Source of the DNA: an uncultured bacterium | GTDB lineage: Bacteria > Cyanobacteriota > Vampirovibrionia > Gastranaerophilales > Gastranaerophilaceae | NCBI GenBank assembly: GCA_949288725.1 | Contig: CASELF010000017.1 | Location: 1 to 64,000 of the forward strand | Direction: 5' to 3' | DNA: 64,000 bases | Shown: in pieces, positions 1 to 64,000 of the stretch | Layout of the letters: every line of letters starts with the position of its first letter | Numbering within the stretch: position 1 is the first letter of the stretch | Notes under the pieces: generated by a model | Seen by the model: only the letters and a program-made list of their open reading frames with translations | What the model was told of the DNA's origin: nothing | Database searches by the model: none | Made by a program: the position numbers and the translations under genes

Positions 1-863
1 CTTCTTGCCAAGAAAAATGTAAAAATTGTACCAATACACCCACCGGTACCAAGTAACCCTTGTAATTTTGTCAAACCTTGAATACCCATTTTAAAAGTAT
101 CCGTTGCTATAGCATTCATACTGCTATAAAAAGTGGCATTAATTAAAGACAAAATAACAACCAAACCAATTATATCACACGCTTTTTTATGTTTTTGTAA
201 AAATCTTATCGCACCTATTTCTTCCGTTTGCTCTTCTTTTTTATCATCTTTTTTAATAAATACAATACCTATTAAAATTATTGATAATACATAACAAATC
301 ACACATAAATAAGCACAATTAACAATTCCATAATGAGAAATAAAAGATCCAGCAAAAACAGCTCCGGCAGTCATCGTCATACTTCTTGCAGATGAAACTA
401 ATGAGTTGGCTCTTTTTAATTCACTCATTGGTACAATATTAGGTAAAGCTGCCATTTTGGCAGGATAGAAAAATGCTGTTCCTATACCCAATAATAAAAA
501 ACTTATATATACAAATAAATTACTTATTGGAAAATGTAATTTAAGAGTTACATATAAAAATAATAAAAGAATTCCTAAACGATAAAACGTACTAAGAATC
601 ATCATTTTTTTTCTTGAAATTTTATCTACAAGCATACCTGCAATAGGCGCACAAACAAGTGACGGTAAATAGAAAAAGAAAAACACCAATGCAATTGCAG
701 CCCCAGGTGTTTCTGTTTGCGACATAATTAAAGCAACAGTCAAAATTAATATAAATGCATCGCCTAAATGTGATAATAATTGACCTAGAAAAAAACTTAT
801 AAAATTTTTCGTAAAAACTTTTGTTCCATCTTTATACATACCGGCAATACTACTTATATTCAT
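1..863 (-). CDS. MFS transporter, 3' part missing (runs off left edge)
   Basis: About 287 codons are visible, read from an ATG at 863 that has GGAG eight bases upstream; the C-terminal part lies outside the window. The translation is very hydrophobic, with about eight membrane segments. Between the second and third it carries the MFS motif A signature (GMLVDKISRKK), which identifies the major facilitator superfamily. The overall look, including a long basic/acidic cytosolic loop (KKDDKKEEQTEE) in the middle, fits the 12-helix drug or siderophore exporter group (EntS/MFS_3-like). The substrate cannot be told from sequence. It is transcribed in the same direction as rpoC2, but a strong terminator separates them, so it should have its own promoter in 864-960. 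I am confident about the family and not about the role. Confidence 0.8.
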   Translation of the reverse strand, partial: MNISSIAGMYKDGTKVFTKNFISFFLGQLLSHLGDAFILILTVALIMSQTETPGAAIALVFFFFYLPSLVCAPIAGMLVDKISRKKMMILSTFYRLGILLLFLYVTLKLHFPISNLFVYISFLLLGIGTAFFYPAKMAALPNIVPMSELKRANSLVSSARSMTMTAGAVFAGSFISHYGIVNCAYLCVICYVLSIILIGIVFIKKDDKKEEQTEEIGAIRFLQKHKKACDIIGLVVILSLINATFYSSMNAIATDTFKMGIQGLTKLQGLLGTGGCIGTIFTFFLAR

Positions 864-961
864 AAAAATAACTCCAAATTATTCACTAAATTACATATTT
901 AATATTTATCCAATAATATCATTTATTCATTACTATTGCTAATATGTAACGTTTTCAACAA

Positions 962-992
962 AAAAAGTTCCCATCAAAGACGGGAACTTTTT
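962..992 (-). terminator. Rho-independent terminator of the rpoBC operon
   Basis: Perfect 11-bp inverted repeat AAAAAGTTCCC / GGGAACTTTTT with a 9-nt loop, 20 bases after the rpoC2 stop. On the minus strand the stem is followed by an uninterrupted run of seven T, as expected for an intrinsic terminator reading leftward. Confidence 0.9.
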
Positions 993-1012
993 ATCATTTT
1001 AGCCTCTAAAGA

Positions 1013-4000
1013 TTAGTGCTCATCATCTACATCGAAATCCGGAGCGCCAAACATTCCTTCAATTTCTTCCAAAATTGCAGAAGGTTTTCTTGCTTGATTT
1101 CTTTGCGCAACTGCACGTTTTCTTTCTTCTCTGTCTCGTTCTTCATCAGCATTAATCAAGTGATGGAATCCTGTACCTGCTGGGATTAAACGACCGATAA
1201 TTACGTTTTCTTTTAATCCTCTTAGCATATCTTTCTTACCTTCGACTGCTGCTTCTGTAAGAATTCTTGTTGTTTCTTGGAAAGATGCTGCTGATATGAA
1301 ACTTTCAGTATTCAATGATGCCTTTGTAATACCTAATAGCATGTATTCACATACTGCAGGTTCTTTACCGGCTTCTTTTGCAAGTTTATTTTCTTTTTCG
1401 AAAGTTTGCATTTCAATCAACTCTCCAGGTAACAAGTTCGTTCCACCTGCGTCAATTACCCTAACCTTCTTGGTCATTTGACGAACGATGATTTCAATGT
1501 GTTTATCTGCAATTTCAACACCCTGAGAACGATATACACGTTGTACTTCATCTACAAGATATTGTTGTGCTGCTTCAGGTCCGCATAATCTCATTACATC
1601 ATGTGGATTCATTGGACCGGATGTTAACGGTTGACCTTTGGTTATCTTTTGTCCGTTGGAAACGATTACATTTGAATCAATTGCATATTTGATTTCTGTA
1701 GATGAACCATCTTCATCAACCAAGAACAATCTTGGTAAACCGTCATCATCAATTTCAATTTTTGCAGTACCGTCGTATTCTGCCAATATAGCACAATCCT
1801 TAGGTTTTCTGCCTTCAAGCAACTCTTCTACTTTCGGAAGACCTTGAACAATATCACCGGTCTTTTCTCTTTCAAATACTAATGTTGCAAGCAAGTCACC
1901 TCTTAGTACTAACGCACCAGAACCAATTTGAAGCATTGTACCTGGGCTGATTAAGTACGGACGACCGTTTCTAATTGAAATTGAACCTTTGTTAATTGCT
2001 GTTACAACACCTGATACCGGAGTTGTTTCACCACTTTCGGCTAACACTTTATCAGTTGTAACAAAGTCACCTTTCTTAACCACTGCCTTGCCTGATACAG
2101 AAACAACTGTTTCTGAATTATCTGAAATTAAAAGCAATCTTCTTACTTCTTCTTCGTTGCTCTTAATTGATGCTACTGCACTATTTACTGCCAAAACTTG
2201 TGTTTTTGCTACCGGTGTTTTTGCATCTATTGTTTCACCATCTTTTACAAGTAGTTCAGTTTGAAGTGAAGATACTTTTGATGAACCTTCCATTTCACGA
2301 CGAACTATCAAGTTTTCTAATACAACTATTCTCAAATTGCCTTGAGCATCAAGTTCTACCATACCTTTTAAGTGTGATAAGTAACCTTGCATTTGAAGAA
2401 CTAAACTTGTTCTTGTAATAGTTGCACCATCAACATTTCTAACTCTTGCACCATCTTTGTATTGAAGTTGAGTTACTGGGATTATATCAATTAATTCATC
2501 TGTTGTATTGAAATGAATTGATACATCTTTTTGATCAACATCCAAAACTTGAACAGGTCTGATTAGAATTTGAACAGGTTGATTTGCTATAGATTCTTCA
2601 TCTAATGCTAATGTTGAATCTATTTCTTCATCTAAGTCATCAATTGGTAAATCGTCTGCTACAGAATCCATTATTGAAACAATTGATGTTTCTTTAACTT
2701 TAATTCCATCAGCAATTACTGTACCTTTCTTAACAACTTCACCCTCATCAACCTTCAATTCTGAAATGCTTGATAATGTATGAACTTCACCAGGTCTGAT
2801 TGTAATTTCATGAATTACATCATTATATTCCTTAAATTCAACAACACCGTCAATATGGCAATAAACGTCTTTTACAACTTCAGTACCAGCAGTAACTGTT
2901 GTACCGTTTTCTACCATTTTTAATGTGCTGTCTTTATTAATTTGATGAATTTCTTCAGGTATAAATACAACTTTACCAGGTTTTGTAATAATCTGATTTT
3001 CGTCAACTTCAACGTCAACGTATCTGATTTCACCTGAAGATGAAACTGTACAATCATCATCGATTAATTCGGCAATAATCATACCGTTTTCTACTGTTGT
3101 ATCTACAGGTGCTTTTACAATATATTTTTCACCTGTTGTTGGAACTGTCCAAAGTTGTTCTTTTTTAGTTTGCTCAAATACAGCATTTTCAGGTTGTAAT
3201 GATGCAATTACAATTGTTAATTCTTTACCTTGAACAATTTTCTTAATTGTCTTGCCGTGAGATTTAACATCTTCAATAACAAGATCATCACCAACTCTAA
3301 CTTCACCGCCGTGTTCTGATATTGTTAATGTTTCTGCTAAAACGTCACCTTCAGTAACCTTTTCACCATCTTTTACAAGGACTTTTGAACCACCAGGAAG
3401 AGTATAAACATCTCCGCCTAATACCCATATAACACCTTGTTTGTTAGTTGTTCTTGAAACGTTACCTTGTCTGTCTTTCTTTTCATCAGCCTTGAAATCT
3501 TCAAATACGATTTCACCGCTTATATCAGCAAAAATATCTTTTGTTGCTTTTTCTGTTACACCTTGAGTTTGAGGTGAATGTTCTGCCATTTTGTAGCCTT
3601 TTGTAACTTCCATACCATCCTTGATGAACAATGTTGCACCAGCTGGAATATGGTATTTTGTTGTTCTCTTTTCACCTTTAACTTCGATATCTGCTTCGTA
3701 CATTGAAACTTGTACGATATCACCGTGACGTGTTCTCAATTCTCTTGCTTTAATTTTTGAACTTACAACACCGGCTTCACGAGCAACAATTTCTTTTTTC
3801 GCTTCTTTTACACCAACCGCACCACCTGTGTGGAAGGTTCTCATTGTTAACTGTGTACCAGGTTCACCGATTGACTGTGCTGCAATAATACCTATTGCTT
3901 CACCTATATCAACAAGTTTTTGAGTTGTCATTGCCCAACCGTAACATTTTTGGCATACACCGTATTCCAAACCGCAAGTTAAACCTGAACGTACTTTTAA

Positions 4001-4858
4001 TTCTTGCAAATCAAGATTTGAAATCTTCTTGATTGCTTCTCTATCCATAGTTGTTCCTTTGGTTACAAGAACATTTCCTTCGGCATCTACTATATCTTGA
4101 GCAACTGTTCTTCCTAATAATCTGTCTATCAACGGAACAATTACTTTATCTCTTTCGGTAATTGCTTTTAAGTTAATATATTTTTCTGTATGGCAATCAT
4201 CTGCTCTGATAATTACATCCTGAGCAACATCAACCAAACGTCTTGTCAAGTATCCTGAGTCAGCTGTTTTCAACGCTGTATCTACAAGACCTTTTCTTGC
4301 ACCGTATGATGAAATAATATATTCAGTTACTGACAAGCCTTCTTTAAAGTTTGACTTAATCGGCAAGTCGATAATCTGTCCTTGTGCGTCTGCCATCAAA
4401 CCACGCATACCAACCAATTGTGATACCTGTGATAAGTTACCTCTCGCTCCGGAGAATGCCATCATATATACCGGATTTAATTTATCGAAGTTTTCTACAA
4501 CCTGTTCTGTTAATTTTGCTGTTGTTTCAGACCAGGTATCGATAACCTTTGTATATCTTTCAACTTCTGTGATTTCACCCTTTAAATATCTGTTTGTTGA
4601 TTTTTCAATTTCATCTTCTGCTGATTTCAACAAATCCTTCTTGATTGACGGAACTGATAAGTCAGCAATAGAAATTGTTGTACCTGAAAGAGTTGCGTAC
4701 TTATAACCAAGGTTTTTAAGTGCGTTAGCTAATGCTGCTGCCTTGGCGCCACCGTATTCCAAATACATTTGACCCAGCAATTTCTTCAAAGAACCTTTAT
4801 CCATTTGTTTATTGATGAAATCAGGAATTTTCTTTGTGTTTGTATATGTTTTTTCCAT
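1013..4858 (-). CDS. rpoC2: RNA polymerase beta' subunit, C-terminal part (cyanobacterial RpoC2)
   Basis: This 1281-residue protein is the C-terminal portion of what is a single RpoC in most bacteria. It starts with the funnel/bridge-helix region (bridge helix near residues 185-210). The zinc-site cysteines sit at about 222, 295, 302 and 305. The trigger loop is at about 330-347 (GEPGTQLTMRTFHTGG). A block of about 650 residues, rich in short valine/aspartate beta-strand repeats, then separates the trigger loop from the conserved C-terminal region that begins near residue 1000 (QGLPKVEELLEGRKP). This matches the cyanobacterial SI3 insertion of stacked sandwich-barrel hybrid motifs. The ATG at 4858 has AAAGGA upstream. 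It lies 42 nt after rpoC1 in one operon and ends at a strong terminator. The split gene is the best taxonomic marker in the window. Confidence 0.97.
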   Translation of the reverse strand: MEKTYTNTKKIPDFINKQMDKGSLKKLLGQMYLEYGGAKAAALANALKNLGYKYATLSGTTISIADLSVPSIKKDLLKSAEDEIEKSTNRYLKGEITEVERYTKVIDTWSETTAKLTEQVVENFDKLNPVYMMAFSGARGNLSQVSQLVGMRGLMADAQGQIIDLPIKSNFKEGLSVTEYIISSYGARKGLVDTALKTADSGYLTRRLVDVAQDVIIRADDCHTEKYINLKAITERDKVIVPLIDRLLGRTVAQDIVDAEGNVLVTKGTTMDREAIKKISNLDLQELKVRSGLTCGLEYGVCQKCYGWAMTTQKLVDIGEAIGIIAAQSIGEPGTQLTMRTFHTGGAVGVKEAKKEIVAREAGVVSSKIKARELRTRHGDIVQVSMYEADIEVKGEKRTTKYHIPAGATLFIKDGMEVTKGYKMAEHSPQTQGVTEKATKDIFADISGEIVFEDFKADEKKDRQGNVSRTTNKQGVIWVLGGDVYTLPGGSKVLVKDGEKVTEGDVLAETLTISEHGGEVRVGDDLVIEDVKSHGKTIKKIVQGKELTIVIASLQPENAVFEQTKKEQLWTVPTTGEKYIVKAPVDTTVENGMIIAELIDDDCTVSSSGEIRYVDVEVDENQIITKPGKVVFIPEEIHQINKDSTLKMVENGTTVTAGTEVVKDVYCHIDGVVEFKEYNDVIHEITIRPGEVHTLSSISELKVDEGEVVKKGTVIADGIKVKETSIVSIMDSVADDLPIDDLDEEIDSTLALDEESIANQPVQILIRPVQVLDVDQKDVSIHFNTTDELIDIIPVTQLQYKDGARVRNVDGATITRTSLVLQMQGYLSHLKGMVELDAQGNLRIVVLENLIVRREMEGSSKVSSLQTELLVKDGETIDAKTPVAKTQVLAVNSAVASIKSNEEEVRRLLLISDNSETVVSVSGKAVVKKGDFVTTDKVLAESGETTPVSGVVTAINKGSISIRNGRPYLISPGTMLQIGSGALVLRGDLLATLVFEREKTGDIVQGLPKVEELLEGRKPKDCAILAEYDGTAKIEIDDDGLPRLFLVDEDGSSTEIKYAIDSNVIVSNGQKITKGQPLTSGPMNPHDVMRLCGPEAAQQYLVDEVQRVYRSQGVEIADKHIEIIVRQMTKKVRVIDAGGTNLLPGELIEMQTFEKENKLAKEAGKEPAVCEYMLLGITKASLNTESFISAASFQETTRILTEAAVEGKKDMLRGLKENVIIGRLIPAGTGFHHLINADEERDREERKRAVAQRNQARKPSAILEEIEGMFGAPDFDVDDEH

Positions 4859-4900
4859 TCTAATTTTCCTTTAATTAGTTAATTTACACTGTTTTTACAC

Positions 4901-6610
4901 TTACGCAAGTGCTTTTCTGACTTCTTCGTTGAATATAATTCTACCAACTGTAGTTTCCAATCTTGCACCTTTTTCATCTCTTACGATAATCTTGTCGTGA
5001 AGTTTGATTACACCAACTTCCAATGCTGAGATTGCATCTTGGAAATTATAGAAATAACCTTTTATTTCTTGGTTTGCATCTTTGATTGTTGTCAAATAAT
5101 ACATACCTAATACCATATCCTGAGATGGTGTTACGATTGGTTTTCCGTTTGCCGGTGCTAGCAAGTTATTTGTTGCTAACATCAACATTCTTGCTTCTGC
5201 TTGAGCCTCTATTGATAGAGGAACGTGTACTGCCATCTGGTCACCATCGAAGTCAGCGTTGAATGCTGTACATACTAACGGGTGAAGTTGAATTGCACGA
5301 CCTTCTACTAATTTTGGTTCAAACGCTTGAATACCAAGTCTGTGAAGGGTTGGAGCACGGTTCAACATTACCGGGTGTCCGTCAATTACTTCTTCTAGAA
5401 TATCCCAAACTATGTGTTCTGAACGTTCTATCTTTTTCTTTGCAGACTTAATATTTTGTACGTAGCCTCTTTCAATAAGTTTATTTACTACAAACGGTTT
5501 AAACAATTCGATTGCCATTTCTTTTGGCAAACCGCATTGATTCAATTGAAGAGTAGGTCCTACTACGATTACTGAACGACCTGAGTAGTCAACACGTTTA
5601 CCTAACAAGTTTTGACGGAAACGACCTTGTTTACCTTCAATAATGTTAGATAATGATTTCAATGCTCTGTTGTTTGGTCCAACTACGGTTCTTCCGCGTC
5701 TGCCGTTATCTATCAATGCATCTACTGCTTCTTGAAGCATTCTCTTTTCGTTTCTAACAATAATTTCAGGTGCGCCCATTTCCAACAATCTTTGTAAACG
5801 GTTGTTTCTGTTTATTACACGTCTGTATAAATCGTTTAAATCAGATGTTGCAAAACGTCCACCGTCTAATTGTACCATTGGTCTTAAATCAGGAGGTGTT
5901 ACCGGTAGTACATCCATTATCATCCAAGTCGGGTCTGTTTCTGATGAAATTAAGCTGTCTAATAATCTTAATCTCTTAATCAACTTAGATTTTTTCTGTA
6001 CTGATGTTACATTTCCTGCTAATTCTGATCTGATTTCTTCTGCCAGAACTTTTATATCTATTTCTGATAACAATTCTTTTATGGCTTCTGCACCGATTCC
6101 AACTTTTAATGTTGATTCTTCGTTGCTTTCCATATATTCGTCATATTCATCTTCTGTTAATAACTGTAATTTTTTGAAATCACTGTCACCACCATCGATT
6201 ACAACATAACTGTTAAAATAGATAACTTGTTCTAAGTCTTTTAATGACATATCTAATAGTAAGCCAAGATATGAAGGAATACCTTTTAAGAACCAAATAT
6301 GTGATACCGGTGCTGCTAATTTGATATGTCCCATTCTGTGACGACGTACTTTTGAATCTGTTACTTCAACTCCGCAACGTTCACAGATTATACCTTTGTG
6401 TCTTACTCTTTTATATTTTCCGCAATAACATTCCCAGTCCTTTGTTGGCCCGAAAATTCTTTCGCAGAATAAACCGTCTCTTTCCGGTTTCAAAGTACGG
6501 TAGTTTATTGTTTCCGGTTTGGTTACTTCACCGTGTGACCATTGAAGTATTCTCTCCGGAGATGCCATACTTATTCGTATATAATCAAAATAATCAATAC
6601 TTGTAGACAA
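4901..6610 (-). CDS. rpoC1: RNA polymerase gamma subunit, N-terminal beta' part (RpoC1)
   Basis: This is the N-terminal half of beta' as a separate 569-residue protein. It contains the clamp zinc ribbon (Cys61, 63, 76, 79), the rudder/lid region and the catalytic magnesium loop NADFDGDQM near residues 451-459. It ends where the cyanobacterial gamma subunit ends, before the bridge helix, which is on rpoC2. The start is a TTG at 6610 with AAGGAG eight bases upstream; no better in-frame ATG precedes the conserved N-terminal sequence. It lies 18 nt downstream of rpoB and 42 nt upstream of rpoC2, so all three are co-transcribed. The stop is a true intergenic break with its own Shine-Dalgarno for rpoC2, not a frameshift. 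Confidence 0.97.
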
Positions 6611-6628
6611 TTTTAATTCTCCTTATAT

Positions 6629-9600
6629 TTATAGATCGCCGCCAAAAGTAGTTGGTGTTTCAAAGAAGTTGATATTCAACAACTCTGAATCAACATCAGA
6701 TAATGTACGTTTTGGTGCTGATTTTCTCAAATCGTCCATATCTGTCATCAAATCTACTTCTTGACCATCTTTTTTCGCTACTGTTATATCTAATCCGATA
6801 CTTTGCAATTCTCTTACAAGTACCTTGAATGATTCAGGAATTCCCGGTCTAGGAATATTGTCGCCTTTTACGATTGCTTCATATGCTCTGTTTCTTCCGT
6901 TAACATCATCTGATTTGATTGTTAACATTTCTTGAAGAGTATATGCTGCACCGTATGCTTCCAATGCCCAAACTTCCATTTCACCAAATCTTTGACCACC
7001 AAATTGAGCTTTACCACCCAATGGCTGTTGTGTAACTAGTGAATAAGGACCGGTACTTCTTGCGTGAATCTTGTCATCTACAAGGTGAACAAGTTTCAAG
7101 AAGTATGTTAATCCTACTGCTACCGGTCTGTCAAACGGTTCACCGGTTCTTCCGTCGATTAACAATACTTTTCCGTCTTCGCCAACCCAATCACAACCTG
7201 ACTCTTTTATACCTCTGATTAATTCGGCCTTTGTTGCAATTTCTGATTGGTTTTCACCGTACATTTCATCAAACGCAGGTGCTTCATAATATTCACCTGT
7301 TAAGTATGATGCTAAGCCTAACAACAACTCGTATGTTTGACCTACGTTCATACGTGATGGAACACCAAGTGGGTTCAAGACGATATCTACAGGAGTTCCG
7401 TCAGGCAAGAATGGCATATCTTCTCTCGGTAATATTCTTGATACGATACCTTTGTTACCGTGACGTCCTGAAAGTTTATCACCTACTGATACCTTACGTT
7501 TTTGTGCTATATATACTCTGATTACTGTATTTGCACCAGGTGGTAATTCGTCACCTTTTTCTCTGTCAAATACCTTAACATCAAGTACTCTACCGCCTTC
7601 TCCGTGAGGTACTCTTAGTGAATTATCTTTTACATCTCTTGCTTTTTCTGCAAAGATTGCTCTTAATAATTTTTCTTCCGGAGGATGTTCTGATTCACCT
7701 TTTGGTGTAACTTTTCCTACCAATATATCGTCAGCATAAACTCTGGCACCAATACGAACAATTCCGCGTTCATCCAAATGTCTTAGTGCATCTTCTGATA
7801 CATTCGGAATTTCACGAGTAATTTCTTCAGGTCCCAATTTTGTCTGACGTGCTTCGATTTCTAACTTTTCAATGTGCAATGATGTAAATACATCATCGTG
7901 AACACATCTTTCTGATAACAATATAGCATCTTCGAAGTTATAACCTTCCCAAGGCATATACGCTACCAAAATGTTCTTACCTAATGAAAGTTCTCCACCG
8001 CATGTTGAAGCACCATCTGCAATTACATCACCAACATGAACCTTGTCACCTTCGTGAACAATTGGTCTTTGGTTAATACATGTATCTTGGTTACTTCTTA
8101 CATATTTCATTAATGTATATACGTGAGGTTTGCCTTGAAGATCTCTTACTACGATTTCTTCACCAACAACTCTTTCAACAGTACCATCAACATCTGCTAC
8201 GATTACCATTCCGGAATCTTTTGCTACACGTGATTCAAGACCTGTACCTACTCTTGGTCTTTGGGTTATCAATAGAGGTACCGCTTGACGTTGCATGTTT
8301 GATCCCATCAATGCACGGTTAGCATCATCGTGTTCAATGAACGGAATCATTGATGTTGCAACTGAGATAATCTGAATTGGACATACACCGACAAAGTCTA
8401 CCTTTGAAGATTCGCACATAATGAATTCTGAACGATATCTTGCGGGTACCATTGATTCTACAAAGTGTCTATCCTTAGTCAATTTTACGTCTGCAGGTGC
8501 ACAACGATAGTTTTCGTCAGCATCAGCTGTCATATATACAACTTCATCTGTTACAACACCATCTTTTACTACAAAGAACGGTGATTCAATAAAGCCGTAG
8601 TCGTTAACTTTTGCGTGTGTTGCCAATGAACCTATCAAACCTGCGTTTGGACCTTCCGGTGTTTCAATCGGACAAATACGTCCGTAGTGAGAAGGGTGAA
8701 TATCACGTACCGCAAATCCTGCTCTTTCTCTTTGCAAACCACCAGGTCCTAATGCTGATATACGTCTTTTGTGTGTTAATTCGGCAAGTGGGTTTGTTTG
8801 ATCCATGAACTGTGATAATTGTGAACTTCCGAAGAATTCTTTCAATGATGCTACTAATGGTTTTGTATTAAGTAAGTTCAACGGAGTTAAAGTTTCTGAA
8901 TCTTGAAGTGTCATTCTTTCTTTTACAATTCTTTCGATTCTTGATAAACCAACTCTGAATTGGTTTTGTAATAACTCGCCTACTGAACGAATTCTTCTGT
9001 TACCTAAGTGGTCAATATCATCCAATTGACCTTCGTCGTATGTTAGGTTTATTAAATATTCAATTGTAGAAACGATATCTTCTACTGTCAAAGTTCTTTG
9101 GTTCTTTGGAATATTTAAGTTTAATTTTTTGTTTAATTTATAACGACCTACACGTCCTATATCATATTTCTTTTCATCAAAGAATCTTGATTCAAGAATT
9201 TGACGTCCGCCTTGTGGAGATGCAGGATCTCCAGGTCTTAATTTTTTGTACAACTCTATTAATGCTTCATCTGTTGTTTCTGTCGGGTCTTTTTCTAATG
9301 TCTTTTTCAAGAAATCAAAGTGTGTAAACTTAGATTCCATTTCTGATACAGAAATACCCATAGCCTTTAATAATGTTGTTGCTAATATCTTTCTGTTCTT
9401 GTCGATCTTAACGTGAATAATATCGTTAGAATCTGTTTCTATCTTTAACCATGCACCACGGTTTGGAATCATTGTTGCGTTATACAAACGTTTTCCTGTT
9501 GGTGATGGATCACATTTGAAGTAAACACCTGGAGAACGTACAATCTGTGATACAATAACACGTTCTGCACCGTTTACAATGAAGGTTCCTTTGTCTGTCA

Positions 9601-9949
9601 TTGTAGGGATATCACCAATGTAAACTTCTTGTTCTTTAATTTCACCGCTGTCACGGTTTACTAATCTAATCATTACACGTAATTGTTTTGCATAAGTTGC
9701 ATCATGGATACGTGCTTCTTCCACTGTATACTTCGCATTGTCGAAAGTATAGTTTGGCAAGAAATGCAATTCTAATCTGCCTGTATAGTCCTTAATCGGA
9801 GAAAATGAAAGCAATTCTTCCTTCAAGCCCTCTTTTAAGAACCATTCAAATGATTTTTTTTGCACTTCAATAAGGTCCGGTAAATCATCCAATCGAGTAT
9901 GTGGGATACCCATCGGAGTTACTCTTTTTGCATATTTTGTCTCAGACAT
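6629..9949 (-). CDS. rpoB: RNA polymerase beta subunit
   Basis: 1106 residues, on the short side for bacterial RpoB, as in cyanobacteria, which lack the large enterobacterial insertions. The rifampicin pocket is present with the ancestral Asp, His and Ser at the usual resistance positions ([23 protein letters not shown]). The active-centre segment [12 protein letters not shown] and the C-terminal block ending the subunit ([20 protein letters not shown]) are intact. The ATG at 9949 is preferred over a TTG three bases earlier because AGGTGA lies at normal spacing. The gene is first in the rpoB-rpoC1-rpoC2 operon. Unlike in most bacteria no rplJ-rplL pair lies directly upstream; a leader of about 190 nt precedes it instead. 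Confidence 0.98.
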
Positions 9950-10450
9950 CAATTCACCTCATTTTAATAATGATGTACTACTATAAACGAATTTTTCTAA
10001 CTTAAGGCTGTTAACCCTCTACCGTAATCGGTAAATAACTGCAATTTCAGGGATTTGTAAAACTCGCGAATTGTCCTTTTTTCTTTGGTTTCATATTTTA
10101 GGCACACTTCGCCCAACTTTACTTTTGCATGTTACTCCATCTTAGTACATCAATATTTGTAGTCAAGTTAACACTCATTATTTTTGACAAAATTTTTGCA
10201 AAATTTGTAATAAAAATTTACATTGCATGTTTTAAAAATCACAACACACCCGAAGATTTGATTATGACTGAGTTTGAGTGTCAAGTACCCGACATTATTA
10301 TATAAAATCATTACATAACAAAAGGAATTAGGCAAATAGGTCCCAATTCCTTTTGTAACAAAATATTCAGCCTTTTTGGTTAAAAATCTCACTTTGTTTA
10401 AATTTTTATTTATTTTTAATAAAAAATATTTAAAAATTTTTCATTTTTTA
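9950..10450 (-). promoter_or_regulatory. rpoB upstream region and leader (no gene)
   Basis: About 500 bases without a credible gene. On the minus strand a good sigma70-type promoter is visible: TTGACT (10161-10166), 16 bases, TAAGAT (10139-10144). Transcription from it would give a leader of about 185 nt. In this leader GGAG stands four bases before a three-codon reading frame (ATG CAA AAG TAA, ATG at about 10132), and TACCG-TAAT-CGGTA (10020-10033) can fold as a short hairpin. An open frame at 10168-10392 covers the promoter and looks accidental. Confidence 0.6.
10320..10354 (-). terminator. Probable terminator of the Met-rich orphan gene
   Basis: Inverted repeat AAAAGGAATTAGG / CCCAATTCCTTTT with one mismatch and a 9-nt loop. 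It lies about 100 bases after the stop of the gene at 10451 and upstream of the rpoB promoter. T-runs are short on both sides, so it could act in either direction. Confidence 0.6.
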
Positions 10451-10945
10451 TTAAACAATTCCCATGCCTGGAGTTGTCATTTGCATTGCTGTCATGTGAG
10501 CTTGTTGAGCCATGTCATTCATTTGTTGAGTAATCACTTGATTCAGCATCATATCATTTTGCATGTTTGCCATTTGCATATTAATCATATTATTTCTTCT
10601 ATTTGCCAAATACATATTGGCGATTGCCAAATTACGCATGAATTTTCCATATAGTGAAAGATCTTTTTCCATATCTGCGTTAGGCTCTTTTTTAGAATTG
10701 TACAGTTTTTCCTTAGGCATATACATTTTGTTAAACTCTAACAAGCCATCATAATCTGTATGAATTGTTTTAACATCTTTTCCATCATCCAGTTTTATTG
10801 TTACTCTGCCTTTTGGATCTTTTTCTACAGAAGCCATTTGTTTTTGACCATTTACTTCAACCATGTACTCATATTTTTCGTATTCTTTTGGAGGTTGAAC
10901 ATGAATGGTTGTAATACCATTGACACCATTTACACCACTTACCAT
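10451..10945 (-). CDS. Hypothetical protein with Met/Gln/Asn-rich C-terminus
   Basis: 164 residues from the ATG at 10945, chosen over an upstream in-frame start because AAGGAG lies at ideal distance. I do not recognise a family. The N-terminal half looks like a small beta-rich domain (IHVQPPKEYEKYEYMVEVNG). The last 64 residues contain 14 methionines and many Asn/Gln (for example NMINMQMANMQNDMM), probably one long helix. No signal peptide or membrane segment is visible. It stands alone between the rpoB promoter and other small genes and has its own terminator. It is probably a lineage-restricted protein. Confidence 0.7.
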   Translation of the reverse strand: MVSGVNGVNGITTIHVQPPKEYEKYEYMVEVNGQKQMASVEKDPKGRVTIKLDDGKDVKTIHTDYDGLLEFNKMYMPKEKLYNSKKEPNADMEKDLSLYGKFMRNLAIANMYLANRRNNMINMQMANMQNDMMLNQVITQQMNDMAQQAHMTAMQMTTPGMGIV

Positions 10946-11138
10946 ATTTTCTCCTTTTATAACTTGCACACTATATTATTCTTAAAACATATTTTTTTAA
11001 TTAATTGCTAAAAAGTTTTATACATTTTAAGGCAAAATAGTAAGTATCATTAAATTTCGGGCATATAAACAATGCCTTTACATAATGTTACAATTTATAA
11101 TCAACAACAATCTATAACACAACTAATTTATAAATTAT

Positions 11139-11345
11139 TTACTTATGACGCAAAACAAGATCAATTAACTGCATAACCGTCATGTTTGTTCCATTACATT
11201 TTTTCATGGAATTTGGCAACATGCCGGTCACTAAATTCTTTCGTTCCATAAGTTTGTCTGCTTTTGAATTGAGATAGTCTATTGATTGGTTTAGTTTCTT
11301 TATTCCGCTGGGGATTCTGTAACTTTCGATTCTAAATATTTTCAT
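11139..11345 (-). CDS. Small hypothetical protein, 68 residues
   Basis: The ATG at 11345 is preceded by GGAG five bases upstream (GGAGAAAAT), which decides the start over an earlier in-frame ATG. The product is basic and mostly helical (SIDYLNSKADKLMERKN); I do not recognise it. No signal peptide or cysteine motif is present beyond a single Cys. It lies between the Met-rich orphan and the SNF2 helicase, all on the minus strand, separated by about 85 and 190 bases. Confidence 0.5.
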   Translation of the reverse strand: MKIFRIESYRIPSGIKKLNQSIDYLNSKADKLMERKNLVTGMLPNSMKKCNGTNMTVMQLIDLVLRHK

Positions 11346-11429
11346 ATTTTCTCCACTCATATAATATCCCGTAAAAAATATTTTTGCCAATATATTTCAT
11401 TTATTAACAAAAAATTTTTACATAAATTA

Positions 11430-14400
11430 TTAATCAACAGAGAAAATTTCTCTAATATCGTCCATAGTAAGTGATTTGGTAATATTTCTATCTACAGAAA
11501 TTACGCTATCAACAAGGTTTCTTTTAATAGTTTTAAGTTTTTGAATTTTTTCTTCAACAGTATTTTTAGTAATAAGTCTATATACAAAGACTTTCTTAGT
11601 TTGACCGATACGATATGCTCTATCTGTAGCCTGATCTTCAACAGCAGGGTTCCACCATGGGTCATAGTGAATTACATAATCTGCACCGGTTAAGTTCAAA
11701 CCTGTACCACCGGCTTTCAAACTAATTAAGAAAATTGGTATAGTTGGATCTGTATTAAATCTTTCAACAGCACCTTGTCTATCTTTTGTTTTTCCTGTCA
11801 GATATTCATATTTAATGCCTGATTTATCCAACCAATCTTTTATGATATCAAGCATATCTACAAACTGGCTGAATAACAAAATTCTATGTTTTTCTGAAAT
11901 AATTTCTTCCAACATACCTTTAAGTTTTTCAAACTTACCTGATGAAATAACATTTTTAACATTATTTTTATCATACAATCTTGGGTGACAGCAGATTTGA
12001 CGCATTCTGAGAAGTGCTGAGAATATTGATAATCTGCTCTTTTCAAGTCCGTTTTGTTCGATTGATTTGAACAATTCTTCCTTAGTACTATCAAGAACTT
12101 GTAAATAGAAGTCTCTTTGGTCATCTGTTAATTCACAGTATGCAATGTTTTCTACCTTATCAGGAAGATCTTTTGCTACATCGCGTTTCATACGACGAAG
12201 AATAAACGGATAAATTTGTAATTTCAAACGTTTTTCAACAATTTTGTCCTGATGTTCCATTATCGGATTAACATATCTTGAATTGAAATCCGCCATAGAA
12301 AATAAAAATCCCGGCATTAAAAAGTCAAATACGGACCACAATTCTTCTAATTTGTTTTCAATAGGAGTACCTGACAACGCAAGTTTGTGTTGTGAAGTTA
12401 ATTGTTTTACGGCTTGCGCAGTTTGAGATGTTGCATTTTTAATATTTTGAGATTCATCTAAAATAATATAACGGAAATTTATGTCTTTTAATTTTTTAAT
12501 ATCACGTCTTAAAAGTGCATAACTTGTTATTACAACATCATACTCAGGAATTTTATCGAAAAATTGTTTTCTTTCGCCACCTTGCAATTTCAAACATGAA
12601 AGTGTTGGGGCAAATTTTTGAATTTCAGCCTCCCAGTTAAATACAACAGTTGTCGGTGCAATTACTAAAGATGGCATTGCTCCGTCTTCTTCTTTGGCTT
12701 TTTGCAAAACCGTCAAGGCTTGCAATGTTTTTCCAAGCCCCATATCATCTGCCAAAATTCCGTTCAGTCCATATTTATACATAAACCAAAGCCAGCCAAA
12801 ACCTTTTAGTTGATATTCACGAAATTCTGCATTAATTCCCTTAGGCAGTTTCAATTCTTCTACTGTTGAAAATGTTGACATCTGTTCCCAGAAGGTTTTA
12901 AATCTTTCACTTAATATCAACTCAACATCTAAATTTTTAAGTTCGTTAATCAAACCTGCTCGATATGTTTTTACAGTAAATCTGTTATCAGGGTTTCTAT
13001 ATACGTCAAATGAGTTAAATGCTCTCATCATAGCGTATATATTTTGTGCAGGATATTCAACAAATCCAAGACTTCTAATTCGAGCATATTTTTCACCGCT
13101 TTGAATAGTTTCATATATTTCATCAAAATTGATTATCTCATCACCAACTTGACCATATATACTTATATCAAAACTATCCGGCTGTTCTTCTGAAAAATCG
13201 ATTTTGGCACACATTCTAAACGGTTGATCCATCAATTTGAAAAATGACATATCATCTTTTTCTTCAAATCGCCAGCCATCTCCTGCCTGTTTTAAGTAAT
13301 AATTATAAAAATCTATAGCATTTTCTTTTTCCAGTACCAAATTATTTGTCTGCATAGGAACAAATTTACAAGCCAAAAGCATTGCATACGCTTCGTTTTC
13401 ATGTTTGATATTGCGTTTTACCCAATATATTAAATCTTCATCAGGCTTTTTCACTGCAATATATTGTGCCTTATCAGATGAAGTTTTTGAATATGGAACT
13501 CTTACTCCGTCATATTCAAAATCCAAAAATGCTTTTAATGATTGGTCATAATCAATGCCCATTGTTACAACGTTGATTGGCGGACGCTGTTCTAACATTA
13601 ATTTTGAAATTTTTTCATCTACAACAACATCCATGACCTCTTGTAATTTTGGCAAATCTTCATATATAAATTTACCGCAATCAGAATCTTTTAAATCCGT
13701 AAATGAAGATTTTATAATGTTTTGAGGAAGACTTTGAATTGCAACATTTGTAGGGAAAATAATATTTTTATATCTTCCCCATTTTAAATGTCTTGAAAAA
13801 TACCTGACCTCTTCAAACGGATAAACATCATCCACATCAGGTCTTTGCCATTCCAAAGATAATAAAAGCGTTCCAGGTGTATTAGATGTATTCACATACA
13901 AAACTAATTTCCATTCATTATCAGTAAATTTAAGACGTTCTTTTGTCTTTTCATCAAGAACTTCATCAGCCTTTGCCAGTAATGAAAACATTGGTCCGAA
14001 TTTTGAAATAGGAATATCATACCAGCCGGCCTTTTTATCTTGTCTTGAAATCTTCAATAACTGTTGAAATATCAAGACTTCAATTTTTTGTGATGAATTA
14101 AGTTCAAAATCAGGATTCTGTTTCTGCGCTTCAATTACACTGCGCAAAATAGGCTCTATCTGACGAACAACCTTACCGGTTTCCCTTGAACGAACCAAAA
14201 TTGAAAAGAAATTTGCCTTTCTTTTTGGGTTAAAGTGAAAAATATAACTGCCTTGAGGTTCTTCTTTTAATTCGGTGTTCTCGTCAGGAAAATCAAACTC
14301 CATACCGAATTTTGTTTCCAACCAATCTTCATAAGCATGTTCATCTATTGCTTTTAAAGCAACCGCTACAGCATGTTTACACCATTCCTCTTTTAATGGA

Positions 14401-14612
14401 CAATTACACCTTGCTTCTACTTTATTCTTTTTAAATATTAAATCCGTATTATAATGATCCTGAAAATTTCCCTTAACTTTACCCATATAGAAATTCTTTT
14501 CAGGATAATTATCAAATACCATATCCTTTGTATGATATTCGTAACCTCGGCGCCAACTGCCCGGACTAGCATTTTCTTTTATAAATTTGTAATTGAATTT
14601 TGTGTTACTCAT
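11430..14612 (-). CDS. SWI2/SNF2-family DNA-dependent ATPase with SWIM zinc finger
   Basis: 1060 residues. The N-terminus carries a SWIM-type zinc finger (Cys69, Cys71, Cys78, His80: CNCP..WCKH), a DNA- or protein-binding module. A long middle region of the bacterial SNF2-associated type follows. The two RecA-like helicase lobes make up the C-terminal 450 residues: Walker A DDMGLGKT near 620, motif II DESQ near 719 (the bacterial group usually has DEAQ), the SGTPIENKLEELWS block, and motifs V-VI with GGTGLNLTGAD and DQATDRAYRIGQ. Such proteins remodel DNA-protein complexes (HepA/RapA-like) and often act in transcription recycling or repair. They translocate on duplex DNA rather than unwinding it. 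The gene stands alone, with a gap of 160 bases to the upstream emrB end. Confidence 0.93.
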   Translation of the reverse strand: MSNTKFNYKFIKENASPGSWRRGYEYHTKDMVFDNYPEKNFYMGKVKGNFQDHYNTDLIFKKNKVEARCNCPLKEEWCKHAVAVALKAIDEHAYEDWLETKFGMEFDFPDENTELKEEPQGSYIFHFNPKRKANFFSILVRSRETGKVVRQIEPILRSVIEAQKQNPDFELNSSQKIEVLIFQQLLKISRQDKKAGWYDIPISKFGPMFSLLAKADEVLDEKTKERLKFTDNEWKLVLYVNTSNTPGTLLLSLEWQRPDVDDVYPFEEVRYFSRHLKWGRYKNIIFPTNVAIQSLPQNIIKSSFTDLKDSDCGKFIYEDLPKLQEVMDVVVDEKISKLMLEQRPPINVVTMGIDYDQSLKAFLDFEYDGVRVPYSKTSSDKAQYIAVKKPDEDLIYWVKRNIKHENEAYAMLLACKFVPMQTNNLVLEKENAIDFYNYYLKQAGDGWRFEEKDDMSFFKLMDQPFRMCAKIDFSEEQPDSFDISIYGQVGDEIINFDEIYETIQSGEKYARIRSLGFVEYPAQNIYAMMRAFNSFDVYRNPDNRFTVKTYRAGLINELKNLDVELILSERFKTFWEQMSTFSTVEELKLPKGINAEFREYQLKGFGWLWFMYKYGLNGILADDMGLGKTLQALTVLQKAKEEDGAMPSLVIAPTTVVFNWEAEIQKFAPTLSCLKLQGGERKQFFDKIPEYDVVITSYALLRRDIKKLKDINFRYIILDESQNIKNATSQTAQAVKQLTSQHKLALSGTPIENKLEELWSVFDFLMPGFLFSMADFNSRYVNPIMEHQDKIVEKRLKLQIYPFILRRMKRDVAKDLPDKVENIAYCELTDDQRDFYLQVLDSTKEELFKSIEQNGLEKSRLSIFSALLRMRQICCHPRLYDKNNVKNVISSGKFEKLKGMLEEIISEKHRILLFSQFVDMLDIIKDWLDKSGIKYEYLTGKTKDRQGAVERFNTDPTIPIFLISLKAGGTGLNLTGADYVIHYDPWWNPAVEDQATDRAYRIGQTKKVFVYRLITKNTVEEKIQKLKTIKRNLVDSVISVDRNITKSLTMDDIREIFSVD

Positions 14613-14772
14613 CTATAGAGTATATCTCTTTCTTTCCGGCGAGGGAACAACTTTCATACAGAGTTTTTCTGTAACCCCTCCGCTCCTGTGCTCATTATAC
14701 ACAATAAAATTTAAAAACGCAATACTATAATTATAATAATATTATATTTATAGTATTTTGAAAAATTTTTAA

Positions 14773-16338
14773 CTAAGATTGAACTTTACTCCTTTTAAAT
14801 AATATTAATAAAGGAATTAAAACAAAGCACAATAGTCCAAAAATTCTAAATGAATCCATAAATGCCCACAAACTTGCTTGTTTTATAAGTTGTCCATACT
14901 GAGAATATTGTGCCATATAATGAGCAACGGAAGGACTTGTATATTGCGATAACATTGCCGCTGTAGTTTGAACTCTTTCGATAAACGCTTCATTCAACTC
15001 GCTTAAATGTCCAACCATCATATATTGATGAACCTGACTAAATCTTGTTAACATTGTTGCTACAAGTGATGTACCTATTGCACTGCCGATGTTTTTTAAC
15101 AAATTCTGTAAACCTGTAGCATTTGTCATCTGTTCATTTGTAAGCGTTTCCATAGACAAGTTTATTATAGGAACCATAGAAAGTCCCATACCTAATCCCA
15201 TTACATAATTTGGAACCATAATATTTATACTTGAAATTTGTAGATTTAAAAATCCAAAAAATAAACCCGCAAATCCCAACAAAGCTAGACCAATACAAAC
15301 TAATGCTCTTTTATCAACTTTATCAGCAATAAAAGCACAGATAATCATAGCGGTCATACTTCCCAATCCTCTTGGCATCATCGAATATCCGCTTAAAAAC
15401 GCAGTATATCCCATCATACTTTGCAGAAATTGAGGCAATATTGCAAGTGATGCATATAATACAGCCTGCATTATAACTTGTATAATTGTACCAACTACAA
15501 AATTTCTATCCTTAAACACACTTAAATCTACTAAAGTATTTTTACGCTTTAATTGGGAGATAAAAAAGCAAATCCCTGCAACACAAGAAATACCAAATAC
15601 CCAGCAAATCCAAGTTGCATTGAACCAATCTGCATTGTTTCCCTTATCGAAAAATACCTGCAAACACAACAACCATATCGTTAGGAAAAAGAATCCCAAT
15701 CCGTCAATTTTAACCCCTTTTTGACGGCGAGAATAAGGAGGGTTGAATAAAAGTTTAGCAGACAAAATTGCCGCCAGACATCCAAACGGAATGTTTATAA
15801 AGAAAATCCAAGGCCAAGACCAATTATCAGTAATCCATCCGCCTAAGACAGGTCCTACAATCGGGGCAATAATTACCCCCATACCAAATAAGGACATTGC
15901 AGTTCCTCTTTTTTCTTTAGGGAAACTTTCCATCATCAGGGCTTGTGATATCGGTAAAATTCCACCACCACCTGCACCTTGCAAAACCCTAAAAATAACC
16001 ATTTCCCCTAAATTCCTTGCTAAACCGCACAGCATTGATGCTATCGTAAATAACATTATACTTATTATATAGAAGTTTTTTCTTCCTAATAATTTACTAA
16101 AAAAATTCACTGAAGGGATTATTATACCACTTGCAATTAAGTAACTGGTTAAAATCCACATACTTTCATCTCTTGTAGCAGAAAAACTTCCTGCCATATG
16201 CGGCAATGCAACATTGGCAATTGTTCCGTCTATAACATATATAAATACAGCAAGCAATGTCGGAATTGAAGAGATCCATGGATTTTCCGGTAAATATTTA
16301 TTTTCATCTTCTGTATTTATTACAACATTTTCTGTCAT
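14773..16338 (-). CDS. emrB: DHA2-family (EmrB/QacA) drug:proton antiporter
   Basis: 521 residues with about 14 hydrophobic segments. It shows the DHA2 signatures: a TM1 acidic residue in VFIYVIDGTIANVALPHM, motif A with LLGRK after TM2, and motif C in TM5 (GMGVIIAPIVGPVLGGW). It is the inner-membrane pump of a tripartite efflux system with the periplasmic adaptor directly upstream (emrA) and the TolC-like outer-membrane gene in the same locus. The ATG at 16338 follows AAAGGGGAAAA. A 69-nt gap from emrA contains a strong hairpin. The substrate is unknown; EmrAB pumps typically export uncouplers, quinolones or bile-like amphiphiles. The gene symbol reflects family, not proven orthology. Confidence 0.92.
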   Translation of the reverse strand: MTENVVINTEDENKYLPENPWISSIPTLLAVFIYVIDGTIANVALPHMAGSFSATRDESMWILTSYLIASGIIIPSVNFFSKLLGRKNFYIISIMLFTIASMLCGLARNLGEMVIFRVLQGAGGGGILPISQALMMESFPKEKRGTAMSLFGMGVIIAPIVGPVLGGWITDNWSWPWIFFINIPFGCLAAILSAKLLFNPPYSRRQKGVKIDGLGFFFLTIWLLCLQVFFDKGNNADWFNATWICWVFGISCVAGICFFISQLKRKNTLVDLSVFKDRNFVVGTIIQVIMQAVLYASLAILPQFLQSMMGYTAFLSGYSMMPRGLGSMTAMIICAFIADKVDKRALVCIGLALLGFAGLFFGFLNLQISSINIMVPNYVMGLGMGLSMVPIINLSMETLTNEQMTNATGLQNLLKNIGSAIGTSLVATMLTRFSQVHQYMMVGHLSELNEAFIERVQTTAAMLSQYTSPSVAHYMAQYSQYGQLIKQASLWAFMDSFRIFGLLCFVLIPLLILFKRSKVQS

Positions 16339-16351
16339 TTTTCCCCTTTCA

Positions 16352-16389
16352 CAAAAGAATACCGACTGCCTTCAGCCGATATTCTTTTG
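16352..16389 (-). other. Intercistronic hairpin between emrA and emrB
   Basis: 17-nt arms with 15 pairs and a CCTT loop (left arm 16352-16368, right arm 16373-16389). It lies 19 bases after the emrA stop and 13 bases before the emrB ATG, just short of the emrB Shine-Dalgarno. It resembles a terminator stem but is followed by only TTCTTTTG, so it may be a leaky terminator or an mRNA-processing structure setting the pump:adaptor ratio. Confidence 0.7.
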
Positions 16390-16407
16390 TTCTTTATATT
16401 TTATATA

Positions 16408-17418
16408 TTACTTTACTTTTACTTTCGGAACAACTGACATACCGGGAACTATATTATATTTGTTTGTATCAATTTCCTCTGTAAATACTATCTTAACCGG
16501 TATTCTTTGTACAATTTTTACAAATGATCCTACTGCGTTCTCCGGCGGGAACAAACTTGATTTGGCGCCTGAGGCTCTTTGGATACTATCAATCTTTCCT
16601 TTAAATACTTTATTAGGATATGTATCAACCTTTATTGCTACAGGTTGACCAGGGTGCATGTGTCTTAATTGATTTTCTTTGAAATTGGCAACTACCCATA
16701 CTTCTTCAGGTACCAATGTAAATAAAGGTGAACCTGCTGTTACATACATACCTTTTTCAACTCTGCGTGATGATACTGTTCCTGATTGTGGGGCATATAT
16801 TCTTGTATATGATAAGTCTAATGCTGCTTTGTCTTTTGCTGCCTTTGCCGTTCTTAAATTAGCATCTGCAACTGTCTTTCCGTCATTTTGTGAAAATAAC
16901 GCTTGGTTTGCTTGGGTTAAACCTGCTTGCGCTTGGTCGTATTTTACTTGTGCTGCATCAAATGTCTGTTTTGATACCGCCCCTTGTTCGTATAAATTTC
17001 TATACCTGTCTAAATCTCTTTTCGCTAAATCAATTGCTGATTCCGCTGCTACTAAATTCGCTTTCGCATTTGATTGGTCTAATTTAATCTTTTCATAAGT
17101 TGAATCTGCTTGTTCCAGTTTAACTTTGTAATCCGCATCATCAATCACTGCAACCAAATCACCTGCTTTTACATGCTGGTTATCTGTTATATAAACCTCT
17201 TCAATTTGACCTGATACTCGTGGTGATACATTTACGGTTGTTGTTTCTACATAAGCATCATCTGTTGATTGATATTGCATTTCATTTACAATATAAAATC
17301 CTGCACCTACTAATAAAATAGCAATTATTATACCCGCTATTGTTCTTTTTAGTCCTTTTTTATGTGGTTTTTCTACCGGATTATCAGTTTTTTCTTGCTC
17401 TTGAATATTTTCTTCCAT
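16408..17418 (-). CDS. emrA: HlyD/EmrA-type membrane fusion protein
   Basis: 336 residues. A cytosolic tail is followed by one transmembrane helix (about 26-46, IAGIIIAILLVGAGFYIV). A biotinyl-lipoyl half motif comes next (VSPRVSGQIEEVYITDNQ), then an alpha-helical hairpin (about 95-185), the second lipoyl half (IYAPQSGTVSSRRVEKG) and a beta-barrel domain ending near VPGMSVVPKVKVK. This is the periplasmic adaptor that bridges the EmrB pump to a TolC-type channel. The gene starts 14 nt after marR with AAAGAGG upstream, so marR, emrA and emrB form one operon. Family assignment is firm. Confidence 0.93.
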   Translation of the reverse strand: MEENIQEQEKTDNPVEKPHKKGLKRTIAGIIIAILLVGAGFYIVNEMQYQSTDDAYVETTTVNVSPRVSGQIEEVYITDNQHVKAGDLVAVIDDADYKVKLEQADSTYEKIKLDQSNAKANLVAAESAIDLAKRDLDRYRNLYEQGAVSKQTFDAAQVKYDQAQAGLTQANQALFSQNDGKTVADANLRTAKAAKDKAALDLSYTRIYAPQSGTVSSRRVEKGMYVTAGSPLFTLVPEEVWVVANFKENQLRHMHPGQPVAIKVDTYPNKVFKGKIDSIQRASGAKSSLFPPENAVGSFVKIVQRIPVKIVFTEEIDTNKYNIVPGMSVVPKVKVK

Positions 17419-17432
17419 TTTTTATAACCTCT

Positions 17433-17894
17433 TTATATATTCATTTGTACTTCTTTTTCTATATTATGTCTAAAATTTACTATTGAGTCTATTAATGCCG
17501 CTTTGTCTTCTTCTGATAAAATCTTGGGCAATTTACTAATATATGCCTTTAATTTATGAGTTATTTCAATTAATATTCCACGCCCTTTATCTGATATTTT
17601 CATCTTGCGAACTAAGCGGTTATTCTTTGTATCCACAAAGCGCTCAATATATCCTTTCTCCTCTAAAGAATTAAGAAGTCGACCTGTACTTGCCCTGTCT
17701 TTTAATATTAATTTTGCAAGTTCACGCTGACATATACATTCATTCGCATCAATTGTATCTAGTGTTATAAACTCGTCAAATGTTATTCCTAAATCCAATT
17801 TCTGAAATATTTGTACTGATAAATATCTGCAATATTTTGCAGTTTGCTCAAATTGATAAAATATAGAGTCTATATAATGTTTCGCTTTTTCCAT
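17433..17894 (-). CDS. MarR-family transcriptional regulator
   Basis: 153 residues with the MarR winged-helix layout. N-terminal dimerisation helices are followed by a helix-turn-helix (CQRELAKLILKDRASTGRLL), a wing (EEKGYIERFVDTKNNRLVRK) and C-terminal helices. It is the first gene of the marR-emrA-emrB operon and faces the tolC-like gene across 114 bases that hold a perfect palindrome. By analogy with EmrR/MprA it probably represses both transcripts and is released by the pump's substrates. That is inference from arrangement. The ATG at 17894 has AGAGG only two bases upstream, a rather tight spacing. Confidence 0.9.
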   Translation of the reverse strand: MEKAKHYIDSIFYQFEQTAKYCRYLSVQIFQKLDLGITFDEFITLDTIDANECICQRELAKLILKDRASTGRLLNSLEEKGYIERFVDTKNNRLVRKMKISDKGRGILIEITHKLKAYISKLPKILSEEDKAALIDSIVNFRHNIEKEVQMNI

Positions 17895-17934
17895 AACCTC
17901 TGTCTAGATATTTCTATATGTTGTAAAATTAATA

Positions 17935-17970
17935 TGTTGCATTTGCAACAATATTATGCTATCATACTAT
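17935..17970 (+). promoter_or_regulatory. Palindromic operator and promoter between marR and tolC
   Basis: TGTTGCA-TT-TGCAACA (17935-17950) is a perfect inverted repeat of the size MarR dimers bind. Its right half overlaps a plus-strand promoter: TTGCAA (17943-17948), 16 bases, TACTAT (17965-17970). A repressor bound there would block the tolC-side promoter and could also cover the divergent marR promoter. Confidence 0.6.
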
Positions 17971-18008
17971 CAGATAAATTGCAAGTACTATTTTGAAGAG
18001 GTATAAAA

Positions 18009-19403
18009 TTGAAAAAGAAGATTATTACACTGCTGTTAGCAAGTTTTATAATAAATAGTTTATCTCCTGTGGCATGCTTTGCAATCAATAAAAAGAATGA
18101 AGTTAAAAAAGTTTCTATTTCAAAGATGCACAAACAGAGAGAACAAAGTGATGAATTTAAGTATAGTTATATTAATTATGACTGGTGGTCGAATTTCAAT
18201 GACAGTATTTTAACAGGTTATATTGATAAAGCTATTAAAAATAACTATTCATTAAAAATGGCAACAATTGCCGTCGATGAATATTATCAGGCTATAAAAA
18301 TTCAATTTGCAAGTGAATTACCGACCGCAAATGTAGGATTTGGTGCAGGATACAGCAAATTCCCGGAGGAAACAAGTTCTAATTGGGGTTTTGCAACACC
18401 TGCTATTGCTAATTATGAACTTGATTTGTTTGGCAAAAATCATAACAAAACAACTGCTTCCAAAAAGCAATATGAAGGTTCACTACAAGATGAAAGGGCT
18501 GCATATATTTCTATAGCATCTGCCGTTGGCTCAACTTATTTCAATATTATAAAACTTGATAAAATGATAGAATTGCAAGAGCAAATTGTGCAAGATAGAA
18601 AATTAATATATGAATTGATGTTAGCAAGAAATAAAGAAGGATTAACTTCTACCGCTGACACTGTAAAAGCCAACAAGTCTTATATTGCAGGTAATACAGA
18701 CTTAACAGAATACAAAAAGAACAGAACAAAATTATTAAACCAATTAGCAGTTTTAATTGGTGAAAATCCAAATAATTCTGAAAAACTTCAAAGGGCAAGT
18801 TTTGACAGTTTGAACTTTTCAGGCGTAATTCCGACAGAAATTTCTTCTGATGTAATTATGCAAAGACCTGATTATATCAAGGCTGAAAAAATGGTTGAAA
18901 AATCCGGTATTGATGTTAAAGTCGCAAGAAAAGAATTTCTTCCTAGCATAAATATTAGTGCTATAGCATTATTTTTAGCAACCGATTTCGGAAGTTTATG
19001 GACTACTAAAAATGCTTTGGCTATGATTGGCGGAGGTTTGAATTTACCAATATTTACAGGTGGTAGAAGACTTGCCAATTTAAAAATGAAGAAAGATGTT
19101 TATGAAAGAGTTTTAAATAATTATTATCAAACTAATTTAACTGCAATCCAAGAAGTTAATGATGCTTTGATTTCTATAAAACTTGATGAAGAAAAATATG
19201 CTGATACTAAAAAACAAGCCTCTCTTGAAAGAGAAGATTTTGGTTACAGCACGAACAAATATAATGAAGGAACAATTTCTAAATTAGATTTGGTCCAAGT
19301 TAAAGAAAATGTACTTTATACTGATCAAAGAGTTGTTAATGACAAAGTTAACTGCTTAGTAAACTACATTGAATTATATAAAGTTACAGGAACTCAATTA
19401 TAA
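18009..19403 (+). CDS. TolC-family outer-membrane efflux protein
   Basis: 464 residues beginning with a signal peptide (about 1-25; SPVACFA then INKK). The rest has the duplicated outer-membrane-factor repeat of long helices and short strands, with family landmarks such as VDEYYQAIKIQFASELPTAN, NYELDLFGK and RPDYIKAE. It forms the trimeric tunnel through the outer membrane and periplasm for the EmrAB pump. The start is TTG at 18009 with GAAGAGG upstream; there is no earlier ATG. Divergence from marR-emrAB across a shared operator makes a complete tripartite efflux locus. A Cys near the cleavage site could suggest a lipoprotein but the lipobox is poor. Confidence 0.9.
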   Translation: MKKKIITLLLASFIINSLSPVACFAINKKNEVKKVSISKMHKQREQSDEFKYSYINYDWWSNFNDSILTGYIDKAIKNNYSLKMATIAVDEYYQAIKIQFASELPTANVGFGAGYSKFPEETSSNWGFATPAIANYELDLFGKNHNKTTASKKQYEGSLQDERAAYISIASAVGSTYFNIIKLDKMIELQEQIVQDRKLIYELMLARNKEGLTSTADTVKANKSYIAGNTDLTEYKKNRTKLLNQLAVLIGENPNNSEKLQRASFDSLNFSGVIPTEISSDVIMQRPDYIKAEKMVEKSGIDVKVARKEFLPSINISAIALFLATDFGSLWTTKNALAMIGGGLNLPIFTGGRRLANLKMKKDVYERVLNNYYQTNLTAIQEVNDALISIKLDEEKYADTKKQASLEREDFGYSTNKYNEGTISKLDLVQVKENVLYTDQRVVNDKVNCLVNYIELYKVTGTQL

Positions 19404-19444
19404 CAAACTAAATAAAATCTTAATCATATTTTTACTTACTAAAC

Positions 19445-19467
19445 GCCAGTATCACTCCGGTACTGGC
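19445..19467 (+). terminator. Likely terminator between tolC-like gene and recJ
   Basis: Perfect 7-bp inverted repeat GCCAGTA / TACTGGC with a 9-nt loop, placed between two convergent genes. T-rich sequence follows on the plus strand only after several bases, so its strength is uncertain; it may serve both directions. Confidence 0.5.
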
Positions 19468-19490
19468 CTATCTTTATGCTTTTTAAAAGT

Positions 19491-21848
19491 TTAAACTTGC
19501 AAAACTTCTTTTAATTCATCTTCTAATAAAGTTTTTTGAAATTCCTCACATTCTATCATTTTATCGTAAATATTAGAATAATTCGGACTATTCCAAATCT
19601 TTGAAAGATCATCTATTCCAAGAATTTCTATTGTATAAAATGTAGAATTTTTATCAATAATATTTATAAAGCCAAGTTCTGAATACAAGTTCAAAATCAT
19701 TTCTATAACTTCGATTGATTTACCCAAAAAACTTGCACATCTTATGAGTTCAACTTTACCGTTGTTATTATGACAAGCGTATTTTAACATTTTTGAAAAT
19801 ATATTAAAAAATTCCTGTTCATCATATATTTTTTGTTCATAATTCATAAAATGAAGTCTTTTGGCATGGGTTTTATCCAAAATCATATTAAGCGTTTGCC
19901 TATCTGCAGGATAATCAAAAAAGATTAAATCTTCACATTCAGGAATATCTTGACGGGTAAATATATTTTCAAAAATTGCAGCAAAGGATTTTAAACTGTC
20001 TTTTATCGGTTTACTTTCAGCAAAAATTTTTATTTTTTTCCCTGATGTTTTTATATAATCGTTTACATTAGCCAAAATTCCTGTTTTTCCACGACAATCA
20101 TTTATCTTATAAGAACATGTGTTGACAGGTTCATTAATATCTAAAATCTCAGAATGAATATCATCTACAATTAATTGAACAGAAACATTACCATTATATT
20201 CATTAATTTGAGGATGGAATGCGATATCTAAATTGTCACCAGCCTTCAAGCAAATATCTCCTCGCTTCCACCATATTGCAGTAAATTCATTACTGCCGGA
20301 TGAGATATTCAATCTCAAATGCGAATTGTCTGAGCCCATAAGTCTTTTTTGAGTAACCTTTAAGTTATTCATCGCAAAAACAGGACTTCTGTTTGACGCT
20401 CCAAAAGGTTCCAATTGAGAGATTTCTTCTACCAAATCTACTGTTACATCCTTTGGCTCAACCATCAAATCTATATTTACAAAAGGTTTTAATTCTTTTG
20501 ATGATGTATATTCTCTAACAGTGTCATTAAGTGCTTTTTTTACAGTTTCAAAAGAAACTTTTGCCCCGGTAAAACCAAGCCCTGCTGCAAGTTTATGTCC
20601 GCCAAAATTGTCAAACAATTCTGCATTCGCAACCAAAACATCATATAATGGAACACCTTCAATACTTCTTGCAGAGCATCTAAATTGATCTTTTTCTTTA
20701 ACATAACTCATTAAAAATACAGGTTTATAATATTTTTCAACAAGTTTAGACGCTACAATTCCAATAATCCCAATATGCCAATCTTCACTGTACAAAACGA
20801 TTGCAGGATTTCTATTGCCTTCTTTTTGAACCATTTCATCTGCTTGCAAGAATGTATCTTGACATAGTGTTTGTCTTATTTTATTAAAATCATTTAATGC
20901 CGCAACCGACATAACAACTTCTTGAGGATTATCAGAAATTAAAACTTTTAATGCGGCATCAACAGTATCCAATCTACCTGAAGCGTTTATTCTTGGTGCA
21001 ATTCCAAATGCAATATGTTCTGAAGTTACACCTTTAGTTATATCATACCCTGCACTTTCTAAAAGTAATTTCAAACCTTCATGCTTACCTCTTGAAATTA
21101 ATTCTAAACCCTTTGTAACAAAATATCTGTTTTCCCCCAATAACGGCACAACATCAGCAACTGTTCCAACCGCTACGAAAGGTAAAATTTCATATATAAA
21201 TTCAGGTTTTTCATATTTCATAAGAAGTGCTTGCGCAACTTTGAACGCAACTCCGCAACCAGCAAGATATGTTAAATGCTCAATTTGTTTTGCACTCAAA
21301 GAAGAATCTAAAGCGTCGGGTGCTTTTGGATTTATTATAGCGTATGCATCAGGTAGTACCTCCGGTGCTTCGTGGTGGTCTGTTATTATCATGTCGATAA
21401 TTTTAAAACTGTTTATAAATTTTACAGAGTCAACATCAGAAATTCCGCAGTCAACAGAAATTATTACCTTTGGTTTTATTGTGGTCATTAATTTGATTAG
21501 TGCCTTATTATCTAAACCATGACCTTCGTTTTCTCTATCAGGAATAAAATAAAAAACATTTGCCCCGAGATATTTTAATGTTTTGTATAAAACTGAGGTT
21601 GAAGTAACACCATCAGCATCAAAATCTCCATATATTACAATAACTTCGTTGTTATCAATCGCAACTGATAATCTGTTTATTGTTTTTTCCATGCCGGTAA
21701 AAACATAAGGTGAAGTTAATTTCATTTCTAATGGGTGCAAAAATTCTTTAATTTCTTCTTCTGTTTTTATACCACGTGAATATAATAATCTTTTTATTAA
21801 TGATTTTTCATTACAATTGCTATTTTCTATAATCCATTCTTTTTTCAT
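19491..21848 (-). CDS. recJ: Single-stranded-DNA exonuclease RecJ
   Basis: 785 residues from the ATG at 21848 (GGGAAG just upstream); an earlier in-frame start would add 11 unlikely residues. The DHH phosphoesterase core is clear: YGDFDADGVTS (about 67-77), VDCGISD, TDHHE and a DHHA1 domain with GGHKLAAGLGF. The catalytic Asp/His set for manganese binding is complete. It is a 5'-3' exonuclease acting in recombination and mismatch or base-excision repair. After the core and OB-like segment, about 200 extra residues follow (from ICLKAGDN onward), as in the longer RecJ of Firmicutes and cyanobacteria. It is a single gene, convergent with the tolC-like gene. Confidence 0.95.
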   Translation of the reverse strand: MKKEWIIENSNCNEKSLIKRLLYSRGIKTEEEIKEFLHPLEMKLTSPYVFTGMEKTINRLSVAIDNNEVIVIYGDFDADGVTSTSVLYKTLKYLGANVFYFIPDRENEGHGLDNKALIKLMTTIKPKVIISVDCGISDVDSVKFINSFKIIDMIITDHHEAPEVLPDAYAIINPKAPDALDSSLSAKQIEHLTYLAGCGVAFKVAQALLMKYEKPEFIYEILPFVAVGTVADVVPLLGENRYFVTKGLELISRGKHEGLKLLLESAGYDITKGVTSEHIAFGIAPRINASGRLDTVDAALKVLISDNPQEVVMSVAALNDFNKIRQTLCQDTFLQADEMVQKEGNRNPAIVLYSEDWHIGIIGIVASKLVEKYYKPVFLMSYVKEKDQFRCSARSIEGVPLYDVLVANAELFDNFGGHKLAAGLGFTGAKVSFETVKKALNDTVREYTSSKELKPFVNIDLMVEPKDVTVDLVEEISQLEPFGASNRSPVFAMNNLKVTQKRLMGSDNSHLRLNISSGSNEFTAIWWKRGDICLKAGDNLDIAFHPQINEYNGNVSVQLIVDDIHSEILDINEPVNTCSYKINDCRGKTGILANVNDYIKTSGKKIKIFAESKPIKDSLKSFAAIFENIFTRQDIPECEDLIFFDYPADRQTLNMILDKTHAKRLHFMNYEQKIYDEQEFFNIFSKMLKYACHNNNGKVELIRCASFLGKSIEVIEMILNLYSELGFINIIDKNSTFYTIEILGIDDLSKIWNSPNYSNIYDKMIECEEFQKTLLEDELKEVLQV

Positions 21849-21980
21849 TCTTCCCAGTCCTATATGAAAATCATAACACATAATTTTTTTTGATATTAAA
21901 TTATGTAAATTTCTTTATATTTTGCCTAAAATATATTAATATATTAGCAAGGCATACAGCACATATTGGGAGGAAAATAT

Positions 21981-22409
21981 ATGAAAAGATTATCTAAACT
22001 ATGCACAATTGCATTAGGATTAGTTTTTGTTAGTAATGTTGCATTGGCTGAAACAACAGAATTTACACCGCTAAACTTCAGCGATAGTACAACCGTAACT
22101 TCAACACCTAAAACAACTATCATTACAACAGATACAAAAGGAAATGTAATGTTAGATCCAAGCCAAGTAACAGGCGGAACTAAAATGCAAAATGCAATAT
22201 TACAAATTGATAATGCCCAAGTTGAAGTTCGCAACAAATTACTTGAATATAGAACAGAATATGCAAAAATCGACAGCCAATATGAAGTAACTAAAACTGA
22301 AAGAAAAAATGCTAAAAAGAAAATTAAACAAGAAGAAAAGAAAATTAAAAATTTAGAAAAAGTTAAAAAGAATATCAGAAAAAATTTCGAACAAAAAAAT
22401 AATATCTAA
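21981..22409 (+). CDS. Secreted Lys-rich coiled-coil protein, unknown function
   Basis: 142 residues from the ATG at 21981, with GGGAGGA upstream. Residues 1-23 form a classic signal peptide ending in VALA before ETTEF. A Thr/Ser-rich stretch follows, then from about residue 70 a long charged helix that becomes almost purely Lys/Glu/Asn (KKKIKQEEKKIKNLEK) and is likely a coiled coil. I do not recognise a family. It should be periplasmic or surface exposed. It is monocistronic, divergent from recJ, and ends at a strong bidirectional terminator shared with eno. Confidence 0.7.
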   Translation: MKRLSKLCTIALGLVFVSNVALAETTEFTPLNFSDSTTVTSTPKTTIITTDTKGNVMLDPSQVTGGTKMQNAILQIDNAQVEVRNKLLEYRTEYAKIDSQYEVTKTERKNAKKKIKQEEKKIKNLEKVKKNIRKNFEQKNNI

Positions 22410-22435
22410 ATTTTAATACTTTTAAAAACTCTTAC

Positions 22436-22468
22436 AAAAGTGACAGTCATAACAAACTGTCACTTTTT
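22436..22468. terminator. Bidirectional terminator between secreted orphan and eno
   Basis: Perfect 12-bp stem AAAAGTGACAGT / ACTGTCACTTTT with an 8-nt loop between convergent genes. A-run on the left and T-run on the right make it work for both strands. Confidence 0.9.
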
Positions 22469-22481
22469 AAATTATAATAAA

Positions 22482-23753
22482 TTACTTCGGATTAAATGCT
22501 GCAGCACCAAGATAAGAAGATTTAATTCCCAAAAGTTCTTCTATTTTTAATAACCTGTTATATTTTGCAACTCTTTCACTACGAGCAAGTGAACCTGTTT
22601 TGATTAGTCCGCTATTTACTGCAACAGAAAGATCTGCAATAAATGTATCTTCTGTTTCACCTGAACGATGAGAAATTATAGTTGTATAATTTTTACTTTT
22701 TGCATAATTTATGGCTTCTAAAGTTTCTGATACCGTTCCGATTTGATTTAGTTTGATGAGTACAGAATTTGCTGAATTTTTCTCTACTCCTGTTCTTATT
22801 CTGAAAATATTTGTCACAAATAAATCATCTCCAACAAGTTGGCAACGATTACCGATTTTCTTGGTCAAAAGTTTCCATCCGTCCCAATCGTCTTGACTCA
22901 TTCCGTCTTCTATTGAAATTATCGGATATTTGTTAACCAGACCTTCCAAAATATTAACAAATTCTTCACTTGTATAAGCAAAATCATTTATAAAATAACG
23001 TCCGTTATTATAAAATTCACTTGCTGCAACATCTAAGCATAATTTTATATCATTTGTTGTATATTTTGCATCTTTTATGGCTTCGATAATCAATTCTATT
23101 GCTTCGGAATTTTTAGTTAAATTGGGAGCAAAACCGCCTTCATCACCTACACCAGTTGACAATCCGTTTTTTATCAACAAGTTTTTCAATGAATAAAAAA
23201 CTTCCGCCCCCATTTTTAATGCTTCAGAAAAATTTTTTGCACCTACCGGTGCTATCATAAATTCCTGCATTGCAAGATTGTTACCCGCATGAACTCCGCC
23301 ATTTAGAATATTTATCATCGGAACAGGCATTGTACAAGCATTCAATCCTCCCAAATACATAAATAACGGAATTCCATAATAATTGGCCCCCGCCCTTGCA
23401 CATGCCATTGATACTCCTAATATTGCATTTGCCCCAAGACGACTTTTATTTGGTGTTCCGTCTATTTTTATTAATGTTCTATCTATTAAATATTGATTTA
23501 AAACATTCTTATTCACTAAAACAGGCGCAATAATTTGATTAACATTATTTATCGCAGTTCGAACACCCCTACCGTTATATTCCTGCTCATTATCCCGAAG
23601 TTCTATTGCTTCATATTTTCCACGTGAAGCACCGGATGGAACAGAGGCAATTGCACTTACCCCTGAAAATAATTTTACCTCCACTTCAAGCGTCGGATTT
23701 CCGCGTGAATCAAGTATTGGACGGGCGTGTATTTCTTTTATTTGTGTTGTCAT
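22482..23753 (-). CDS. eno: Enolase (phosphopyruvate hydratase)
   Basis: Converts 2-phosphoglycerate to phosphoenolpyruvate. 423 residues from the ATG at 23753, which has GGGGGA at proper distance; the earlier in-frame ATG overlaps that ribosome site. N-terminal cap [15 protein letters not shown], the substrate loop [10 protein letters not shown], magnesium ligands ([29 protein letters not shown]), and the active-site lysine/loop region ([19 protein letters not shown]) are all conserved. It is monocistronic or followed at 45 bases by the HAD phosphatase upstream on the same strand. It shares a terminator with the convergent secreted orphan. Confidence 0.98.
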
Positions 23754-23810
23754 TATATCCCCCATTTTTGTAAAATATAATCCAAAAATTAAATGGGGAA
23801 ATTATATTAT

Positions 23811-24473
23811 TTACCTAGCCAAACTGTCTAATATATTAATTATCTCATCAGGAGAATCTACGATCATTTTTGCATCATTTTCTATTAAAAATTCTCGGTC
23901 TTTAAACCCCCAAGTTACACTGATACAATCCATTTTAGAGTTTTTGGCCGTCATAATATCAACTTCTGAATCTCCAATATAAATTGCCTCCGTATTGGAT
24001 ATGTTAAATTCTTTCAAAACTTGATTAACCGTATCAGGCGCAGGTTTTTTCTTTATTCCTGCTTTCTCATTTTCACCTATTGCAATATCTACTAAATCAG
24101 CAAAATATCTTGCACATAAACCTTTTACCGCAATATCAAATTTGTTTGATACAACAGCAATTTTATAGTTTTTAGATTTTAATGTTTGTAAAAGATTTAT
24201 TATTCCTGCATATGGTGCTGTTTTATTATTCATATTCTCTGCATAATTTTGCTTAAATACCTCCAGACATTTTTCAAAATTTGCATTTTCTCTACCATTG
24301 GGAATTGCACGTTCAATCAATTTGGCAACACCATTACCTACAAAATTACGAACTTCCTCTATTGTTCGAGTGGGGAAATTAAACTCTTTCAAGGCATAAT
24401 TTGTACTATCCGTTAAATCTTCCAAGGTATTTAAAAGCGTTCCGTCTAAATCAAAAATCAATAACTTTATCAT
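23811..24473 (-). CDS. HAD-superfamily phosphatase, phosphoglycolate phosphatase-like
   Basis: 220 residues from the ATG at 24473 (AAGAGGA upstream; a longer reading frame adds 11 residues of untranslated leader). All four HAD motifs are visible: nucleophile DLDGTLLNT (about 8-16), motif II VVSNKFD, the motif III lysine in KKKPAPD, and motif IV IGDSEVDI. The small helical cap (LEDLTDSTNYALKEF and following) is of the Gph/PpaX type. It probably dephosphorylates phosphoglycolate or another small phosphoester such as pyrophosphate; sequence alone does not decide. It is located just upstream of eno, 57 bases apart, and may be co-transcribed. Confidence 0.85.
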   Translation of the reverse strand: MIKLLIFDLDGTLLNTLEDLTDSTNYALKEFNFPTRTIEEVRNFVGNGVAKLIERAIPNGRENANFEKCLEVFKQNYAENMNNKTAPYAGIINLLQTLKSKNYKIAVVSNKFDIAVKGLCARYFADLVDIAIGENEKAGIKKKPAPDTVNQVLKEFNISNTEAIYIGDSEVDIMTAKNSKMDCISVTWGFKDREFLIENDAKMIVDSPDEIINILDSLAR

Positions 24474-24550
24474 AATAATAAATCCTCTTAATTCATTATA
24501 TATCAATTTGTAAAATAGTGATAAAATATTATTGAGGTTTGAATAATATT

Positions 24551-24943
24551 ATGAAAATGTTTAAAATCTTAGTTGTAATAATTTTTATTATAGTCGTTAT
24601 TTTGAGCGGTGGTTTAACAAACTACAAAAAAGAAACATTATATTGTTCAAAAAAACTTGATGAGTGCCATGTCGAAAAAATTAATTTATTCGGAGGAAAA
24701 TCTAACAAACACATTGTCAAATACTCTGATATTAAAAATGTAAGTTATATCAGACAGAAAGTAAAAGGAAACTTATATGCTAAAGGTTATAGAGATTATC
24801 AATTAATTTTTATAACAAAAGATAACTCAAGAAAAATAATTTTTTCAGAAATTTATCTGGAAAAACCTCAAATTATAAGCAAAATCAAAGAAATAAAAAA
24901 AGAACTGCTGTTAAATTCTGATAATTTTGTTATTAATCGCTAA
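24551..24943 (+). CDS. Membrane-anchored hypothetical protein
   Basis: 130 residues. The ATG at 24551 is preferred; a TTG twelve bases earlier sits right on the GAGG ribosome site. A single N-terminal hydrophobic helix (about 5-22, ILVVIIFIIVVILSGG) works as an uncleaved anchor. The soluble part contains beta-strand-like segments (YRDYQLIFITKDNSRKIIF) resembling small PH-like or DUF folds, and a pair of cysteines (YCSKKLDECHV) that could form a disulfide outside the membrane. I cannot name a family. The gene is divergent from the HAD phosphatase, about 80 bases apart. Confidence 0.6.
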   Translation: MKMFKILVVIIFIIVVILSGGLTNYKKETLYCSKKLDECHVEKINLFGGKSNKHIVKYSDIKNVSYIRQKVKGNLYAKGYRDYQLIFITKDNSRKIIFSEIYLEKPQIISKIKEIKKELLLNSDNFVINR

Positions 24944-25298
24944 AAAATCTAAAAATCTGCTCCCAAGAAAATTTTTATATAATTATAAAGAGGATATCCG
25001 GTTAGATATCTTATAGAATGTGCTTTTCAGAAAAAAATTATTCAAAAATTATAGGAAAAATTTTTCATAATTTTATAAAAAACCTACAAAAAACCTAAAA
25101 ATCACGAAAAAAAATAAAAAAAATACTCTATCTTGATGAATTTTTTTTCAAATTTTTTTATATAATATAAGAAAGTTTAGAAATGTTAAGTCCTAAAACA
25201 CAGTACCCAAGTGGTTTTTAGGAATTAACCTAAAAATATATTCCATTAATTTTAAAATAGTAGTATTATAATTCTTGTAGAAAAAGGAGGAAATGAAC
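24944..25298 (+). promoter_or_regulatory. Very AT-rich leader of the winged-helix gene (no gene)
   Basis: About 355 bases with no credible gene, dominated by A and T runs. A TATAAT at 25161-25166 and another at 25267-25272 are possible -10 boxes without good -35 boxes at standard spacing. Between them TCCTAAAA (25191-25198) pairs with TTTTAGGA (25216-25223), extended by CAC/GTG, giving a hairpin that would lie in the 5' leader of transcripts from the upstream start. Confidence 0.4.
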
Positions 25299-25529
25299 AT
25301 GTTCACATCAAGCAAAAAAGAACAAAAAGAAATGCAAACACAAATTATCGAATCAGCAGGTAAAATCTACAATTACCTATCAGACAAGGGTGAAGTAACT
25401 ATCAACAAATTAAGAAAAGATATGGATTTGGATGATAATTTCACTTACATGGGTCTTGGCTGGTTATCAAGAGAAGACAAAATCTCTTACACTCAAAAAC
25501 CAAAATCAGTTACTGTTAAATTAGTTTAA
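25299..25529 (+). CDS. Small winged-helix protein (DUF2582-like)
   Basis: 76 residues. The ATG at 25299 lies eight bases after AAAGGAGG; an ATG six bases earlier is too close to it. The sequence fits a compact winged helix of the DUF2582 type: ESAGKIYNYLSDKGEVTINK, a recognition helix (LRKDMDLDDNFTYMGLGWLSRE), and a beta wing (DKISYTQKPKSVTVKLV). Members in gut bacteria are mostly of unknown role; DNA or protein binding is inferred from the fold. The strong ribosome site, AT-rich promoter region and strong terminator suggest high expression as a single gene. Confidence 0.75.
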   Translation: MFTSSKKEQKEMQTQIIESAGKIYNYLSDKGEVTINKLRKDMDLDDNFTYMGLGWLSREDKISYTQKPKSVTVKLV

Positions 25530-25552
25530 TTGATATGACTGAAAAAGTTTTG

Positions 25553-25588
25553 AAAAAGGATTGAATTGTATAATTCAATCCTTTTTTT
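25553..25588. terminator. Strong bidirectional terminator
   Basis: 15-bp perfect stem AAAAAGGATTGAATT / AATTCAATCCTTTTT with a GTAT loop, flanked by A and T runs, between the convergent winged-helix gene and the repeat protein at 25599. Confidence 0.93.
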
Positions 25589-25598
25589 ATCCATATTA

Positions 25599-26177
25599 TT
25601 AAGTCTCTAAAGAAAAACCTTTAACAACAGTTCTTGGAGTAGTATTATTTTTTGCTACCGGTTTGTAAATTTTATTTGCTGAATTTCCGCCAAAACCCTG
25701 TACAACAACTCTTTCTGTTGCAATTTCAGGCGGTTTTATCGGATTATTCAGGGAAGGAATATTTGTTCCTTTAGTTACAAGCCGCGGTTTTATATCCCCT
25801 TCTATTGTAAATCCCGGAACAGCCTGTCTTGTTGTTCTGACATCATATACTACATGTCGCTTCATAGTTGGAGTTCTAAAATTAGGGAAGAATCTAACCT
25901 GACCTCTATTTGGAAATGCAGTCATAGGTTTTAAATATACTTTACCAGGTTTTCCTAAAAACCCCTTAACTACAGGTCTTACATTCTGCATAATTCTTGA
26001 TTGTACAAGCAGATTATGCGTTATAGGGTCTAAATTCGGACCGCCAAAACCACTAACAATTACTCTTGCTTGTCCGTTTCCAACCCGCTTTATTGTTCTT
26101 CCTATCATTGGGGCCATAGGTTTAACAACTTTTTTTATAGTTTTTACCCCTAAATCAATCAAATTTTTCTGCCACAT
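25599..26177 (-). CDS. Basic repeat protein with five R-x-V-V-x-G-F motifs, unknown function
   Basis: 192 residues, strongly basic. I do not recognise a family. A nine-residue motif recurs five times: RVIVSGFGG (38-46), RPVVKGFLG (67-75), RQAVPGFTI (117-125), RVVVQGFGG (156-164) and RTVVKGFSL (182-190), separated by proline-rich spacers. The N-terminus is an amphipathic basic helix (IDLGVKTIKKVVKPM) and no signal peptide or membrane segment is visible. The ATG at 26177 follows AAAGGAGTAAGTAAAA. It is a single gene, convergent with the winged-helix gene and divergent from DAHP synthase. Confidence 0.65.
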   Translation of the reverse strand: MWQKNLIDLGVKTIKKVVKPMAPMIGRTIKRVGNGQARVIVSGFGGPNLDPITHNLLVQSRIMQNVRPVVKGFLGKPGKVYLKPMTAFPNRGQVRFFPNFRTPTMKRHVVYDVRTTRQAVPGFTIEGDIKPRLVTKGTNIPSLNNPIKPPEIATERVVVQGFGGNSANKIYKPVAKNNTTPRTVVKGFSLET

Positions 26178-26316
26178 TTTTACTTACTCCTTTTACTTTC
26201 TTTTATCCCCTATATATAATTAAAAACATTCAACAAAACTTAATTGATTAATTTTATTTTATTACCTATAATTTAGTTAACATTTGTTAAGTTAATTTAA
26301 TGAGGAAAACAACTTT

Positions 26317-27366
26317 ATGATTATAATTATGGAACGTGATGCTACTGCTGAAAATATTAAAGCAGTGACAAATTTATTAGAAGAACACGGATTTAGAGTA
26401 ATCGTTCACCAAGGAGATGTTCACACTGTTATTGATGCACTTGGTGATAAAACAACACTTTCTCCGGGTAGAATTGAAGCGTTAGATGGTGTTAAACAAA
26501 TTAAATTTATCCGTGAACCTTTTAGATTAGCATCTCGTGACAGGCAATCAGAAGATACAGTCATCGAATTTGATAACGGAGTTAAAATAGGCGGTGCAAA
26601 TAGACCTGTTGCAATAGTTGGTCCTTGCTCTGTCGAAGATGATTATGAAGGCCTTTTAAAAGTTGCTGTTGCGGCTAAAGAAATGGGGTGCCAATTCTTG
26701 CGTGGCGGAGCATTCAAACCAAGAACTTCACCATACGATTTTGACGGATTAGGCGAAAAAGCACTACAATATCTTGCAAAAGCAAAAGAAGAAACAGGAT
26801 TGCTTGTTGTAACAGAACTTATGGATTCTGCTGATTTAGATTTAGTTTGCAATTATGCCGATGTTATTCAAATTGGTGCAAGAAATATGCAAAATTTTAA
26901 GTTATTAAAAACTGTTGGAAAATGTAATAAACCTGTCATTTTGAAACGTGGTCCATCAAGCACAATTAGAGAATTTTTACTTGCTGCCGAACACATTATG
27001 TATAACGGGAATGAAAAAGTTATACTTTGTGAACGTGGCGTAAGAAGTTTTGATAATGCTTTCACTCGTAATTTGCTTGATATTTCAGCAGTTCCTGTGA
27101 TAAAAAAATATTCACACTTACCAATCATTGTTGACCCAAGCCACGGTACAGGCCAAAGATACTTAATAGAACCTATGGCTAAAGCAGGACTTGTTGTCGG
27201 GGCTGATGGTATTATGGTTGAAGTTCACCACAATCCAGCTTGTGCTCTAAGTGACGGGAAACAAAGTTTATCCATTCCTCAGTTCAAAGAAGTGTTTGCA
27301 AGATTAAATAATCTAATCGACACCCTTCATTTAGAAAAAACAGTAACTATGTCTTGTATGGAATAA
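26317..27366 (+). CDS. aroF: 3-deoxy-7-phosphoheptulonate (DAHP) synthase
   Basis: First step of the shikimate pathway: phosphoenolpyruvate plus erythrose 4-phosphate. 349 residues with an N-terminal ferredoxin-like regulatory domain (about 1-75) and a type I-beta catalytic barrel: VAIVGPCSVE, LRGGAFKPRTSPYDF, LKRGPSSTIREFLLAAEH, IVDPSHGTGQR and EVHHNPACALSDGKQS, with the metal-binding Cys, His, Glu and Asp positions kept. The N-terminal domain in this class (Thermotoga-like) gives feedback inhibition by Tyr/Phe. The start at 26317 has GAGGAAAAC upstream. tyrA lies about 1.5 kb away on the other strand. Confidence 0.95.
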   Translation: MIIIMERDATAENIKAVTNLLEEHGFRVIVHQGDVHTVIDALGDKTTLSPGRIEALDGVKQIKFIREPFRLASRDRQSEDTVIEFDNGVKIGGANRPVAIVGPCSVEDDYEGLLKVAVAAKEMGCQFLRGGAFKPRTSPYDFDGLGEKALQYLAKAKEETGLLVVTELMDSADLDLVCNYADVIQIGARNMQNFKLLKTVGKCNKPVILKRGPSSTIREFLLAAEHIMYNGNEKVILCERGVRSFDNAFTRNLLDISAVPVIKKYSHLPIIVDPSHGTGQRYLIEPMAKAGLVVGADGIMVEVHHNPACALSDGKQSLSIPQFKEVFARLNNLIDTLHLEKTVTMSCME

Positions 27367-27399
27367 AATAATATAAATTTTAAATATATTACAAATTGT

Positions 27400-27427
27400 A
27401 AAGTCTCTCAAACACTTGGGGGACTTT
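27400..27427 (+). terminator. Probable terminator of DAHP synthase gene
   Basis: Stem AAAGTCTCTC / GGGGGACTTT with two G-U pairs, then AATTTTA; located 34 bases after the stop. The short T-run makes strength uncertain. Confidence 0.6.
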
Positions 27428-27540
27428 AATTTTACATAAATGATTGTAAAAATAATTTTAAATGCCTGCAAATTTTTCTAAAAAAAATACTTTATAACTA
27501 TGTAGGTTATATTTTAATTTGGTAGAAAGGAAAAGTTATT

Positions 27541-28149
27541 ATGTCAATTCAAGGTTTAAATTTCAACACAATTCGTCCTCATGGTATTGGTGTAGAGCCA
27601 GATGGTAGTCCGGTTTATTTTGATCCAAACAAAGCTAAAAAACCTAATAAGAAACCAATTTTAATAGATTTTGCTCCAACTACTACTCCTGAACAACGTG
27701 AACAAATCGCTAAACTTGTAGAAGCAAGAATTAAACAACAAGAAGCTATTATGGAAGCTCTAAACGAAAAAGGTAAAATCGATCCTCGTCACGATAAAGT
27801 ATTTATGGATCCAAAAACAGGTGAACTAACAACTTGGAAACCAGGCATTTATGATCCTGAACAAAAAGAAAAATCTAGCAAAGCAGGTAAAACTCTTGGT
27901 ACTGTATTAGGCGCTGCACTTGCTCTTGGTTTGGCATTCATCTTCAGAGGAAAACTTAAAACCTTGGGAACAAAAGCACTTGAAACATTAAAACCTTATG
28001 TAAAAACTGTACTTACAAAAGGACAAAGTATACTGAACAAAGGTAAAACTGTTCTAACTAAAGGTGTAGGATTAGCAGAACCTGCTCTTACAAAAGCTAA
28101 AGGTCTTGTAAACCAAGCATTTACTTATGTAAAAAATTTAGTTAAATAA
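27541..28149 (+). CDS. Hypothetical protein with one membrane helix and Lys-rich amphipathic tail
   Basis: 202 residues, ATG at 27541 with AAAGGAAAAG upstream. The N-terminal 110 residues are soluble and polar (TPEQREQIAKLVEARIKQQE suggests a helix). A hydrophobic segment at about 120-138 (LGTVLGAALALGLAFIF) is followed by a lysine-rich tail with repeated amphipathic units (TVLTKGQSILNKG, TVLTKGVGL, ALTKAKGLV). No signal peptide is visible. The tail could lie on a membrane surface. I recognise no family; it resembles other single-gene orphans in this window by layout only. It ends 19 bases from the convergent tyrA stop. Confidence 0.65.
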   Translation: MSIQGLNFNTIRPHGIGVEPDGSPVYFDPNKAKKPNKKPILIDFAPTTTPEQREQIAKLVEARIKQQEAIMEALNEKGKIDPRHDKVFMDPKTGELTTWKPGIYDPEQKEKSSKAGKTLGTVLGAALALGLAFIFRGKLKTLGTKALETLKPYVKTVLTKGQSILNKGKTVLTKGVGLAEPALTKAKGLVNQAFTYVKNLVK

Positions 28150-28168
28150 TAATATACAAACAACCCCA

Positions 28169-28921
28169 TTATAAATTCATTGATTGGCGTTTTGATTTAA
28201 TTTCATTTATCTGCTCAAGGTAATTTGATTTGGTCAAATCGCCAATTGATTTATATAATTTTAAAATACTTGTTTGAATATTTTCAGAATTCAAATAAAT
28301 CATATCATTTGCCATCTCAGGATTAGACATCGCAAGTCTTGTCATATCACGAAAACCTGATGATGCCATTTTCATTGCTAACTCATTATCTTGGGCTGTT
28401 TTAAATATTGCTTGCGCAATTAACATTGGCATATGAGAAATTAATGCAGCAGCCTCATCATGTTTTTGTGGAGTAGTTATAATAGGTTCTGCACCTAACT
28501 GTTTTATTATATTTACTAAAATTTCACTCTCTCCAAAGACCGGTGTAATTACCCATTTGGCACCTTTAAATAAACCTTCAAAAGAATTTTCAAAACCTTT
28601 ATGTTCAGTTCCTGCCATAGGATGGGACGGAACAAATTTATAAGGTCTTTTTTTCTTAGTAACAAATTCTTTTAGCGAACAAACATCAGATACAACTGTC
28701 GTTGGGGGCAAAATATTTTCTAATTCATCCAGAATATTCAAGGTTTTGTTCATCGCTGAACATACAAAAACAAGTTCACAATCTTTTAATACCGAATAAT
28801 CTTGATAAATATTTTCACCGCTTTGAGAATTGGAAACCCCGACAACTTCATAATTTAATTTGATTAAATCTTTAAAAATTGAACCGCCAATTAATCCAAG
28901 ACCGACTACACCAATTTTCAT
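28169..28921 (-). CDS. tyrA: Prephenate/arogenate dehydrogenase
   Basis: Tyrosine biosynthesis: oxidative decarboxylation of prephenate or arogenate. 250 residues. N-terminal Rossmann fold with GLGLIGGSIFKDL (about 7-19). The substrate-binding segment SHPMAGTEHKGFENS contains the catalytic His. A helical dimerisation domain with the second conserved His (ALISHMPMLIAQA) follows. No ACT or chorismate mutase domain is fused. It is the last gene of the plsY-proB-proA-tyrA run, 12 bases after proA. Cyanobacterial relatives usually prefer arogenate; specificity cannot be read here. Confidence 0.93.
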   Translation of the reverse strand: MKIGVVGLGLIGGSIFKDLIKLNYEVVGVSNSQSGENIYQDYSVLKDCELVFVCSAMNKTLNILDELENILPPTTVVSDVCSLKEFVTKKKRPYKFVPSHPMAGTEHKGFENSFEGLFKGAKWVITPVFGESEILVNIIKQLGAEPIITTPQKHDEAAALISHMPMLIAQAIFKTAQDNELAMKMASSGFRDMTRLAMSNPEMANDMIYLNSENIQTSILKLYKSIGDLTKSNYLEQINEIKSKRQSMNL

Positions 28922-28933
28922 AAGATACCTCGT

Positions 28934-30190
28934 TTAGTTCAAATCTTTGTGATGAAAAGTTTTTCTTCCTTTCACATAATCATCAACAATTTGTCCGTTT
29001 CCAATCAATTTATATTTATATATAGTCAAACCCTCCAACCCGACAGGTCCGCGAGCGTGGGTTTTGTTTGTAGAAATTCCGACTTCTGCACCAAAACCGT
29101 ATCTGAATCCATCTGCAAAACGAGTTGAAGCATTGAAATATACTCCTGCTGAATCTACTTTATTCATAAATTTTTCAGCATTTTCAATATTTTTTGTAAT
29201 AATACTATCTGTATGACCTGAACCATAAGTGTTTATATGTTCTATCGCTTCATCAACAGAATTTACAAATTTATATGATAAAGTTTTTTCTCCATATTCA
29301 GTTGACCAACTTTGAGGATTGGGAATTAGTTGAATTTCATTTAATTGCAATGATGCTAATAATTCATCTTTTTTTGCAAAATCTTTATGAATTAATAAAG
29401 TTTCAACCGCATTACAAGCACTTGGATATTGAGTTTTAGCATCTACTACAACACTTGATGCCATATTGATATCTGCACTTTCATCTACAAATATATGACA
29501 AATTCCGCTTGCATGACCTAAAACTGGAATTGATGTATTTGCTTTGATGTATTTTACTAAATTATTTCCCCCGCGAGGAATAATTAAATTTATATATTGG
29601 TCACACTTTAGCATTTGTGCAACATCTTCTCGATTAAACACTTGCTGTATAACGTTTTTCGGAAATCCTTGAACTTTATCAAGTGCATTATTTATAATTT
29701 CAAGAATTTTTTTATTTGTATTTTTAGATTCTTTCCCGCCTTTTAAAATTACGGCATTTGAAGATTTTATGGCAAGTGATGAAATCTGTGAAATTACATC
29801 AGGTCTTGCTTCAAAAATTATTCCCAAAACTCCTATCGGACAAGATACTTTTTGCAAAATTAAATCTTCGTCCAGTTGGCGTTTTAATAAAACCTTTCCG
29901 ACAGGATCTTCCAAATGTGAAATATCACGTATCCCTTGAATCATATCACGCATTTTGTTCTCATCAAGTTTTAATCTGTTATATACGGATTTTGAAATCT
30001 CCCCACTATCAAGAAGTACTTCCGCTTCTTTTAAATCTTGCTTATTACTTTCAAAAATTTCCTGCTTATTTTCTTCTATCAAATCCGCAATAGAATTCAG
30101 CGCAGAATTTTTAATTTCAGAACTTAAATCAGCAATCTCTAAAGAGGCTTGTTTTGCACGTTTTGCAATATTTATAAAATCTTCAACCAT
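28934..30190 (-). CDS. proA: Gamma-glutamyl phosphate reductase
   Basis: Second step of proline synthesis, reducing glutamyl 5-phosphate to the semialdehyde with NADPH. 418 residues from the ATG at 30190, preceded by TTTGGAG; the upstream in-frame TTG is part of that ribosome site. Aldehyde-dehydrogenase fold with the catalytic cysteine in QYPSACNAVETLLIH, nucleotide loop VILKGGKESKNTN, and the C-terminal FNASTRFADGFRYGFGAEVGIS signature. It lies 14 bases after proB. Confidence 0.97.
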   Translation of the reverse strand: MVEDFINIAKRAKQASLEIADLSSEIKNSALNSIADLIEENKQEIFESNKQDLKEAEVLLDSGEISKSVYNRLKLDENKMRDMIQGIRDISHLEDPVGKVLLKRQLDEDLILQKVSCPIGVLGIIFEARPDVISQISSLAIKSSNAVILKGGKESKNTNKKILEIINNALDKVQGFPKNVIQQVFNREDVAQMLKCDQYINLIIPRGGNNLVKYIKANTSIPVLGHASGICHIFVDESADINMASSVVVDAKTQYPSACNAVETLLIHKDFAKKDELLASLQLNEIQLIPNPQSWSTEYGEKTLSYKFVNSVDEAIEHINTYGSGHTDSIITKNIENAEKFMNKVDSAGVYFNASTRFADGFRYGFGAEVGISTNKTHARGPVGLEGLTIYKYKLIGNGQIVDDYVKGRKTFHHKDLN

Positions 30191-30204
30191 AATTTTCTCC
30201 AAAT

Positions 30205-31350
30205 TTAAAGCAGAGTTATATTATCTCTTGTTATAATTGCATCATAATTTTTAAATCCTAAAATTTCTGCAATATTGTCTGAATGATGACCTATAACTTT
30301 TTTACAAGAATTGGAATCATAATTAACAATTCCTCTTGCAAATTCATTTTTATCTTCGTCCAAAATTGAAATTACATCACCTTTTTTGAAGGTATTTATA
30401 ACATCTATAACCCCAATAGGTAAAAGACTTTTTTCTGCCAATAAGGCTTTTTTTGCACCATTATTAACAACAATTTTCCCAATAATATTTGTAGCATATC
30501 CAATCCATCTTCTTTTATCAGACATACTGCGATTTTCAGGCAAAAACATTGTCCCTAAATCTTCACCTTCAAAAATTCTTCTGATAACATAAGGCTCTTT
30601 CCCGTTTGCTATCAAAACCTTTCCGCCAAATCTTGTCACCTGACGAGCGGCTTTTAATTTGGTTTCCATACCGCCTCTGCCACCGCTGGAAGTACCTGAA
30701 GCAAGTGCTAATATGCTATCATCAACTTTTTCAACACATTTTATAAGTTTGGCATCTTTATTTGTTTTTGGATTGTCACTATATAACCCTGCAATATCTG
30801 ACAAAATTATCAACAAATCAGCATCTAATTCACTTGCAACAAGAGCTGACAACTTATCGTTATCAGAGAAACATACTTGCATATCCTCTATTCCATCACG
30901 CAAAGTTACATCACGTGTTGAAACGGTATCATTTTGATTAATTACAGGAATTGCACCAAGTTCAAGCAATTTGTTTAATGTTGTTCTCAAACTTAAATAT
31001 CTTTCTCTTACAGAAAAATCATCTTCTGTTAATAGAATTTGTGCTGCGACAAGTCCGTATGTTTCAAAACCGCCTTCATATATAGACATCAATTTTCCCT
31101 GCCCGATAGCCGCACATGCCTGCTTTAGCGCAGTACCTTGAGTATCTTGAAGATTTAATCGTTTTTTACCAAGTCCGACAGCACCTGAAGTTATCAAGAT
31201 AACTTCTTTCCCTGACATAACTAATGTTGCCATATCTTCAATAAATGAATATATTCTCGGCAGTGATACATATCCTTCATCATTTCTTAATACATTTGTT
31301 CCAAGTTTTACAACTATTCGTTTTGCTTTTACAAATTCTAATCTGTCCAT
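30205..31350 (-). CDS. proB: Glutamate 5-kinase with C-terminal PUA domain
   Basis: Commits glutamate to proline by phosphorylation. 381 residues. Amino-acid-kinase domain with VVKLGTNVL, LITSGAVGLGKKRL, NQNDTVSTRD, SDNDKLSALVA and SSGGRGGMETKLKAA. The last about 80 residues form a PUA domain (GDVISILDEDKNEFARGIV), as in E. coli ProB, where it takes part in feedback inhibition. It precedes proA by 14 bases and follows plsY by nine. Confidence 0.97.
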   Translation of the reverse strand: MDRLEFVKAKRIVVKLGTNVLRNDEGYVSLPRIYSFIEDMATLVMSGKEVILITSGAVGLGKKRLNLQDTQGTALKQACAAIGQGKLMSIYEGGFETYGLVAAQILLTEDDFSVRERYLSLRTTLNKLLELGAIPVINQNDTVSTRDVTLRDGIEDMQVCFSDNDKLSALVASELDADLLIILSDIAGLYSDNPKTNKDAKLIKCVEKVDDSILALASGTSSGGRGGMETKLKAARQVTRFGGKVLIANGKEPYVIRRIFEGEDLGTMFLPENRSMSDKRRWIGYATNIIGKIVVNNGAKKALLAEKSLLPIGVIDVINTFKKGDVISILDEDKNEFARGIVNYDSNSCKKVIGHHSDNIAEILGFKNYDAIITRDNITLL

Positions 31351-31359
31351 TTTTTAGTT

Positions 31360-32004
31360 TTATCTAACCTTATTTTCATTTCCTGCGATTAATCTTTTAA
31401 TATTTTCTCTATGTAGAAAAATTACATAAATTGCAGCAATCACTGTATAAACAATAAATGCTGAAGGTGTTTTTAATAACCACATAATAATCGGAGCAAC
31501 AGCAAGTGCAACTATTGAACCAACTGAAACGTATTTAGAAAACCAAGTTACAACACTCCATATAACAGCAACACATAAACCAACTATCCAATTTAGAGCA
31601 AACAAAGTTCCAACACCTGAAGCCACAGATTTGCCTCCGGTAAATTCAAGATAAACTGATTTGCTGTGTCCTAAAATTACGCAAACTGCCGCAACAACAG
31701 GTAAAATTCCATTATTGAATATTACTGGCGGAATTATATAATCATAAGTTAAAGACTTAGCAAAAAATATTGCCAGCAATACAGGAATTGCACCTTTTAA
31801 GGCATCTAATAACATTACAGTAAAAAACCATTTTTTACCCATTACACGTTTAACATTTGTTGCACCGGTTGAACCAGAACCGACTGTTCTGATATCTTGT
31901 CCGGTAAATAATTTAACAATAATATACCCCGTCGGAATTGAGCCGATTAAATAAGCAAGTATCGCAACAATTGATATCTCTCTTATAATTTCCATATAAT
32001 TCAT
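31360..32004 (-). CDS. plsY: Acyl-phosphate:glycerol-3-phosphate acyltransferase PlsY
   Basis: 214 residues, a small integral inner-membrane enzyme that makes lysophosphatidic acid for phospholipid synthesis. The PlsY signatures are present: GSIPTGYIIVKLFTGQDIR, GSGSTGATNVKRVMG and the GGKSVASGVG loop, distributed among about six hydrophobic segments. The ATG at 32004 follows AGGGGAGAAGAAT. It is the first of a compact four-gene run with proB, proA and tyrA; a 104-base gap to holB could hold a promoter. Confidence 0.95.
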   Translation of the reverse strand: MNYMEIIREISIVAILAYLIGSIPTGYIIVKLFTGQDIRTVGSGSTGATNVKRVMGKKWFFTVMLLDALKGAIPVLLAIFFAKSLTYDYIIPPVIFNNGILPVVAAVCVILGHSKSVYLEFTGGKSVASGVGTLFALNWIVGLCVAVIWSVVTWFSKYVSVGSIVALAVAPIIMWLLKTPSAFIVYTVIAAIYVIFLHRENIKRLIAGNENKVR

Positions 32005-32108
32005 ATTCTTCTCCCCTTTTAATTTATTTAATTATATCACATCTAATATATCAAATAATTTTTGTAACAGAATGTAAATCCTGAAAATATCTCCATTACT
32101 ACGCAAAT

Positions 32109-33014
32109 TTATTTCAAAAATAATTTAAAACATAAATTTTCCACAACTGTTTGAAGATTCATCTTAGATAATGTAGTTTGCTGCATTGCCTCTTCAACAT
32201 ATTTTAAATCCTCAAGCACCCTATAATACAATAACTTGTTATTAAAATTGGCAACCAAAACATCGAACATATAATTTTGAATTTGAATAAAAATTTCCTT
32301 CGGTTCGTTGTCCATTACAAGGTGCAATAATTCATTTTCCACATCAAGCACTTTATTTTTATCTATAGTCCAATAATTTGTAATAACATTTTCCACTAGA
32401 GAATAATCCCTGTCATTATCAATTAAAGAAGGTACAAAAAACGATTGTGCTCTTGATACTACAGTCGAAATAACATCTGTTTTATCTTTTGTCAGAAAAA
32501 TAAATGTTGTATTTTTCGGCGGTTCTTCAAAGGTTTTTAATAAAGCATTAGACGTTGCTTCAGGAAAATTTATTTTATTTAAAGGCAATAAATTTCCATC
32601 TTCATCCCTATCACAAAATATATAAACTCTATGATAATCACTTGAAATAGATAATTCATTTATAATAGATTTTGCTTGGTTAATATTTATATTTTTCTTA
32701 CCCTTTGAAAAATCTTCATCATCTGAAGAATTTGTATCAGCCTCTTTGAAATCTAATCTTGTATAAATTTTTATCGCAGGGTGAGTTTGTTCTCTTATCC
32801 ATTTGCAGTTTAAACAATTACAATCAAGACTTTTATCTTCTTTGCAATTCAAAAGTCTTGCAATTTCAAGAGCCAACTCGCACTGCAATTTTATATCCGG
32901 CCCCCACAATAATAAACAGTGGCTAATATTTTTATTCTCATCGGTAATACCTTTTTGAAAATAATCTATTAACTTTGGAACTTTTTGAACAACAGAACTA
33001 TCGTAATATTGCAT
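32109..33014 (-). CDS. holB: DNA polymerase III delta' subunit (clamp loader)
   Basis: 301 residues from the ATG at 33014 (GAGAGG upstream); a longer frame would overlap holA more. It has the zinc-binding cysteine set (CKEDKSLDCNCLNC, about 56-69) and the sensor/arginine segments of clamp-loader subunits (NALLKTFEEPPKNTTFIF, STVVSRAQSF). The P-loop position reads GPDIKLQC and lacks the GK[ST] core, fitting a subunit that does not hydrolyse ATP. It overlaps holA by 17 bases, which joins delta and delta' in one unit; the gamma/tau subunit is not in the window. Confidence 0.88.
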   Translation of the reverse strand: MQYYDSSVVQKVPKLIDYFQKGITDENKNISHCLLLWGPDIKLQCELALEIARLLNCKEDKSLDCNCLNCKWIREQTHPAIKIYTRLDFKEADTNSSDDEDFSKGKKNININQAKSIINELSISSDYHRVYIFCDRDEDGNLLPLNKINFPEATSNALLKTFEEPPKNTTFIFLTKDKTDVISTVVSRAQSFFVPSLIDNDRDYSLVENVITNYWTIDKNKVLDVENELLHLVMDNEPKEIFIQIQNYMFDVLVANFNNKLLYYRVLEDLKYVEEAMQQTTLSKMNLQTVVENLCFKLFLK

Positions 33015-33966
33015 ATTCAACCTCTCTATCAACATCCAGTGCTGATTGTCCTGTTTTTATTTTATATTCTGCCTCTGTAATATTTTCCTTTAATCTTACA
33101 AGATTTTTTAACGAAATATTTTTAACCTTTTGAACTTCTAATTTTGCACGATATGGGTGCATATTCAAAATTTTTGCAATCTCATCAGGAGAATATTTCA
33201 CAGAATTAACCTTGATTTGAATTTTTCCATGAAGAAGTGTTTGCAAAACTGATAATATTTCAAGCGGATGTTTTTTAGATAAAAGTTTGTGATATTCTTC
33301 AAGTGCCTTGGGTTTATTTTCGGCAATCAAATAATCCGCAAATGTAAATATATCTTCATTTATGACACAAATTTCTTTTACTGTTTGTTTTGTAACAGGA
33401 TTTTTACCTGCATAAATTTTTAATTTTTCAAGTTCAGAATCAAGCAAACGTAAATTTGAACCCACTTGAAGTAAAATAGTTGCTGCAACATCATCAGAAA
33501 TTTTTATATCTTTTGATTTTGCTCTTTGTTTTATCCAAGTTTCAAGTTCGGCAGTCTTATATGACGGAATTTTTAAAAATTCTTTTGCATTATATTTTGA
33601 AAACAGTTTAAATATTTTTCTGCGTTTATCTATTTTTTTCTGACTATCCTCAGGAATTACCGCAGTCAAAATTATATCAAGATTTTCTCCGCAACTATCC
33701 ATAGCATCAGCAATTTGAGAAAGTTGTTTGTCATCGAATGATTTATCTTCAGATTTTCCGCATAAATAATTTAAACAATTAATTTCTATGAGCATTTTCC
33801 CAAACATCATAGGCTGAGTTTTTAAAACCGCCACAAAATCAGGAAATTTAAGGTTGTTATAATATTTATAACTCATTTCAATAAAATTCTGATCAAGTTG
33901 TTCCTTAAACTTCTTAACCTCGTTTGAAATATTAAATTCCTCATCCCCATAGAAAAAATAAATCAT
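32998..33966 (-). CDS. holA: DNA polymerase III delta subunit
   Basis: 322 residues of the HolA family. An N-terminal segment (MIYFFYGDEEFNISNEVKKF) precedes the helical core with the characteristic KIPSYKTAELETWIKQRAKSKDIKI-type stretch, and a C-terminal collar domain has LLHGKIQIKV and TGQSALDVDREVEYAI. The delta subunit opens the beta clamp so it can be loaded on DNA. It is the first gene of a run with holB and divergent from murC across 147 bases. Confidence 0.9.
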   Translation of the reverse strand: MIYFFYGDEEFNISNEVKKFKEQLDQNFIEMSYKYYNNLKFPDFVAVLKTQPMMFGKMLIEINCLNYLCGKSEDKSFDDKQLSQIADAMDSCGENLDIILTAVIPEDSQKKIDKRRKIFKLFSKYNAKEFLKIPSYKTAELETWIKQRAKSKDIKISDDVAATILLQVGSNLRLLDSELEKLKIYAGKNPVTKQTVKEICVINEDIFTFADYLIAENKPKALEEYHKLLSKKHPLEILSVLQTLLHGKIQIKVNSVKYSPDEIAKILNMHPYRAKLEVQKVKNISLKNLVRLKENITEAEYKIKTGQSALDVDREVEYAILR

Positions 33967-34039
33967 ATTCCAATTATATAGAAAAATATTACTAAAGCAA
34001 TTTATTGTAAACAGAATTATGTTAAAAAAATATAATATT

Positions 34040-34069
34040 CGGACAGAAATTCTATTTTAGTAATATAAT
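34040..34069 (+). promoter_or_regulatory. Putative promoter of the murC-lepB operon
   Basis: CGGACA (34040-34045), 18 bases, perfect TATAAT (34064-34069), about 45 bases before the murC start. The -35 box matches four of six consensus positions. Confidence 0.5.
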
Positions 34070-34113
34070 TGTAAAAAGAAGTAGAGAATAATATAAATAG
34101 TAGGGATAAAGAA

Positions 34114-35511
34114 TTGAAAAAGAAATATCATTTTATTGCCATAGGCGGCGTAGGGATGAGCGGACTTGCTAAATTCTTATTACAAAAGGGTTTTGAAGTT
34201 TCAGGCTCAGATATTAGTGACAGTAAGTATGTTCAAAAAGTTAGAAAATTAGGGGCAAAAGTTTCTATAGGACACGATGCCAAAAATGTTCCTGAAGATT
34301 GTGTAGTTGTTGTTAGTACAGCAATTAAAGAAAACAATCCGGAACTTCAAAGAGCAAAAGAATTAGGATTACCAATTTGGCACAGATCAGACTTGTTGGT
34401 AGAAATTGCTAAAAATGAAGAATATTTTATCGGATTTTCAGGCACTCACGGCAAAACAACAACAAGCGGTTTGTGCGCTTATGTATTAGATAAGGCAGGT
34501 TATAAACCATCTTATGTTGTCGGCGGAATAATTCCTGAACTTGATTCTAATGCTAATGCAACTAATGAAAAATATTTCATTGCAGAATTAGATGAAAGTG
34601 ACGGTACTATTGTAAAATATTCTGCAAATCTTGTTGTAGTTAACAATCTTGAACCTGACCATTTGGATTTTTACAAAAATGGCTTGGATTCAATATTGGA
34701 AACATTTGAAAAATTTATATCAAACATTCGTCCAAATGGTATAGTTCTTGCCAATACCGACAATGACGGAGTTAAAAGACTTGTTAAATATTTCACAGAA
34801 CATGAACCTGCAAACAATGCCACATTTATAACATATTCAATCGGCGGAAACACAGATTATTCTGCTAAAAATATAAATTATGCCGAAGATTTTACAAGTT
34901 TTGATATATACTACAAAGGTGAATTACAAACGAATTTAAAAATTTGTCTGAAAGGTGTTCACAATGTTTATAACTCACTTGCAGTATGGGCAAGTTTACA
35001 CCAATCAGGAATTGAAATGGAACGTGTAAATCCACATTTTGCAACCTTTATAGGAATGGGCAGAAGATTTCAAAAAGTCGGAGAATTTAACGGAATTTCT
35101 ATCTATGATGATTACGCACATCACCCGACAGAAATCAAAGCAACATTATCTGCTTCAAAATCCTTCAAGGACAGAAATGTTATTGCAGTATTTCAACCGC
35201 ACAGATATACAAGATTGCAAAACCTTTGGAATGAATTCATGACAGCATTTTCTAATGTTGACAGAATTGTTGTTACTGATGTTTATGCAGCAAGTGAAGA
35301 ACCTATTGAAGGGGTTAATTCTGTTGCTTTCACAAATGAATTGAAAGAAAAACTTGATATTCCTTGCGAAAATTTATCAGGCGATATGCACGAAGTTGCT
35401 AAAAAATTACTGCCAACTTTAAAATCAGGTGATGTAGTAATCGGACTTGGTGCAGGTTCTATCACAAATTTAGGGAAAGAATTACTAAATTTAAGCGAAG
35501 CAAAGGTATAG
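34114..35511 (+). CDS. murC: UDP-N-acetylmuramate--L-alanine ligase
   Basis: Adds L-Ala to UDP-MurNAc in peptidoglycan synthesis. 465 residues starting at a TTG (34114) with AGGGAT upstream. N-terminal Rossmann motif IGGVGMSGLAKFLL, ATP-binding loop SGTHGKTTTSGLCAY, central DELDESDGT and NLEPDHLDFY, and C-terminal YDDYAHHPTEIKATL with FQPHRYTR are all conserved. First gene of a tight plus-strand cell-wall operon: murC, murB (3-nt gap), ddl, ftsQ, polyprenyl synthase, lepB. Confidence 0.98.
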   Translation: MKKKYHFIAIGGVGMSGLAKFLLQKGFEVSGSDISDSKYVQKVRKLGAKVSIGHDAKNVPEDCVVVVSTAIKENNPELQRAKELGLPIWHRSDLLVEIAKNEEYFIGFSGTHGKTTTSGLCAYVLDKAGYKPSYVVGGIIPELDSNANATNEKYFIAELDESDGTIVKYSANLVVVNNLEPDHLDFYKNGLDSILETFEKFISNIRPNGIVLANTDNDGVKRLVKYFTEHEPANNATFITYSIGGNTDYSAKNINYAEDFTSFDIYYKGELQTNLKICLKGVHNVYNSLAVWASLHQSGIEMERVNPHFATFIGMGRRFQKVGEFNGISIYDDYAHHPTEIKATLSASKSFKDRNVIAVFQPHRYTRLQNLWNEFMTAFSNVDRIVVTDVYAASEEPIEGVNSVAFTNELKEKLDIPCENLSGDMHEVAKKLLPTLKSGDVVIGLGAGSITNLGKELLNLSEAKV

Positions 35512-35514
35512 AAA

Positions 35515-36420
35515 ATGAACGTTGTTTCTGAAAAAAACTTTGATATTAGGAAATTAACTTCTTTCAAAATCGGCGGAAATATTAAAGAAGTTTTTTTCCC
35601 TGAAAATGTTGAAGATTTTGAAAATATCTTAAACACCTATCCTAATGCCAAAGTTTTCGGAAACCTTTCAAACACATTGATCTCATCTGACGGATATGAT
35701 GGAGTTGTTATAATAACAACCCGCATGGACAAAATCAAAATTGAAGGTAATACTGTTATTGCAGATGCCGGAGTAAAAGGTCCAAAATTAGCACAAGTTG
35801 TCTGTGAACAAGGTTTATCAGGACTTGAATTTATGATTGGATTTCCGGGTTCTGTTGGAGGTGAAGTATTTATGAATGCTTCTGCTAATTCTCAAGCAAT
35901 CAGTGACAGTTTAACTTCTGTACTTTGCTATTCAAAAGAAAAAGGTCTTGTCAGATATTCAAAAGATGAAATGGATTTTTCATACCGTCATTCAAGATGC
36001 AAGAAAGACAATTTGATTGTTTTGCAAGCTGAATTTAGATTACTTTCTAAAAATAAAACTGAAATAAAACAACAAATGGAAAATAATTTGCAATTTAGAA
36101 AAGCACATCAACCATCTTTAGCACTTCCAAATTGTGGGAGTATCTTCAAAAATCCTCAAGGGGATTCGGCAGGAAGATTGCTTGATTCAATAGGTGCAAA
36201 ATCTATGACTTGCGGGGGCTCAAAAGTTTGGGAAAACCATGCAAACTTTATTGTAAATAACAATAACGCAACATCACTTGATGTTTTGACATTGATGTAT
36301 AATCTATACACAAAAGTGAAAGACAAATACGAGATTGAACTGGAACCTGAAATAATCTTTTTAGGCGGAAAAAATGAGAAGGAAAATGAATTATGCAAGA
36401 CACTATACAAAGTAAAATAG
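35515..36420 (+). CDS. murB: UDP-N-acetylenolpyruvoylglucosamine reductase
   Basis: FAD/NADPH enzyme making UDP-MurNAc. 301 residues of the shorter (type II) MurB class: FAD-binding segment with GNLSNTLIS and FMIGFPGSVGGEVFMNA, then CGSIFKNPQGDSAGRLLDSIGAK with the catalytic Ser, and a final Glu near PEIIFLGG. The first FAD loop is shorter than in E. coli. It begins three bases after murC and overlaps ddl by 28 bases. Confidence 0.96.
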   Translation: MNVVSEKNFDIRKLTSFKIGGNIKEVFFPENVEDFENILNTYPNAKVFGNLSNTLISSDGYDGVVIITTRMDKIKIEGNTVIADAGVKGPKLAQVVCEQGLSGLEFMIGFPGSVGGEVFMNASANSQAISDSLTSVLCYSKEKGLVRYSKDEMDFSYRHSRCKKDNLIVLQAEFRLLSKNKTEIKQQMENNLQFRKAHQPSLALPNCGSIFKNPQGDSAGRLLDSIGAKSMTCGGSKVWENHANFIVNNNNATSLDVLTLMYNLYTKVKDKYEIELEPEIIFLGGKNEKENELCKTLYKVK

Positions 36421-37349
36421 ATAAAAATTCAAAAATCGCAGTACTATGCGGAGGCATGTCATCAGAAGCAGAAGTTTCAAGACGTTCAGGCAAAGGATGT
36501 TATGAAGCATTACAAAGATTAGGATATAAAAATTCTGAACTTGTAGAAGTTGATGAAAATATTGCACAAAAATTAAAAGACGGGAAATTTGATTACGCCT
36601 ACAACGCACTACATGGAAAATATGGAGAAGACGGATGTATCCAAGGACTTTTGGAAATTTTAAAAATTCCATATACAGGATGCGGAGTTATGTCTTCTGC
36701 TATTTGTATGAACAAGGAATACACAAAAAGAATTTTGGCCGTTAATTCAGATATTCCGCTTGCGAAATCAGTTTTCGTAAGAAAAGGTCAAAATGTTAAA
36801 GAAATGGTTAAAGGTTTAACATATCCTGTATTTACAAAACCGGTTTCAGAGGGTTCAAGTTTTGGAATGACAAAAGTGAATACTCCGGATGAACTTGAAA
36901 AAGCATACGAAGAAGCAATAAAATACAATGATGATGTTTTGATTGAAGAATTTATCGAAGGTGCATTTGTAACTGTAGGAGTTCTTGAAAAAGACGGCAA
37001 AAATTTTGCAACAGAAATTCTTGAAATCAGACCTAAAAATGAATGGTATGATTATGAATCAAAATACACACCCGGAATGTCAGAATTTGTATTACCTGCA
37101 GAATTAAGTCCTGAATTAACAAGAAAGACAAAAGAAATTGCCGTAAAAGCACACGAAGCAGCAGGCTGTAGAGGTGTTTCAAGAGTTGACTTTATGATAA
37201 GCAAAGACGGTATTCCTTACGTTATAGAAATAAATACATCACCAGGGATGACTGCAACAAGTGATTTGCCTGCACAATCAAAAGTTATGGGAATAAGTTA
37301 TGATGATTTAGTACAAATTATTATGAACGGAGCCGGATTAAATAAATAA
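36393..37349 (+). CDS. ddl: D-alanine--D-alanine ligase
   Basis: 318-residue ATP-grasp enzyme. Signatures: LCGGMSSEAEVSRRSG (start), ALHGKYGEDGCIQGLLE, the triad-bearing PVFTKPVSEGSSFGMTKV, IEEFIEGAF, and the magnesium-site block RVDFMISKDG..VIEINTSPGMT. The omega-loop residue following EYESK (YDYESKYTPGM) keeps the tyrosine typical of D-Ala-D-Ala rather than D-Ala-D-Lac ligases. AAGGAAAATGAATT precedes the ATG inside the murB end. Confidence 0.96.
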   Translation: MQDTIQSKIDKNSKIAVLCGGMSSEAEVSRRSGKGCYEALQRLGYKNSELVEVDENIAQKLKDGKFDYAYNALHGKYGEDGCIQGLLEILKIPYTGCGVMSSAICMNKEYTKRILAVNSDIPLAKSVFVRKGQNVKEMVKGLTYPVFTKPVSEGSSFGMTKVNTPDELEKAYEEAIKYNDDVLIEEFIEGAFVTVGVLEKDGKNFATEILEIRPKNEWYDYESKYTPGMSEFVLPAELSPELTRKTKEIAVKAHEAAGCRGVSRVDFMISKDGIPYVIEINTSPGMTATSDLPAQSKVMGISYDDLVQIIMNGAGLNK

Positions 37350-38233
37350 TGACAGAATTTAACGACATTGATAAACCTAAATATGACGATACACAGGATG
37401 ATTTTACTTCGGTAAAACATTCTGTGCGTTATAAAAAACGGGAAAGAAAAATAAGAAAAAAGCGTAAAAAACTTTCACAATTAAAATCTTCCCTAAGATT
37501 TGTCGTTGTCGTGGGGCTTATTATATTATCATATTTTATAATTAAAATGCCACAATGGTATTTCCCAAGTGATGCATTTAACCACCCTGAAAATCATATC
37601 GAAATTATTAACAACAAAATTATTCCTGATTACGTAATTTATGATTCTCTACGAGATGTAAAAATTCCAAAACTTCCGATATTTTTAGTAAAACCTAAAC
37701 CAATAATGAAAAAACTTTACAAAATACCGGTTATTAAAAAAGCATACGTAAGACGTTATGGTTTCCCTGCCAGATTACAAATTATTATCCGAGAAAGAGT
37801 TCCAATCGCTTTAATCAAAACAGACTTTAAAAAACCGCCTGTAGCATTTTTCACATCAGATGGTGTTCTTGTTACTAACAAAAGATATATGAATATTTCT
37901 GATGAAAATATTTTAAAAATTCTGACAACACCAAAAGATTTACAAAAAAATATTACCGTTAAAAAAATCCGAGAAATTGAACGAGTAGTCAAAGCAGTTG
38001 AAACTTATTCAAACGAAAAAGTAGAATATATCGATATTCGCAAATCTAATGATGTTTTCGTTAAAATTCATACAATCAATATTCGTCTTGGAGTATTAGA
38101 TAGCACAGTCTATGAAAGAATAAAACGAATTTATACTATCCTGCCTCAAATTTCTAACGTAGATAGCCGTATCAAGTATATCGATTTGAGCTGGGATAAG
38201 GTAAACTATTTAAAACTGCAAAAGGTTAAATAA
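37349..38233 (+). CDS. ftsQ: Cell division protein FtsQ/DivIB-like
   Basis: 294 residues. A highly basic cytosolic N-terminus (KKRERKIRKKRKK) precedes one membrane helix (about 50-65, VVVVGLIILSYFII), then a POTRA-like domain (YKIPVIKKAYVRRYGFPARLQIIIRERVPIAL region, about 125-155) and the C-terminal beta domain ending in IDLSWDKV. Position directly after murC-murB-ddl is the classic dcw place of ftsQ, which strengthens an otherwise divergent match. It should recruit FtsL/FtsB partners at the septum. The ATG overlaps the ddl stop by one base. ftsA/ftsZ do not follow. Confidence 0.85.
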   Translation: MTEFNDIDKPKYDDTQDDFTSVKHSVRYKKRERKIRKKRKKLSQLKSSLRFVVVVGLIILSYFIIKMPQWYFPSDAFNHPENHIEIINNKIIPDYVIYDSLRDVKIPKLPIFLVKPKPIMKKLYKIPVIKKAYVRRYGFPARLQIIIRERVPIALIKTDFKKPPVAFFTSDGVLVTNKRYMNISDENILKILTTPKDLQKNITVKKIREIERVVKAVETYSNEKVEYIDIRKSNDVFVKIHTINIRLGVLDSTVYERIKRIYTILPQISNVDSRIKYIDLSWDKVNYLKLQKVK

Positions 38234-38234
38234 A

Positions 38235-39119
38235 ATGAGTTTTAATGAACAATACAAAAATATAAAACAACTTGCAATATCTGAAATCAAAATAATTGAA
38301 CAAAAAATGATTGAAGATATTAACCTGCAAGAACCGCTAAATTCATTCCTAAAAGATTTCCTACTTGCACCCTCAAAAAGAATTAGAGAAGTCTTGCCGG
38401 TTTTGTATTTAAAAGCGCTAAACAAAAACTTATCTCAAAAACAATTAGACATGCTCTCAATTATCGAAATAGTCCACAACGCTTCACTAATTCATGATGA
38501 TATTATTGATGAAAGCGATTTAAGACGAGGAAACAAAACCGTTTCTTATCAGTTTGGGAATAAATTAGGTGTTATAACAGGCGATTATTTGCTATCTCTT
38601 GCACTTGGCAAACTGTGCAAAATAGGTAATATCCCCGTGATTGAAAAATGCTCCGATACCATAAAAAAAATGTGTATCGGCGAAGTTAAACAAAATTTTT
38701 CACGTTTCAAAATAGGTACCCTCGAGGATTATATAGAAAAAACTAAAAATAAAACCGCCTACCTTTTTGAATTGTCACTTCTATCAGTTGCAATGCTTGA
38801 TGAAACTTATAAATACAATTTGGATAGTATGGGCAAGTTCGCCCTAAATACAGGTATTGCCTTTCAAATTCGTGATGATATCCTGAATATGCTAAATACA
38901 GATAAATCTAAACCAAACAACAGCGATATAGAAAGCGGAATATATAACGCACCCGTAATCTTAGGTAGCAAAGATGATAATTATATCTCCGGTATTGAAA
39001 AAACAAAAGGTTTGTTAAATAATTATATAGAACAGGCAGGTAATGAAATAAAATTTTTGCCTGATAATCAATATAAGTTAGCACTAGAAGAGTTTTTGGA
39101 GTTGTTGTGCAATGTCTGA
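38235..39119 (+). CDS. Trans-polyprenyl diphosphate synthase with altered second Asp motif
   Basis: 294 residues of the isoprenyl-diphosphate-synthase family. The first aspartate-rich motif is intact (HDDIIDESDLRRG, DDIID at 88-92) with the following GDYLLSLAL block. The second motif reads RDDILNML (214-218), where the last Asp of DDxxD is Asn, and the usual KxT downstream is replaced by GIYNAPV. The enzyme probably makes a quinone side chain or geranylgeranyl-type product; trans-synthases do not make the undecaprenyl carrier, so the link to the surrounding murein genes is not obvious. It sits one base after ftsQ and overlaps lepB by eight. Confidence 0.85.
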   Translation: MSFNEQYKNIKQLAISEIKIIEQKMIEDINLQEPLNSFLKDFLLAPSKRIREVLPVLYLKALNKNLSQKQLDMLSIIEIVHNASLIHDDIIDESDLRRGNKTVSYQFGNKLGVITGDYLLSLALGKLCKIGNIPVIEKCSDTIKKMCIGEVKQNFSRFKIGTLEDYIEKTKNKTAYLFELSLLSVAMLDETYKYNLDSMGKFALNTGIAFQIRDDILNMLNTDKSKPNNSDIESGIYNAPVILGSKDDNYISGIEKTKGLLNNYIEQAGNEIKFLPDNQYKLALEEFLELLCNV

Positions 39120-39897
39120 TATAAAAGGGATGTGGGAAAATTTTAAGGCAAATATAAACGAAAAAAAAGCAGCAATATGGCTTGCTTTCAAATCAAAATT
39201 ACCCGCTAACATACAATCATTCTTAGATGATTTTGAACCGAAATACGCTGAATATAAAAAAAGCGCCCTTTGCGACACAATAGAAACTGTTCTATTCGTT
39301 TTAATAATGGTAATAGTTATAAGGTTTTTTGTCTGCGAAATCCGCTGGATTCCATCAGGCTCTATGAACCCGACACTTGTAGAAGGTGATAGAATTATCG
39401 TTGAACGCTATTCTCGTTTCTTTAAAGGTCCAAAACGAGGCGATATTATGGTTTTCTATCCACCATCAACTCAATTATCAAATAGCCCAATTCCTCTATT
39501 ATCAAGACTTACAGGAATTTTCTGCAAAGATGTTGCATATATCAAAAGAGTTATAGGACTTCCGGGCGACAAAGTTGAAGTTAAATTTGAAGATGATGGC
39601 GCCGCTTATGTCTATATAAACGATAAAAAACTTGAAGAATCCTACATAAAAAGTCCTTATGATTATACACCTTGTGTAAAATCAAATGAGGCAAATGAAT
39701 TTATGCTGATGAATACCGCAGTCGCTAAATGCGGTCCGATTATCGTTCCAAAAGACAGTTATTTTATGATGGGCGACAACCGTGGAAATTCCTTCGACAG
39801 CCGTTATTGGGGTACGCTAAAACGCGATAGATTTGTCGGACGTGCAGTCTTTGTTGCAAGATTTTTTAAATTGAAATATAACGACAAAACTAACTAA
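39112..39897 (+). CDS. lepB: Signal peptidase I
   Basis: 261 residues. A membrane helix (about 58-76, ETVLFVLIMVIVIRFFV) is followed by box B with the nucleophile Ser84 (IPSGSMNPTL), box D with the general-base Lys145 (AYIKRVIGLPGD), and box E (GDNRGNSFDSRYWG). It cleaves signal peptides at the outer face of the inner membrane. An additional about 50-residue N-terminal cytosolic extension (KSKLPANIQSFLDDFEPKY) precedes the helix. GGAG lies upstream of the ATG, inside the end of the prenyl synthase gene. Last gene of the murC operon; its stop overlaps the convergent gene at 39894 by four bases. Confidence 0.96.
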   Translation: MSDIKGMWENFKANINEKKAAIWLAFKSKLPANIQSFLDDFEPKYAEYKKSALCDTIETVLFVLIMVIVIRFFVCEIRWIPSGSMNPTLVEGDRIIVERYSRFFKGPKRGDIMVFYPPSTQLSNSPIPLLSRLTGIFCKDVAYIKRVIGLPGDKVEVKFEDDGAAYVYINDKKLEESYIKSPYDYTPCVKSNEANEFMLMNTAVAKCGPIIVPKDSYFMMGDNRGNSFDSRYWGTLKRDRFVGRAVFVARFFKLKYNDKTN

Positions 39898-40277
39898 AAT
39901 AAATGATAATACTTCATATAATCAGCCATGATAACTGAACTTGTCGCATTGGCTACATTCGCTTTGATAACTTGATCTTTATCTTGAGATGTCTTTTCAT
40001 CAAGTTTTGTATTCTCACCGTTTTCAGCCTTCAACTCCTGCTGACGCTGTGTTTCTTGAACTTCTTGAATATAGTTTTCTATTTTGTCTATAATCTGCGA
40101 TTGCAATCTGACATCACCTTCATAACTTCCGGTTGATTCAATTCCTGCGGTTTGCAAATTCTCAAGAACTTCTGCCCATTGATTATAATTCGGGACACTC
40201 CCGCCTTGCATTTGTGATGCGGCTTGTGCCTTTCTTAATTCGTCTATAGATTTGATTTCTTCTACATTATCACCCAT
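39894..40277 (-). CDS. Hypothetical acidic, helical protein
   Basis: 127 residues, ATG at 40277 with AAGGAGAGTATA upstream. The sequence is Gln/Glu-rich and predicted helical (SQIIDKIENYIQEVQETQRQQELKAEN), with no signal peptide, membrane segment or cysteine. I do not recognise it. It is tail-to-tail with lepB, overlapping by four bases. Confidence 0.6.
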   Translation of the reverse strand: MGDNVEEIKSIDELRKAQAASQMQGGSVPNYNQWAEVLENLQTAGIESTGSYEGDVRLQSQIIDKIENYIQEVQETQRQQELKAENGENTKLDEKTSQDKDQVIKANVANATSSVIMADYMKYYHLF

Positions 40278-40378
40278 ATTATACTCTCCTTATATATCTT
40301 CTTACTATCTATATAAAGGTTTTATTTATGGCGTAATTTCACTTTTCTCTATTTTTGTAACAAATGTTTATATTCAAC

Positions 40379-40621
40379 CTATTTGTTATATAACTTGACT
40401 AAATCTATAAACTCAAAAAATGTCATCCCAAATGCTGATGCAATCTTTTCTACCGTCTCTACACTCGGAACACTCGTTCCTCGCTCTATTGCTCCAATAG
40501 AATTTTGGCTTAGATTGGATTCTAATGCCAAATTCTCCTGAGACCAACCTTTTTTCACTCTTTCAAGTTTTATTGTTGTACCTATTAAACTTGTTATTTT
40601 AACAACTTTTCTATCGTTCAT
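40379..40621 (-). CDS. XRE-family HTH regulator
   Basis: 80 residues, almost all a Cro/CI-type helix-turn-helix: IGTTIKLERVKKGWSQENLA, LESNLSQNSIGAIERG (recognition helix) and TVEKIASAFGMTFFEFIDL. It lacks any effector domain. It is divergent from a 78-residue gene, and the interval holds a consensus promoter overlapped by a palindrome, so it probably regulates that neighbour and perhaps itself. Confidence 0.85.
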   Translation of the reverse strand: MNDRKVVKITSLIGTTIKLERVKKGWSQENLALESNLSQNSIGAIERGTSVPSVETVEKIASAFGMTFFEFIDLVKLYNK

Positions 40622-40639
40622 AACAAGTATTCTACGCTA

Positions 40640-40670
40640 TTGACATAGTTGGTTCAATGAAGTACACTTC
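40640..40670 (+). promoter_or_regulatory. Consensus promoter with operator over the -10 box
   Basis: TTGACA (40640-40645), 17 bases, TACACT (40663-40668), reading toward the gene at 40730. The inverted repeat GAAGT-AC-ACTTC (40659-40670) covers the -10 box, the expected place for a repressor such as the adjacent XRE protein. Confidence 0.65.
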
Positions 40671-40729
40671 TTATATAAACAACTTTACTTGTTTAATAAA
40701 AAAGTTTAATGTACAATTTGGAGAAATAT

Positions 40730-40966
40730 ATGAACAATAAATCAGCAATTTCGACGGATGAACTAAAACAAAAAATGACACAGCACGCTATGCGATTAGG
40801 GATTATAGAAGACGGAATTTCGGTATATTGTTGTTGTTTGGAGCAAGAAACTTATAAAGATTCGATAACAGAACTTTGGAATTTGGGGGTAATATTGCAA
40901 GAATATATCACACAGACAAAGAAGGAATTTATAGAATTTGCTAATGAAACAGAAATGCTGGATTAG
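40730..40966 (+). CDS. Small acidic hypothetical protein
   Basis: 78 residues from the ATG at 40730 with GGAG seven bases upstream; an earlier in-frame ATG would put that ribosome site inside the gene. Mostly helical, with three consecutive cysteines (SVYCCCLEQE). No family recognised. It is paired head-to-head with the XRE regulator and under its likely operator. The size and arrangement are compatible with a small regulated accessory protein; a toxin role is possible but nothing in the sequence shows it. Its stop overlaps the convergent TPR gene by four bases. Confidence 0.55.
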   Translation: MNNKSAISTDELKQKMTQHAMRLGIIEDGISVYCCCLEQETYKDSITELWNLGVILQEYITQTKKEFIEFANETEMLD

Positions 40967-41580
40967 TTTTGTATTTTATTATTTAAGAGTTTTTGCAACT
41001 TAAGAGCAGGGGCATATTCAGGAATAAGACTCAGGCAGGCAGATAAAGATTTTTGACATTGTTCAAAATTTTTATCTTCATAGTAGGCGATATAGGCCAA
41101 AAGATATTGTAATTCCGGATCTTGATAGAATTTATCTTTTGCTTTGCGCAGGAACAATTTAGCAGCAGGGATAAAACCGTTTGCCCAGAATACTCTACCT
41201 ATAAATTTGTAGCATTCGGGATTGTAATATGCCATAAAGTCTGCATATTTAATAATTTTTTCAATATAATCACCTTTACAATATAGCAATAGAATATTCA
41301 AATCTATTTCCAAAAAATTTCTAAGTTGGAAATAAGTTGGCGAAATAGTAATCGTACCATTTATAAGACTCAATAGAAAAAGTCCCCAGCATGCACGATT
41401 ATCATAATCTTTTACATGTTTGAAGGACTTTTCCGCTTTATCTAAATTATCTAATACCAAATAGCAATAACCTGCTTCAAGGTAATAACCGTTATTTTCA
41501 AAGTAGGTAGCGCAACCTTTTATTCTGCCGGACAAAAAATCGGTTTTAACTCTTTTGTACTCATCCATCAAAAGCCGCAT
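40963..41580 (-). CDS. Cytosolic TPR-like protein
   Basis: 205 residues built of helix pairs resembling tetratricopeptide repeats (YLEAGYCYLVLDNLDKAEKS, PECYKFIGRVFWANGFIPAA, PELQYLLAYIAYYEDKNFEQ). No signal peptide. The start is uncertain: the ATG at 41580 has GAGG only one base upstream, and the ATG at 41568 has the same GAGG 13 bases away. It lies 19 bases downstream of the secreted TPR protein and is probably co-transcribed with it; the pair may handle the same envelope partner, but that is a guess. Confidence 0.65.
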   Translation of the reverse strand: MRLLMDEYKRVKTDFLSGRIKGCATYFENNGYYLEAGYCYLVLDNLDKAEKSFKHVKDYDNRACWGLFLLSLINGTITISPTYFQLRNFLEIDLNILLLYCKGDYIEKIIKYADFMAYYNPECYKFIGRVFWANGFIPAAKLFLRKAKDKFYQDPELQYLLAYIAYYEDKNFEQCQKSLSACLSLIPEYAPALKLQKLLNNKIQN

Positions 41581-41599
41581 ACCTCTTTAATTTTGGTAT

Positions 41600-42976
41600 C
41601 TACAGAGTCAAATCATTCATTAATGACTGCATCATCAAAGTTTGGATAACTTCCGGAGATAATTTCTTTTCACCTTGTTCAGTAATATATGGAAGCAGTT
41701 CAGTTACATCACTATCGCTTGATGATTTTGTTCCTAGCATGTGGAGAACTTCTTCATATTCTTTTTGTTGGCGGATATAATCCGGATCATTTTTTAATTT
41801 ATCAAATTCAGATGATGGTTCATAGGCAATTTTCATTGTGCCTAAATCTGATTTTTTATCAATTTTTGATGCTTCCTCACGAGTTTGGTTTTGGTCTTCT
41901 TTGGACTGAGTTTCAGCATTCATTTTCTTTTGAATTGTTCTCAATTGAATTTCTTTATATTCTTTGTTAAATTCAGGAGATAAACCGTTACCGTATGGAG
42001 CATTGATAAATTTGTCAAGTTCTGCATCTTGTTTTCCGAACGGAAGATTCAACGGTTGTTCTTTTTCTGAATCAGCATTTGCATCTTTTGCTGTATTATT
42101 TGCCGGATACAATTTTTTGAAGTTATTCTTCATATTTCTATCAATCAATGTTTGAGGATCGATAGGAACTAAGTCTTGAGCAGACAATTCAGAACCTAGG
42201 TTAGCATTCGGATATACAAGTTCAGGAACGTTAACATTAGGGAAGCATTGGTCATTTGCCGGTTGTGCTTGACCTTGTTGATTGTTTGTATTTGCCGGAG
42301 CACCACCACTTTGCATTACACAGTTACGACCATTTGTCGCATATTTTACAATCATTGGACAATCGTTTAATGAAATAACTTTTTCGTATGCTCTGATTGC
42401 ATTATCTTTTTGTCCGCATTTTGTATAACTCATTGCTAAATAGTAATATGCAATTGTTTTTTGTTCATTTGTTAGTTTGTTAAAATCTTTATGATTTACG
42501 AAAGAGATACATTCTTGTAGTGCACCTGCAAAATTGCTCTTACGATAATTTTCTTTTATTCCGCTCAAAGATGGTCTAGAATAGTAAGAAGGCTCTGATT
42601 TCCAAGGATCAGGTTTTGATAAGTCACTATATACATTGCGAGAAGATTCACGTAGAGCTTTGTTTCTTGGTCCAACCATTTCACCTGTATTTACAGAATC
42701 AAGAACTTTGTCGATAGTTTGTGCTCTTTCTTGACGTTTTGCTTCTGCTTTTTCTTCTTCTGTTGCATTTGCTTGTGCAGCATCACTTCCCGGACGCATT
42801 GAATTATTATAGAAATCTTCAGTTACACGCTCACGATCTTGATTTTGTGAGCCGCCGCCACCCATTACATCATCATATAAATTGTATTTTTCTAAAGGGC
42901 TTGCTGCTAATGATACGGAACTTGTAATGTTCATTACCATCATTACTGCCAATAATAATCCTAAATGCTTTTTCAT
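41600..42976 (-). CDS. Secreted TPR-containing protein, unknown function
   Basis: 458 residues. A signal peptide (about 1-25, ending SVSLAA) precedes a polar, low-complexity linker. One clear TPR-type unit (about 165-215: FAGALQECISFVNHKD, YYYLAMSYTKCGQKDNAIRAYEKVISL) is followed by a long Gln/Asn/Pro-rich, probably disordered region. The ATG at 42976 follows GAGGATAAT. It is exported to the periplasm or beyond. No enzyme motif is visible. First gene of a two-gene unit with the cytosolic TPR protein. Confidence 0.7.
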   Translation of the reverse strand: MKKHLGLLLAVMMVMNITSSVSLAASPLEKYNLYDDVMGGGGSQNQDRERVTEDFYNNSMRPGSDAAQANATEEEKAEAKRQERAQTIDKVLDSVNTGEMVGPRNKALRESSRNVYSDLSKPDPWKSEPSYYSRPSLSGIKENYRKSNFAGALQECISFVNHKDFNKLTNEQKTIAYYYLAMSYTKCGQKDNAIRAYEKVISLNDCPMIVKYATNGRNCVMQSGGAPANTNNQQGQAQPANDQCFPNVNVPELVYPNANLGSELSAQDLVPIDPQTLIDRNMKNNFKKLYPANNTAKDANADSEKEQPLNLPFGKQDAELDKFINAPYGNGLSPEFNKEYKEIQLRTIQKKMNAETQSKEDQNQTREEASKIDKKSDLGTMKIAYEPSSEFDKLKNDPDYIRQQKEYEEVLHMLGTKSSSDSDVTELLPYITEQGEKKLSPEVIQTLMMQSLMNDLTL

Positions 42977-43079
42977 TATATTATCCTCTTCGTATTCTTA
43001 TTAGTAAACTATCTTCTCCTCTAGGATATTATATGATAATTTTTATATTCATACATAGTACAAACGGATGATATTTTTA

Positions 43080-43640
43080 TTAATTTGTTTGTGCGTATTT
43101 ACAGCCACAATATTTTTGGCGGTAAAGATTTAATTCATTTGCTATTTTATTAGTTTTCAAAAATCCGTCTTTTTTTCTGAAATTGATAGGTAAATATTTT
43201 ATATTATTTTTCTGAGCGACTTCGGAACCAATTTGGGTTAATTTTTCAAAATTTTTGTGAGGACTTATGACTATCGAAGTTGTAAATTCTTCTATCCCCA
43301 GTTCTTTTGCCTTTTGAGCTGCTTTATTAAGTCTTAGTTCAAAGCATTTGTCACAGCGCAAACCCTTTTCAGGCTCCGATTCAAGACCTTTTACATAGTT
43401 GTAATATTCCTCAGGATTATAATCTCCGATTATCAATTCCACGCCTAAATGTTTGCATAATGTCTTTTGCGCCTCTAACCTTCTTTGATATTCTTCTTGG
43501 GGGTATATGTTGGGATTGTAAAAATACACAACAACAGAATATCCCATATTCTGTAAGAATACTATGGGATATCCTGAACATATTGCGCAACAAGCGTGTA
43601 ATAATATTTTAGAACAATTTGTGTTTTGGTTTTCCGCCAT
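43080..43640 (-). CDS. queH: Epoxyqueuosine reductase QueH
   Basis: 186 residues of the DUF208/QueH family, which carries out the last step of queuosine tRNA modification without cobalamin. The family's cysteine pattern is complete: LHACCAICSGYP at the start, LRCDKCFELRL in the middle and KYCGCKYA at the end, ligands for an iron-sulfur cluster and a second metal. The start at 43640 lies inside the end of the VKOR-DsbA gene (32-base overlap), implying translational coupling, an unusual partner for a tRNA enzyme. Confidence 0.92.
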   Translation of the reverse strand: MAENQNTNCSKILLHACCAICSGYPIVFLQNMGYSVVVYFYNPNIYPQEEYQRRLEAQKTLCKHLGVELIIGDYNPEEYYNYVKGLESEPEKGLRCDKCFELRLNKAAQKAKELGIEEFTTSIVISPHKNFEKLTQIGSEVAQKNNIKYLPINFRKKDGFLKTNKIANELNLYRQKYCGCKYAQTN

Positions 43641-44841
43641 TTTCTTTTACCAACTTCTTCAATGCAGGATATCCGCCTCTTGGAATACCCATTTCAAATT
43701 TTCCGTTTATTATCATTGCAGGTGTACCCATTTGGTCTTTTTCTACGGCTACTTTTATATCATTTTGAATTTGAATCATTATCTTCGGATCAACTGCATC
43801 TTTTTTCAATTTTTCCATATCCAAGCCAAAACCGGATTTTTCCAGTAAACTTATAATCGCTTCTTCGGATTCAGGCTTTTTCTCGAAGAATAATGAATTT
43901 ACTTCCCAGAATTTGCCTTGTCTGTATGCAGCTTCTGCATATCTTGCCATATCACAAGAACCATAATGGAATGGCTGACGCAAATATGGATTACATTTTT
44001 GATCAAGCGGAAGGCTATGATGTTCTATCCTGATATTGTCAAATTCTGTTACCAATTTATGTACCATCATATTAAATACATTACACATCGGACACATGTA
44101 ATCTGAATATACCTTGATAACTACTGCATCATCCGCTTTTGAGCCTAAAACATTACCTTTTACGGCATATTTATTCGTTTTGGCATCAATAAATTCACCA
44201 ATTGCTCTATATGATTTTAATGGTGGTGAAAATATTGCTGTCGTATATGCCCAACCTAAAAACCCAACTGCACATAACATTACAACAGTAAATGCTATTC
44301 TGTATGGAATTGGTTTTAGCGCATCCAGAAAATCAAGCCAACTTTGTTTTATCGCTCCGATAAAACCGCCTTCTATTCCTCTTACAGCCACAAGACCAAT
44401 TAGCAAATTCAAACAGTATGTAACTGCACACATTACACATATCTTGTGAATTCCAAACAAACTTACGCACAATAACGTCATTGATATTATAAATGATATT
44501 AACCCCAATGATGCTATATAGTGAAATTTGTTTTTAAATACTTCTAAAAATTTTAAAAACGGTATCTTCTTCAAAAAATCAACACTCAACAACATTATAA
44601 TAAATGAGTATAAGAATAATCCCCAATATGCCAATGGAATGCCAAAAAATTGTGATTCCGTTGTTCTTGCAACCCCGTCACAATCAACTAATTCATTCAC
44701 TGAACAAAAACTTGGCAACGCATATTGATTATAATTTGCCTGATAATAAATATAAGCCAAATCGATAGTTACTATCGCCCCAATAAGTACAATGGCTAAT
44801 ATTATAATTGTCTTTGATAATTGACTTTTCTCTTTTTCCAT
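43609..44841 (-). CDS. VKOR-DsbA fusion, disulfide bond formation
   Basis: 410 residues. The N-terminal half is a vitamin K epoxide reductase-type membrane domain with about five helices, loop cysteines 46 and 54, and the quinone-site CVMC (135-138). After a further helix (about 182-200) comes a periplasmic thioredoxin-fold domain of DsbA type with CPMC (250-253) and the cis-Pro region MGTPAMIING. The enzyme passes electrons from new disulfides to quinone in a single protein, replacing separate DsbA/DsbB; such fusions are typical of cyanobacteria. The ATG at 44841 follows GGAGAGAAGTAA. It overlaps queH. Confidence 0.93.
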   Translation of the reverse strand: MEKEKSQLSKTIIILAIVLIGAIVTIDLAYIYYQANYNQYALPSFCSVNELVDCDGVARTTESQFFGIPLAYWGLFLYSFIIMLLSVDFLKKIPFLKFLEVFKNKFHYIASLGLISFIISMTLLCVSLFGIHKICVMCAVTYCLNLLIGLVAVRGIEGGFIGAIKQSWLDFLDALKPIPYRIAFTVVMLCAVGFLGWAYTTAIFSPPLKSYRAIGEFIDAKTNKYAVKGNVLGSKADDAVVIKVYSDYMCPMCNVFNMMVHKLVTEFDNIRIEHHSLPLDQKCNPYLRQPFHYGSCDMARYAEAAYRQGKFWEVNSLFFEKKPESEEAIISLLEKSGFGLDMEKLKKDAVDPKIMIQIQNDIKVAVEKDQMGTPAMIINGKFEMGIPRGGYPALKKLVKENGGKPKHKLF

Positions 44842-44978
44842 TTACTTCTCTCCATTTCTTATATTATATAACATTATTTTATAGTCGTTAAAAAAATTAA
44901 TCAACCAACTTAATAACTAGATTACTTGAAGAAAATTATAATTAATGGTAATATGCCAAATATCTAAGGAATAGAAAA

Positions 44979-45695
44979 GTGAATCGCAGGAATTTCAATC
45001 AGTTTTTGGGGAAAATATCAAAGTTTCCAACTTGGATAAAAAATATTCTATCTAAGGAAATTTCTGACCCAAATGCAAATGATACAATATATACTTACAC
45101 CACATACAGACCTGTATTAACTTACAAGGGAAGTTGTGAATTGACTTTGAAAAAAGATGGGTTTGATAGAAATATCTATAATATTTTGGAATTGATTGAA
45201 AAAGATTATAGCCTTGGCGAAATCGCTTTGGATACGTATTTAACTTTAGAAGAAATTTCTTCCTACTTTTTGTTATGTCTTAACTCAGGCTATATCGAAA
45301 AACCTGAAGAAATATCTATCGTTAATCTTGCTGAGTTTCTCGCAGGAAAAACCAGAACCGGTGAATTCCTAAAAGAAAATAATATAATTACAAATGAACA
45401 GTTGTCTGAAACAATTAATATTGATAATCAGGCAAAATCTGATAGAAAATTTGGCCAAATCCTTTCTGATATGGGTTTTGTAGACAAATCATTTATGGAA
45501 AATCTATTTAATTTTAAAGAAGAATCTAAAAAAAGATTTATCATAGATTACAACGAAATACCGGAAAGTATTCAACCATACGCAAAATTGGAAGATAAGT
45601 ACAAAAAGGAAATAGATGATTTACAAAAAGAAAATAAGAAATTAAAAAAACAGTTAAATCAACTATTATTATTGGTGAAAACAAATGATGAATAA
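44979..45695 (+). CDS. MshEN-like domain and coiled-coil protein, unknown function
   Basis: 238 residues from a GTG at 44979 with AAGGA eight bases upstream. The middle (about 120-175) resembles the MshEN/GspE-N repeat found on type II secretion and type IV pilus ATPases: GEFLKENNIITNEQLSETI then RKFGQILSDMGFVDKSFMEN. The region before it (YSLGEIALDTYLTLEEISSY) is winged-helix-like, as in DUF4388-type proteins. The C-terminus is a coiled coil rich in Lys/Glu. No ATPase domain follows, so it may bind a nucleotide such as cyclic di-GMP as a stand-alone sensor. It overlaps the asparaginase gene by 11 bases. Confidence 0.55.
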   Translation: MNRRNFNQFLGKISKFPTWIKNILSKEISDPNANDTIYTYTTYRPVLTYKGSCELTLKKDGFDRNIYNILELIEKDYSLGEIALDTYLTLEEISSYFLLCLNSGYIEKPEEISIVNLAEFLAGKTRTGEFLKENNIITNEQLSETINIDNQAKSDRKFGQILSDMGFVDKSFMENLFNFKEESKKRFIIDYNEIPESIQPYAKLEDKYKKEIDDLQKENKKLKKQLNQLLLLVKTNDE

Positions 45696-46641
45696 AAATA
45701 CTGAACCTGCAAAACTTGTTATATTTAACAGAGATGGCTTAATCGAAAGAGAACATTTTGGATATGTAGTTCGCTGCGATAAGTATCATGTAATTGAAAA
45801 AATCGGCGATGATAAACATTATCCGTTTTATATGAGATCTTGTGCTAAACCTCTACAGGCAGCATTGCTGATTGATTATGAATTGGATAAAAAATTTGAT
45901 ATGACAGAAGAAGAAATTGCAATATGCTCAGCATCTCATGCCGGCGAAAAAGTTCATGTTAATCTTATCCAAAATCTTTTAAATAAATTCGGAATAAGCA
46001 GTACAAAATTAAAATGCGGAGTTCAAGAACCGATATCTAAATCTGCTCAATATGAATTGCTCAAAACAAACACTCCTCCAAGTGCAATTCATAATAACTG
46101 TTCAGGCAAACATACAATGATGCTTGGATTGTGCAAAATTAACGATTGGGATATGGATAATTATGACAGCATAAATCACCCGCTTCAAAAAGAAATTAAA
46201 CGCAAAATATATGAACTTTGCGAAATTAAAACTCACTATCCGGAAACAAAAGACGGTTGCGGAGTTCCAATATATTCAATGCCGTTGGAAAATATGGTTA
46301 AAGGTTATCTAAATATGTTTTTAGACCCTAAATACGAACGTATTAAAAAGGCGTTTCTGAATCATGCTTACGAAATCGGCGGAGAAAATAGAACCGATAC
46401 TAAAATTATCGCTAATTCCAAAAACCTTATTGCCAAAGTTGGTGCTGAAGGGCTTTGTATTGTTATCAATACTGAACTTGAAGAAGGCTTTATTGTTAAA
46501 ATTTGCGATTCCAATATGCAAGCAAGAGAAATTGTTACTATCGATTTAATCAATAATTTGAATTGGGCAAAAATTGATGTTTCTCATGACATCAAAACAA
46601 TTCAAGGAGATAAAATCGGCGAAGTTATTACTTTGTTATAA
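45685..46641 (+). CDS. L-asparaginase II (Rhizobium etli ReAV-type)
   Basis: 318 residues of the PF06089 family, unrelated in fold to the E. coli AnsA/AnsB enzymes. Conserved features: MRSCAKPLQA with the Ser-x-x-Lys pair, CSASHAGEKVHV with the second Ser, and NNCSGKHTMML whose Cys and Lys correspond to the metal site of the R. etli enzyme. It would hydrolyse asparagine to aspartate and ammonia in the cytosol; there is no signal peptide. The ATG at 45685 lies within the coiled-coil gene, so the two are coupled. Its stop overlaps the convergent lysozyme gene by 14 bases. Confidence 0.9.
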   Translation: MMNKNTEPAKLVIFNRDGLIEREHFGYVVRCDKYHVIEKIGDDKHYPFYMRSCAKPLQAALLIDYELDKKFDMTEEEIAICSASHAGEKVHVNLIQNLLNKFGISSTKLKCGVQEPISKSAQYELLKTNTPPSAIHNNCSGKHTMMLGLCKINDWDMDNYDSINHPLQKEIKRKIYELCEIKTHYPETKDGCGVPIYSMPLENMVKGYLNMFLDPKYERIKKAFLNHAYEIGGENRTDTKIIANSKNLIAKVGAEGLCIVINTELEEGFIVKICDSNMQAREIVTIDLINNLNWAKIDVSHDIKTIQGDKIGEVITLL

Positions 46642-47704
46642 GTTTTAATTTCAATCTGTTTCCAAAATAACTTTGAACTTCTCTATTATATCCTGCAATA
46701 TGGTTAGCAAAGTTTAACCCCTTTGCTTGACATTCTTGTCTTAGCAATGCAACGCCGCGATTGTAGACTTTTTGAGCAGTGTTTATGTTGGATTGAGGAA
46801 TTCTTCTGCCATACATTTTTGTTGCAAGAGAAATATCTAATAATCTTCTTTTACTTAACCCACTCATTTCCTTTTTGGTTTTTATGGATTTATTATAAGT
46901 TAATTTGTTTATCGCAGCTTCCCATTTGCAATTTTTTAAACAGTATATTAAACTCTTAAAACTTTCATCATTTATAACACCTTTATTGAAGGTTAAATCT
47001 AAAACTCCTTCTTTTAAAGATTGAGGAATTCTGTCGTAATACTTTTGACCACCTAATAAGGCGACTAAATTTTCTTCCACATTTAACAAATCCTTTGCAC
47101 ATAAAGTGCAGACTTCAGCATTTGTTAACTTAGCCTTATCACCGGGCAAAAATCTGTGGCCTATACCAATTGTTTTAACCCCGTTATCATCTCGATATGG
47201 AGTATTATGAAATGAATTCATTGGTAGATTGGCACTATCTTCTGCTTTTTTCAATTTCTTGATAAAGTCAACGCTAACACCCATTGCTTTGGCTATATCT
47301 GTTATATTATTAACATTTCTTACTTTGCGTGAAGGCGGTACTTTTAGAACTTGACCTATTCTTATATTTTGCGCTGTTTTTTCAGTAAGATTATTGGCCG
47401 CTAACAAAGCTCTGGTTGTAATACCATATTTTTTAGCAATTATATCAGGGTTTTCATTCTTTTGTACTTTATGATTTGGATTTTTTACTGTTAAAATATA
47501 TCTTGAACGAACTTTCTTTGTCTGAAGTTGTTCATCAGATATATCTGGCATCATTCGTATTTCATTTGGTCTTACTTCTGTTTTTTTACCTTTGAATAAT
47601 GGTTTTTTAGCAGAAGAAACCGTACTTCTTTTTACGTTGTTTTCAGGCTCTAATCCTAAAATATTTACTTTGATATAATTATATATATTTGTAAGCCATT
47701 CCAT
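46628..47704 (-). CDS. LysM protein with GH24 (phage-type) lysozyme domain
   Basis: 358 residues. A degenerate LysM domain occupies about 78-122 (NPDIIAKKYGITTRALLAAN, IRIGQVLKVP). The T4-lysozyme-like GH24 domain spans about 145-350, with the catalytic Glu at about 155 (KKAED) and the Asp/Thr segment YRDDNGVKTIGIGH (170-183). It would cut the glycan strands of peptidoglycan. No signal peptide is visible at the start (MEWLTNIYNYIKV). It is ten bases downstream of the LysM-amidase and co-transcribed with it. Confidence 0.85.
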   Translation of the reverse strand: MEWLTNIYNYIKVNILGLEPENNVKRSTVSSAKKPLFKGKKTEVRPNEIRMMPDISDEQLQTKKVRSRYILTVKNPNHKVQKNENPDIIAKKYGITTRALLAANNLTEKTAQNIRIGQVLKVPPSRKVRNVNNITDIAKAMGVSVDFIKKLKKAEDSANLPMNSFHNTPYRDDNGVKTIGIGHRFLPGDKAKLTNAEVCTLCAKDLLNVEENLVALLGGQKYYDRIPQSLKEGVLDLTFNKGVINDESFKSLIYCLKNCKWEAAINKLTYNKSIKTKKEMSGLSKRRLLDISLATKMYGRRIPQSNINTAQKVYNRGVALLRQECQAKGLNFANHIAGYNREVQSYFGNRLKLKLITK

Positions 47705-47714
47705 TTTTTATCAC

Positions 47715-49400
47715 CTATTCTTTGTATTTATTAGAATCAATTTTATAATATTTCATAATAGCAATAGTAACATTTTTCATTGCAAGTTTACGCTGATTAT
47801 AGGAATCTATATTCAATCTATCTTTATGATTGGACATAAAACCCATTTCAAGCATCACTGCAGGCATTTTACGTCTGTTTGATTCATCAATCAAACCTAT
47901 GTATTTATGTTGTGTTTGAGCTGCCGGAAGCAATGAACATTTATAGTTTACATGCTTACTCAATTGAGAATCCATAATTTGGGCTAAACGATCACTACTT
48001 GGGCTGTTAACTCCATCATGAATAATTTTTAAACCATTTGCCTCTGTATTATTATCAACTGCATTACAATGAATACTTATAAGCATATCGGCTTTAAAGT
48101 CCTCTTTCGCATCGCAAGCTTGAGGAGCATGGCCTGTTGTATAAACAACTTTTGCACCGTTTCTTGTTAATTCTTCAATTAAATTATCGGCAAAATTACG
48201 ATTTTTATACCATTCTTCAAGCATTTTACCGTTAACGTCTTTATATCTCGCTCCAGGTCTGAAGGTCGCTGATTTAAGATCATCTCCACCCCAACCATGA
48301 CCTGCGTTTACCATAATTGTTTTTCCGCTTAGGGGTCCTTTGGAGGTTGGATTATACATTACAACTTCCGCTATTACCTGGCCTTTGCTATCAACAGGTA
48401 TAGGAGGTTTTGCTGCTGTATGTGATACCTTGCGCTCTCCAACTACGCCAACTTCATATCCGGATTTTAGTACTTGTACTTTTTGTCCTGCTTTATTAGT
48501 TATAATCTTTGAGGTTGGTGCTTTAGGAGGTTTTGATGCCAACATACCTTCAATCATTTTATCCAGATTTTTGGTACTTGCCATTCCCCATACATCATAA
48601 AGTTGTTTATGTAATTCTGCATAAAACTTTGCTCTTGCATTTGGAGATGTTCCTTTGGCTTTGGCTAAGGCATCATATACGTGCATTACTGCATCTTCTC
48701 TTGCCTTTTTACCACTCATTACTTCACTTGTTATGGTATTTATTAGACTTTCTTTTTTAGTATAGGCTTTTAATACTTTTTCTACATTGGCTGGTGTGAT
48801 TTGGTCAATTAAGGCATCAAAATCAGGTTTGCCAACAGCAGCAAATTTTTTAGAGCCATCATATATCTTATTAGCCAACTCCGTTGGGGTATATCCTGCA
48901 GATGATCTTGGTTCTGACCCCTTGGCTGACGAATTTGTGGTAACTCCGGCTCTTTTTGTTTGTACTTTTGCACTTGAGCGTTTTTGCCCTGCCGCTCTTT
49001 TTGCTGAACTTGATTTTGCAGGCTGGACTCTACCAGATGAACCCTTCCTTTTAACATAGAATCTTTCACCTTGTTTTGCAGTATAGTTTTTATATGGTTT
49101 TGGAAGATTGTTTAATTTTCCAAATTCCTCCAATGTCATATTGTACTTCTTTGCTAATGCAAATATACCTTTACCCGCAGGAACAACATCATTAGGCAAG
49201 TTTAATGACATTCCCGGCTTCAAGGTATTTGTCTTTAAACCCACCCAAGCCTTAAATTCATTAGAAGTCATTCCGTATTTTTTGGCTAATGTATTTATTG
49301 TTTCGCCACGTTTAACTTTTATTTGGACAGGTCTTTTATTAGCATCGGCTCTGGCAGTGGCCACACTTTCAGATACACGCCCAACATTTGGTCCTGACAT
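47715..49400 (-). CDS. LysM-containing N-acetylmuramoyl-L-alanine amidase
   Basis: 561 residues from the ATG at 49400 (AAGGAG nine bases upstream; the longer frame starts on the ribosome site). Two LysM domains (about 27-69 and 75-118) are followed by a long Ala/Ser/Lys linker, a helical middle region (about 180-300) and a C-terminal zinc amidase_3 domain (about 359-555). In the last, zinc ligands are at AGHG (about His368) and SIHCN (about His444), and the catalytic Glu is in LEMGFMSN (about 518). It cleaves the stem peptide from MurNAc. It lacks a recognisable signal peptide. First gene of a two-gene hydrolase operon. Confidence 0.9.
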   Translation of the reverse strand: MSGPNVGRVSESVATARADANKRPVQIKVKRGETINTLAKKYGMTSNEFKAWVGLKTNTLKPGMSLNLPNDVVPAGKGIFALAKKYNMTLEEFGKLNNLPKPYKNYTAKQGERFYVKRKGSSGRVQPAKSSSAKRAAGQKRSSAKVQTKRAGVTTNSSAKGSEPRSSAGYTPTELANKIYDGSKKFAAVGKPDFDALIDQITPANVEKVLKAYTKKESLINTITSEVMSGKKAREDAVMHVYDALAKAKGTSPNARAKFYAELHKQLYDVWGMASTKNLDKMIEGMLASKPPKAPTSKIITNKAGQKVQVLKSGYEVGVVGERKVSHTAAKPPIPVDSKGQVIAEVVMYNPTSKGPLSGKTIMVNAGHGWGGDDLKSATFRPGARYKDVNGKMLEEWYKNRNFADNLIEELTRNGAKVVYTTGHAPQACDAKEDFKADMLISIHCNAVDNNTEANGLKIIHDGVNSPSSDRLAQIMDSQLSKHVNYKCSLLPAAQTQHKYIGLIDESNRRKMPAVMLEMGFMSNHKDRLNIDSYNQRKLAMKNVTIAIMKYYKIDSNKYKE

Positions 49401-49506
49401 AAGTTTCTTCTCCTTATTCAATTACACACAAAATGCTAGACGGTATTTGAAATAAAAATCTTTAATTCCTTATAATCTTTTGTAACAATCCTTAATAAAA
49501 AATTCC

Positions 49507-50157
49507 CTAAGTATTGAAAATTCTATCACCTGCATCGCCCATACCAGGGACAATATAACCTTTTTCATTCAAGTGATCATCTACTGCCGCGGTTATTATT
49601 TCAATATCAGGGTAATGTTTTTGAATATTCTCTATTCCTTCAGGTGCGGCAATTATACAAATACATTTGATATTATTGACGGGAATTCCCTTACTTGCAT
49701 ATAAATCAATAGCTGCAAGTAATGAATTACCTGTTGCAAGCATCGGATCTGTAATATAAATATAAAAACTTTCAGGATTATCAGCATTCATTGGAACTTT
49801 GTTGTAATACCATACCGGTTTTAAAGTTTTTTCATCACGATACATACCAATATGACGAATTGTTGCCTGCGGAAGAATATCAATCGCTTCATCTGTAAAT
49901 ATTAAACCGGCTCTCAATATTGGAGAAATAATTAAATTAATATTTGGATCAACTGTTTTGGCCTTGAAAGTTGTTAATGGAGTGGTAACTTCTTTTTCTA
50001 CAAGAGGCAAATTCTTTGCTGCTTCATACAAAAGACATCTTGTAATTTTTCTTGTTGCAATACGAACTCCCTGACTATCAGTATTTTTATCACGCATTGT
50101 GCATAAATTTAATAATACTACAGGATTATTGATTATCCTCACTTTGCTCATGTTCAT
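49507..50157 (-). CDS. upp: Uracil phosphoribosyltransferase
   Basis: Makes UMP from uracil and PRPP for pyrimidine salvage. 216 residues from the ATG at 50157, with AGGGAAG upstream inside the MCE gene. It is a type I PRTase with the PRPP loop in the DPMLATGNSLLAAID block, flexible loop MYRDEKTLKPVWYY, and the C-terminal uracil-binding GYIVPGMGDAGDR. It overlaps the end of the MCE-protein gene by 32 bases. The two products act in unrelated processes, so the overlap reflects compaction. Confidence 0.95.
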   Translation of the reverse strand: MNMSKVRIINNPVVLLNLCTMRDKNTDSQGVRIATRKITRCLLYEAAKNLPLVEKEVTTPLTTFKAKTVDPNINLIISPILRAGLIFTDEAIDILPQATIRHIGMYRDEKTLKPVWYYNKVPMNADNPESFYIYITDPMLATGNSLLAAIDLYASKGIPVNNIKCICIIAAPEGIENIQKHYPDIEIITAAVDDHLNEKGYIVPGMGDAGDRIFNT

Positions 50158-50797
50158 CTTTTGGCTTCCCTTCGTTATCAAAATTTTTCATAAAATTGCC
50201 TTTAGCATCCATTATCATATCAATTGTTTTGTCAATATTTGTCAAGTTCCGCTCAGGAGATACAGGAATAACAACATTCAAAGGTGCTGAACTTCCTTCC
50301 GCCTCTTGGACAAATTGATTTGATGCATATCCTACCGTTGTAAATATAGAATCTAAATCCCTGAATATCTCATTAAATAAACCCATAACCTTGTTTAATC
50401 TTGTTGGTTCTTTCACTGCTATAATTTTATCAGTCGGATACTCCTCTGACGGAGGATAAATCTCTAAAGCCTTTGAACCGCCTAAACCAGAAAATTCAAC
50501 GGTTGCAATAGAACCAACAGGCAAAATCAAATCTTTTTTAGTAACTACAAATTCTACATAAACTTCAGAAGATATTATTTTTATTTGCCTGATATCACCA
50601 ATTTGAATTCCCAAAAACTTTACCGGTGAACCTACAATAAGCCCATCTGCATCACTCATAAAAATCCGATAATGCTTAAATTGCTTTTGAGTCTGTTGGT
50701 GATGATACCTTATTCCCAAAATACATATTGCAGCAACTAAAAGCCATATAATAAACTCTGCCCACGCATATACTCGGATATTAGTATTTAACTTCAT
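50126..50797 (-). CDS. MCE/MlaD-type lipid transport protein
   Basis: 223 residues. One N-terminal membrane helix (about 13-31, AEFIIWLLVAAICILGIRY) precedes a single MCE domain (about 40-120: FMSDADGLIVGSPVKFLGIQIGDIRQI, LPVGSIATVEFSGLGGSKALEI), then a helical tail and a polar C-terminus. MCE proteins form periplasmic rings that move lipids between membranes with an ABC transporter. No MlaE/MlaF partner is in the window. The ATG at 50797 has no Shine-Dalgarno, and a TATAAT sits only six bases upstream, suggesting a leaderless transcript. Confidence 0.85.
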   Translation of the reverse strand: MKLNTNIRVYAWAEFIIWLLVAAICILGIRYHHQQTQKQFKHYRIFMSDADGLIVGSPVKFLGIQIGDIRQIKIISSEVYVEFVVTKKDLILPVGSIATVEFSGLGGSKALEIYPPSEEYPTDKIIAVKEPTRLNKVMGLFNEIFRDLDSIFTTVGYASNQFVQEAEGSSAPLNVVIPVSPERNLTNIDKTIDMIMDAKGNFMKNFDNEGKPKDEHEQSEDNQ

Positions 50798-50875
50798 AAT
50801 TTCATTATACACAAAATTTGATTATAATATAAATATATAAGTCCATTTTATGTATTTTTGTAATAGATTAAAATT

Positions 50876-51310
50876 ATGCTAAACCTTTTTAAATCAATAC
50901 TATACGAAATCTTGTCATATTTTGTTCCTGAGAAAATGTCCTATGAGATTACAGGAGAATGCAAAAAATGCGGCAAATGCTGCAATTATATGTATAGCGT
51001 TGACACATATACAGAAGAAGAGTTTAAATTTATGCAAAAACTCTTTCCGACATACAAAAGATTTTATATAAAAGGCAAAGACAAAGAAGGGAATTTCATA
51101 TTTGCCTGCAAACTTGTTACCCCCGAAGGCTTGTGTTCAGATTACAAGCACCGCCCGAGAATGTGCAGAAACTATCCCGTAAAAAGAATTTTTTACCCCG
51201 CAAAACTCCACGATGGCTGCGGATATAAAATTCATATCAAAAAATTTGACGAATACTTGGAAGAACAATCATCTAATCAAGATAAAACAACTTCCAACAA
51301 TCATAATTAA
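50876..51310 (+). CDS. YkgJ-like cysteine cluster protein
   Basis: 144 residues with the YkgJ/UPF0153 metal cluster CKKCGKCCNYMY near residue 24-35 and further cysteines in FACKLV, LCSDYKHRPRMCRNYP and DGCGYKIH. The family probably binds zinc or an iron-sulfur cluster; its biochemical role is not established. It has a weak ribosome site, is divergent from the MCE gene and convergent with the DMT transporter, whose end it overlaps by 42 bases. Confidence 0.85.
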   Translation: MLNLFKSILYEILSYFVPEKMSYEITGECKKCGKCCNYMYSVDTYTEEEFKFMQKLFPTYKRFYIKGKDKEGNFIFACKLVTPEGLCSDYKHRPRMCRNYPVKRIFYPAKLHDGCGYKIHIKKFDEYLEEQSSNQDKTTSNNHN

Positions 51311-52123
51311 TGCACCAATGATTTTCTTTTTTATACGATGTTCACAGAAGAATTTCCACCCCAATATTACAGATACAATGCTGGAAAGTTGAAATAATGC
51401 CAATGATAACCCCACATCTATCCTCTCAAATACAATATTGGTCGATAATTGCATCAAGCCTAATCCCACGGCAATTAAAAATGTGTATAATAAATTTTTC
51501 CCCGAAAATCGCAAAAACCTTATTCTAAATCCCAATAACAAAACAATCGAAAATACTAATCCCGAAAAGCACCACAATATAAAGGATTCCATCACAGATG
51601 ACATCAAAATAATCTTTTTTAATATGACTGCTTCACACCCTGTACAAAATAATGCCGCAAATCTTAAAATAACGTCCTTTCTCAATAAAATAGAGGGTTT
51701 AAACCCGCCATCGACAGTATCAAAAATATACCAACTTCCTAAAATTATCAGTAAAACACCCCACAACTCCACACCTGTAGGAATTTCGCCCAACATAACC
51801 ACTGCTAACACAAGTCCCACAACACATTTATAAGAGTTTATAGGTCCTAACATTGACATTTCGCCATATTGCAATGCTTTTATCAAGCATACCGAACCCA
51901 AGGTACATAAAATTCCTGCTAAACATACATACCCCCAATATTCACAACCATATCCTCCCCAAGAATATCTTGTTGCAGGATAGATACAAAATAAACCTAA
52001 AAATCCATAAGAATAGACGTTTATCAAAATTGCAGAATATTTTTCAGCCAAAATCTTCTGTATAGAATTTGCAAAAGGATTAGACAAAATTCTCACAACT
52101 AATGCAAGAATTGCCCCGACCAT
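51269..52123 (-). CDS. DMT-superfamily (EamA) transporter
   Basis: 284 residues with about ten hydrophobic helices and the internal duplication of EamA permeases (first half ending near GVLLIILGSWYIF, second near IIGALIMIVGSCFILI). These carry small metabolites or drugs across the inner membrane; the substrate is unknown. It begins three bases after the corA stop, so both are one transcript. The 3' end overlaps the oppositely read YkgJ gene. Confidence 0.88.
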   Translation of the reverse strand: MVGAILALVVRILSNPFANSIQKILAEKYSAILINVYSYGFLGLFCIYPATRYSWGGYGCEYWGYVCLAGILCTLGSVCLIKALQYGEMSMLGPINSYKCVVGLVLAVVMLGEIPTGVELWGVLLIILGSWYIFDTVDGGFKPSILLRKDVILRFAALFCTGCEAVILKKIILMSSVMESFILWCFSGLVFSIVLLLGFRIRFLRFSGKNLLYTFLIAVGLGLMQLSTNIVFERIDVGLSLALFQLSSIVSVILGWKFFCEHRIKKKIIGALIMIVGSCFILIR

Positions 52124-52126
52124 AAA

Positions 52127-53080
52127 CTACATCATACCTTTTCTGTTAAAGAATACAGCAACTATGCAAGTTGCAACAACAGATATTGTTATTACAATCA
52201 AAAATCCAAAATGATTTTGTCCAAACGGAATTGGAACATTCATACCCCAAAAACTACCTATCATCGTTGGAATAGACATAATAATCGTAATTGCTGCCAA
52301 AAATTTCATCACCAAGTTAAGGTTATTGTTAATGATTGACGCCATACAATCCATCATACTTTCTAAAATTGTTCTGTGCATTTCAACCATTTCAGCAGCC
52401 TGTTTGTTTTCAATAATTACATCTTCTAACATATCAATATCGTCTTCGGTGAATTTTAAAATTCTTTGTAAGGATTCTGTATGAACCATTCTCAACAGTT
52501 TTTGCAACACAAGTTGATTATCTTTTAGTGCTGTTGTGAAATATACCAAAGATTTCTGGATTTCCATTAATTGGAATAAGGCTTTATTATGAGTTGTTTT
52601 TTTCAATGAATTTTCAATGTTTTCTGTTTGTTTATTGATTATATTCAAATATCTTAAATAAAACTTTGCTGCTCTAAACAAAATATTCAACATGAAATTG
52701 GCTTTGTTTCTGGTGTCAAAAAACTTTGTAGTATCAGCATTAAAGGAATTGATAATTTTGTTTTCGTGTGAACAAACAGTTATAACACTTTCAGGGGTAA
52801 AAATTAAACCTAAAGGTAATGTATCAAAATTACCTTCATCATCCATAACAGGAACATTGGTAATTATTAACAAATTCCCGTCTTCAAAATCCATACGTGA
52901 TAATTCATCTGCGTCCAGTGAGTTATTTAAAAAACTTTCATCTAATCCCAAAACCAAAGAAACTTGCTGAATTTCTTCCCGTGTAGGATTAATCAGGTTA
53001 AACCAAGAACCGGAAACCGCTTCATTCAAATTTAACACCTGTAACTTTCCGTCATCCTGAGTTTTTGTAATTTCCAACAT
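52127..53080 (-). CDS. corA: CorA-family magnesium/divalent cation channel
   Basis: 317 residues. A large N-terminal cytosolic domain (about 1-250) with long stalk helices is followed by two C-terminal membrane helices. The first ends in the selectivity signature GMN (FWGMNVPIPF), followed by a short periplasmic loop and the final helix. It is an inner-membrane pentamer for Mg2+ (or Co2+/Ni2+) uptake. No M-box-like leader is seen in the 160 bases upstream. First gene of a pair with the DMT transporter. Confidence 0.94.
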   Translation of the reverse strand: MLEITKTQDDGKLQVLNLNEAVSGSWFNLINPTREEIQQVSLVLGLDESFLNNSLDADELSRMDFEDGNLLIITNVPVMDDEGNFDTLPLGLIFTPESVITVCSHENKIINSFNADTTKFFDTRNKANFMLNILFRAAKFYLRYLNIINKQTENIENSLKKTTHNKALFQLMEIQKSLVYFTTALKDNQLVLQKLLRMVHTESLQRILKFTEDDIDMLEDVIIENKQAAEMVEMHRTILESMMDCMASIINNNLNLVMKFLAAITIIMSIPTMIGSFWGMNVPIPFGQNHFGFLIVITISVVATCIVAVFFNRKGMM

Positions 53081-53173
53081 AACAACTATTCCTGACTAAC
53101 CTGTGCATGTTTATTAAACTACACATTATGATAAAGTGCAATAGTTCAAAAAATGTATCTTAATTATATACAA

Positions 53174-53207
53174 AAAAGAATACGGTAATTATTTTACCGT
53201 ATCTTTT
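53174..53207 (-). terminator. Terminator of the uracil-DNA glycosylase gene
   Basis: Stem of 13 pairs with one bulged A (core TACGGTAA / TTACCGTA, loop of five), followed on the minus strand by TTCTTTTTTG. Confidence 0.85.
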
Positions 53208-53240
53208 GTTCTTGAATATGAAATAAATTTTATTTTTTGA

Positions 53241-53888
53241 CTAGACCATAGCCAATTCCTGATTGAAAGGGTTACTGGAGGGACACACCTTATCATCTCC
53301 AAGAATTTCTGATTTAATAACAGACAAATCATGCTGCATTAATCTTCTTGGGGAGCCTTCTTCCATTGAATGATTTCTTAACAAATATGAAGGGTGGAAT
53401 ATTGCCATTGCTCTATATTCTTTTCCGTTTATTGTTACATTAAACCATTTGCCTCTAACCTTTGAAATTTGAACCTTTTTATCTGACCAAAATGATCTTA
53501 AAGATGTTGCACCGCAGAATATAATTGCTTTTGGATTCATTATATCAATTTGTGCTGTTAAATACTTTTCACACATTGCTTTTTCAACATCGGTTGGAAC
53601 TCTGTTTTCCGGCGGACGACATTTCACAGTATTTATTATATATAAATCATCTTTACGTGAAATTCCTGCTTCTTCTAAAAATTGGTTTAACAATTTTCCT
53701 GCTCTGCCAACAAATGGTGTACCTGTTTCATCTTCTGTTTCGCCAGGAGCTTCACCTATTAATACAATTTTGGCAGTCTCAGGATTTCCGTCTGAAAAAA
53801 CTACATTTTTGCGAGTATTGCCTAAAACACAATCCTTACAATTTTCACATTTTGCTTGAACGATATCCAAACATCCCTTTTTAATCAT
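53241..53888 (-). CDS. Type-4 (iron-sulfur) uracil-DNA glycosylase
   Basis: 215 residues. It removes uracil from DNA in base-excision repair. Family-4 marks: motif A GEAPGETEDETGTPFVGRAG, motif B in the HPSYLLRN block, and four cysteines for a 4Fe-4S cluster in the pattern C-x2-C (14, 17) and C-x15-C in the KCRPPENR..MCEKYL region. The ATG at 53888 has AAGGAGAGAG upstream. It lies 28 bases downstream of the AGCS symporter gene and may share its transcript; it ends at a clear terminator. Confidence 0.92.
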   Translation of the reverse strand: MIKKGCLDIVQAKCENCKDCVLGNTRKNVVFSDGNPETAKIVLIGEAPGETEDETGTPFVGRAGKLLNQFLEEAGISRKDDLYIINTVKCRPPENRVPTDVEKAMCEKYLTAQIDIMNPKAIIFCGATSLRSFWSDKKVQISKVRGKWFNVTINGKEYRAMAIFHPSYLLRNHSMEEGSPRRLMQHDLSVIKSEILGDDKVCPSSNPFNQELAMV

Positions 53889-53915
53889 CTATCCGCTCTC
53901 TCCTTATTTATAAAT

Positions 53916-55367
53916 TTAATCTTTTCCTTGTTTAAAAAATCCTACATTATATTTTTTACAATAACGCTTCAATTCTTTCATTATTATATCAGATAATAAA
54001 AATACTGCAATCAAATTCGGTACGGCAAGAAACAATGTAAACGCATCAGAAAGGTTTACAACACTTTTTAAGTTCATCGCAGAACCGATTATTATGAACA
54101 AACAATAAATTATTTGAAAAGTTCTTGTGGTATATTTGGATTCCCCAAACAAAAATGTCCAACTTTTTGTCCCGTAATATGAACCGCATAACATTGTTGA
54201 TAACACAAAACAACTTGCCATAAAAGTTAACAATATCGGAAATATAGGACAAACAGTTGCAAATGCTTTTGATGTTAATTCAATTCCGACAAGTCCGTTA
54301 GTATTTAAATATGCACCTGTCACAACAATTATAAATGCCGTAGCAGAACCAACAATAACAGTATCTACAAACGGTTGAAGCATTGCAATAAATGCTTGGG
54401 CCACAGGTTTACTTGTTTTAACCGCAGAAAAAGCAATCGGAGCAGTTCCAAGACCTGCTTCATTAGCAAACATTGCTCTTCTAAATCCCCACAACATACA
54501 TGCAAACATTCCACCTGCAACTGATGATGGTTTAAATGCCTCTTTTACAATCAATACAATAGTTTGAGGTATATGATGAATATTTAATAAGCAAATTATA
54601 AATGCTGAAAATACATACAAAGTACACATTGCAGGAGTAACTTTGGAGGTAAATTTTCCAATTGATTTAATTCCGCCAATAACAGTTATATAAGTAATCA
54701 CCGCAACAATTAAACCAAAAACCCAGCGTTGAGAAGAAAACAATCCCGTAACGTTCACAATCTGTGTAGTAATTGCATTTATTTGAAATAAATTCCAACC
54801 CCCAATCATTGCAAAAACACAACATATTGCATAGATTTTAGATAAATACGGCGCAAATGGTTTTATCCACGGTGCTCGTAATCCGTTTATTATATAATAC
54901 ATCGGACCACCTGAAGATGTTCCGTCTTTATTAATTTGTCTGAATTTTATACCAAGCAAAACTTCAGCAAATTTCAATGCCATTGAAAAAATACCCGCAA
55001 CAATCATCCAAAATATAACCCCAGGCCCGCCAACCGAAACGGCTAAAGCAGAACCAACAACATTTCCCATTCCGGCGGAAGCTGATATTGTTGCTGTTAG
55101 GGCTTGAAATGATGAAACTTCTCCCTGCTTTTTGCGAACAATAGTATCATCATGTTTATATTTTTTAGTGATTAAATTTATTGCGTGTTTAAATCCCCAA
55201 AATCCGATAAACCTTGTTCTAAAAGTAAAATATAAAGCAGCAACCATTAATAAGATAATCAGAAATTCTACACGAACACCGTGAATTGTTACATGTGAAA
55301 ATATTAATCCTGAAATCTTATTTGCTATTGGTGCTAAGATACTATCAATTCGGCTATCTAAATTCAT
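53916..55367 (-). CDS. AGCS-family sodium:alanine/glycine symporter
   Basis: 483 residues, about 11 membrane helices. Family signatures: SSFQALTATISASAGMGNVVGSA near residue 84, GGPMYYIINGL, and the AMFANEAGLGTAPIAFSAV block. It takes up alanine or glycine with sodium ions. The ATG at 55367 has no strong Shine-Dalgarno. No glycine riboswitch is visible in the 100 bases upstream, which hold the terminator of ctpA instead. Confidence 0.94.
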   Translation of the reverse strand: MNLDSRIDSILAPIANKISGLIFSHVTIHGVRVEFLIILLMVAALYFTFRTRFIGFWGFKHAINLITKKYKHDDTIVRKKQGEVSSFQALTATISASAGMGNVVGSALAVSVGGPGVIFWMIVAGIFSMALKFAEVLLGIKFRQINKDGTSSGGPMYYIINGLRAPWIKPFAPYLSKIYAICCVFAMIGGWNLFQINAITTQIVNVTGLFSSQRWVFGLIVAVITYITVIGGIKSIGKFTSKVTPAMCTLYVFSAFIICLLNIHHIPQTIVLIVKEAFKPSSVAGGMFACMLWGFRRAMFANEAGLGTAPIAFSAVKTSKPVAQAFIAMLQPFVDTVIVGSATAFIIVVTGAYLNTNGLVGIELTSKAFATVCPIFPILLTFMASCFVLSTMLCGSYYGTKSWTFLFGESKYTTRTFQIIYCLFIIIGSAMNLKSVVNLSDAFTLFLAVPNLIAVFLLSDIIMKELKRYCKKYNVGFFKQGKD

Positions 55368-55419
55368 ATACTAATTGTATAATAAACAGATTATTTTTCA
55401 AAATTACATAGTTTGCATT

Positions 55420-55450
55420 AAAAAAGACGCCTATAAAAAGCGCCTTTTTT
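55420..55450 (-). terminator. Terminator of the ctpA gene
   Basis: AAAAAAG-CGC / GCG-CTTTTTT stem with a single internal mismatch, and a T6 run on the minus strand, 24 bases after the protease stop. Confidence 0.8.
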
Positions 55451-55473
55451 ATATTTAAATTTTATTGCTCAGT

Positions 55474-56709
55474 TTAGTAATAATTGTTGTTATTAGTTAA
55501 CATATATGTACCGTTTGAAAGTTCTCTTGCAATTTCAATCGCTTTTTTCAACTGAACATCATTTTTATTTTTCAAATCTTCTTCAGTAAATTCAACCAAT
55601 ACATCAGGAGTTATACCTTTTTTGTGAATATCTGTACCATTTGGTGTTAGATATTTCTGAATAGTAATATTGATACCTGAGTTGTTTGGAAGTTTGTTAA
55701 TTTCTTGAACAAGACCTTTTCCAAATGATTGAGTTCCGACAATAACGGCTCTTTTGTTATCCTTCATCGCACCTGAGAAAATTTCACTTGCTGAAGCAGA
55801 ACCTTTATCCACAAGAACTACCAAAGGTTTTGAAGTTAATACACCATGTGTTGCTTTTTGAGTTTCTTTGTAGCCATCTCTATCAACGGTACTAACTATC
55901 GCACCACCATTTAAAAACATATCAGATATGTAGATTGCATTACTCAACAAACCACCAGGATTTGAACGTAAATCTATAATGAATGCCTTTTTATATGGTG
56001 AATTCTGTATAATATCAGAAACTTCTCTTGATGCATTTCTGCTGATAAATGAACTTAATCTGATATAACAGATATCTTTAGGCATTACTACATTATCAGG
56101 AACTTTTTGTGAAACTGATTTGATTTCAATTTCTGCTCTTGTTATTGTGTATTCCTTTGGTGCTAAATCTTTACGTTTAATCAATAAACGAACTTGGGTA
56201 CCTTCTTCACCTCTTATTTGATCCGCTGCTTTATCAACGGTTATACCTTTTGTACTCTTACCGTCAATTGCAAGAATTTCATCATCTGCCAGTAAGCCTG
56301 CTTTTTCTGCCGGAGTATCTTCAATTGGTGCTATTACCATTAATTTTCCGTCTTTTACCCCAATTTGAATACCAATACCTTTTAGTGAACCTTTAATTGA
56401 GCCTGTTTCATCTGAAAATTCTTTTGGATCCAAAAACTTTGTATATGGATCATTCAAACTTGCAACCATTGTTTCGATTGCTACATAGGCATCCTCATCT
56501 GTTCTGATTACATTGTCATATTTATGACGCCATTTACTCCAATCTTGTTCATTATTGGTCGGGTCTACATATTTGGTATTGATAAGTTTCCATACATTGT
56601 CATACAACTCTATCGGAGTTGATGCTTGAACATTTGATCTTATTATCCAGCCAAATAAAAAGATAAATATGGCTAAAAATATTGCACTTCTTTTCATAAT
56701 TTTTCTCAT
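55474..56709 (-). CDS. ctpA: S41 carboxyl-terminal processing peptidase
   Basis: 411 residues. An N-terminal signal or anchor helix (about 8-24, AIFLAIFIFLFGWII) is followed by a helical cap, a PDZ domain (about 105-190, LKGIGIQIGVKDGKLMVIAP) and the S41 protease core. The core holds the Ser nucleophile in VDKGSASASEIFSGAMKD and the Lys base in GTQSFGKGLVQ. CtpA enzymes trim periplasmic or envelope proteins; in phototrophs one matures PsbA, a role that cannot apply here. GGAGGTG precedes the ATG at 56709 by about eleven bases. Single gene with its own terminator. Confidence 0.95.
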   Translation of the reverse strand: MRKIMKRSAIFLAIFIFLFGWIIRSNVQASTPIELYDNVWKLINTKYVDPTNNEQDWSKWRHKYDNVIRTDEDAYVAIETMVASLNDPYTKFLDPKEFSDETGSIKGSLKGIGIQIGVKDGKLMVIAPIEDTPAEKAGLLADDEILAIDGKSTKGITVDKAADQIRGEEGTQVRLLIKRKDLAPKEYTITRAEIEIKSVSQKVPDNVVMPKDICYIRLSSFISRNASREVSDIIQNSPYKKAFIIDLRSNPGGLLSNAIYISDMFLNGGAIVSTVDRDGYKETQKATHGVLTSKPLVVLVDKGSASASEIFSGAMKDNKRAVIVGTQSFGKGLVQEINKLPNNSGINITIQKYLTPNGTDIHKKGITPDVLVEFTEEDLKNKNDVQLKKAIEIARELSNGTYMLTNNNNYY

Positions 56710-56875
56710 TCTTATTTTACACCTCCAATAATCACATCCTGTATCTTTAGACGAACATTATACTCAAAAAGTTTCCATAAAAATACATATGGGATTATTA
56801 TAGATATATATTAACACATATTAAAAAAAATGTGAAATATAATTTAGAAAACTAATACAAAGATTACCCTACAAA

Positions 56876-57493
56876 CTAATCTTTGCTAAATTGTAAAAGT
56901 TTCAAACCTATAGTTTTCTTTTTGGCATTTTTGTCAGGCAATTCATAGCATTTTATACATCTTGCTTCATAAGTTTCATCCCCGCCTATCATGATTAGAG
57001 GTGAACTTTTATCCGCAGGTTTGCCATCAATAAGTCTTTGAGTTCTTGTTGCATGTTCACAGCCACATTTCATACAAACTGCATGCAATTTATCTACTGT
57101 CGTTGCTATACACATTAATTCAGGCATTGAACCAAAAGGTTCTGCCTTAAAATCTAAATCCAAACCTGTTCCGATAACTTTTTTACCTTCACTCATTAAT
57201 TGTGAGATAACTTTTACAATATTGGAATCAAAAAATTGTAACTCATCAAGTGCTACAACTTCAGCATCTTTTACAAAATTCAATATTTGAAGCGAATGTT
57301 TTACCTTAATTGCATCAAGCCATAAACCGTTTCTTGATTCGATATAATCACCTTTTGTACGCGTATCAACATCAGGCGAAATAACAATAACCTTTTTCTT
57401 TGCAATAATACAACGTCTGACTCTTCGCAATAATTCTTCAGTCTTTCCGCAACTCATTGGTCCTGTTATTAATTCAAAACTATATCCGCTCAT
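56876..57493 (-). CDS. tdk: Thymidine kinase
   Basis: 205 residues of the type II (TK1-like) family. P-loop GPMSCGKTEELL (about 11-22), the magnesium Asp/Glu in VALDELQFFD, and a C-terminal zinc ribbon of two Cys pairs (CMKCGCEH, CIKCYELP). It salvages thymidine to dTMP. With upp elsewhere in the window it gives two pyrimidine salvage enzymes. GGGAGAAA precedes the ATG at 57493. Single gene, divergent from the HExxH protein. Confidence 0.96.
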   Translation of the reverse strand: MSGYSFELITGPMSCGKTEELLRRVRRCIIAKKKVIVISPDVDTRTKGDYIESRNGLWLDAIKVKHSLQILNFVKDAEVVALDELQFFDSNIVKVISQLMSEGKKVIGTGLDLDFKAEPFGSMPELMCIATTVDKLHAVCMKCGCEHATRTQRLIDGKPADKSSPLIMIGGDETYEARCIKCYELPDKNAKKKTIGLKLLQFSKD

Positions 57494-57568
57494 TTATATA
57501 AAATTTCTCCCAAAGTATTCTCCCAAAATTTATTATAAAACTCTATAAATAATTTTAAAAGTAAAAAT

Positions 57569-57597
57569 TTGTAAATGTTACAACAGTGAAATACTAT
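57569..57597 (+). promoter_or_regulatory. Putative promoter of the HExxH gene
   Basis: TTGTAA (57569-57574), 17 bases, TACTAT (57592-57597), about 130 bases before the ATG, giving a leader with no obvious structure. Confidence 0.45.
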
Positions 57598-57731
57598 ACT
57601 TGTAATAAGGTTTTTAGACATTATCTTTATTTTACATAAATTAATATTTTAAGTTTTAACTAGCAAAAACCACAAAAAAATTCATTTTATATAAACATAG
57701 GTAGTAAAAATATAGAAAGTAGAATTATTTT

Positions 57732-58592
57732 ATGGGCTCAACAATCCAAACAAATGACGGAAGGTATTATCAAAAACCTTCAATTGGTGCAACAATTGGC
57801 GGTTTTGCAGCAGGTTCAGCAGTTGCCAATACAATGCAAGCTGGTATAACCCCTCTTGGTCTTTGGTCAAGCAAGCAAATGAAAAAAATTGCTCAAACAG
57901 CAAATCCTAATGAAATCCGCCCGGCATTATATCAAGCAGTAGAAAAAAGCGGATTAAAAGATAAACTTAGAATTATGGATCTAAAAGATCAAGAAATACC
58001 TACAACAACTGCTAAAACCTTGAAAGAAAAAATATTGAGTTATCTAAAACCTAAAATAGATATTATAGGAATGGCAAGTAGAGGCGAAAATGCCTTTTTT
58101 CAACCAATCAATAATCAAATAGTAATTAATACTGAAAAACTTGGAATTGCAGGATTTCATGAAGTTGGTCACGCTATGAATTACAATAATAGTAAAATAT
58201 TGAAAACCATTCAAAAAATACGTCCTCAATTCTTATTCGGAATACCATCACTAATTCTTGCAATCTCATTATTTAAACGTAAAAAAGCACCAGGCGAAAA
58301 ACCAAAAGGCTTCTTCGATAAAACAACAACTTTTATAAAAGAAAATGCAGGCAAATTAGCAGCATTATCAACATTACCGATAGTAATTGAAGAACTTATA
58401 GCAACTAAAAAAGGTAATGCTCTTGCAAAACAACTTCTATCCCCTGAAAACTTTAAAAAAGTTGTAAAATCCAACCGCTGGGGTGCAATTTCCTATATTG
58501 GCGGAACTATATTGATTGGCACAAGCGTATGGCTTGCTAATAAAGTCAAGGATGCAATTGCAAAACCCAAAGAAATAAATCCTCAAGAATAA
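57732..58592 (+). CDS. Putative membrane zinc metalloprotease, orphan
   Basis: 286 residues, not assigned to a named family. The N-terminus has a glycine-rich, Gly-zipper-like helix (about 18-35, IGATIGGFAAGSAVANTM). A soluble stretch leads to GFHEVGHAMNY, an HExxH zinc motif at about 143-147. Two hydrophobic helices follow (about 168-182 and 253-270). Between them IEELIATKKG (about 219-228) could supply the third ligand, as the E-x-x-A-[DT] motif does in gluzincins. Its position after a membrane-proximal motif suggests action on membrane or small protein substrates. ATG at 57732 with AGAAAGTAG upstream; strong terminator downstream. Confidence 0.65.
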   Translation: MGSTIQTNDGRYYQKPSIGATIGGFAAGSAVANTMQAGITPLGLWSSKQMKKIAQTANPNEIRPALYQAVEKSGLKDKLRIMDLKDQEIPTTTAKTLKEKILSYLKPKIDIIGMASRGENAFFQPINNQIVINTEKLGIAGFHEVGHAMNYNNSKILKTIQKIRPQFLFGIPSLILAISLFKRKKAPGEKPKGFFDKTTTFIKENAGKLAALSTLPIVIEELIATKKGNALAKQLLSPENFKKVVKSNRWGAISYIGGTILIGTSVWLANKVKDAIAKPKEINPQE

Positions 58593-58612
58593 ATATTCTA
58601 TAATATGTAAAT

Positions 58613-58650
58613 AAAAAAAAGAGCAACAAATTAAAAATTGCTCTTTTTTT
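58613..58650 (+). terminator. Terminator between HExxH gene and ssrA
   Basis: AAAAAAAGAGCAA / TTGCTCTTTTTTT, 13 pairs with an 11-nt loop, T7 on the plus strand. Confidence 0.92.
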
Positions 58651-58739
58651 AATAATATTAAAATTCTACACTTGAAAAACGTGAAATAAGTATTTATAAT
58701 AATTAAAGATTGTACATTTATAAAATAAAATATATCCAT

Positions 58740-59135
58740 GGGGACGTTTTGGATTTGACAGGATGTTTGGTGAAAATAGGTTGCGAGTCCGAGCGCTGTT
58801 CTCGGTTATCAACGAGCAAAACAAATTAAATGCTAACGTAATTGAAGGCAACTTTGCACCAAGAAGAGCTTATGCTTTGGCTGCTTAGTTTGTAAATAGC
58901 TACTCATAAAGCCCAGCTTGCCGGTTTTATGGGTCAATGATGCAAGACGCAGTGTTGCAATGATAGTAACAACATCAAGACAACTATCAAAGGTTTAGAG
59001 TTTCCTTTAAATAAAACCTAGGGCTGATTTAACGGTTTTGATACTTTCCGGAATCAGTTGAGCTGATAAGTACCTACACTCGTAGAAATCTGTCTTGATC
59101 CATTTTGGACAGGGGTTCGACTCCCCTCGTCTCCA
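58740..59135 (+). ncRNA. ssrA: tmRNA
   Basis: 396 bases. The 5' end GGGGACG pairs with the 3' end CGTCTCC to form the acceptor stem, with the G3-U70 pair needed for alanylation and discriminator A at 59135. The following TTTTGGATTTGACAGG and the T-arm GGGGTTCGACTCCCC are the universal tmRNA landmarks. CCA is not encoded. The tag frame runs from GCT at 58832 to TAG at 58886-58888 and encodes ANVIEGNFAPRRAYALAA, ending in the ALAA degron. It rescues stalled ribosomes with SmpB. The 3' end is also the attachment site of the element to the right; the intact acceptor stem shows the gene was kept functional after insertion. Confidence 0.97.
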
Positions 59136-60585
59136 GATTATGTAACTTTATAGCATACTCAAAGGCTAAAATAAGCGGAAAATCTATCGTTTCACCGTCA
59201 AAAATGGGGTTCGATATTAACAAATTCATCAATTTTCTTTTTTCTTCTGATGATTGGTTCAAATATAGTTGTGGTGCGTCTTTACAGAGGTTCAACAATA
59301 GTTCAACATTTCCCACAAACTCATTACCCGCTTTTGCAATTTTTTCATATTTAATCAGTGCAACATCAAGTTCATGTTGCCATTCGTCACGTTTAGATAT
59401 ATATGTTTCGGTGTCAATAATACCGTCGCATTTATCCGTGTACAATTGCGAAAGTCGTCTTTGTAATAGTTTAATTTTTTTGTTTAATCCGTCAGCACTT
59501 ACACATGCAAATTCACTTTCCATGTTTATAAGTTCTTTTGCTATGCTTATAATTCCGGAAATACATTCTTCACTAAAATATAAATTATTTAAAACGTGTT
59601 CTTGAAAAGCGTTTTCAAATTCATCTTGTCTTAATGTGGTGTTTTTGCAACTATGACAACGATAATAAATATAATTACCTTTTTTGTGTCTTCCGTGTTG
59701 CAATTCTGCAATTAAAGGTCTTCCGCAATGCTTACATTTAATAAATCCGGAATACGCAAAATTGTGTTTTTTACGTGCGGTTTTGTATTTGCCTTTTATT
59801 TTTTCTTGCACGTGCATAAATAATTCCGGTGAAATAATCGCGTCGTGCTTTGCATTGTAATATTTTACACCTTTATAAATAAAAATACCGGTGTAAAATT
59901 CATTATGCAATATGTTTTCAATGGTTTTCATCGTGCAATTACGGTTTTTAGGTCTAAAACCGCAGGCATGCATATATTCCGCAAGGGATTTATAAGTGTA
60001 GTTTCCCATTAGGTAACTTTCAAATATTTGTTTTATAAAGGGCGCAACGGTCGGGTCAATAACAAGTTCCTTTTTTCCGGCGTCATTTTGTTTGCTTATA
60101 TACCCCATTGGCGGGCTTGACGGGTAATAACCTTGTGCGCATTTTTCGTTCAAGCCTTTTCGGATTTCTTCCGACAAGTTATCAATGTAATTTTTAGCCA
60201 TTAAAACACGGATTCCGTGCATAAATTTGTCTTGACTTTTCGATTCAGCAGACAATATATTGCCCTCTTTGCAAAAATGTATTGCAAGCCCGTTTAAATC
60301 GTCTAATGTCACATAGTCTTTTAAATTTCTATATAACCGGTCAGTCTTTTCAACAAGTATAATTCGGACAGTTGAATTTTTTTTCAAATATTTCACCATA
60401 TTGTTGAATTGAGTTCGTCCGGCTTTTTTTGCGGTTTCGGATTCAACAAATTCTTCAACTATTGAAATATTATTCTTTTTGGCGTATTCGTGCAAAAGTT
60501 TGATTTGCGCAGGGATTGAAAAACCCTCTTTTTCTTGACGGTCTGATGATACCCTTGCATATAATACAGCCTTTTTAGTCGTCAT
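59074..60585 (-). CDS. Large serine recombinase (integrase)
   Basis: 503 residues from the ATG at 60585; a longer frame starts at TTG. The N-terminal resolvase domain has the catalytic Ser in YARVSSDRQ (about 8-16) and the arginine region LVEKTDRLYRNLKD. A recombinase domain (about 150-260) and a zinc ribbon with CKHCG and CHSCKN follow, then a coiled coil. It catalyses integration and excision without homologous ends. The last 19 residues, ETRGVEPLSKMDQDRFLRV, are the antisense of ssrA's 3' end, so the stop codon belongs to the host gene. It ends the left arm of the element; the next element gene overlaps by 11 bases. Confidence 0.93.
   Translation of the reverse strand: MTTKKAVLYARVSSDRQEKEGFSIPAQIKLLHEYAKKNNISIVEEFVESETAKKAGRTQFNNMVKYLKKNSTVRIILVEKTDRLYRNLKDYVTLDDLNGLAIHFCKEGNILSAESKSQDKFMHGIRVLMAKNYIDNLSEEIRKGLNEKCAQGYYPSSPPMGYISKQNDAGKKELVIDPTVAPFIKQIFESYLMGNYTYKSLAEYMHACGFRPKNRNCTMKTIENILHNEFYTGIFIYKGVKYYNAKHDAIISPELFMHVQEKIKGKYKTARKKHNFAYSGFIKCKHCGRPLIAELQHGRHKKGNYIYYRCHSCKNTTLRQDEFENAFQEHVLNNLYFSEECISGIISIAKELINMESEFACVSADGLNKKIKLLQRRLSQLYTDKCDGIIDTETYISKRDEWQHELDVALIKYEKIAKAGNEFVGNVELLLNLCKDAPQLYLNQSSEEKRKLMNLLISNPIFDGETIDFPLILAFEYAIKLHNLETRGVEPLSKMDQDRFLRV
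59077..59135. other. Probable left attachment site (attL) in ssrA 3' end
   Basis: The element begins directly at the 3' end of ssrA: its recombinase gene is read toward and into these bases. The exact crossover cannot be placed because the right junction lies beyond the window; a copy of part of this sequence is expected there. Confidence 0.6.
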
Positions 60586-60955
60586 TTTCCGTTGATTCCC
60601 CGCAGTATTCAAAAGGTATATTAAAAGCCTTTGTGTAATTTTCTAATGCTTTTAACAACAAATCCGTTTCACCTAAACAAAACATATATTCTGAATGCGT
60701 TGTCATTCTTATTGCAAAATATACAAAACCCTTGAATGTCCATGTGCGGATATTATAAACATCTTTCATATTATCCGAAATAGTTTCATTGTCTTGTGAA
60801 ATCGTGAAACATTGATTCTCAAAATTTAGTTGACACTTGCCCTTTTTAATATTTGTAATTTCATTATGGTTTATATAACCTTTTATAAAATCCAATTTGA
60901 AGCCGAATTTTGCATTTTTGCGGTCAAATAAATTATTAAATAAACGTTTAAACAT
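60575..60955 (-). CDS. Hypothetical element protein
   Basis: 126 residues from the ATG at 60955 with AAGGA upstream (a GTG six bases earlier would be too close). No recognised domain. The content is mixed alpha/beta with aromatic-rich strands (TWTFKGFVYFAIRMTTHSEY). It lies between the recombinase and the ImmA-like gene in a four-gene leftward lysogeny-type block, so a role in integration control or immunity is possible but not shown. Confidence 0.55.
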   Translation of the reverse strand: MFKRLFNNLFDRKNAKFGFKLDFIKGYINHNEITNIKKGKCQLNFENQCFTISQDNETISDNMKDVYNIRTWTFKGFVYFAIRMTTHSEYMFCLGETDLLLKALENYTKAFNIPFEYCGESTENDD

Positions 60956-60967
60956 ATACACTTCCTT

Positions 60968-61186
60968 TTATATGTGTGCTAACATTTCAAGTTCACTAAC
61001 GTTTTTGTTACGGTCAAAATCGTTATTTTTTATATGGTTTAATTCGTGTTTGAATGCTTTTTGTAGGCAGGCATGCGACATTCTTGAATTTAAAATTATT
61101 GTGTAGTAATCATCACCGGAATGATACATTGTAAAAGCATTGATTTTTTCCGGCAAATTTTTGTAAACAACCATGTAATTATCCAT
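60968..61186 (-). CDS. Small ImmA/IrrE-like metallopeptidase
   Basis: 72 residues with the zinc motif KHELNHIKNNDFD near 45-57 (HExxH as HELNH). ImmA/IrrE proteins cut cI-type repressors to induce mobile elements. This one is much shorter than the usual 120-170 residues and holds little beyond the catalytic helix. It overlaps the repressor gene by eight bases, the classic arrangement of a repressor with its protease. Confidence 0.7.
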   Translation of the reverse strand: MDNYMVVYKNLPEKINAFTMYHSGDDYYTIILNSRMSHACLQKAFKHELNHIKNNDFDRNKNVSELEMLAHI

Positions 61187-61556
61187 TAGACGTTCCCTTT
61201 ATTGAATTTGCAACGGTTATAATGGCGCGCACTTGTTCCGGCGTCATGTCACGCATTGCGTCAAATAATATTCTATAATCGGGATTGTCATGTAATTCTT
61301 GCGCTAATTCCGCAGTTTTGCGGTCAAGATAATAAGGGGATTTGGGTTCTGTTTCCCATTCAAAAAAGTCATCAATACTACAGTCTAATGCTTTTGCAAT
61401 AGCCTTTAAAAATTTTAAAGTTGGGTTTTTGTTGAATCCGCCTAAAATCTTTGAAATAGTGCTTTTGCTAAAATTTGTCATACTTGCCAATTCGTCGTAA
61501 GTATAATTTTTAGATTTTAACATTTCTTTCATTTTATTGATACTAAATTCGGGCAT
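61179..61556 (-). CDS. cI-like HTH repressor
   Basis: 125 residues. An N-terminal Cro/CI helix-turn-helix (about 14-60: YDELASMTNFSKSTISKILGG, LKAIAKALDCSIDDFFEW) is followed by a short C-terminal region without a LexA-type peptidase domain, consistent with cleavage by the linked ImmA-like protein instead of self-cleavage. GGAAAGG precedes the ATG at 61556. It faces a Cro-like gene over 205 bases carrying repeats. Confidence 0.85.
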   Translation of the reverse strand: MPEFSINKMKEMLKSKNYTYDELASMTNFSKSTISKILGGFNKNPTLKFLKAIAKALDCSIDDFFEWETEPKSPYYLDRKTAELAQELHDNPDYRILFDAMRDMTPEQVRAIITVANSIKGTSNG

Positions 61557-61669
61557 TGTTTAACCTTTCCTTTGTCCATATTGTGACACACAGCAAAAAA
61601 AAATTCTAGTTATTGAAACAAATTTAACATATATATGAATAAAAAAATCCTAAAAATGAAATTTACCAC

Positions 61670-61727
61670 TTGACAAATTCATTTTATTGAAATAAGATTG
61701 CTTTGTGGTGTTTCAATTTAATGAAAC
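61670..61727 (+). promoter_or_regulatory. Early promoter and operator of the element
   Basis: TTGACA (61670-61675), 17 bases, TAAGAT (61693-61698), reading to the Cro-like gene. Just downstream is a perfect inverted repeat GTTTCA-N6-TGAAAC (61710-61727). Single copies of the half-site TTGAAA occur at 61613 and, within the spacer, at 61687. These are the likely binding sites of the cI-like and Cro-like proteins. Confidence 0.7.
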
Positions 61728-61761
61728 ATGAGAGAGGAAAGTTTAATAAAAGGAAAATTTT

Positions 61762-61965
61762 ATGTACAGGAACATTTTAGCAGAAATGACAAGAAACGGC
61801 ATGACACGTGCTTTTGTTGCTAAAAAATTAAATTTGTCGTTGCCGTCTTTCAGAAAAAAACTTTCGGGTCAAATAGATTTCAAAATGTCTGAAATTAAAA
61901 TTTTACTTTCATTATTTGGAAACAATGTTTCTTTTGAATATCTGTTTGAGGTCAAGCCGGCATGA
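61762..61965 (+). CDS. Cro-like HTH protein
   Basis: 67 residues with a helix-turn-helix of the phage DUF739/Cro type (TRAFVAKKLNLSLPSFRKKLSG) and a short helix pair. First rightward gene of the element, with AAAGGA upstream of the ATG at 61762. It overlaps the next small gene by four bases (ATGA). Confidence 0.75.
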   Translation: MYRNILAEMTRNGMTRAFVAKKLNLSLPSFRKKLSGQIDFKMSEIKILLSLFGNNVSFEYLFEVKPA

Positions 61966-62087
61966 AAAAGAAGTTAAAAGTCATTGTTTCAATTGATAAA
62001 ACACCAATGACAGAAGAAGAAAAGAAAATCCGTATTGCGCAATTCTTTATACTTTTGCACAAGTGGAAATATAGTCAAGCAGTATAA
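61962..62087 (+). CDS. 41-residue hypothetical element protein
   Basis: Short frame starting at the ATGA overlap with the Cro-like gene: basic N-terminus (MKKKLKVIVSID), an acidic helix and LLHKWKYSQAV at the end. The overlap suggests translational coupling. Unknown function. Confidence 0.5.
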   Translation: MKKKLKVIVSIDKTPMTEEEKKIRIAQFFILLHKWKYSQAV

Positions 62088-62112
62088 CGGAAAGAAAGAG
62101 AGGTTAAACAAA

Positions 62113-62463
62113 GTGAACAAAAAAACAAAACAGTTATTACAAATTACCAAAAACGCATATTCGCAGGCGTTAGAGGTTTTAGGATTTGTTAAACAAAAAG
62201 AACAAATGAGCGACCAAAAATTAAATACAGAATTAGAACGTCGCATTCGGCAAATCCGTGAAGTAAACAGTCAAAAAATCATTATGAACGTGTATGTTCC
62301 GCAAATAATCAAGGAAACGTTAGAAAAAGACAATTACTTGATTTCGCAGGCTCAAGCGTTGCCAATTGCGGTTGCAAAGTTCAATCAAGAATTACAAGCC
62401 GGAAGAATTGATTCTTTATTCAATTTTGTTGTTCCGGAAGATGAAAGCGTAAAGGGGGAATAA
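62113..62463 (+). CDS. Hypothetical element protein
   Basis: 116 residues from a GTG at 62113 with AGAGAGG nine bases upstream; the longer open frame overlaps the previous gene and lacks a ribosome site. Two helical segments (KKTKQLLQITKNAYSQALEVL; LNTELERRIRQIREVN). No family recognised. Its stop overlaps the ssb start by one base, so it is in the early operon. Confidence 0.6.
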   Translation: MNKKTKQLLQITKNAYSQALEVLGFVKQKEQMSDQKLNTELERRIRQIREVNSQKIIMNVYVPQIIKETLEKDNYLISQAQALPIAVAKFNQELQAGRIDSLFNFVVPEDESVKGE

Positions 62464-62867
62464 TGGGAAAAACCAAAACAAATCAAGTAGTTTTATTAGG
62501 ACGTGTCGGTTGGAAAGATTTTAAATATACCGAAAATGGAACAGCGATTGCAACAATCAATCTTGGTGTGAAACGCGGTCAAGATAAATGGAACAATTTT
62601 TTCATTAAGTTTTTCAATACAAAAATGAAAAGTATTGCGGAAGAAGTCGCGGAACTTGTTTCAGAGGGTGACTATATACAAGTAACCGGACGACTTATTG
62701 AAACAAAATTCATTCCAAAAGGTTGGGAAAATCAACTTGACGAAAACGGCAATCAAAAAACCGTTTCAAAAATTGAGATAGTCGCGCAATCATACCGCAA
62801 AGTCTATTACAACGAAGAAACGGAAGAATTTGACTATATAGGCGGTGACTATGGTCAAGATTGTTAA
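62463..62867 (+). CDS. ssb: Single-stranded DNA-binding protein
   Basis: 134 residues with one OB fold: NQVVLLGRVGWKDFKYTENG, IATINLGVKRG, WNNFFIKFFNTKMKSIAEEV, VTGRLIETKF. The C-terminus ends DYGQDC instead of the acidic D-D-I-P-F tail of host SSBs, as seen in many phage SSBs, so it may not bind host repair partners. It protects single-stranded DNA during element replication. Confidence 0.85.
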   Translation: MGKTKTNQVVLLGRVGWKDFKYTENGTAIATINLGVKRGQDKWNNFFIKFFNTKMKSIAEEVAELVSEGDYIQVTGRLIETKFIPKGWENQLDENGNQKTVSKIEIVAQSYRKVYYNEETEEFDYIGGDYGQDC

Positions 62868-63405
62868 AGTAGTAAACGGACAAGAACGTGTTTATGAAGT
62901 CGGAAGAAATTATGTTATAGGCGAAAGGATAAAAGGCGACAAAGGCGGTTATAAATTGCTACATCACACCGACGGTTTCACCTCGACAATATACTTTCAA
63001 TCAAATAATTTCTTCCACGATAAAACACCAAAAAATATTGGTTGCCTATTGTATGACTTCACAAACGATATTGTAACTTATAGAAAATATGGTTTCAAGA
63101 CTTCCGAACATGAATTTCACAAAACCGATTCAATCGGCTTGAACTGGGATATTGTTTCAAATTTATGTCCGAAAGACCTTGTTTCGGTTGTTGAAGTTCA
63201 AGGCAATAAAAAAATTGTGCGTTCAATATCTGTTTCAAAGGCATTAAAATTTCAAGATTTCAAATATTTCAAACATCTTGGTTATGAAAAGCAAGTTTTC
63301 ATTCCGGCATGTGAATTTAAAACAAAAGAATACGAAATCAAGAAAAAGCGCAAGAGGGGGTTAAATAGTGGAAAGACTAACAAACAGAGAACAACAAGTC
63401 TTTAA
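62851..63405 (+). CDS. Hypothetical element protein
   Basis: 184 residues from the ATG at 62851 (AGGCGG upstream; an earlier GTG is too close), overlapping ssb by 17 bases. Beta-rich N-terminal part (KIVKVVNGQERVYEVGRNYV), basic C-terminus (EIKKKRKRGLNSGKTNKQRT). Not recognised; probably soluble and nucleic-acid associated by charge. Confidence 0.55.
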   Translation: MVKIVKVVNGQERVYEVGRNYVIGERIKGDKGGYKLLHHTDGFTSTIYFQSNNFFHDKTPKNIGCLLYDFTNDIVTYRKYGFKTSEHEFHKTDSIGLNWDIVSNLCPKDLVSVVEVQGNKKIVRSISVSKALKFQDFKYFKHLGYEKQVFIPACEFKTKEYEIKKKRKRGLNSGKTNKQRTTSL

Positions 63406-63550
63406 CGCTATTTTAGCCGGAAAAAGGACTTGCGAAATACGAAAAGAAATGAATATTGCGACAAGTACAATTCGCACTTATTACAAACACATCTATTCAA
63501 AATTATTTGTAAATTCAAAAAAAGAACTAATTTTGAAATACAAGCAGTAA
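63368..63550 (+). CDS. Stand-alone LuxR/GerE-type HTH protein
   Basis: 60 residues that form little more than a GerE helix-turn-helix: LTNREQQVFNAILAGKRTCE, IRKEMNIATSTIRTYYKHIYSKL. Start GTG at 63368 with AAGAGGGGG upstream, overlapping the previous gene by 38 bases. It may act as a sigma-70-region-4-like or phage late regulator; no sensor domain is attached. Confidence 0.7.
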   Translation: MERLTNREQQVFNAILAGKRTCEIRKEMNIATSTIRTYYKHIYSKLFVNSKKELILKYKQ

Positions 63551-63561
63551 AGGAAGCAAAA

Positions 63562-64000
63562 ATGAAAAATAGTAATAAAGCAAAAAGAGAAATCAGAATT
63601 GAAATAAACAAATCAGTTTTAAAGAAAATAATTAAATCACATAAAAATTTCGCTAGTAAATATGAAATAAGTTCTATTTTAGCAAATTTTCATTTTGAAC
63701 TAGCAAATAATCATTTGGAAATCGCGTCAACAGACGGGAATCGTTTATTGATTAGTACAATTGAAGTGAACAATCCGAACAATGATTTTTGTTCGTTTAA
63801 TGTTAATGGCGGGCTTTTATCAAAATTGGTTATATTCAAAGGTAGTGTCATTGACTGGCTTGAAGTCGTCATTTTAAAAGATTCTATTCAATTTAATGAC
63901 AATGAATTTGGAATCCGGCAGGAATTTAAACTTGTTGAAGCACAGTTTCCAAAATATAAACAACTCATTCCGGATTATGGCAATGAAAATTTTGCAATCG
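63562..64000 (+). CDS. Sliding-clamp (DnaN)-like protein lacking domain I, 3' part missing
   Basis: 146 residues visible, frame open at the right edge; ATG at 63562 with AAAGGAAG upstream. The segment LEIASTDGNRLLISTIEV (about 52-69) matches the beta-clamp domain II hallmark (A-T-D-G-x-R-L). KLVEAQFPKYKQLIP (about 122-136) matches the end of domain II (E-G-x-F-P-x-Y-x-x-[LV]-I-P). In standard DnaN these lie near residues 175 and 240, after a whole domain I; here the first comes at about residue 55, so domain I appears to be absent. It would serve as an element-encoded processivity factor or decoy for host polymerase. It follows an SSB gene in the same early operon. Confidence 0.7.
   Translation, partial: MKNSNKAKREIRIEINKSVLKKIIKSHKNFASKYEISSILANFHFELANNHLEIASTDGNRLLISTIEVNNPNNDFCSFNVNGGLLSKLVIFKGSVIDWLEVVILKDSIQFNDNEFGIRQEFKLVEAQFPKYKQLIPDYGNENFAI

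Follow-up and report, generated by a model that had tools for sequence, protein, structure and literature searches.

A prophage of Gastranaerophilales encodes a short sliding clamp predicted to keep the partner pocket of DnaN and to lack the parts that close its ring

Cellular sliding clamps work by encircling DNA, and the locus described here raises the question of what a clamp homologue that has lost its first domain might do for a phage. The gene lies at the end of the window, by which we mean the whole 64,000-nucleotide stretch analysed (positions 1 to 64,000 of contig CASELF010000017.1, here C17, assembly GCA_949288725.1, from an uncultured member of the Gastranaerophilaceae). In a preliminary description, it was read as a mobile-element DnaN homologue that starts at domain II, and it was proposed either that subunits made of domains II and III form a six-domain ring of three, or that the protein hooks onto the host clamp or its loader. 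The features of the locus are collected in Table 1.

Table 1. Features of the short clamp gene and of the adjoining prophage genes within the window.
Feature	Position	Strand	Evidence
Short clamp gene, first 146 codons in the window	63562..64000	+	Pfam PF02767 at residues 14-131
AAGGA, likely ribosome-binding site (Shine-Dalgarno-like) of the clamp gene	63550..63554	+	sequence
Domain II, helix 1 (residues 17-31), which faces DNA in normal clamps; with +6 over 19 aligned residues an unusually basic stretch	63610..63654	+	
TDGNRL (residues 57-62), subsite I of the clamp-binding-motif (CBM) pocket	63730..63747	+	
FPKYKQL (residues 129-135), with pocket residues P130, Q134, L135	63946..63966	+	
Start of the retained second half of domain III (about residue 140); extends beyond the window to LLMPVQIR, which completes the pocket	63979..64000	+	
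60-aa LuxR/GerE-type helix-turn-helix protein, directly upstream of the clamp, same operon	63368..63550	+	Pfam GerE 1.7e-14
Phage protein of 186 aa, no Pfam match; has a relative in locus L043	62845..63405	+	
Phage SSB, with relatives close to the short clamp in three other loci	62463..62867	+	Pfam SSB 1.9e-7
CI/Cro-type repressor	61179..61556	-	Pfam HTH_26 4.6e-15
Large serine recombinase (integrase), left end of the prophage	59074..60612	-	Pfam Resolvase/Recombinase

The reading frame that opens with the ATG at 63562 crosses the window edge and stops at C17:64170, giving a complete protein of 202 residues in which TDGNRLL occupies positions 57-63 and EAQFPKYKQLIP positions 126-137. The Pfam model of the central clamp domain (DNA_pol3_beta_2, PF02767) is matched over its whole length by residues 14-131 (E 6.3e-7, 30.1 bits, against a curated cut-off of 27 bits). 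The domain I model (PF00712) yields only a sub-threshold match to the same domain II residues (E 0.087), a cross-match of the kind that clamp domains usually give, and the 202-residue protein has no match to the domain III model (PF02768). Elsewhere in the genome, PF00712 and PF02768 are matched above the cut-off by nothing but two full-length dnaN genes, one on contig C7 and one on C88. A wrong start, a frameshift or an assembly artefact is ruled out by ten homologues that are equally short and likewise carry no upstream domain I. The absence of domain I is thus genuine, in agreement with the preliminary description, and the missing domain has not moved to the C-terminus. Two full-length dnaN genes are present in this one assembly (C88, L001; C7, L002), against a single match in most genomes of the genus; the copy on C7 is close to those of the genus, whereas that on C88 is more distant and may represent contamination or an acquired gene.

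The remainder of the protein departs from what had been proposed. The approximately 65 residues that follow domain II correspond only to the second beta-alpha-beta-beta-beta half of domain III (GLNSQFFKDL...LLMPVQIR), the first half being gone. Once this first half is removed from the DnaN proteins of E. coli and of the host (both copies), the short clamp aligns with them from end to end, GLNSQFFKDL being matched with GFNVSYVLDVL and LLMPVQIR with VVMPMRL. In addition, the profile of the short-clamp family matches the same half-domain in a Rickettsia clamp (residues 333-389 of the solved chain), a match that is weak by itself. AlphaFold2 models of the window protein and of one divergent family member (pLDDT 84 and 83, pTM 0.82 each) both contain three beta-alpha-beta-beta-beta units, and in VIA-align superpositions they follow DnaN domains II-III apart from one half-domain, which is skipped, the best superposition (Z 18.6, 178 residues, 2.2 A) being with DnaN 132-396. 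The predicted fold also superposes on PCNA (1plq; Z 15.7, 173 residues), and BFVD holds further phage proteins of approximately 185-270 residues with this fold. To judge from the alignments and models, the subunit therefore consists of three half-domains, that is, 1.5 domains, made up of domain II and the second half of domain III, and three such subunits would not complete the six-domain ring that had been envisaged.

We then compared the retained and missing segments with the residues that line the CBM pocket and the dimer interface of the bacterial clamp, as listed in a review (PMC11139829). The pocket of the window protein is identical to that of the host DnaN on C7 at 18 of 18 positions, compared with 22% at the other aligned positions, and to that of the copy on C88 at 17 of 18, compared with 20%. 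As controls, the pocket of E. coli DnaN matches those of the two host DnaNs at only 9-10 of the 18 positions, and full-length DnaNs that are 25-32% identical elsewhere match at 9-15. Across the short family, the pocket columns show a mean pairwise identity of 0.59 against 0.31 for the rest, a value reached by none of 20,000 random column sets; some members nevertheless share only 8-12 of the 18 residues with the host DnaN, the reference for every member being the DnaN of the window's host, not that of its own. The interface residues I78, F106, I272, L273, E298 and E304, by contrast, all align to segments that are missing from the short clamp. With the first half of domain III go the helix of the dimer interface (I272/L273 in E. 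coli) and the acidic residues of that interface (E298/E304), and because domain I is missing as well, both sides of the bacterial dimer interface are gone. Judged by alignment, the whole CBM pocket is preserved in the window protein; what is kept serves to grip partners, and what is lost serves to close the ring in bacterial clamps.

The window protein is one of a family. A search that covered 46 genomes at genus, 288 at family and 383 at order level identified ten further short clamps within the order, all encoded by intact frames, 194-225 residues long, with the same boundaries and mostly 21-44% identical, the closer pairs being L103/L104 and L039/L042. The genomes whose dnaN is closest to that of the host are those of Candidatus Gastranaerophilales or Melainabacteria. 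Those short-clamp loci for which enough sequence is available are phage-like. Five of them carry a large serine recombinase, four a relative of the window's SSB, four a relative of its DnaC/IstB-like ATPase and three relatives of its terminase, portal and capsid genes; others encode replication-initiation proteins (rep_org_N, rep_O, Lin1244), a DnaB-type helicase, or RecT with YqaJ.

In the window itself, the gene lies in a prophage, as the reading of it as a mobile-element DnaN homologue had anticipated, and it sits in the early replication operon of this temperate phage together with SSB, a Dam methylase and a helicase-loader-like ATPase. The prophage also encodes a tail sheath, baseplate J and an amidase, which point to a contractile tail. 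No DNA-dependent DNA polymerase was found among the prophage proteins scanned, a set that takes in part of the small frames. A regular expression for the CBM, applied to the phage's own proteins, gave scattered matches that are not conserved among the loci, except for chance-like ones in the portal protein and the integrase, and we therefore propose no phage partner for the clamp. Two further elements of the prophage may be recorded here. A 72-aa frame beside the CI-type repressor (60968-61186, minus strand) carries an HELNH metallopeptidase-like motif and by eye resembles ImmA-type peptidases. Beyond the window, a probable diversity-generating retroelement (C17 ~84.8-88.1 kb; L005:8793-10460, 10339-10454, 10629-10744, 10992-12131) comprises a reverse transcriptase (RVT_1) and a repeat of 116 nt, which lies at the 3' end of a gene for 555 aa and has a 95% copy upstream of the transcriptase; five of the six differences between the copies fall at adenines of the template copy.

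Clamps of the same kind also occur in actinophages. The window protein is matched over almost its full length by the profile of PHROG 3007 (E 1.2e-9; residues 20-200 on profile positions 6-185 of 190), as are, in all, seven of nine short-clamp members, and the proteins of this PHROG include Gordonia Matteo gp40, Horus gp57 and Jace gp60, Mycobacterium Tortellini gp57 and Rhodococcus REQ2 gp51. Their architecture, too, is domain II followed by the second half of domain III, end to end, and most are located in temperate-phage early regions. A comparison of the Gastranaerophilales and actinophage groups by hhalign covers 187 columns (probability 96.8%, E 2.4e-10). The actinophage clamps, approximately 20% identical, carry tails at either end and form a separate, well-supported clade. 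The window protein found no match in a phage collection by tblastn, the member L038 found weak Gordonia matches only (E 0.3), which provided the route to the PHROG 3007 members, and scans of viral contigs with five single proteins and of genome contigs with the window protein returned no relative. In the tree, each short group forms its own clade; the two lie on the same side of one branch, as a single origin would have it, but this branch is unsupported (68/49), and a grouping of the short clamps with Gastranaerophilales dnaN is neither rejected (p 0.45) nor demonstrated. One or two shortening events are both compatible with this tree.

The actinophage proteins carry conflicting names. Their depositors annotated them as 'DNA polymerase III sliding clamp' or beta subunit, whereas PHROGs and RefSeq label the same proteins 'RusA-like Holliday junction resolvase' (PHROG 3007 and 12598; RefSeq NC_070798, NC_048039, NC_047974, NC_041888, NC_016652). 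Pfam gave no match to a RusA domain, up to E 1, in either the window protein or Matteo gp40, and Tortellini has a genuine RusA-like gene elsewhere, two genes downstream of its clamp. The resolvase label on these clamp-like proteins thus looks like a misannotation, and as the phage gene library that carries it is in wide use, the architecture can readily escape notice. We found no paper on a truncated phage DnaN and no description of the half-domain loss in the PHROG 3007 phage clamps; Kazlauskas and Venclovas (2011), in their survey of viral replicases, may have mentioned short DnaN-like clamps.

A further common feature is the charge of the side that would face DNA. Helix 1 of domain II carries a mean charge of +4.1 in the short clamps against +1.4 (maximum +3) in 78 full-length DnaNs, a difference whose p-value can serve only as a guide, since the sequences are related. 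A basic tail extends the N-terminus in five of the Gastranaerophilales members and in two Gordonia proteins. In Tortellini and REQ2 there is instead a long C-terminal tail rich in lysine, alanine and proline, and several members, including L036, L037 and Jace, have no basic tail. That the tail switches ends while the core remains unchanged suggests, from sequence comparison, that its charge is what counts.

Of the two possibilities raised at the outset, hooking onto host partners fits better than a ring of three, because the conserved surface is the partner pocket and both halves of the dimer interface are missing. On the strength of sequence and models, we favour a reading to which we would give about an even chance, namely that the short clamp is a phage-encoded, ring-incompetent sliding-clamp module that binds host replication proteins via its pocket. 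A temperate phage that relies on the polymerase of its host would produce it early, and it would bind CBM-bearing host proteins (Pol III alpha, clamp-loader delta, other polymerases) outside a closed ring, holding phage DNA not by encirclement but by the basic inner helix and, in several members, the basic tail. The more likely use would then be to attach the host polymerase to phage DNA in the manner of UL42, although through these contacts it might in addition draw loader and polymerase away from the host clamp, recruitment and sabotage being compatible. In line with this, a non-dimerising E. coli beta still binds DNA, and it binds delta approximately 50 times more tightly than the dimer does; monomeric beta, however, gives E. 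coli Pol III no processivity, so that a function as a tether needs something extra (PMC11139829). Non-ring viral clamps such as UL42 depend on positive charge (PMC9690074). Against the favoured reading, the pocket is conserved in clamps generally, some members agree with the host pocket at only 8-12 of the 18 positions, and several have no basic tail.

The strongest rival of this ringless module is a pure decoy that occupies the CBMs of clamp-loader delta or Pol III and shuts off host replication, without any positive role at the phage fork. The close match of the pocket to that of the host DnaN and the tight binding of delta by non-dimerising beta would suit this purpose. Furthermore, phages are known to attack the same node, N4 gp8 acting on delta and Twort gp168 and G1 gp240 on DnaN (PMC3594737), and a full-length phage clamp, Waterfoul gp48, is toxic on overexpression (PMC9339283). 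A decoy, however, needs neither a basic excess on the DNA side nor basic tails, a temperate phage without a polymerase gene requires Pol III itself, and the clamp gene is placed among replication genes. We therefore consider a pure decoy rather unlikely, if still a serious competitor.

Less probable again is a new kind of ring, in which four subunits of three half-domains supply the twelve halves of a six-domain ring as a non-polar tetramer. Here two subunits would join their halves of domain III into one domain, while their domains II would pair edge to edge; by topological reasoning alone, intradomain and interdomain contacts then alternate correctly, with two-fold axes at both contacts, and the exposed half-domain has indeed lost its natural partner half. 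Yet the first strand of this half-domain (143-149 in the window protein) is already paired within the chain in both models, although single-chain predictions could show nothing else, and a non-polar ring would be without precedent among clamps and unable to offer one common face to a loader. A trimeric ring of two-domain subunits, as in PCNA or T4 gp45, seems very improbable: the superposition on PCNA speaks for it, and E. coli beta*, a shorter beta without domain I, reportedly forms trimers, but beta* retains all of domain III and the short clamp has just 1.5 domains per subunit. A decayed, functionless dnaN remnant, for which nothing but the reduced length speaks, is refuted by the ten further intact members with common boundaries, by the likeness of the family profile to the actinophage proteins from end to end, and by the intact pocket.

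A broader version of the favoured reading, which we advance only tentatively, is that temperate phages of distant phyla use a loader-independent clamp of 1.5 domains, which would hold DNA by charge or as a four-subunit non-polar ring and engage host Pol III by its pocket. If this is true, the short clamp would be a bacterial-virus counterpart of UL42, or else would present a new clamp stoichiometry. Similar shrunken clamps are in any case present in phages of quite different bacteria (Gastranaerophilales and actinobacterial hosts), and the family separates two jobs of a clamp, the ring-closing parts being lost and the partner pocket kept. It makes testable whether a clamp that does not encircle DNA can serve Pol III, and provides a compact natural tool for probing or inhibiting the clamp pocket, a target of antibiotics.

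Among known systems, bacterial DnaN (PF00712/PF02767/PF02768) shares with the short clamp domain II, the second half of domain III and the complete CBM pocket, and differs from it in possessing domain I and the first half of domain III and in a less basic inner helix. E. coli beta* resembles it as a form of DnaN without domain I; beta* is a UV-induced product of a host gene that keeps all of domain III, whereas the short clamp is encoded by phages. T4 gp45 and PCNA have the clamp fold in common with it but build trimeric rings from subunits of two full domains each, in place of three half-domains. To our knowledge, N4 gp8, Twort gp168 and G1 gp240 are not clamp homologues; they possibly share the effect of taking the loader or the clamp from the host (PMC3594737). 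In manner of working, the likeness is to herpesvirus UL42, which combines a clamp fold without a ring, charge in place of encirclement and a partner site of its own (PMC9690074), and the short clamp, known from sequence and models, is predicted to show the same combination of clamp fold and enhanced positive charge on the DNA side. UL42 and UL44 do not occur among the structural matches listed, which has no bearing either way. UL42 is nevertheless a two-domain protein of a eukaryotic virus that serves its own polymerase, and the comparison concerns how the two would work.
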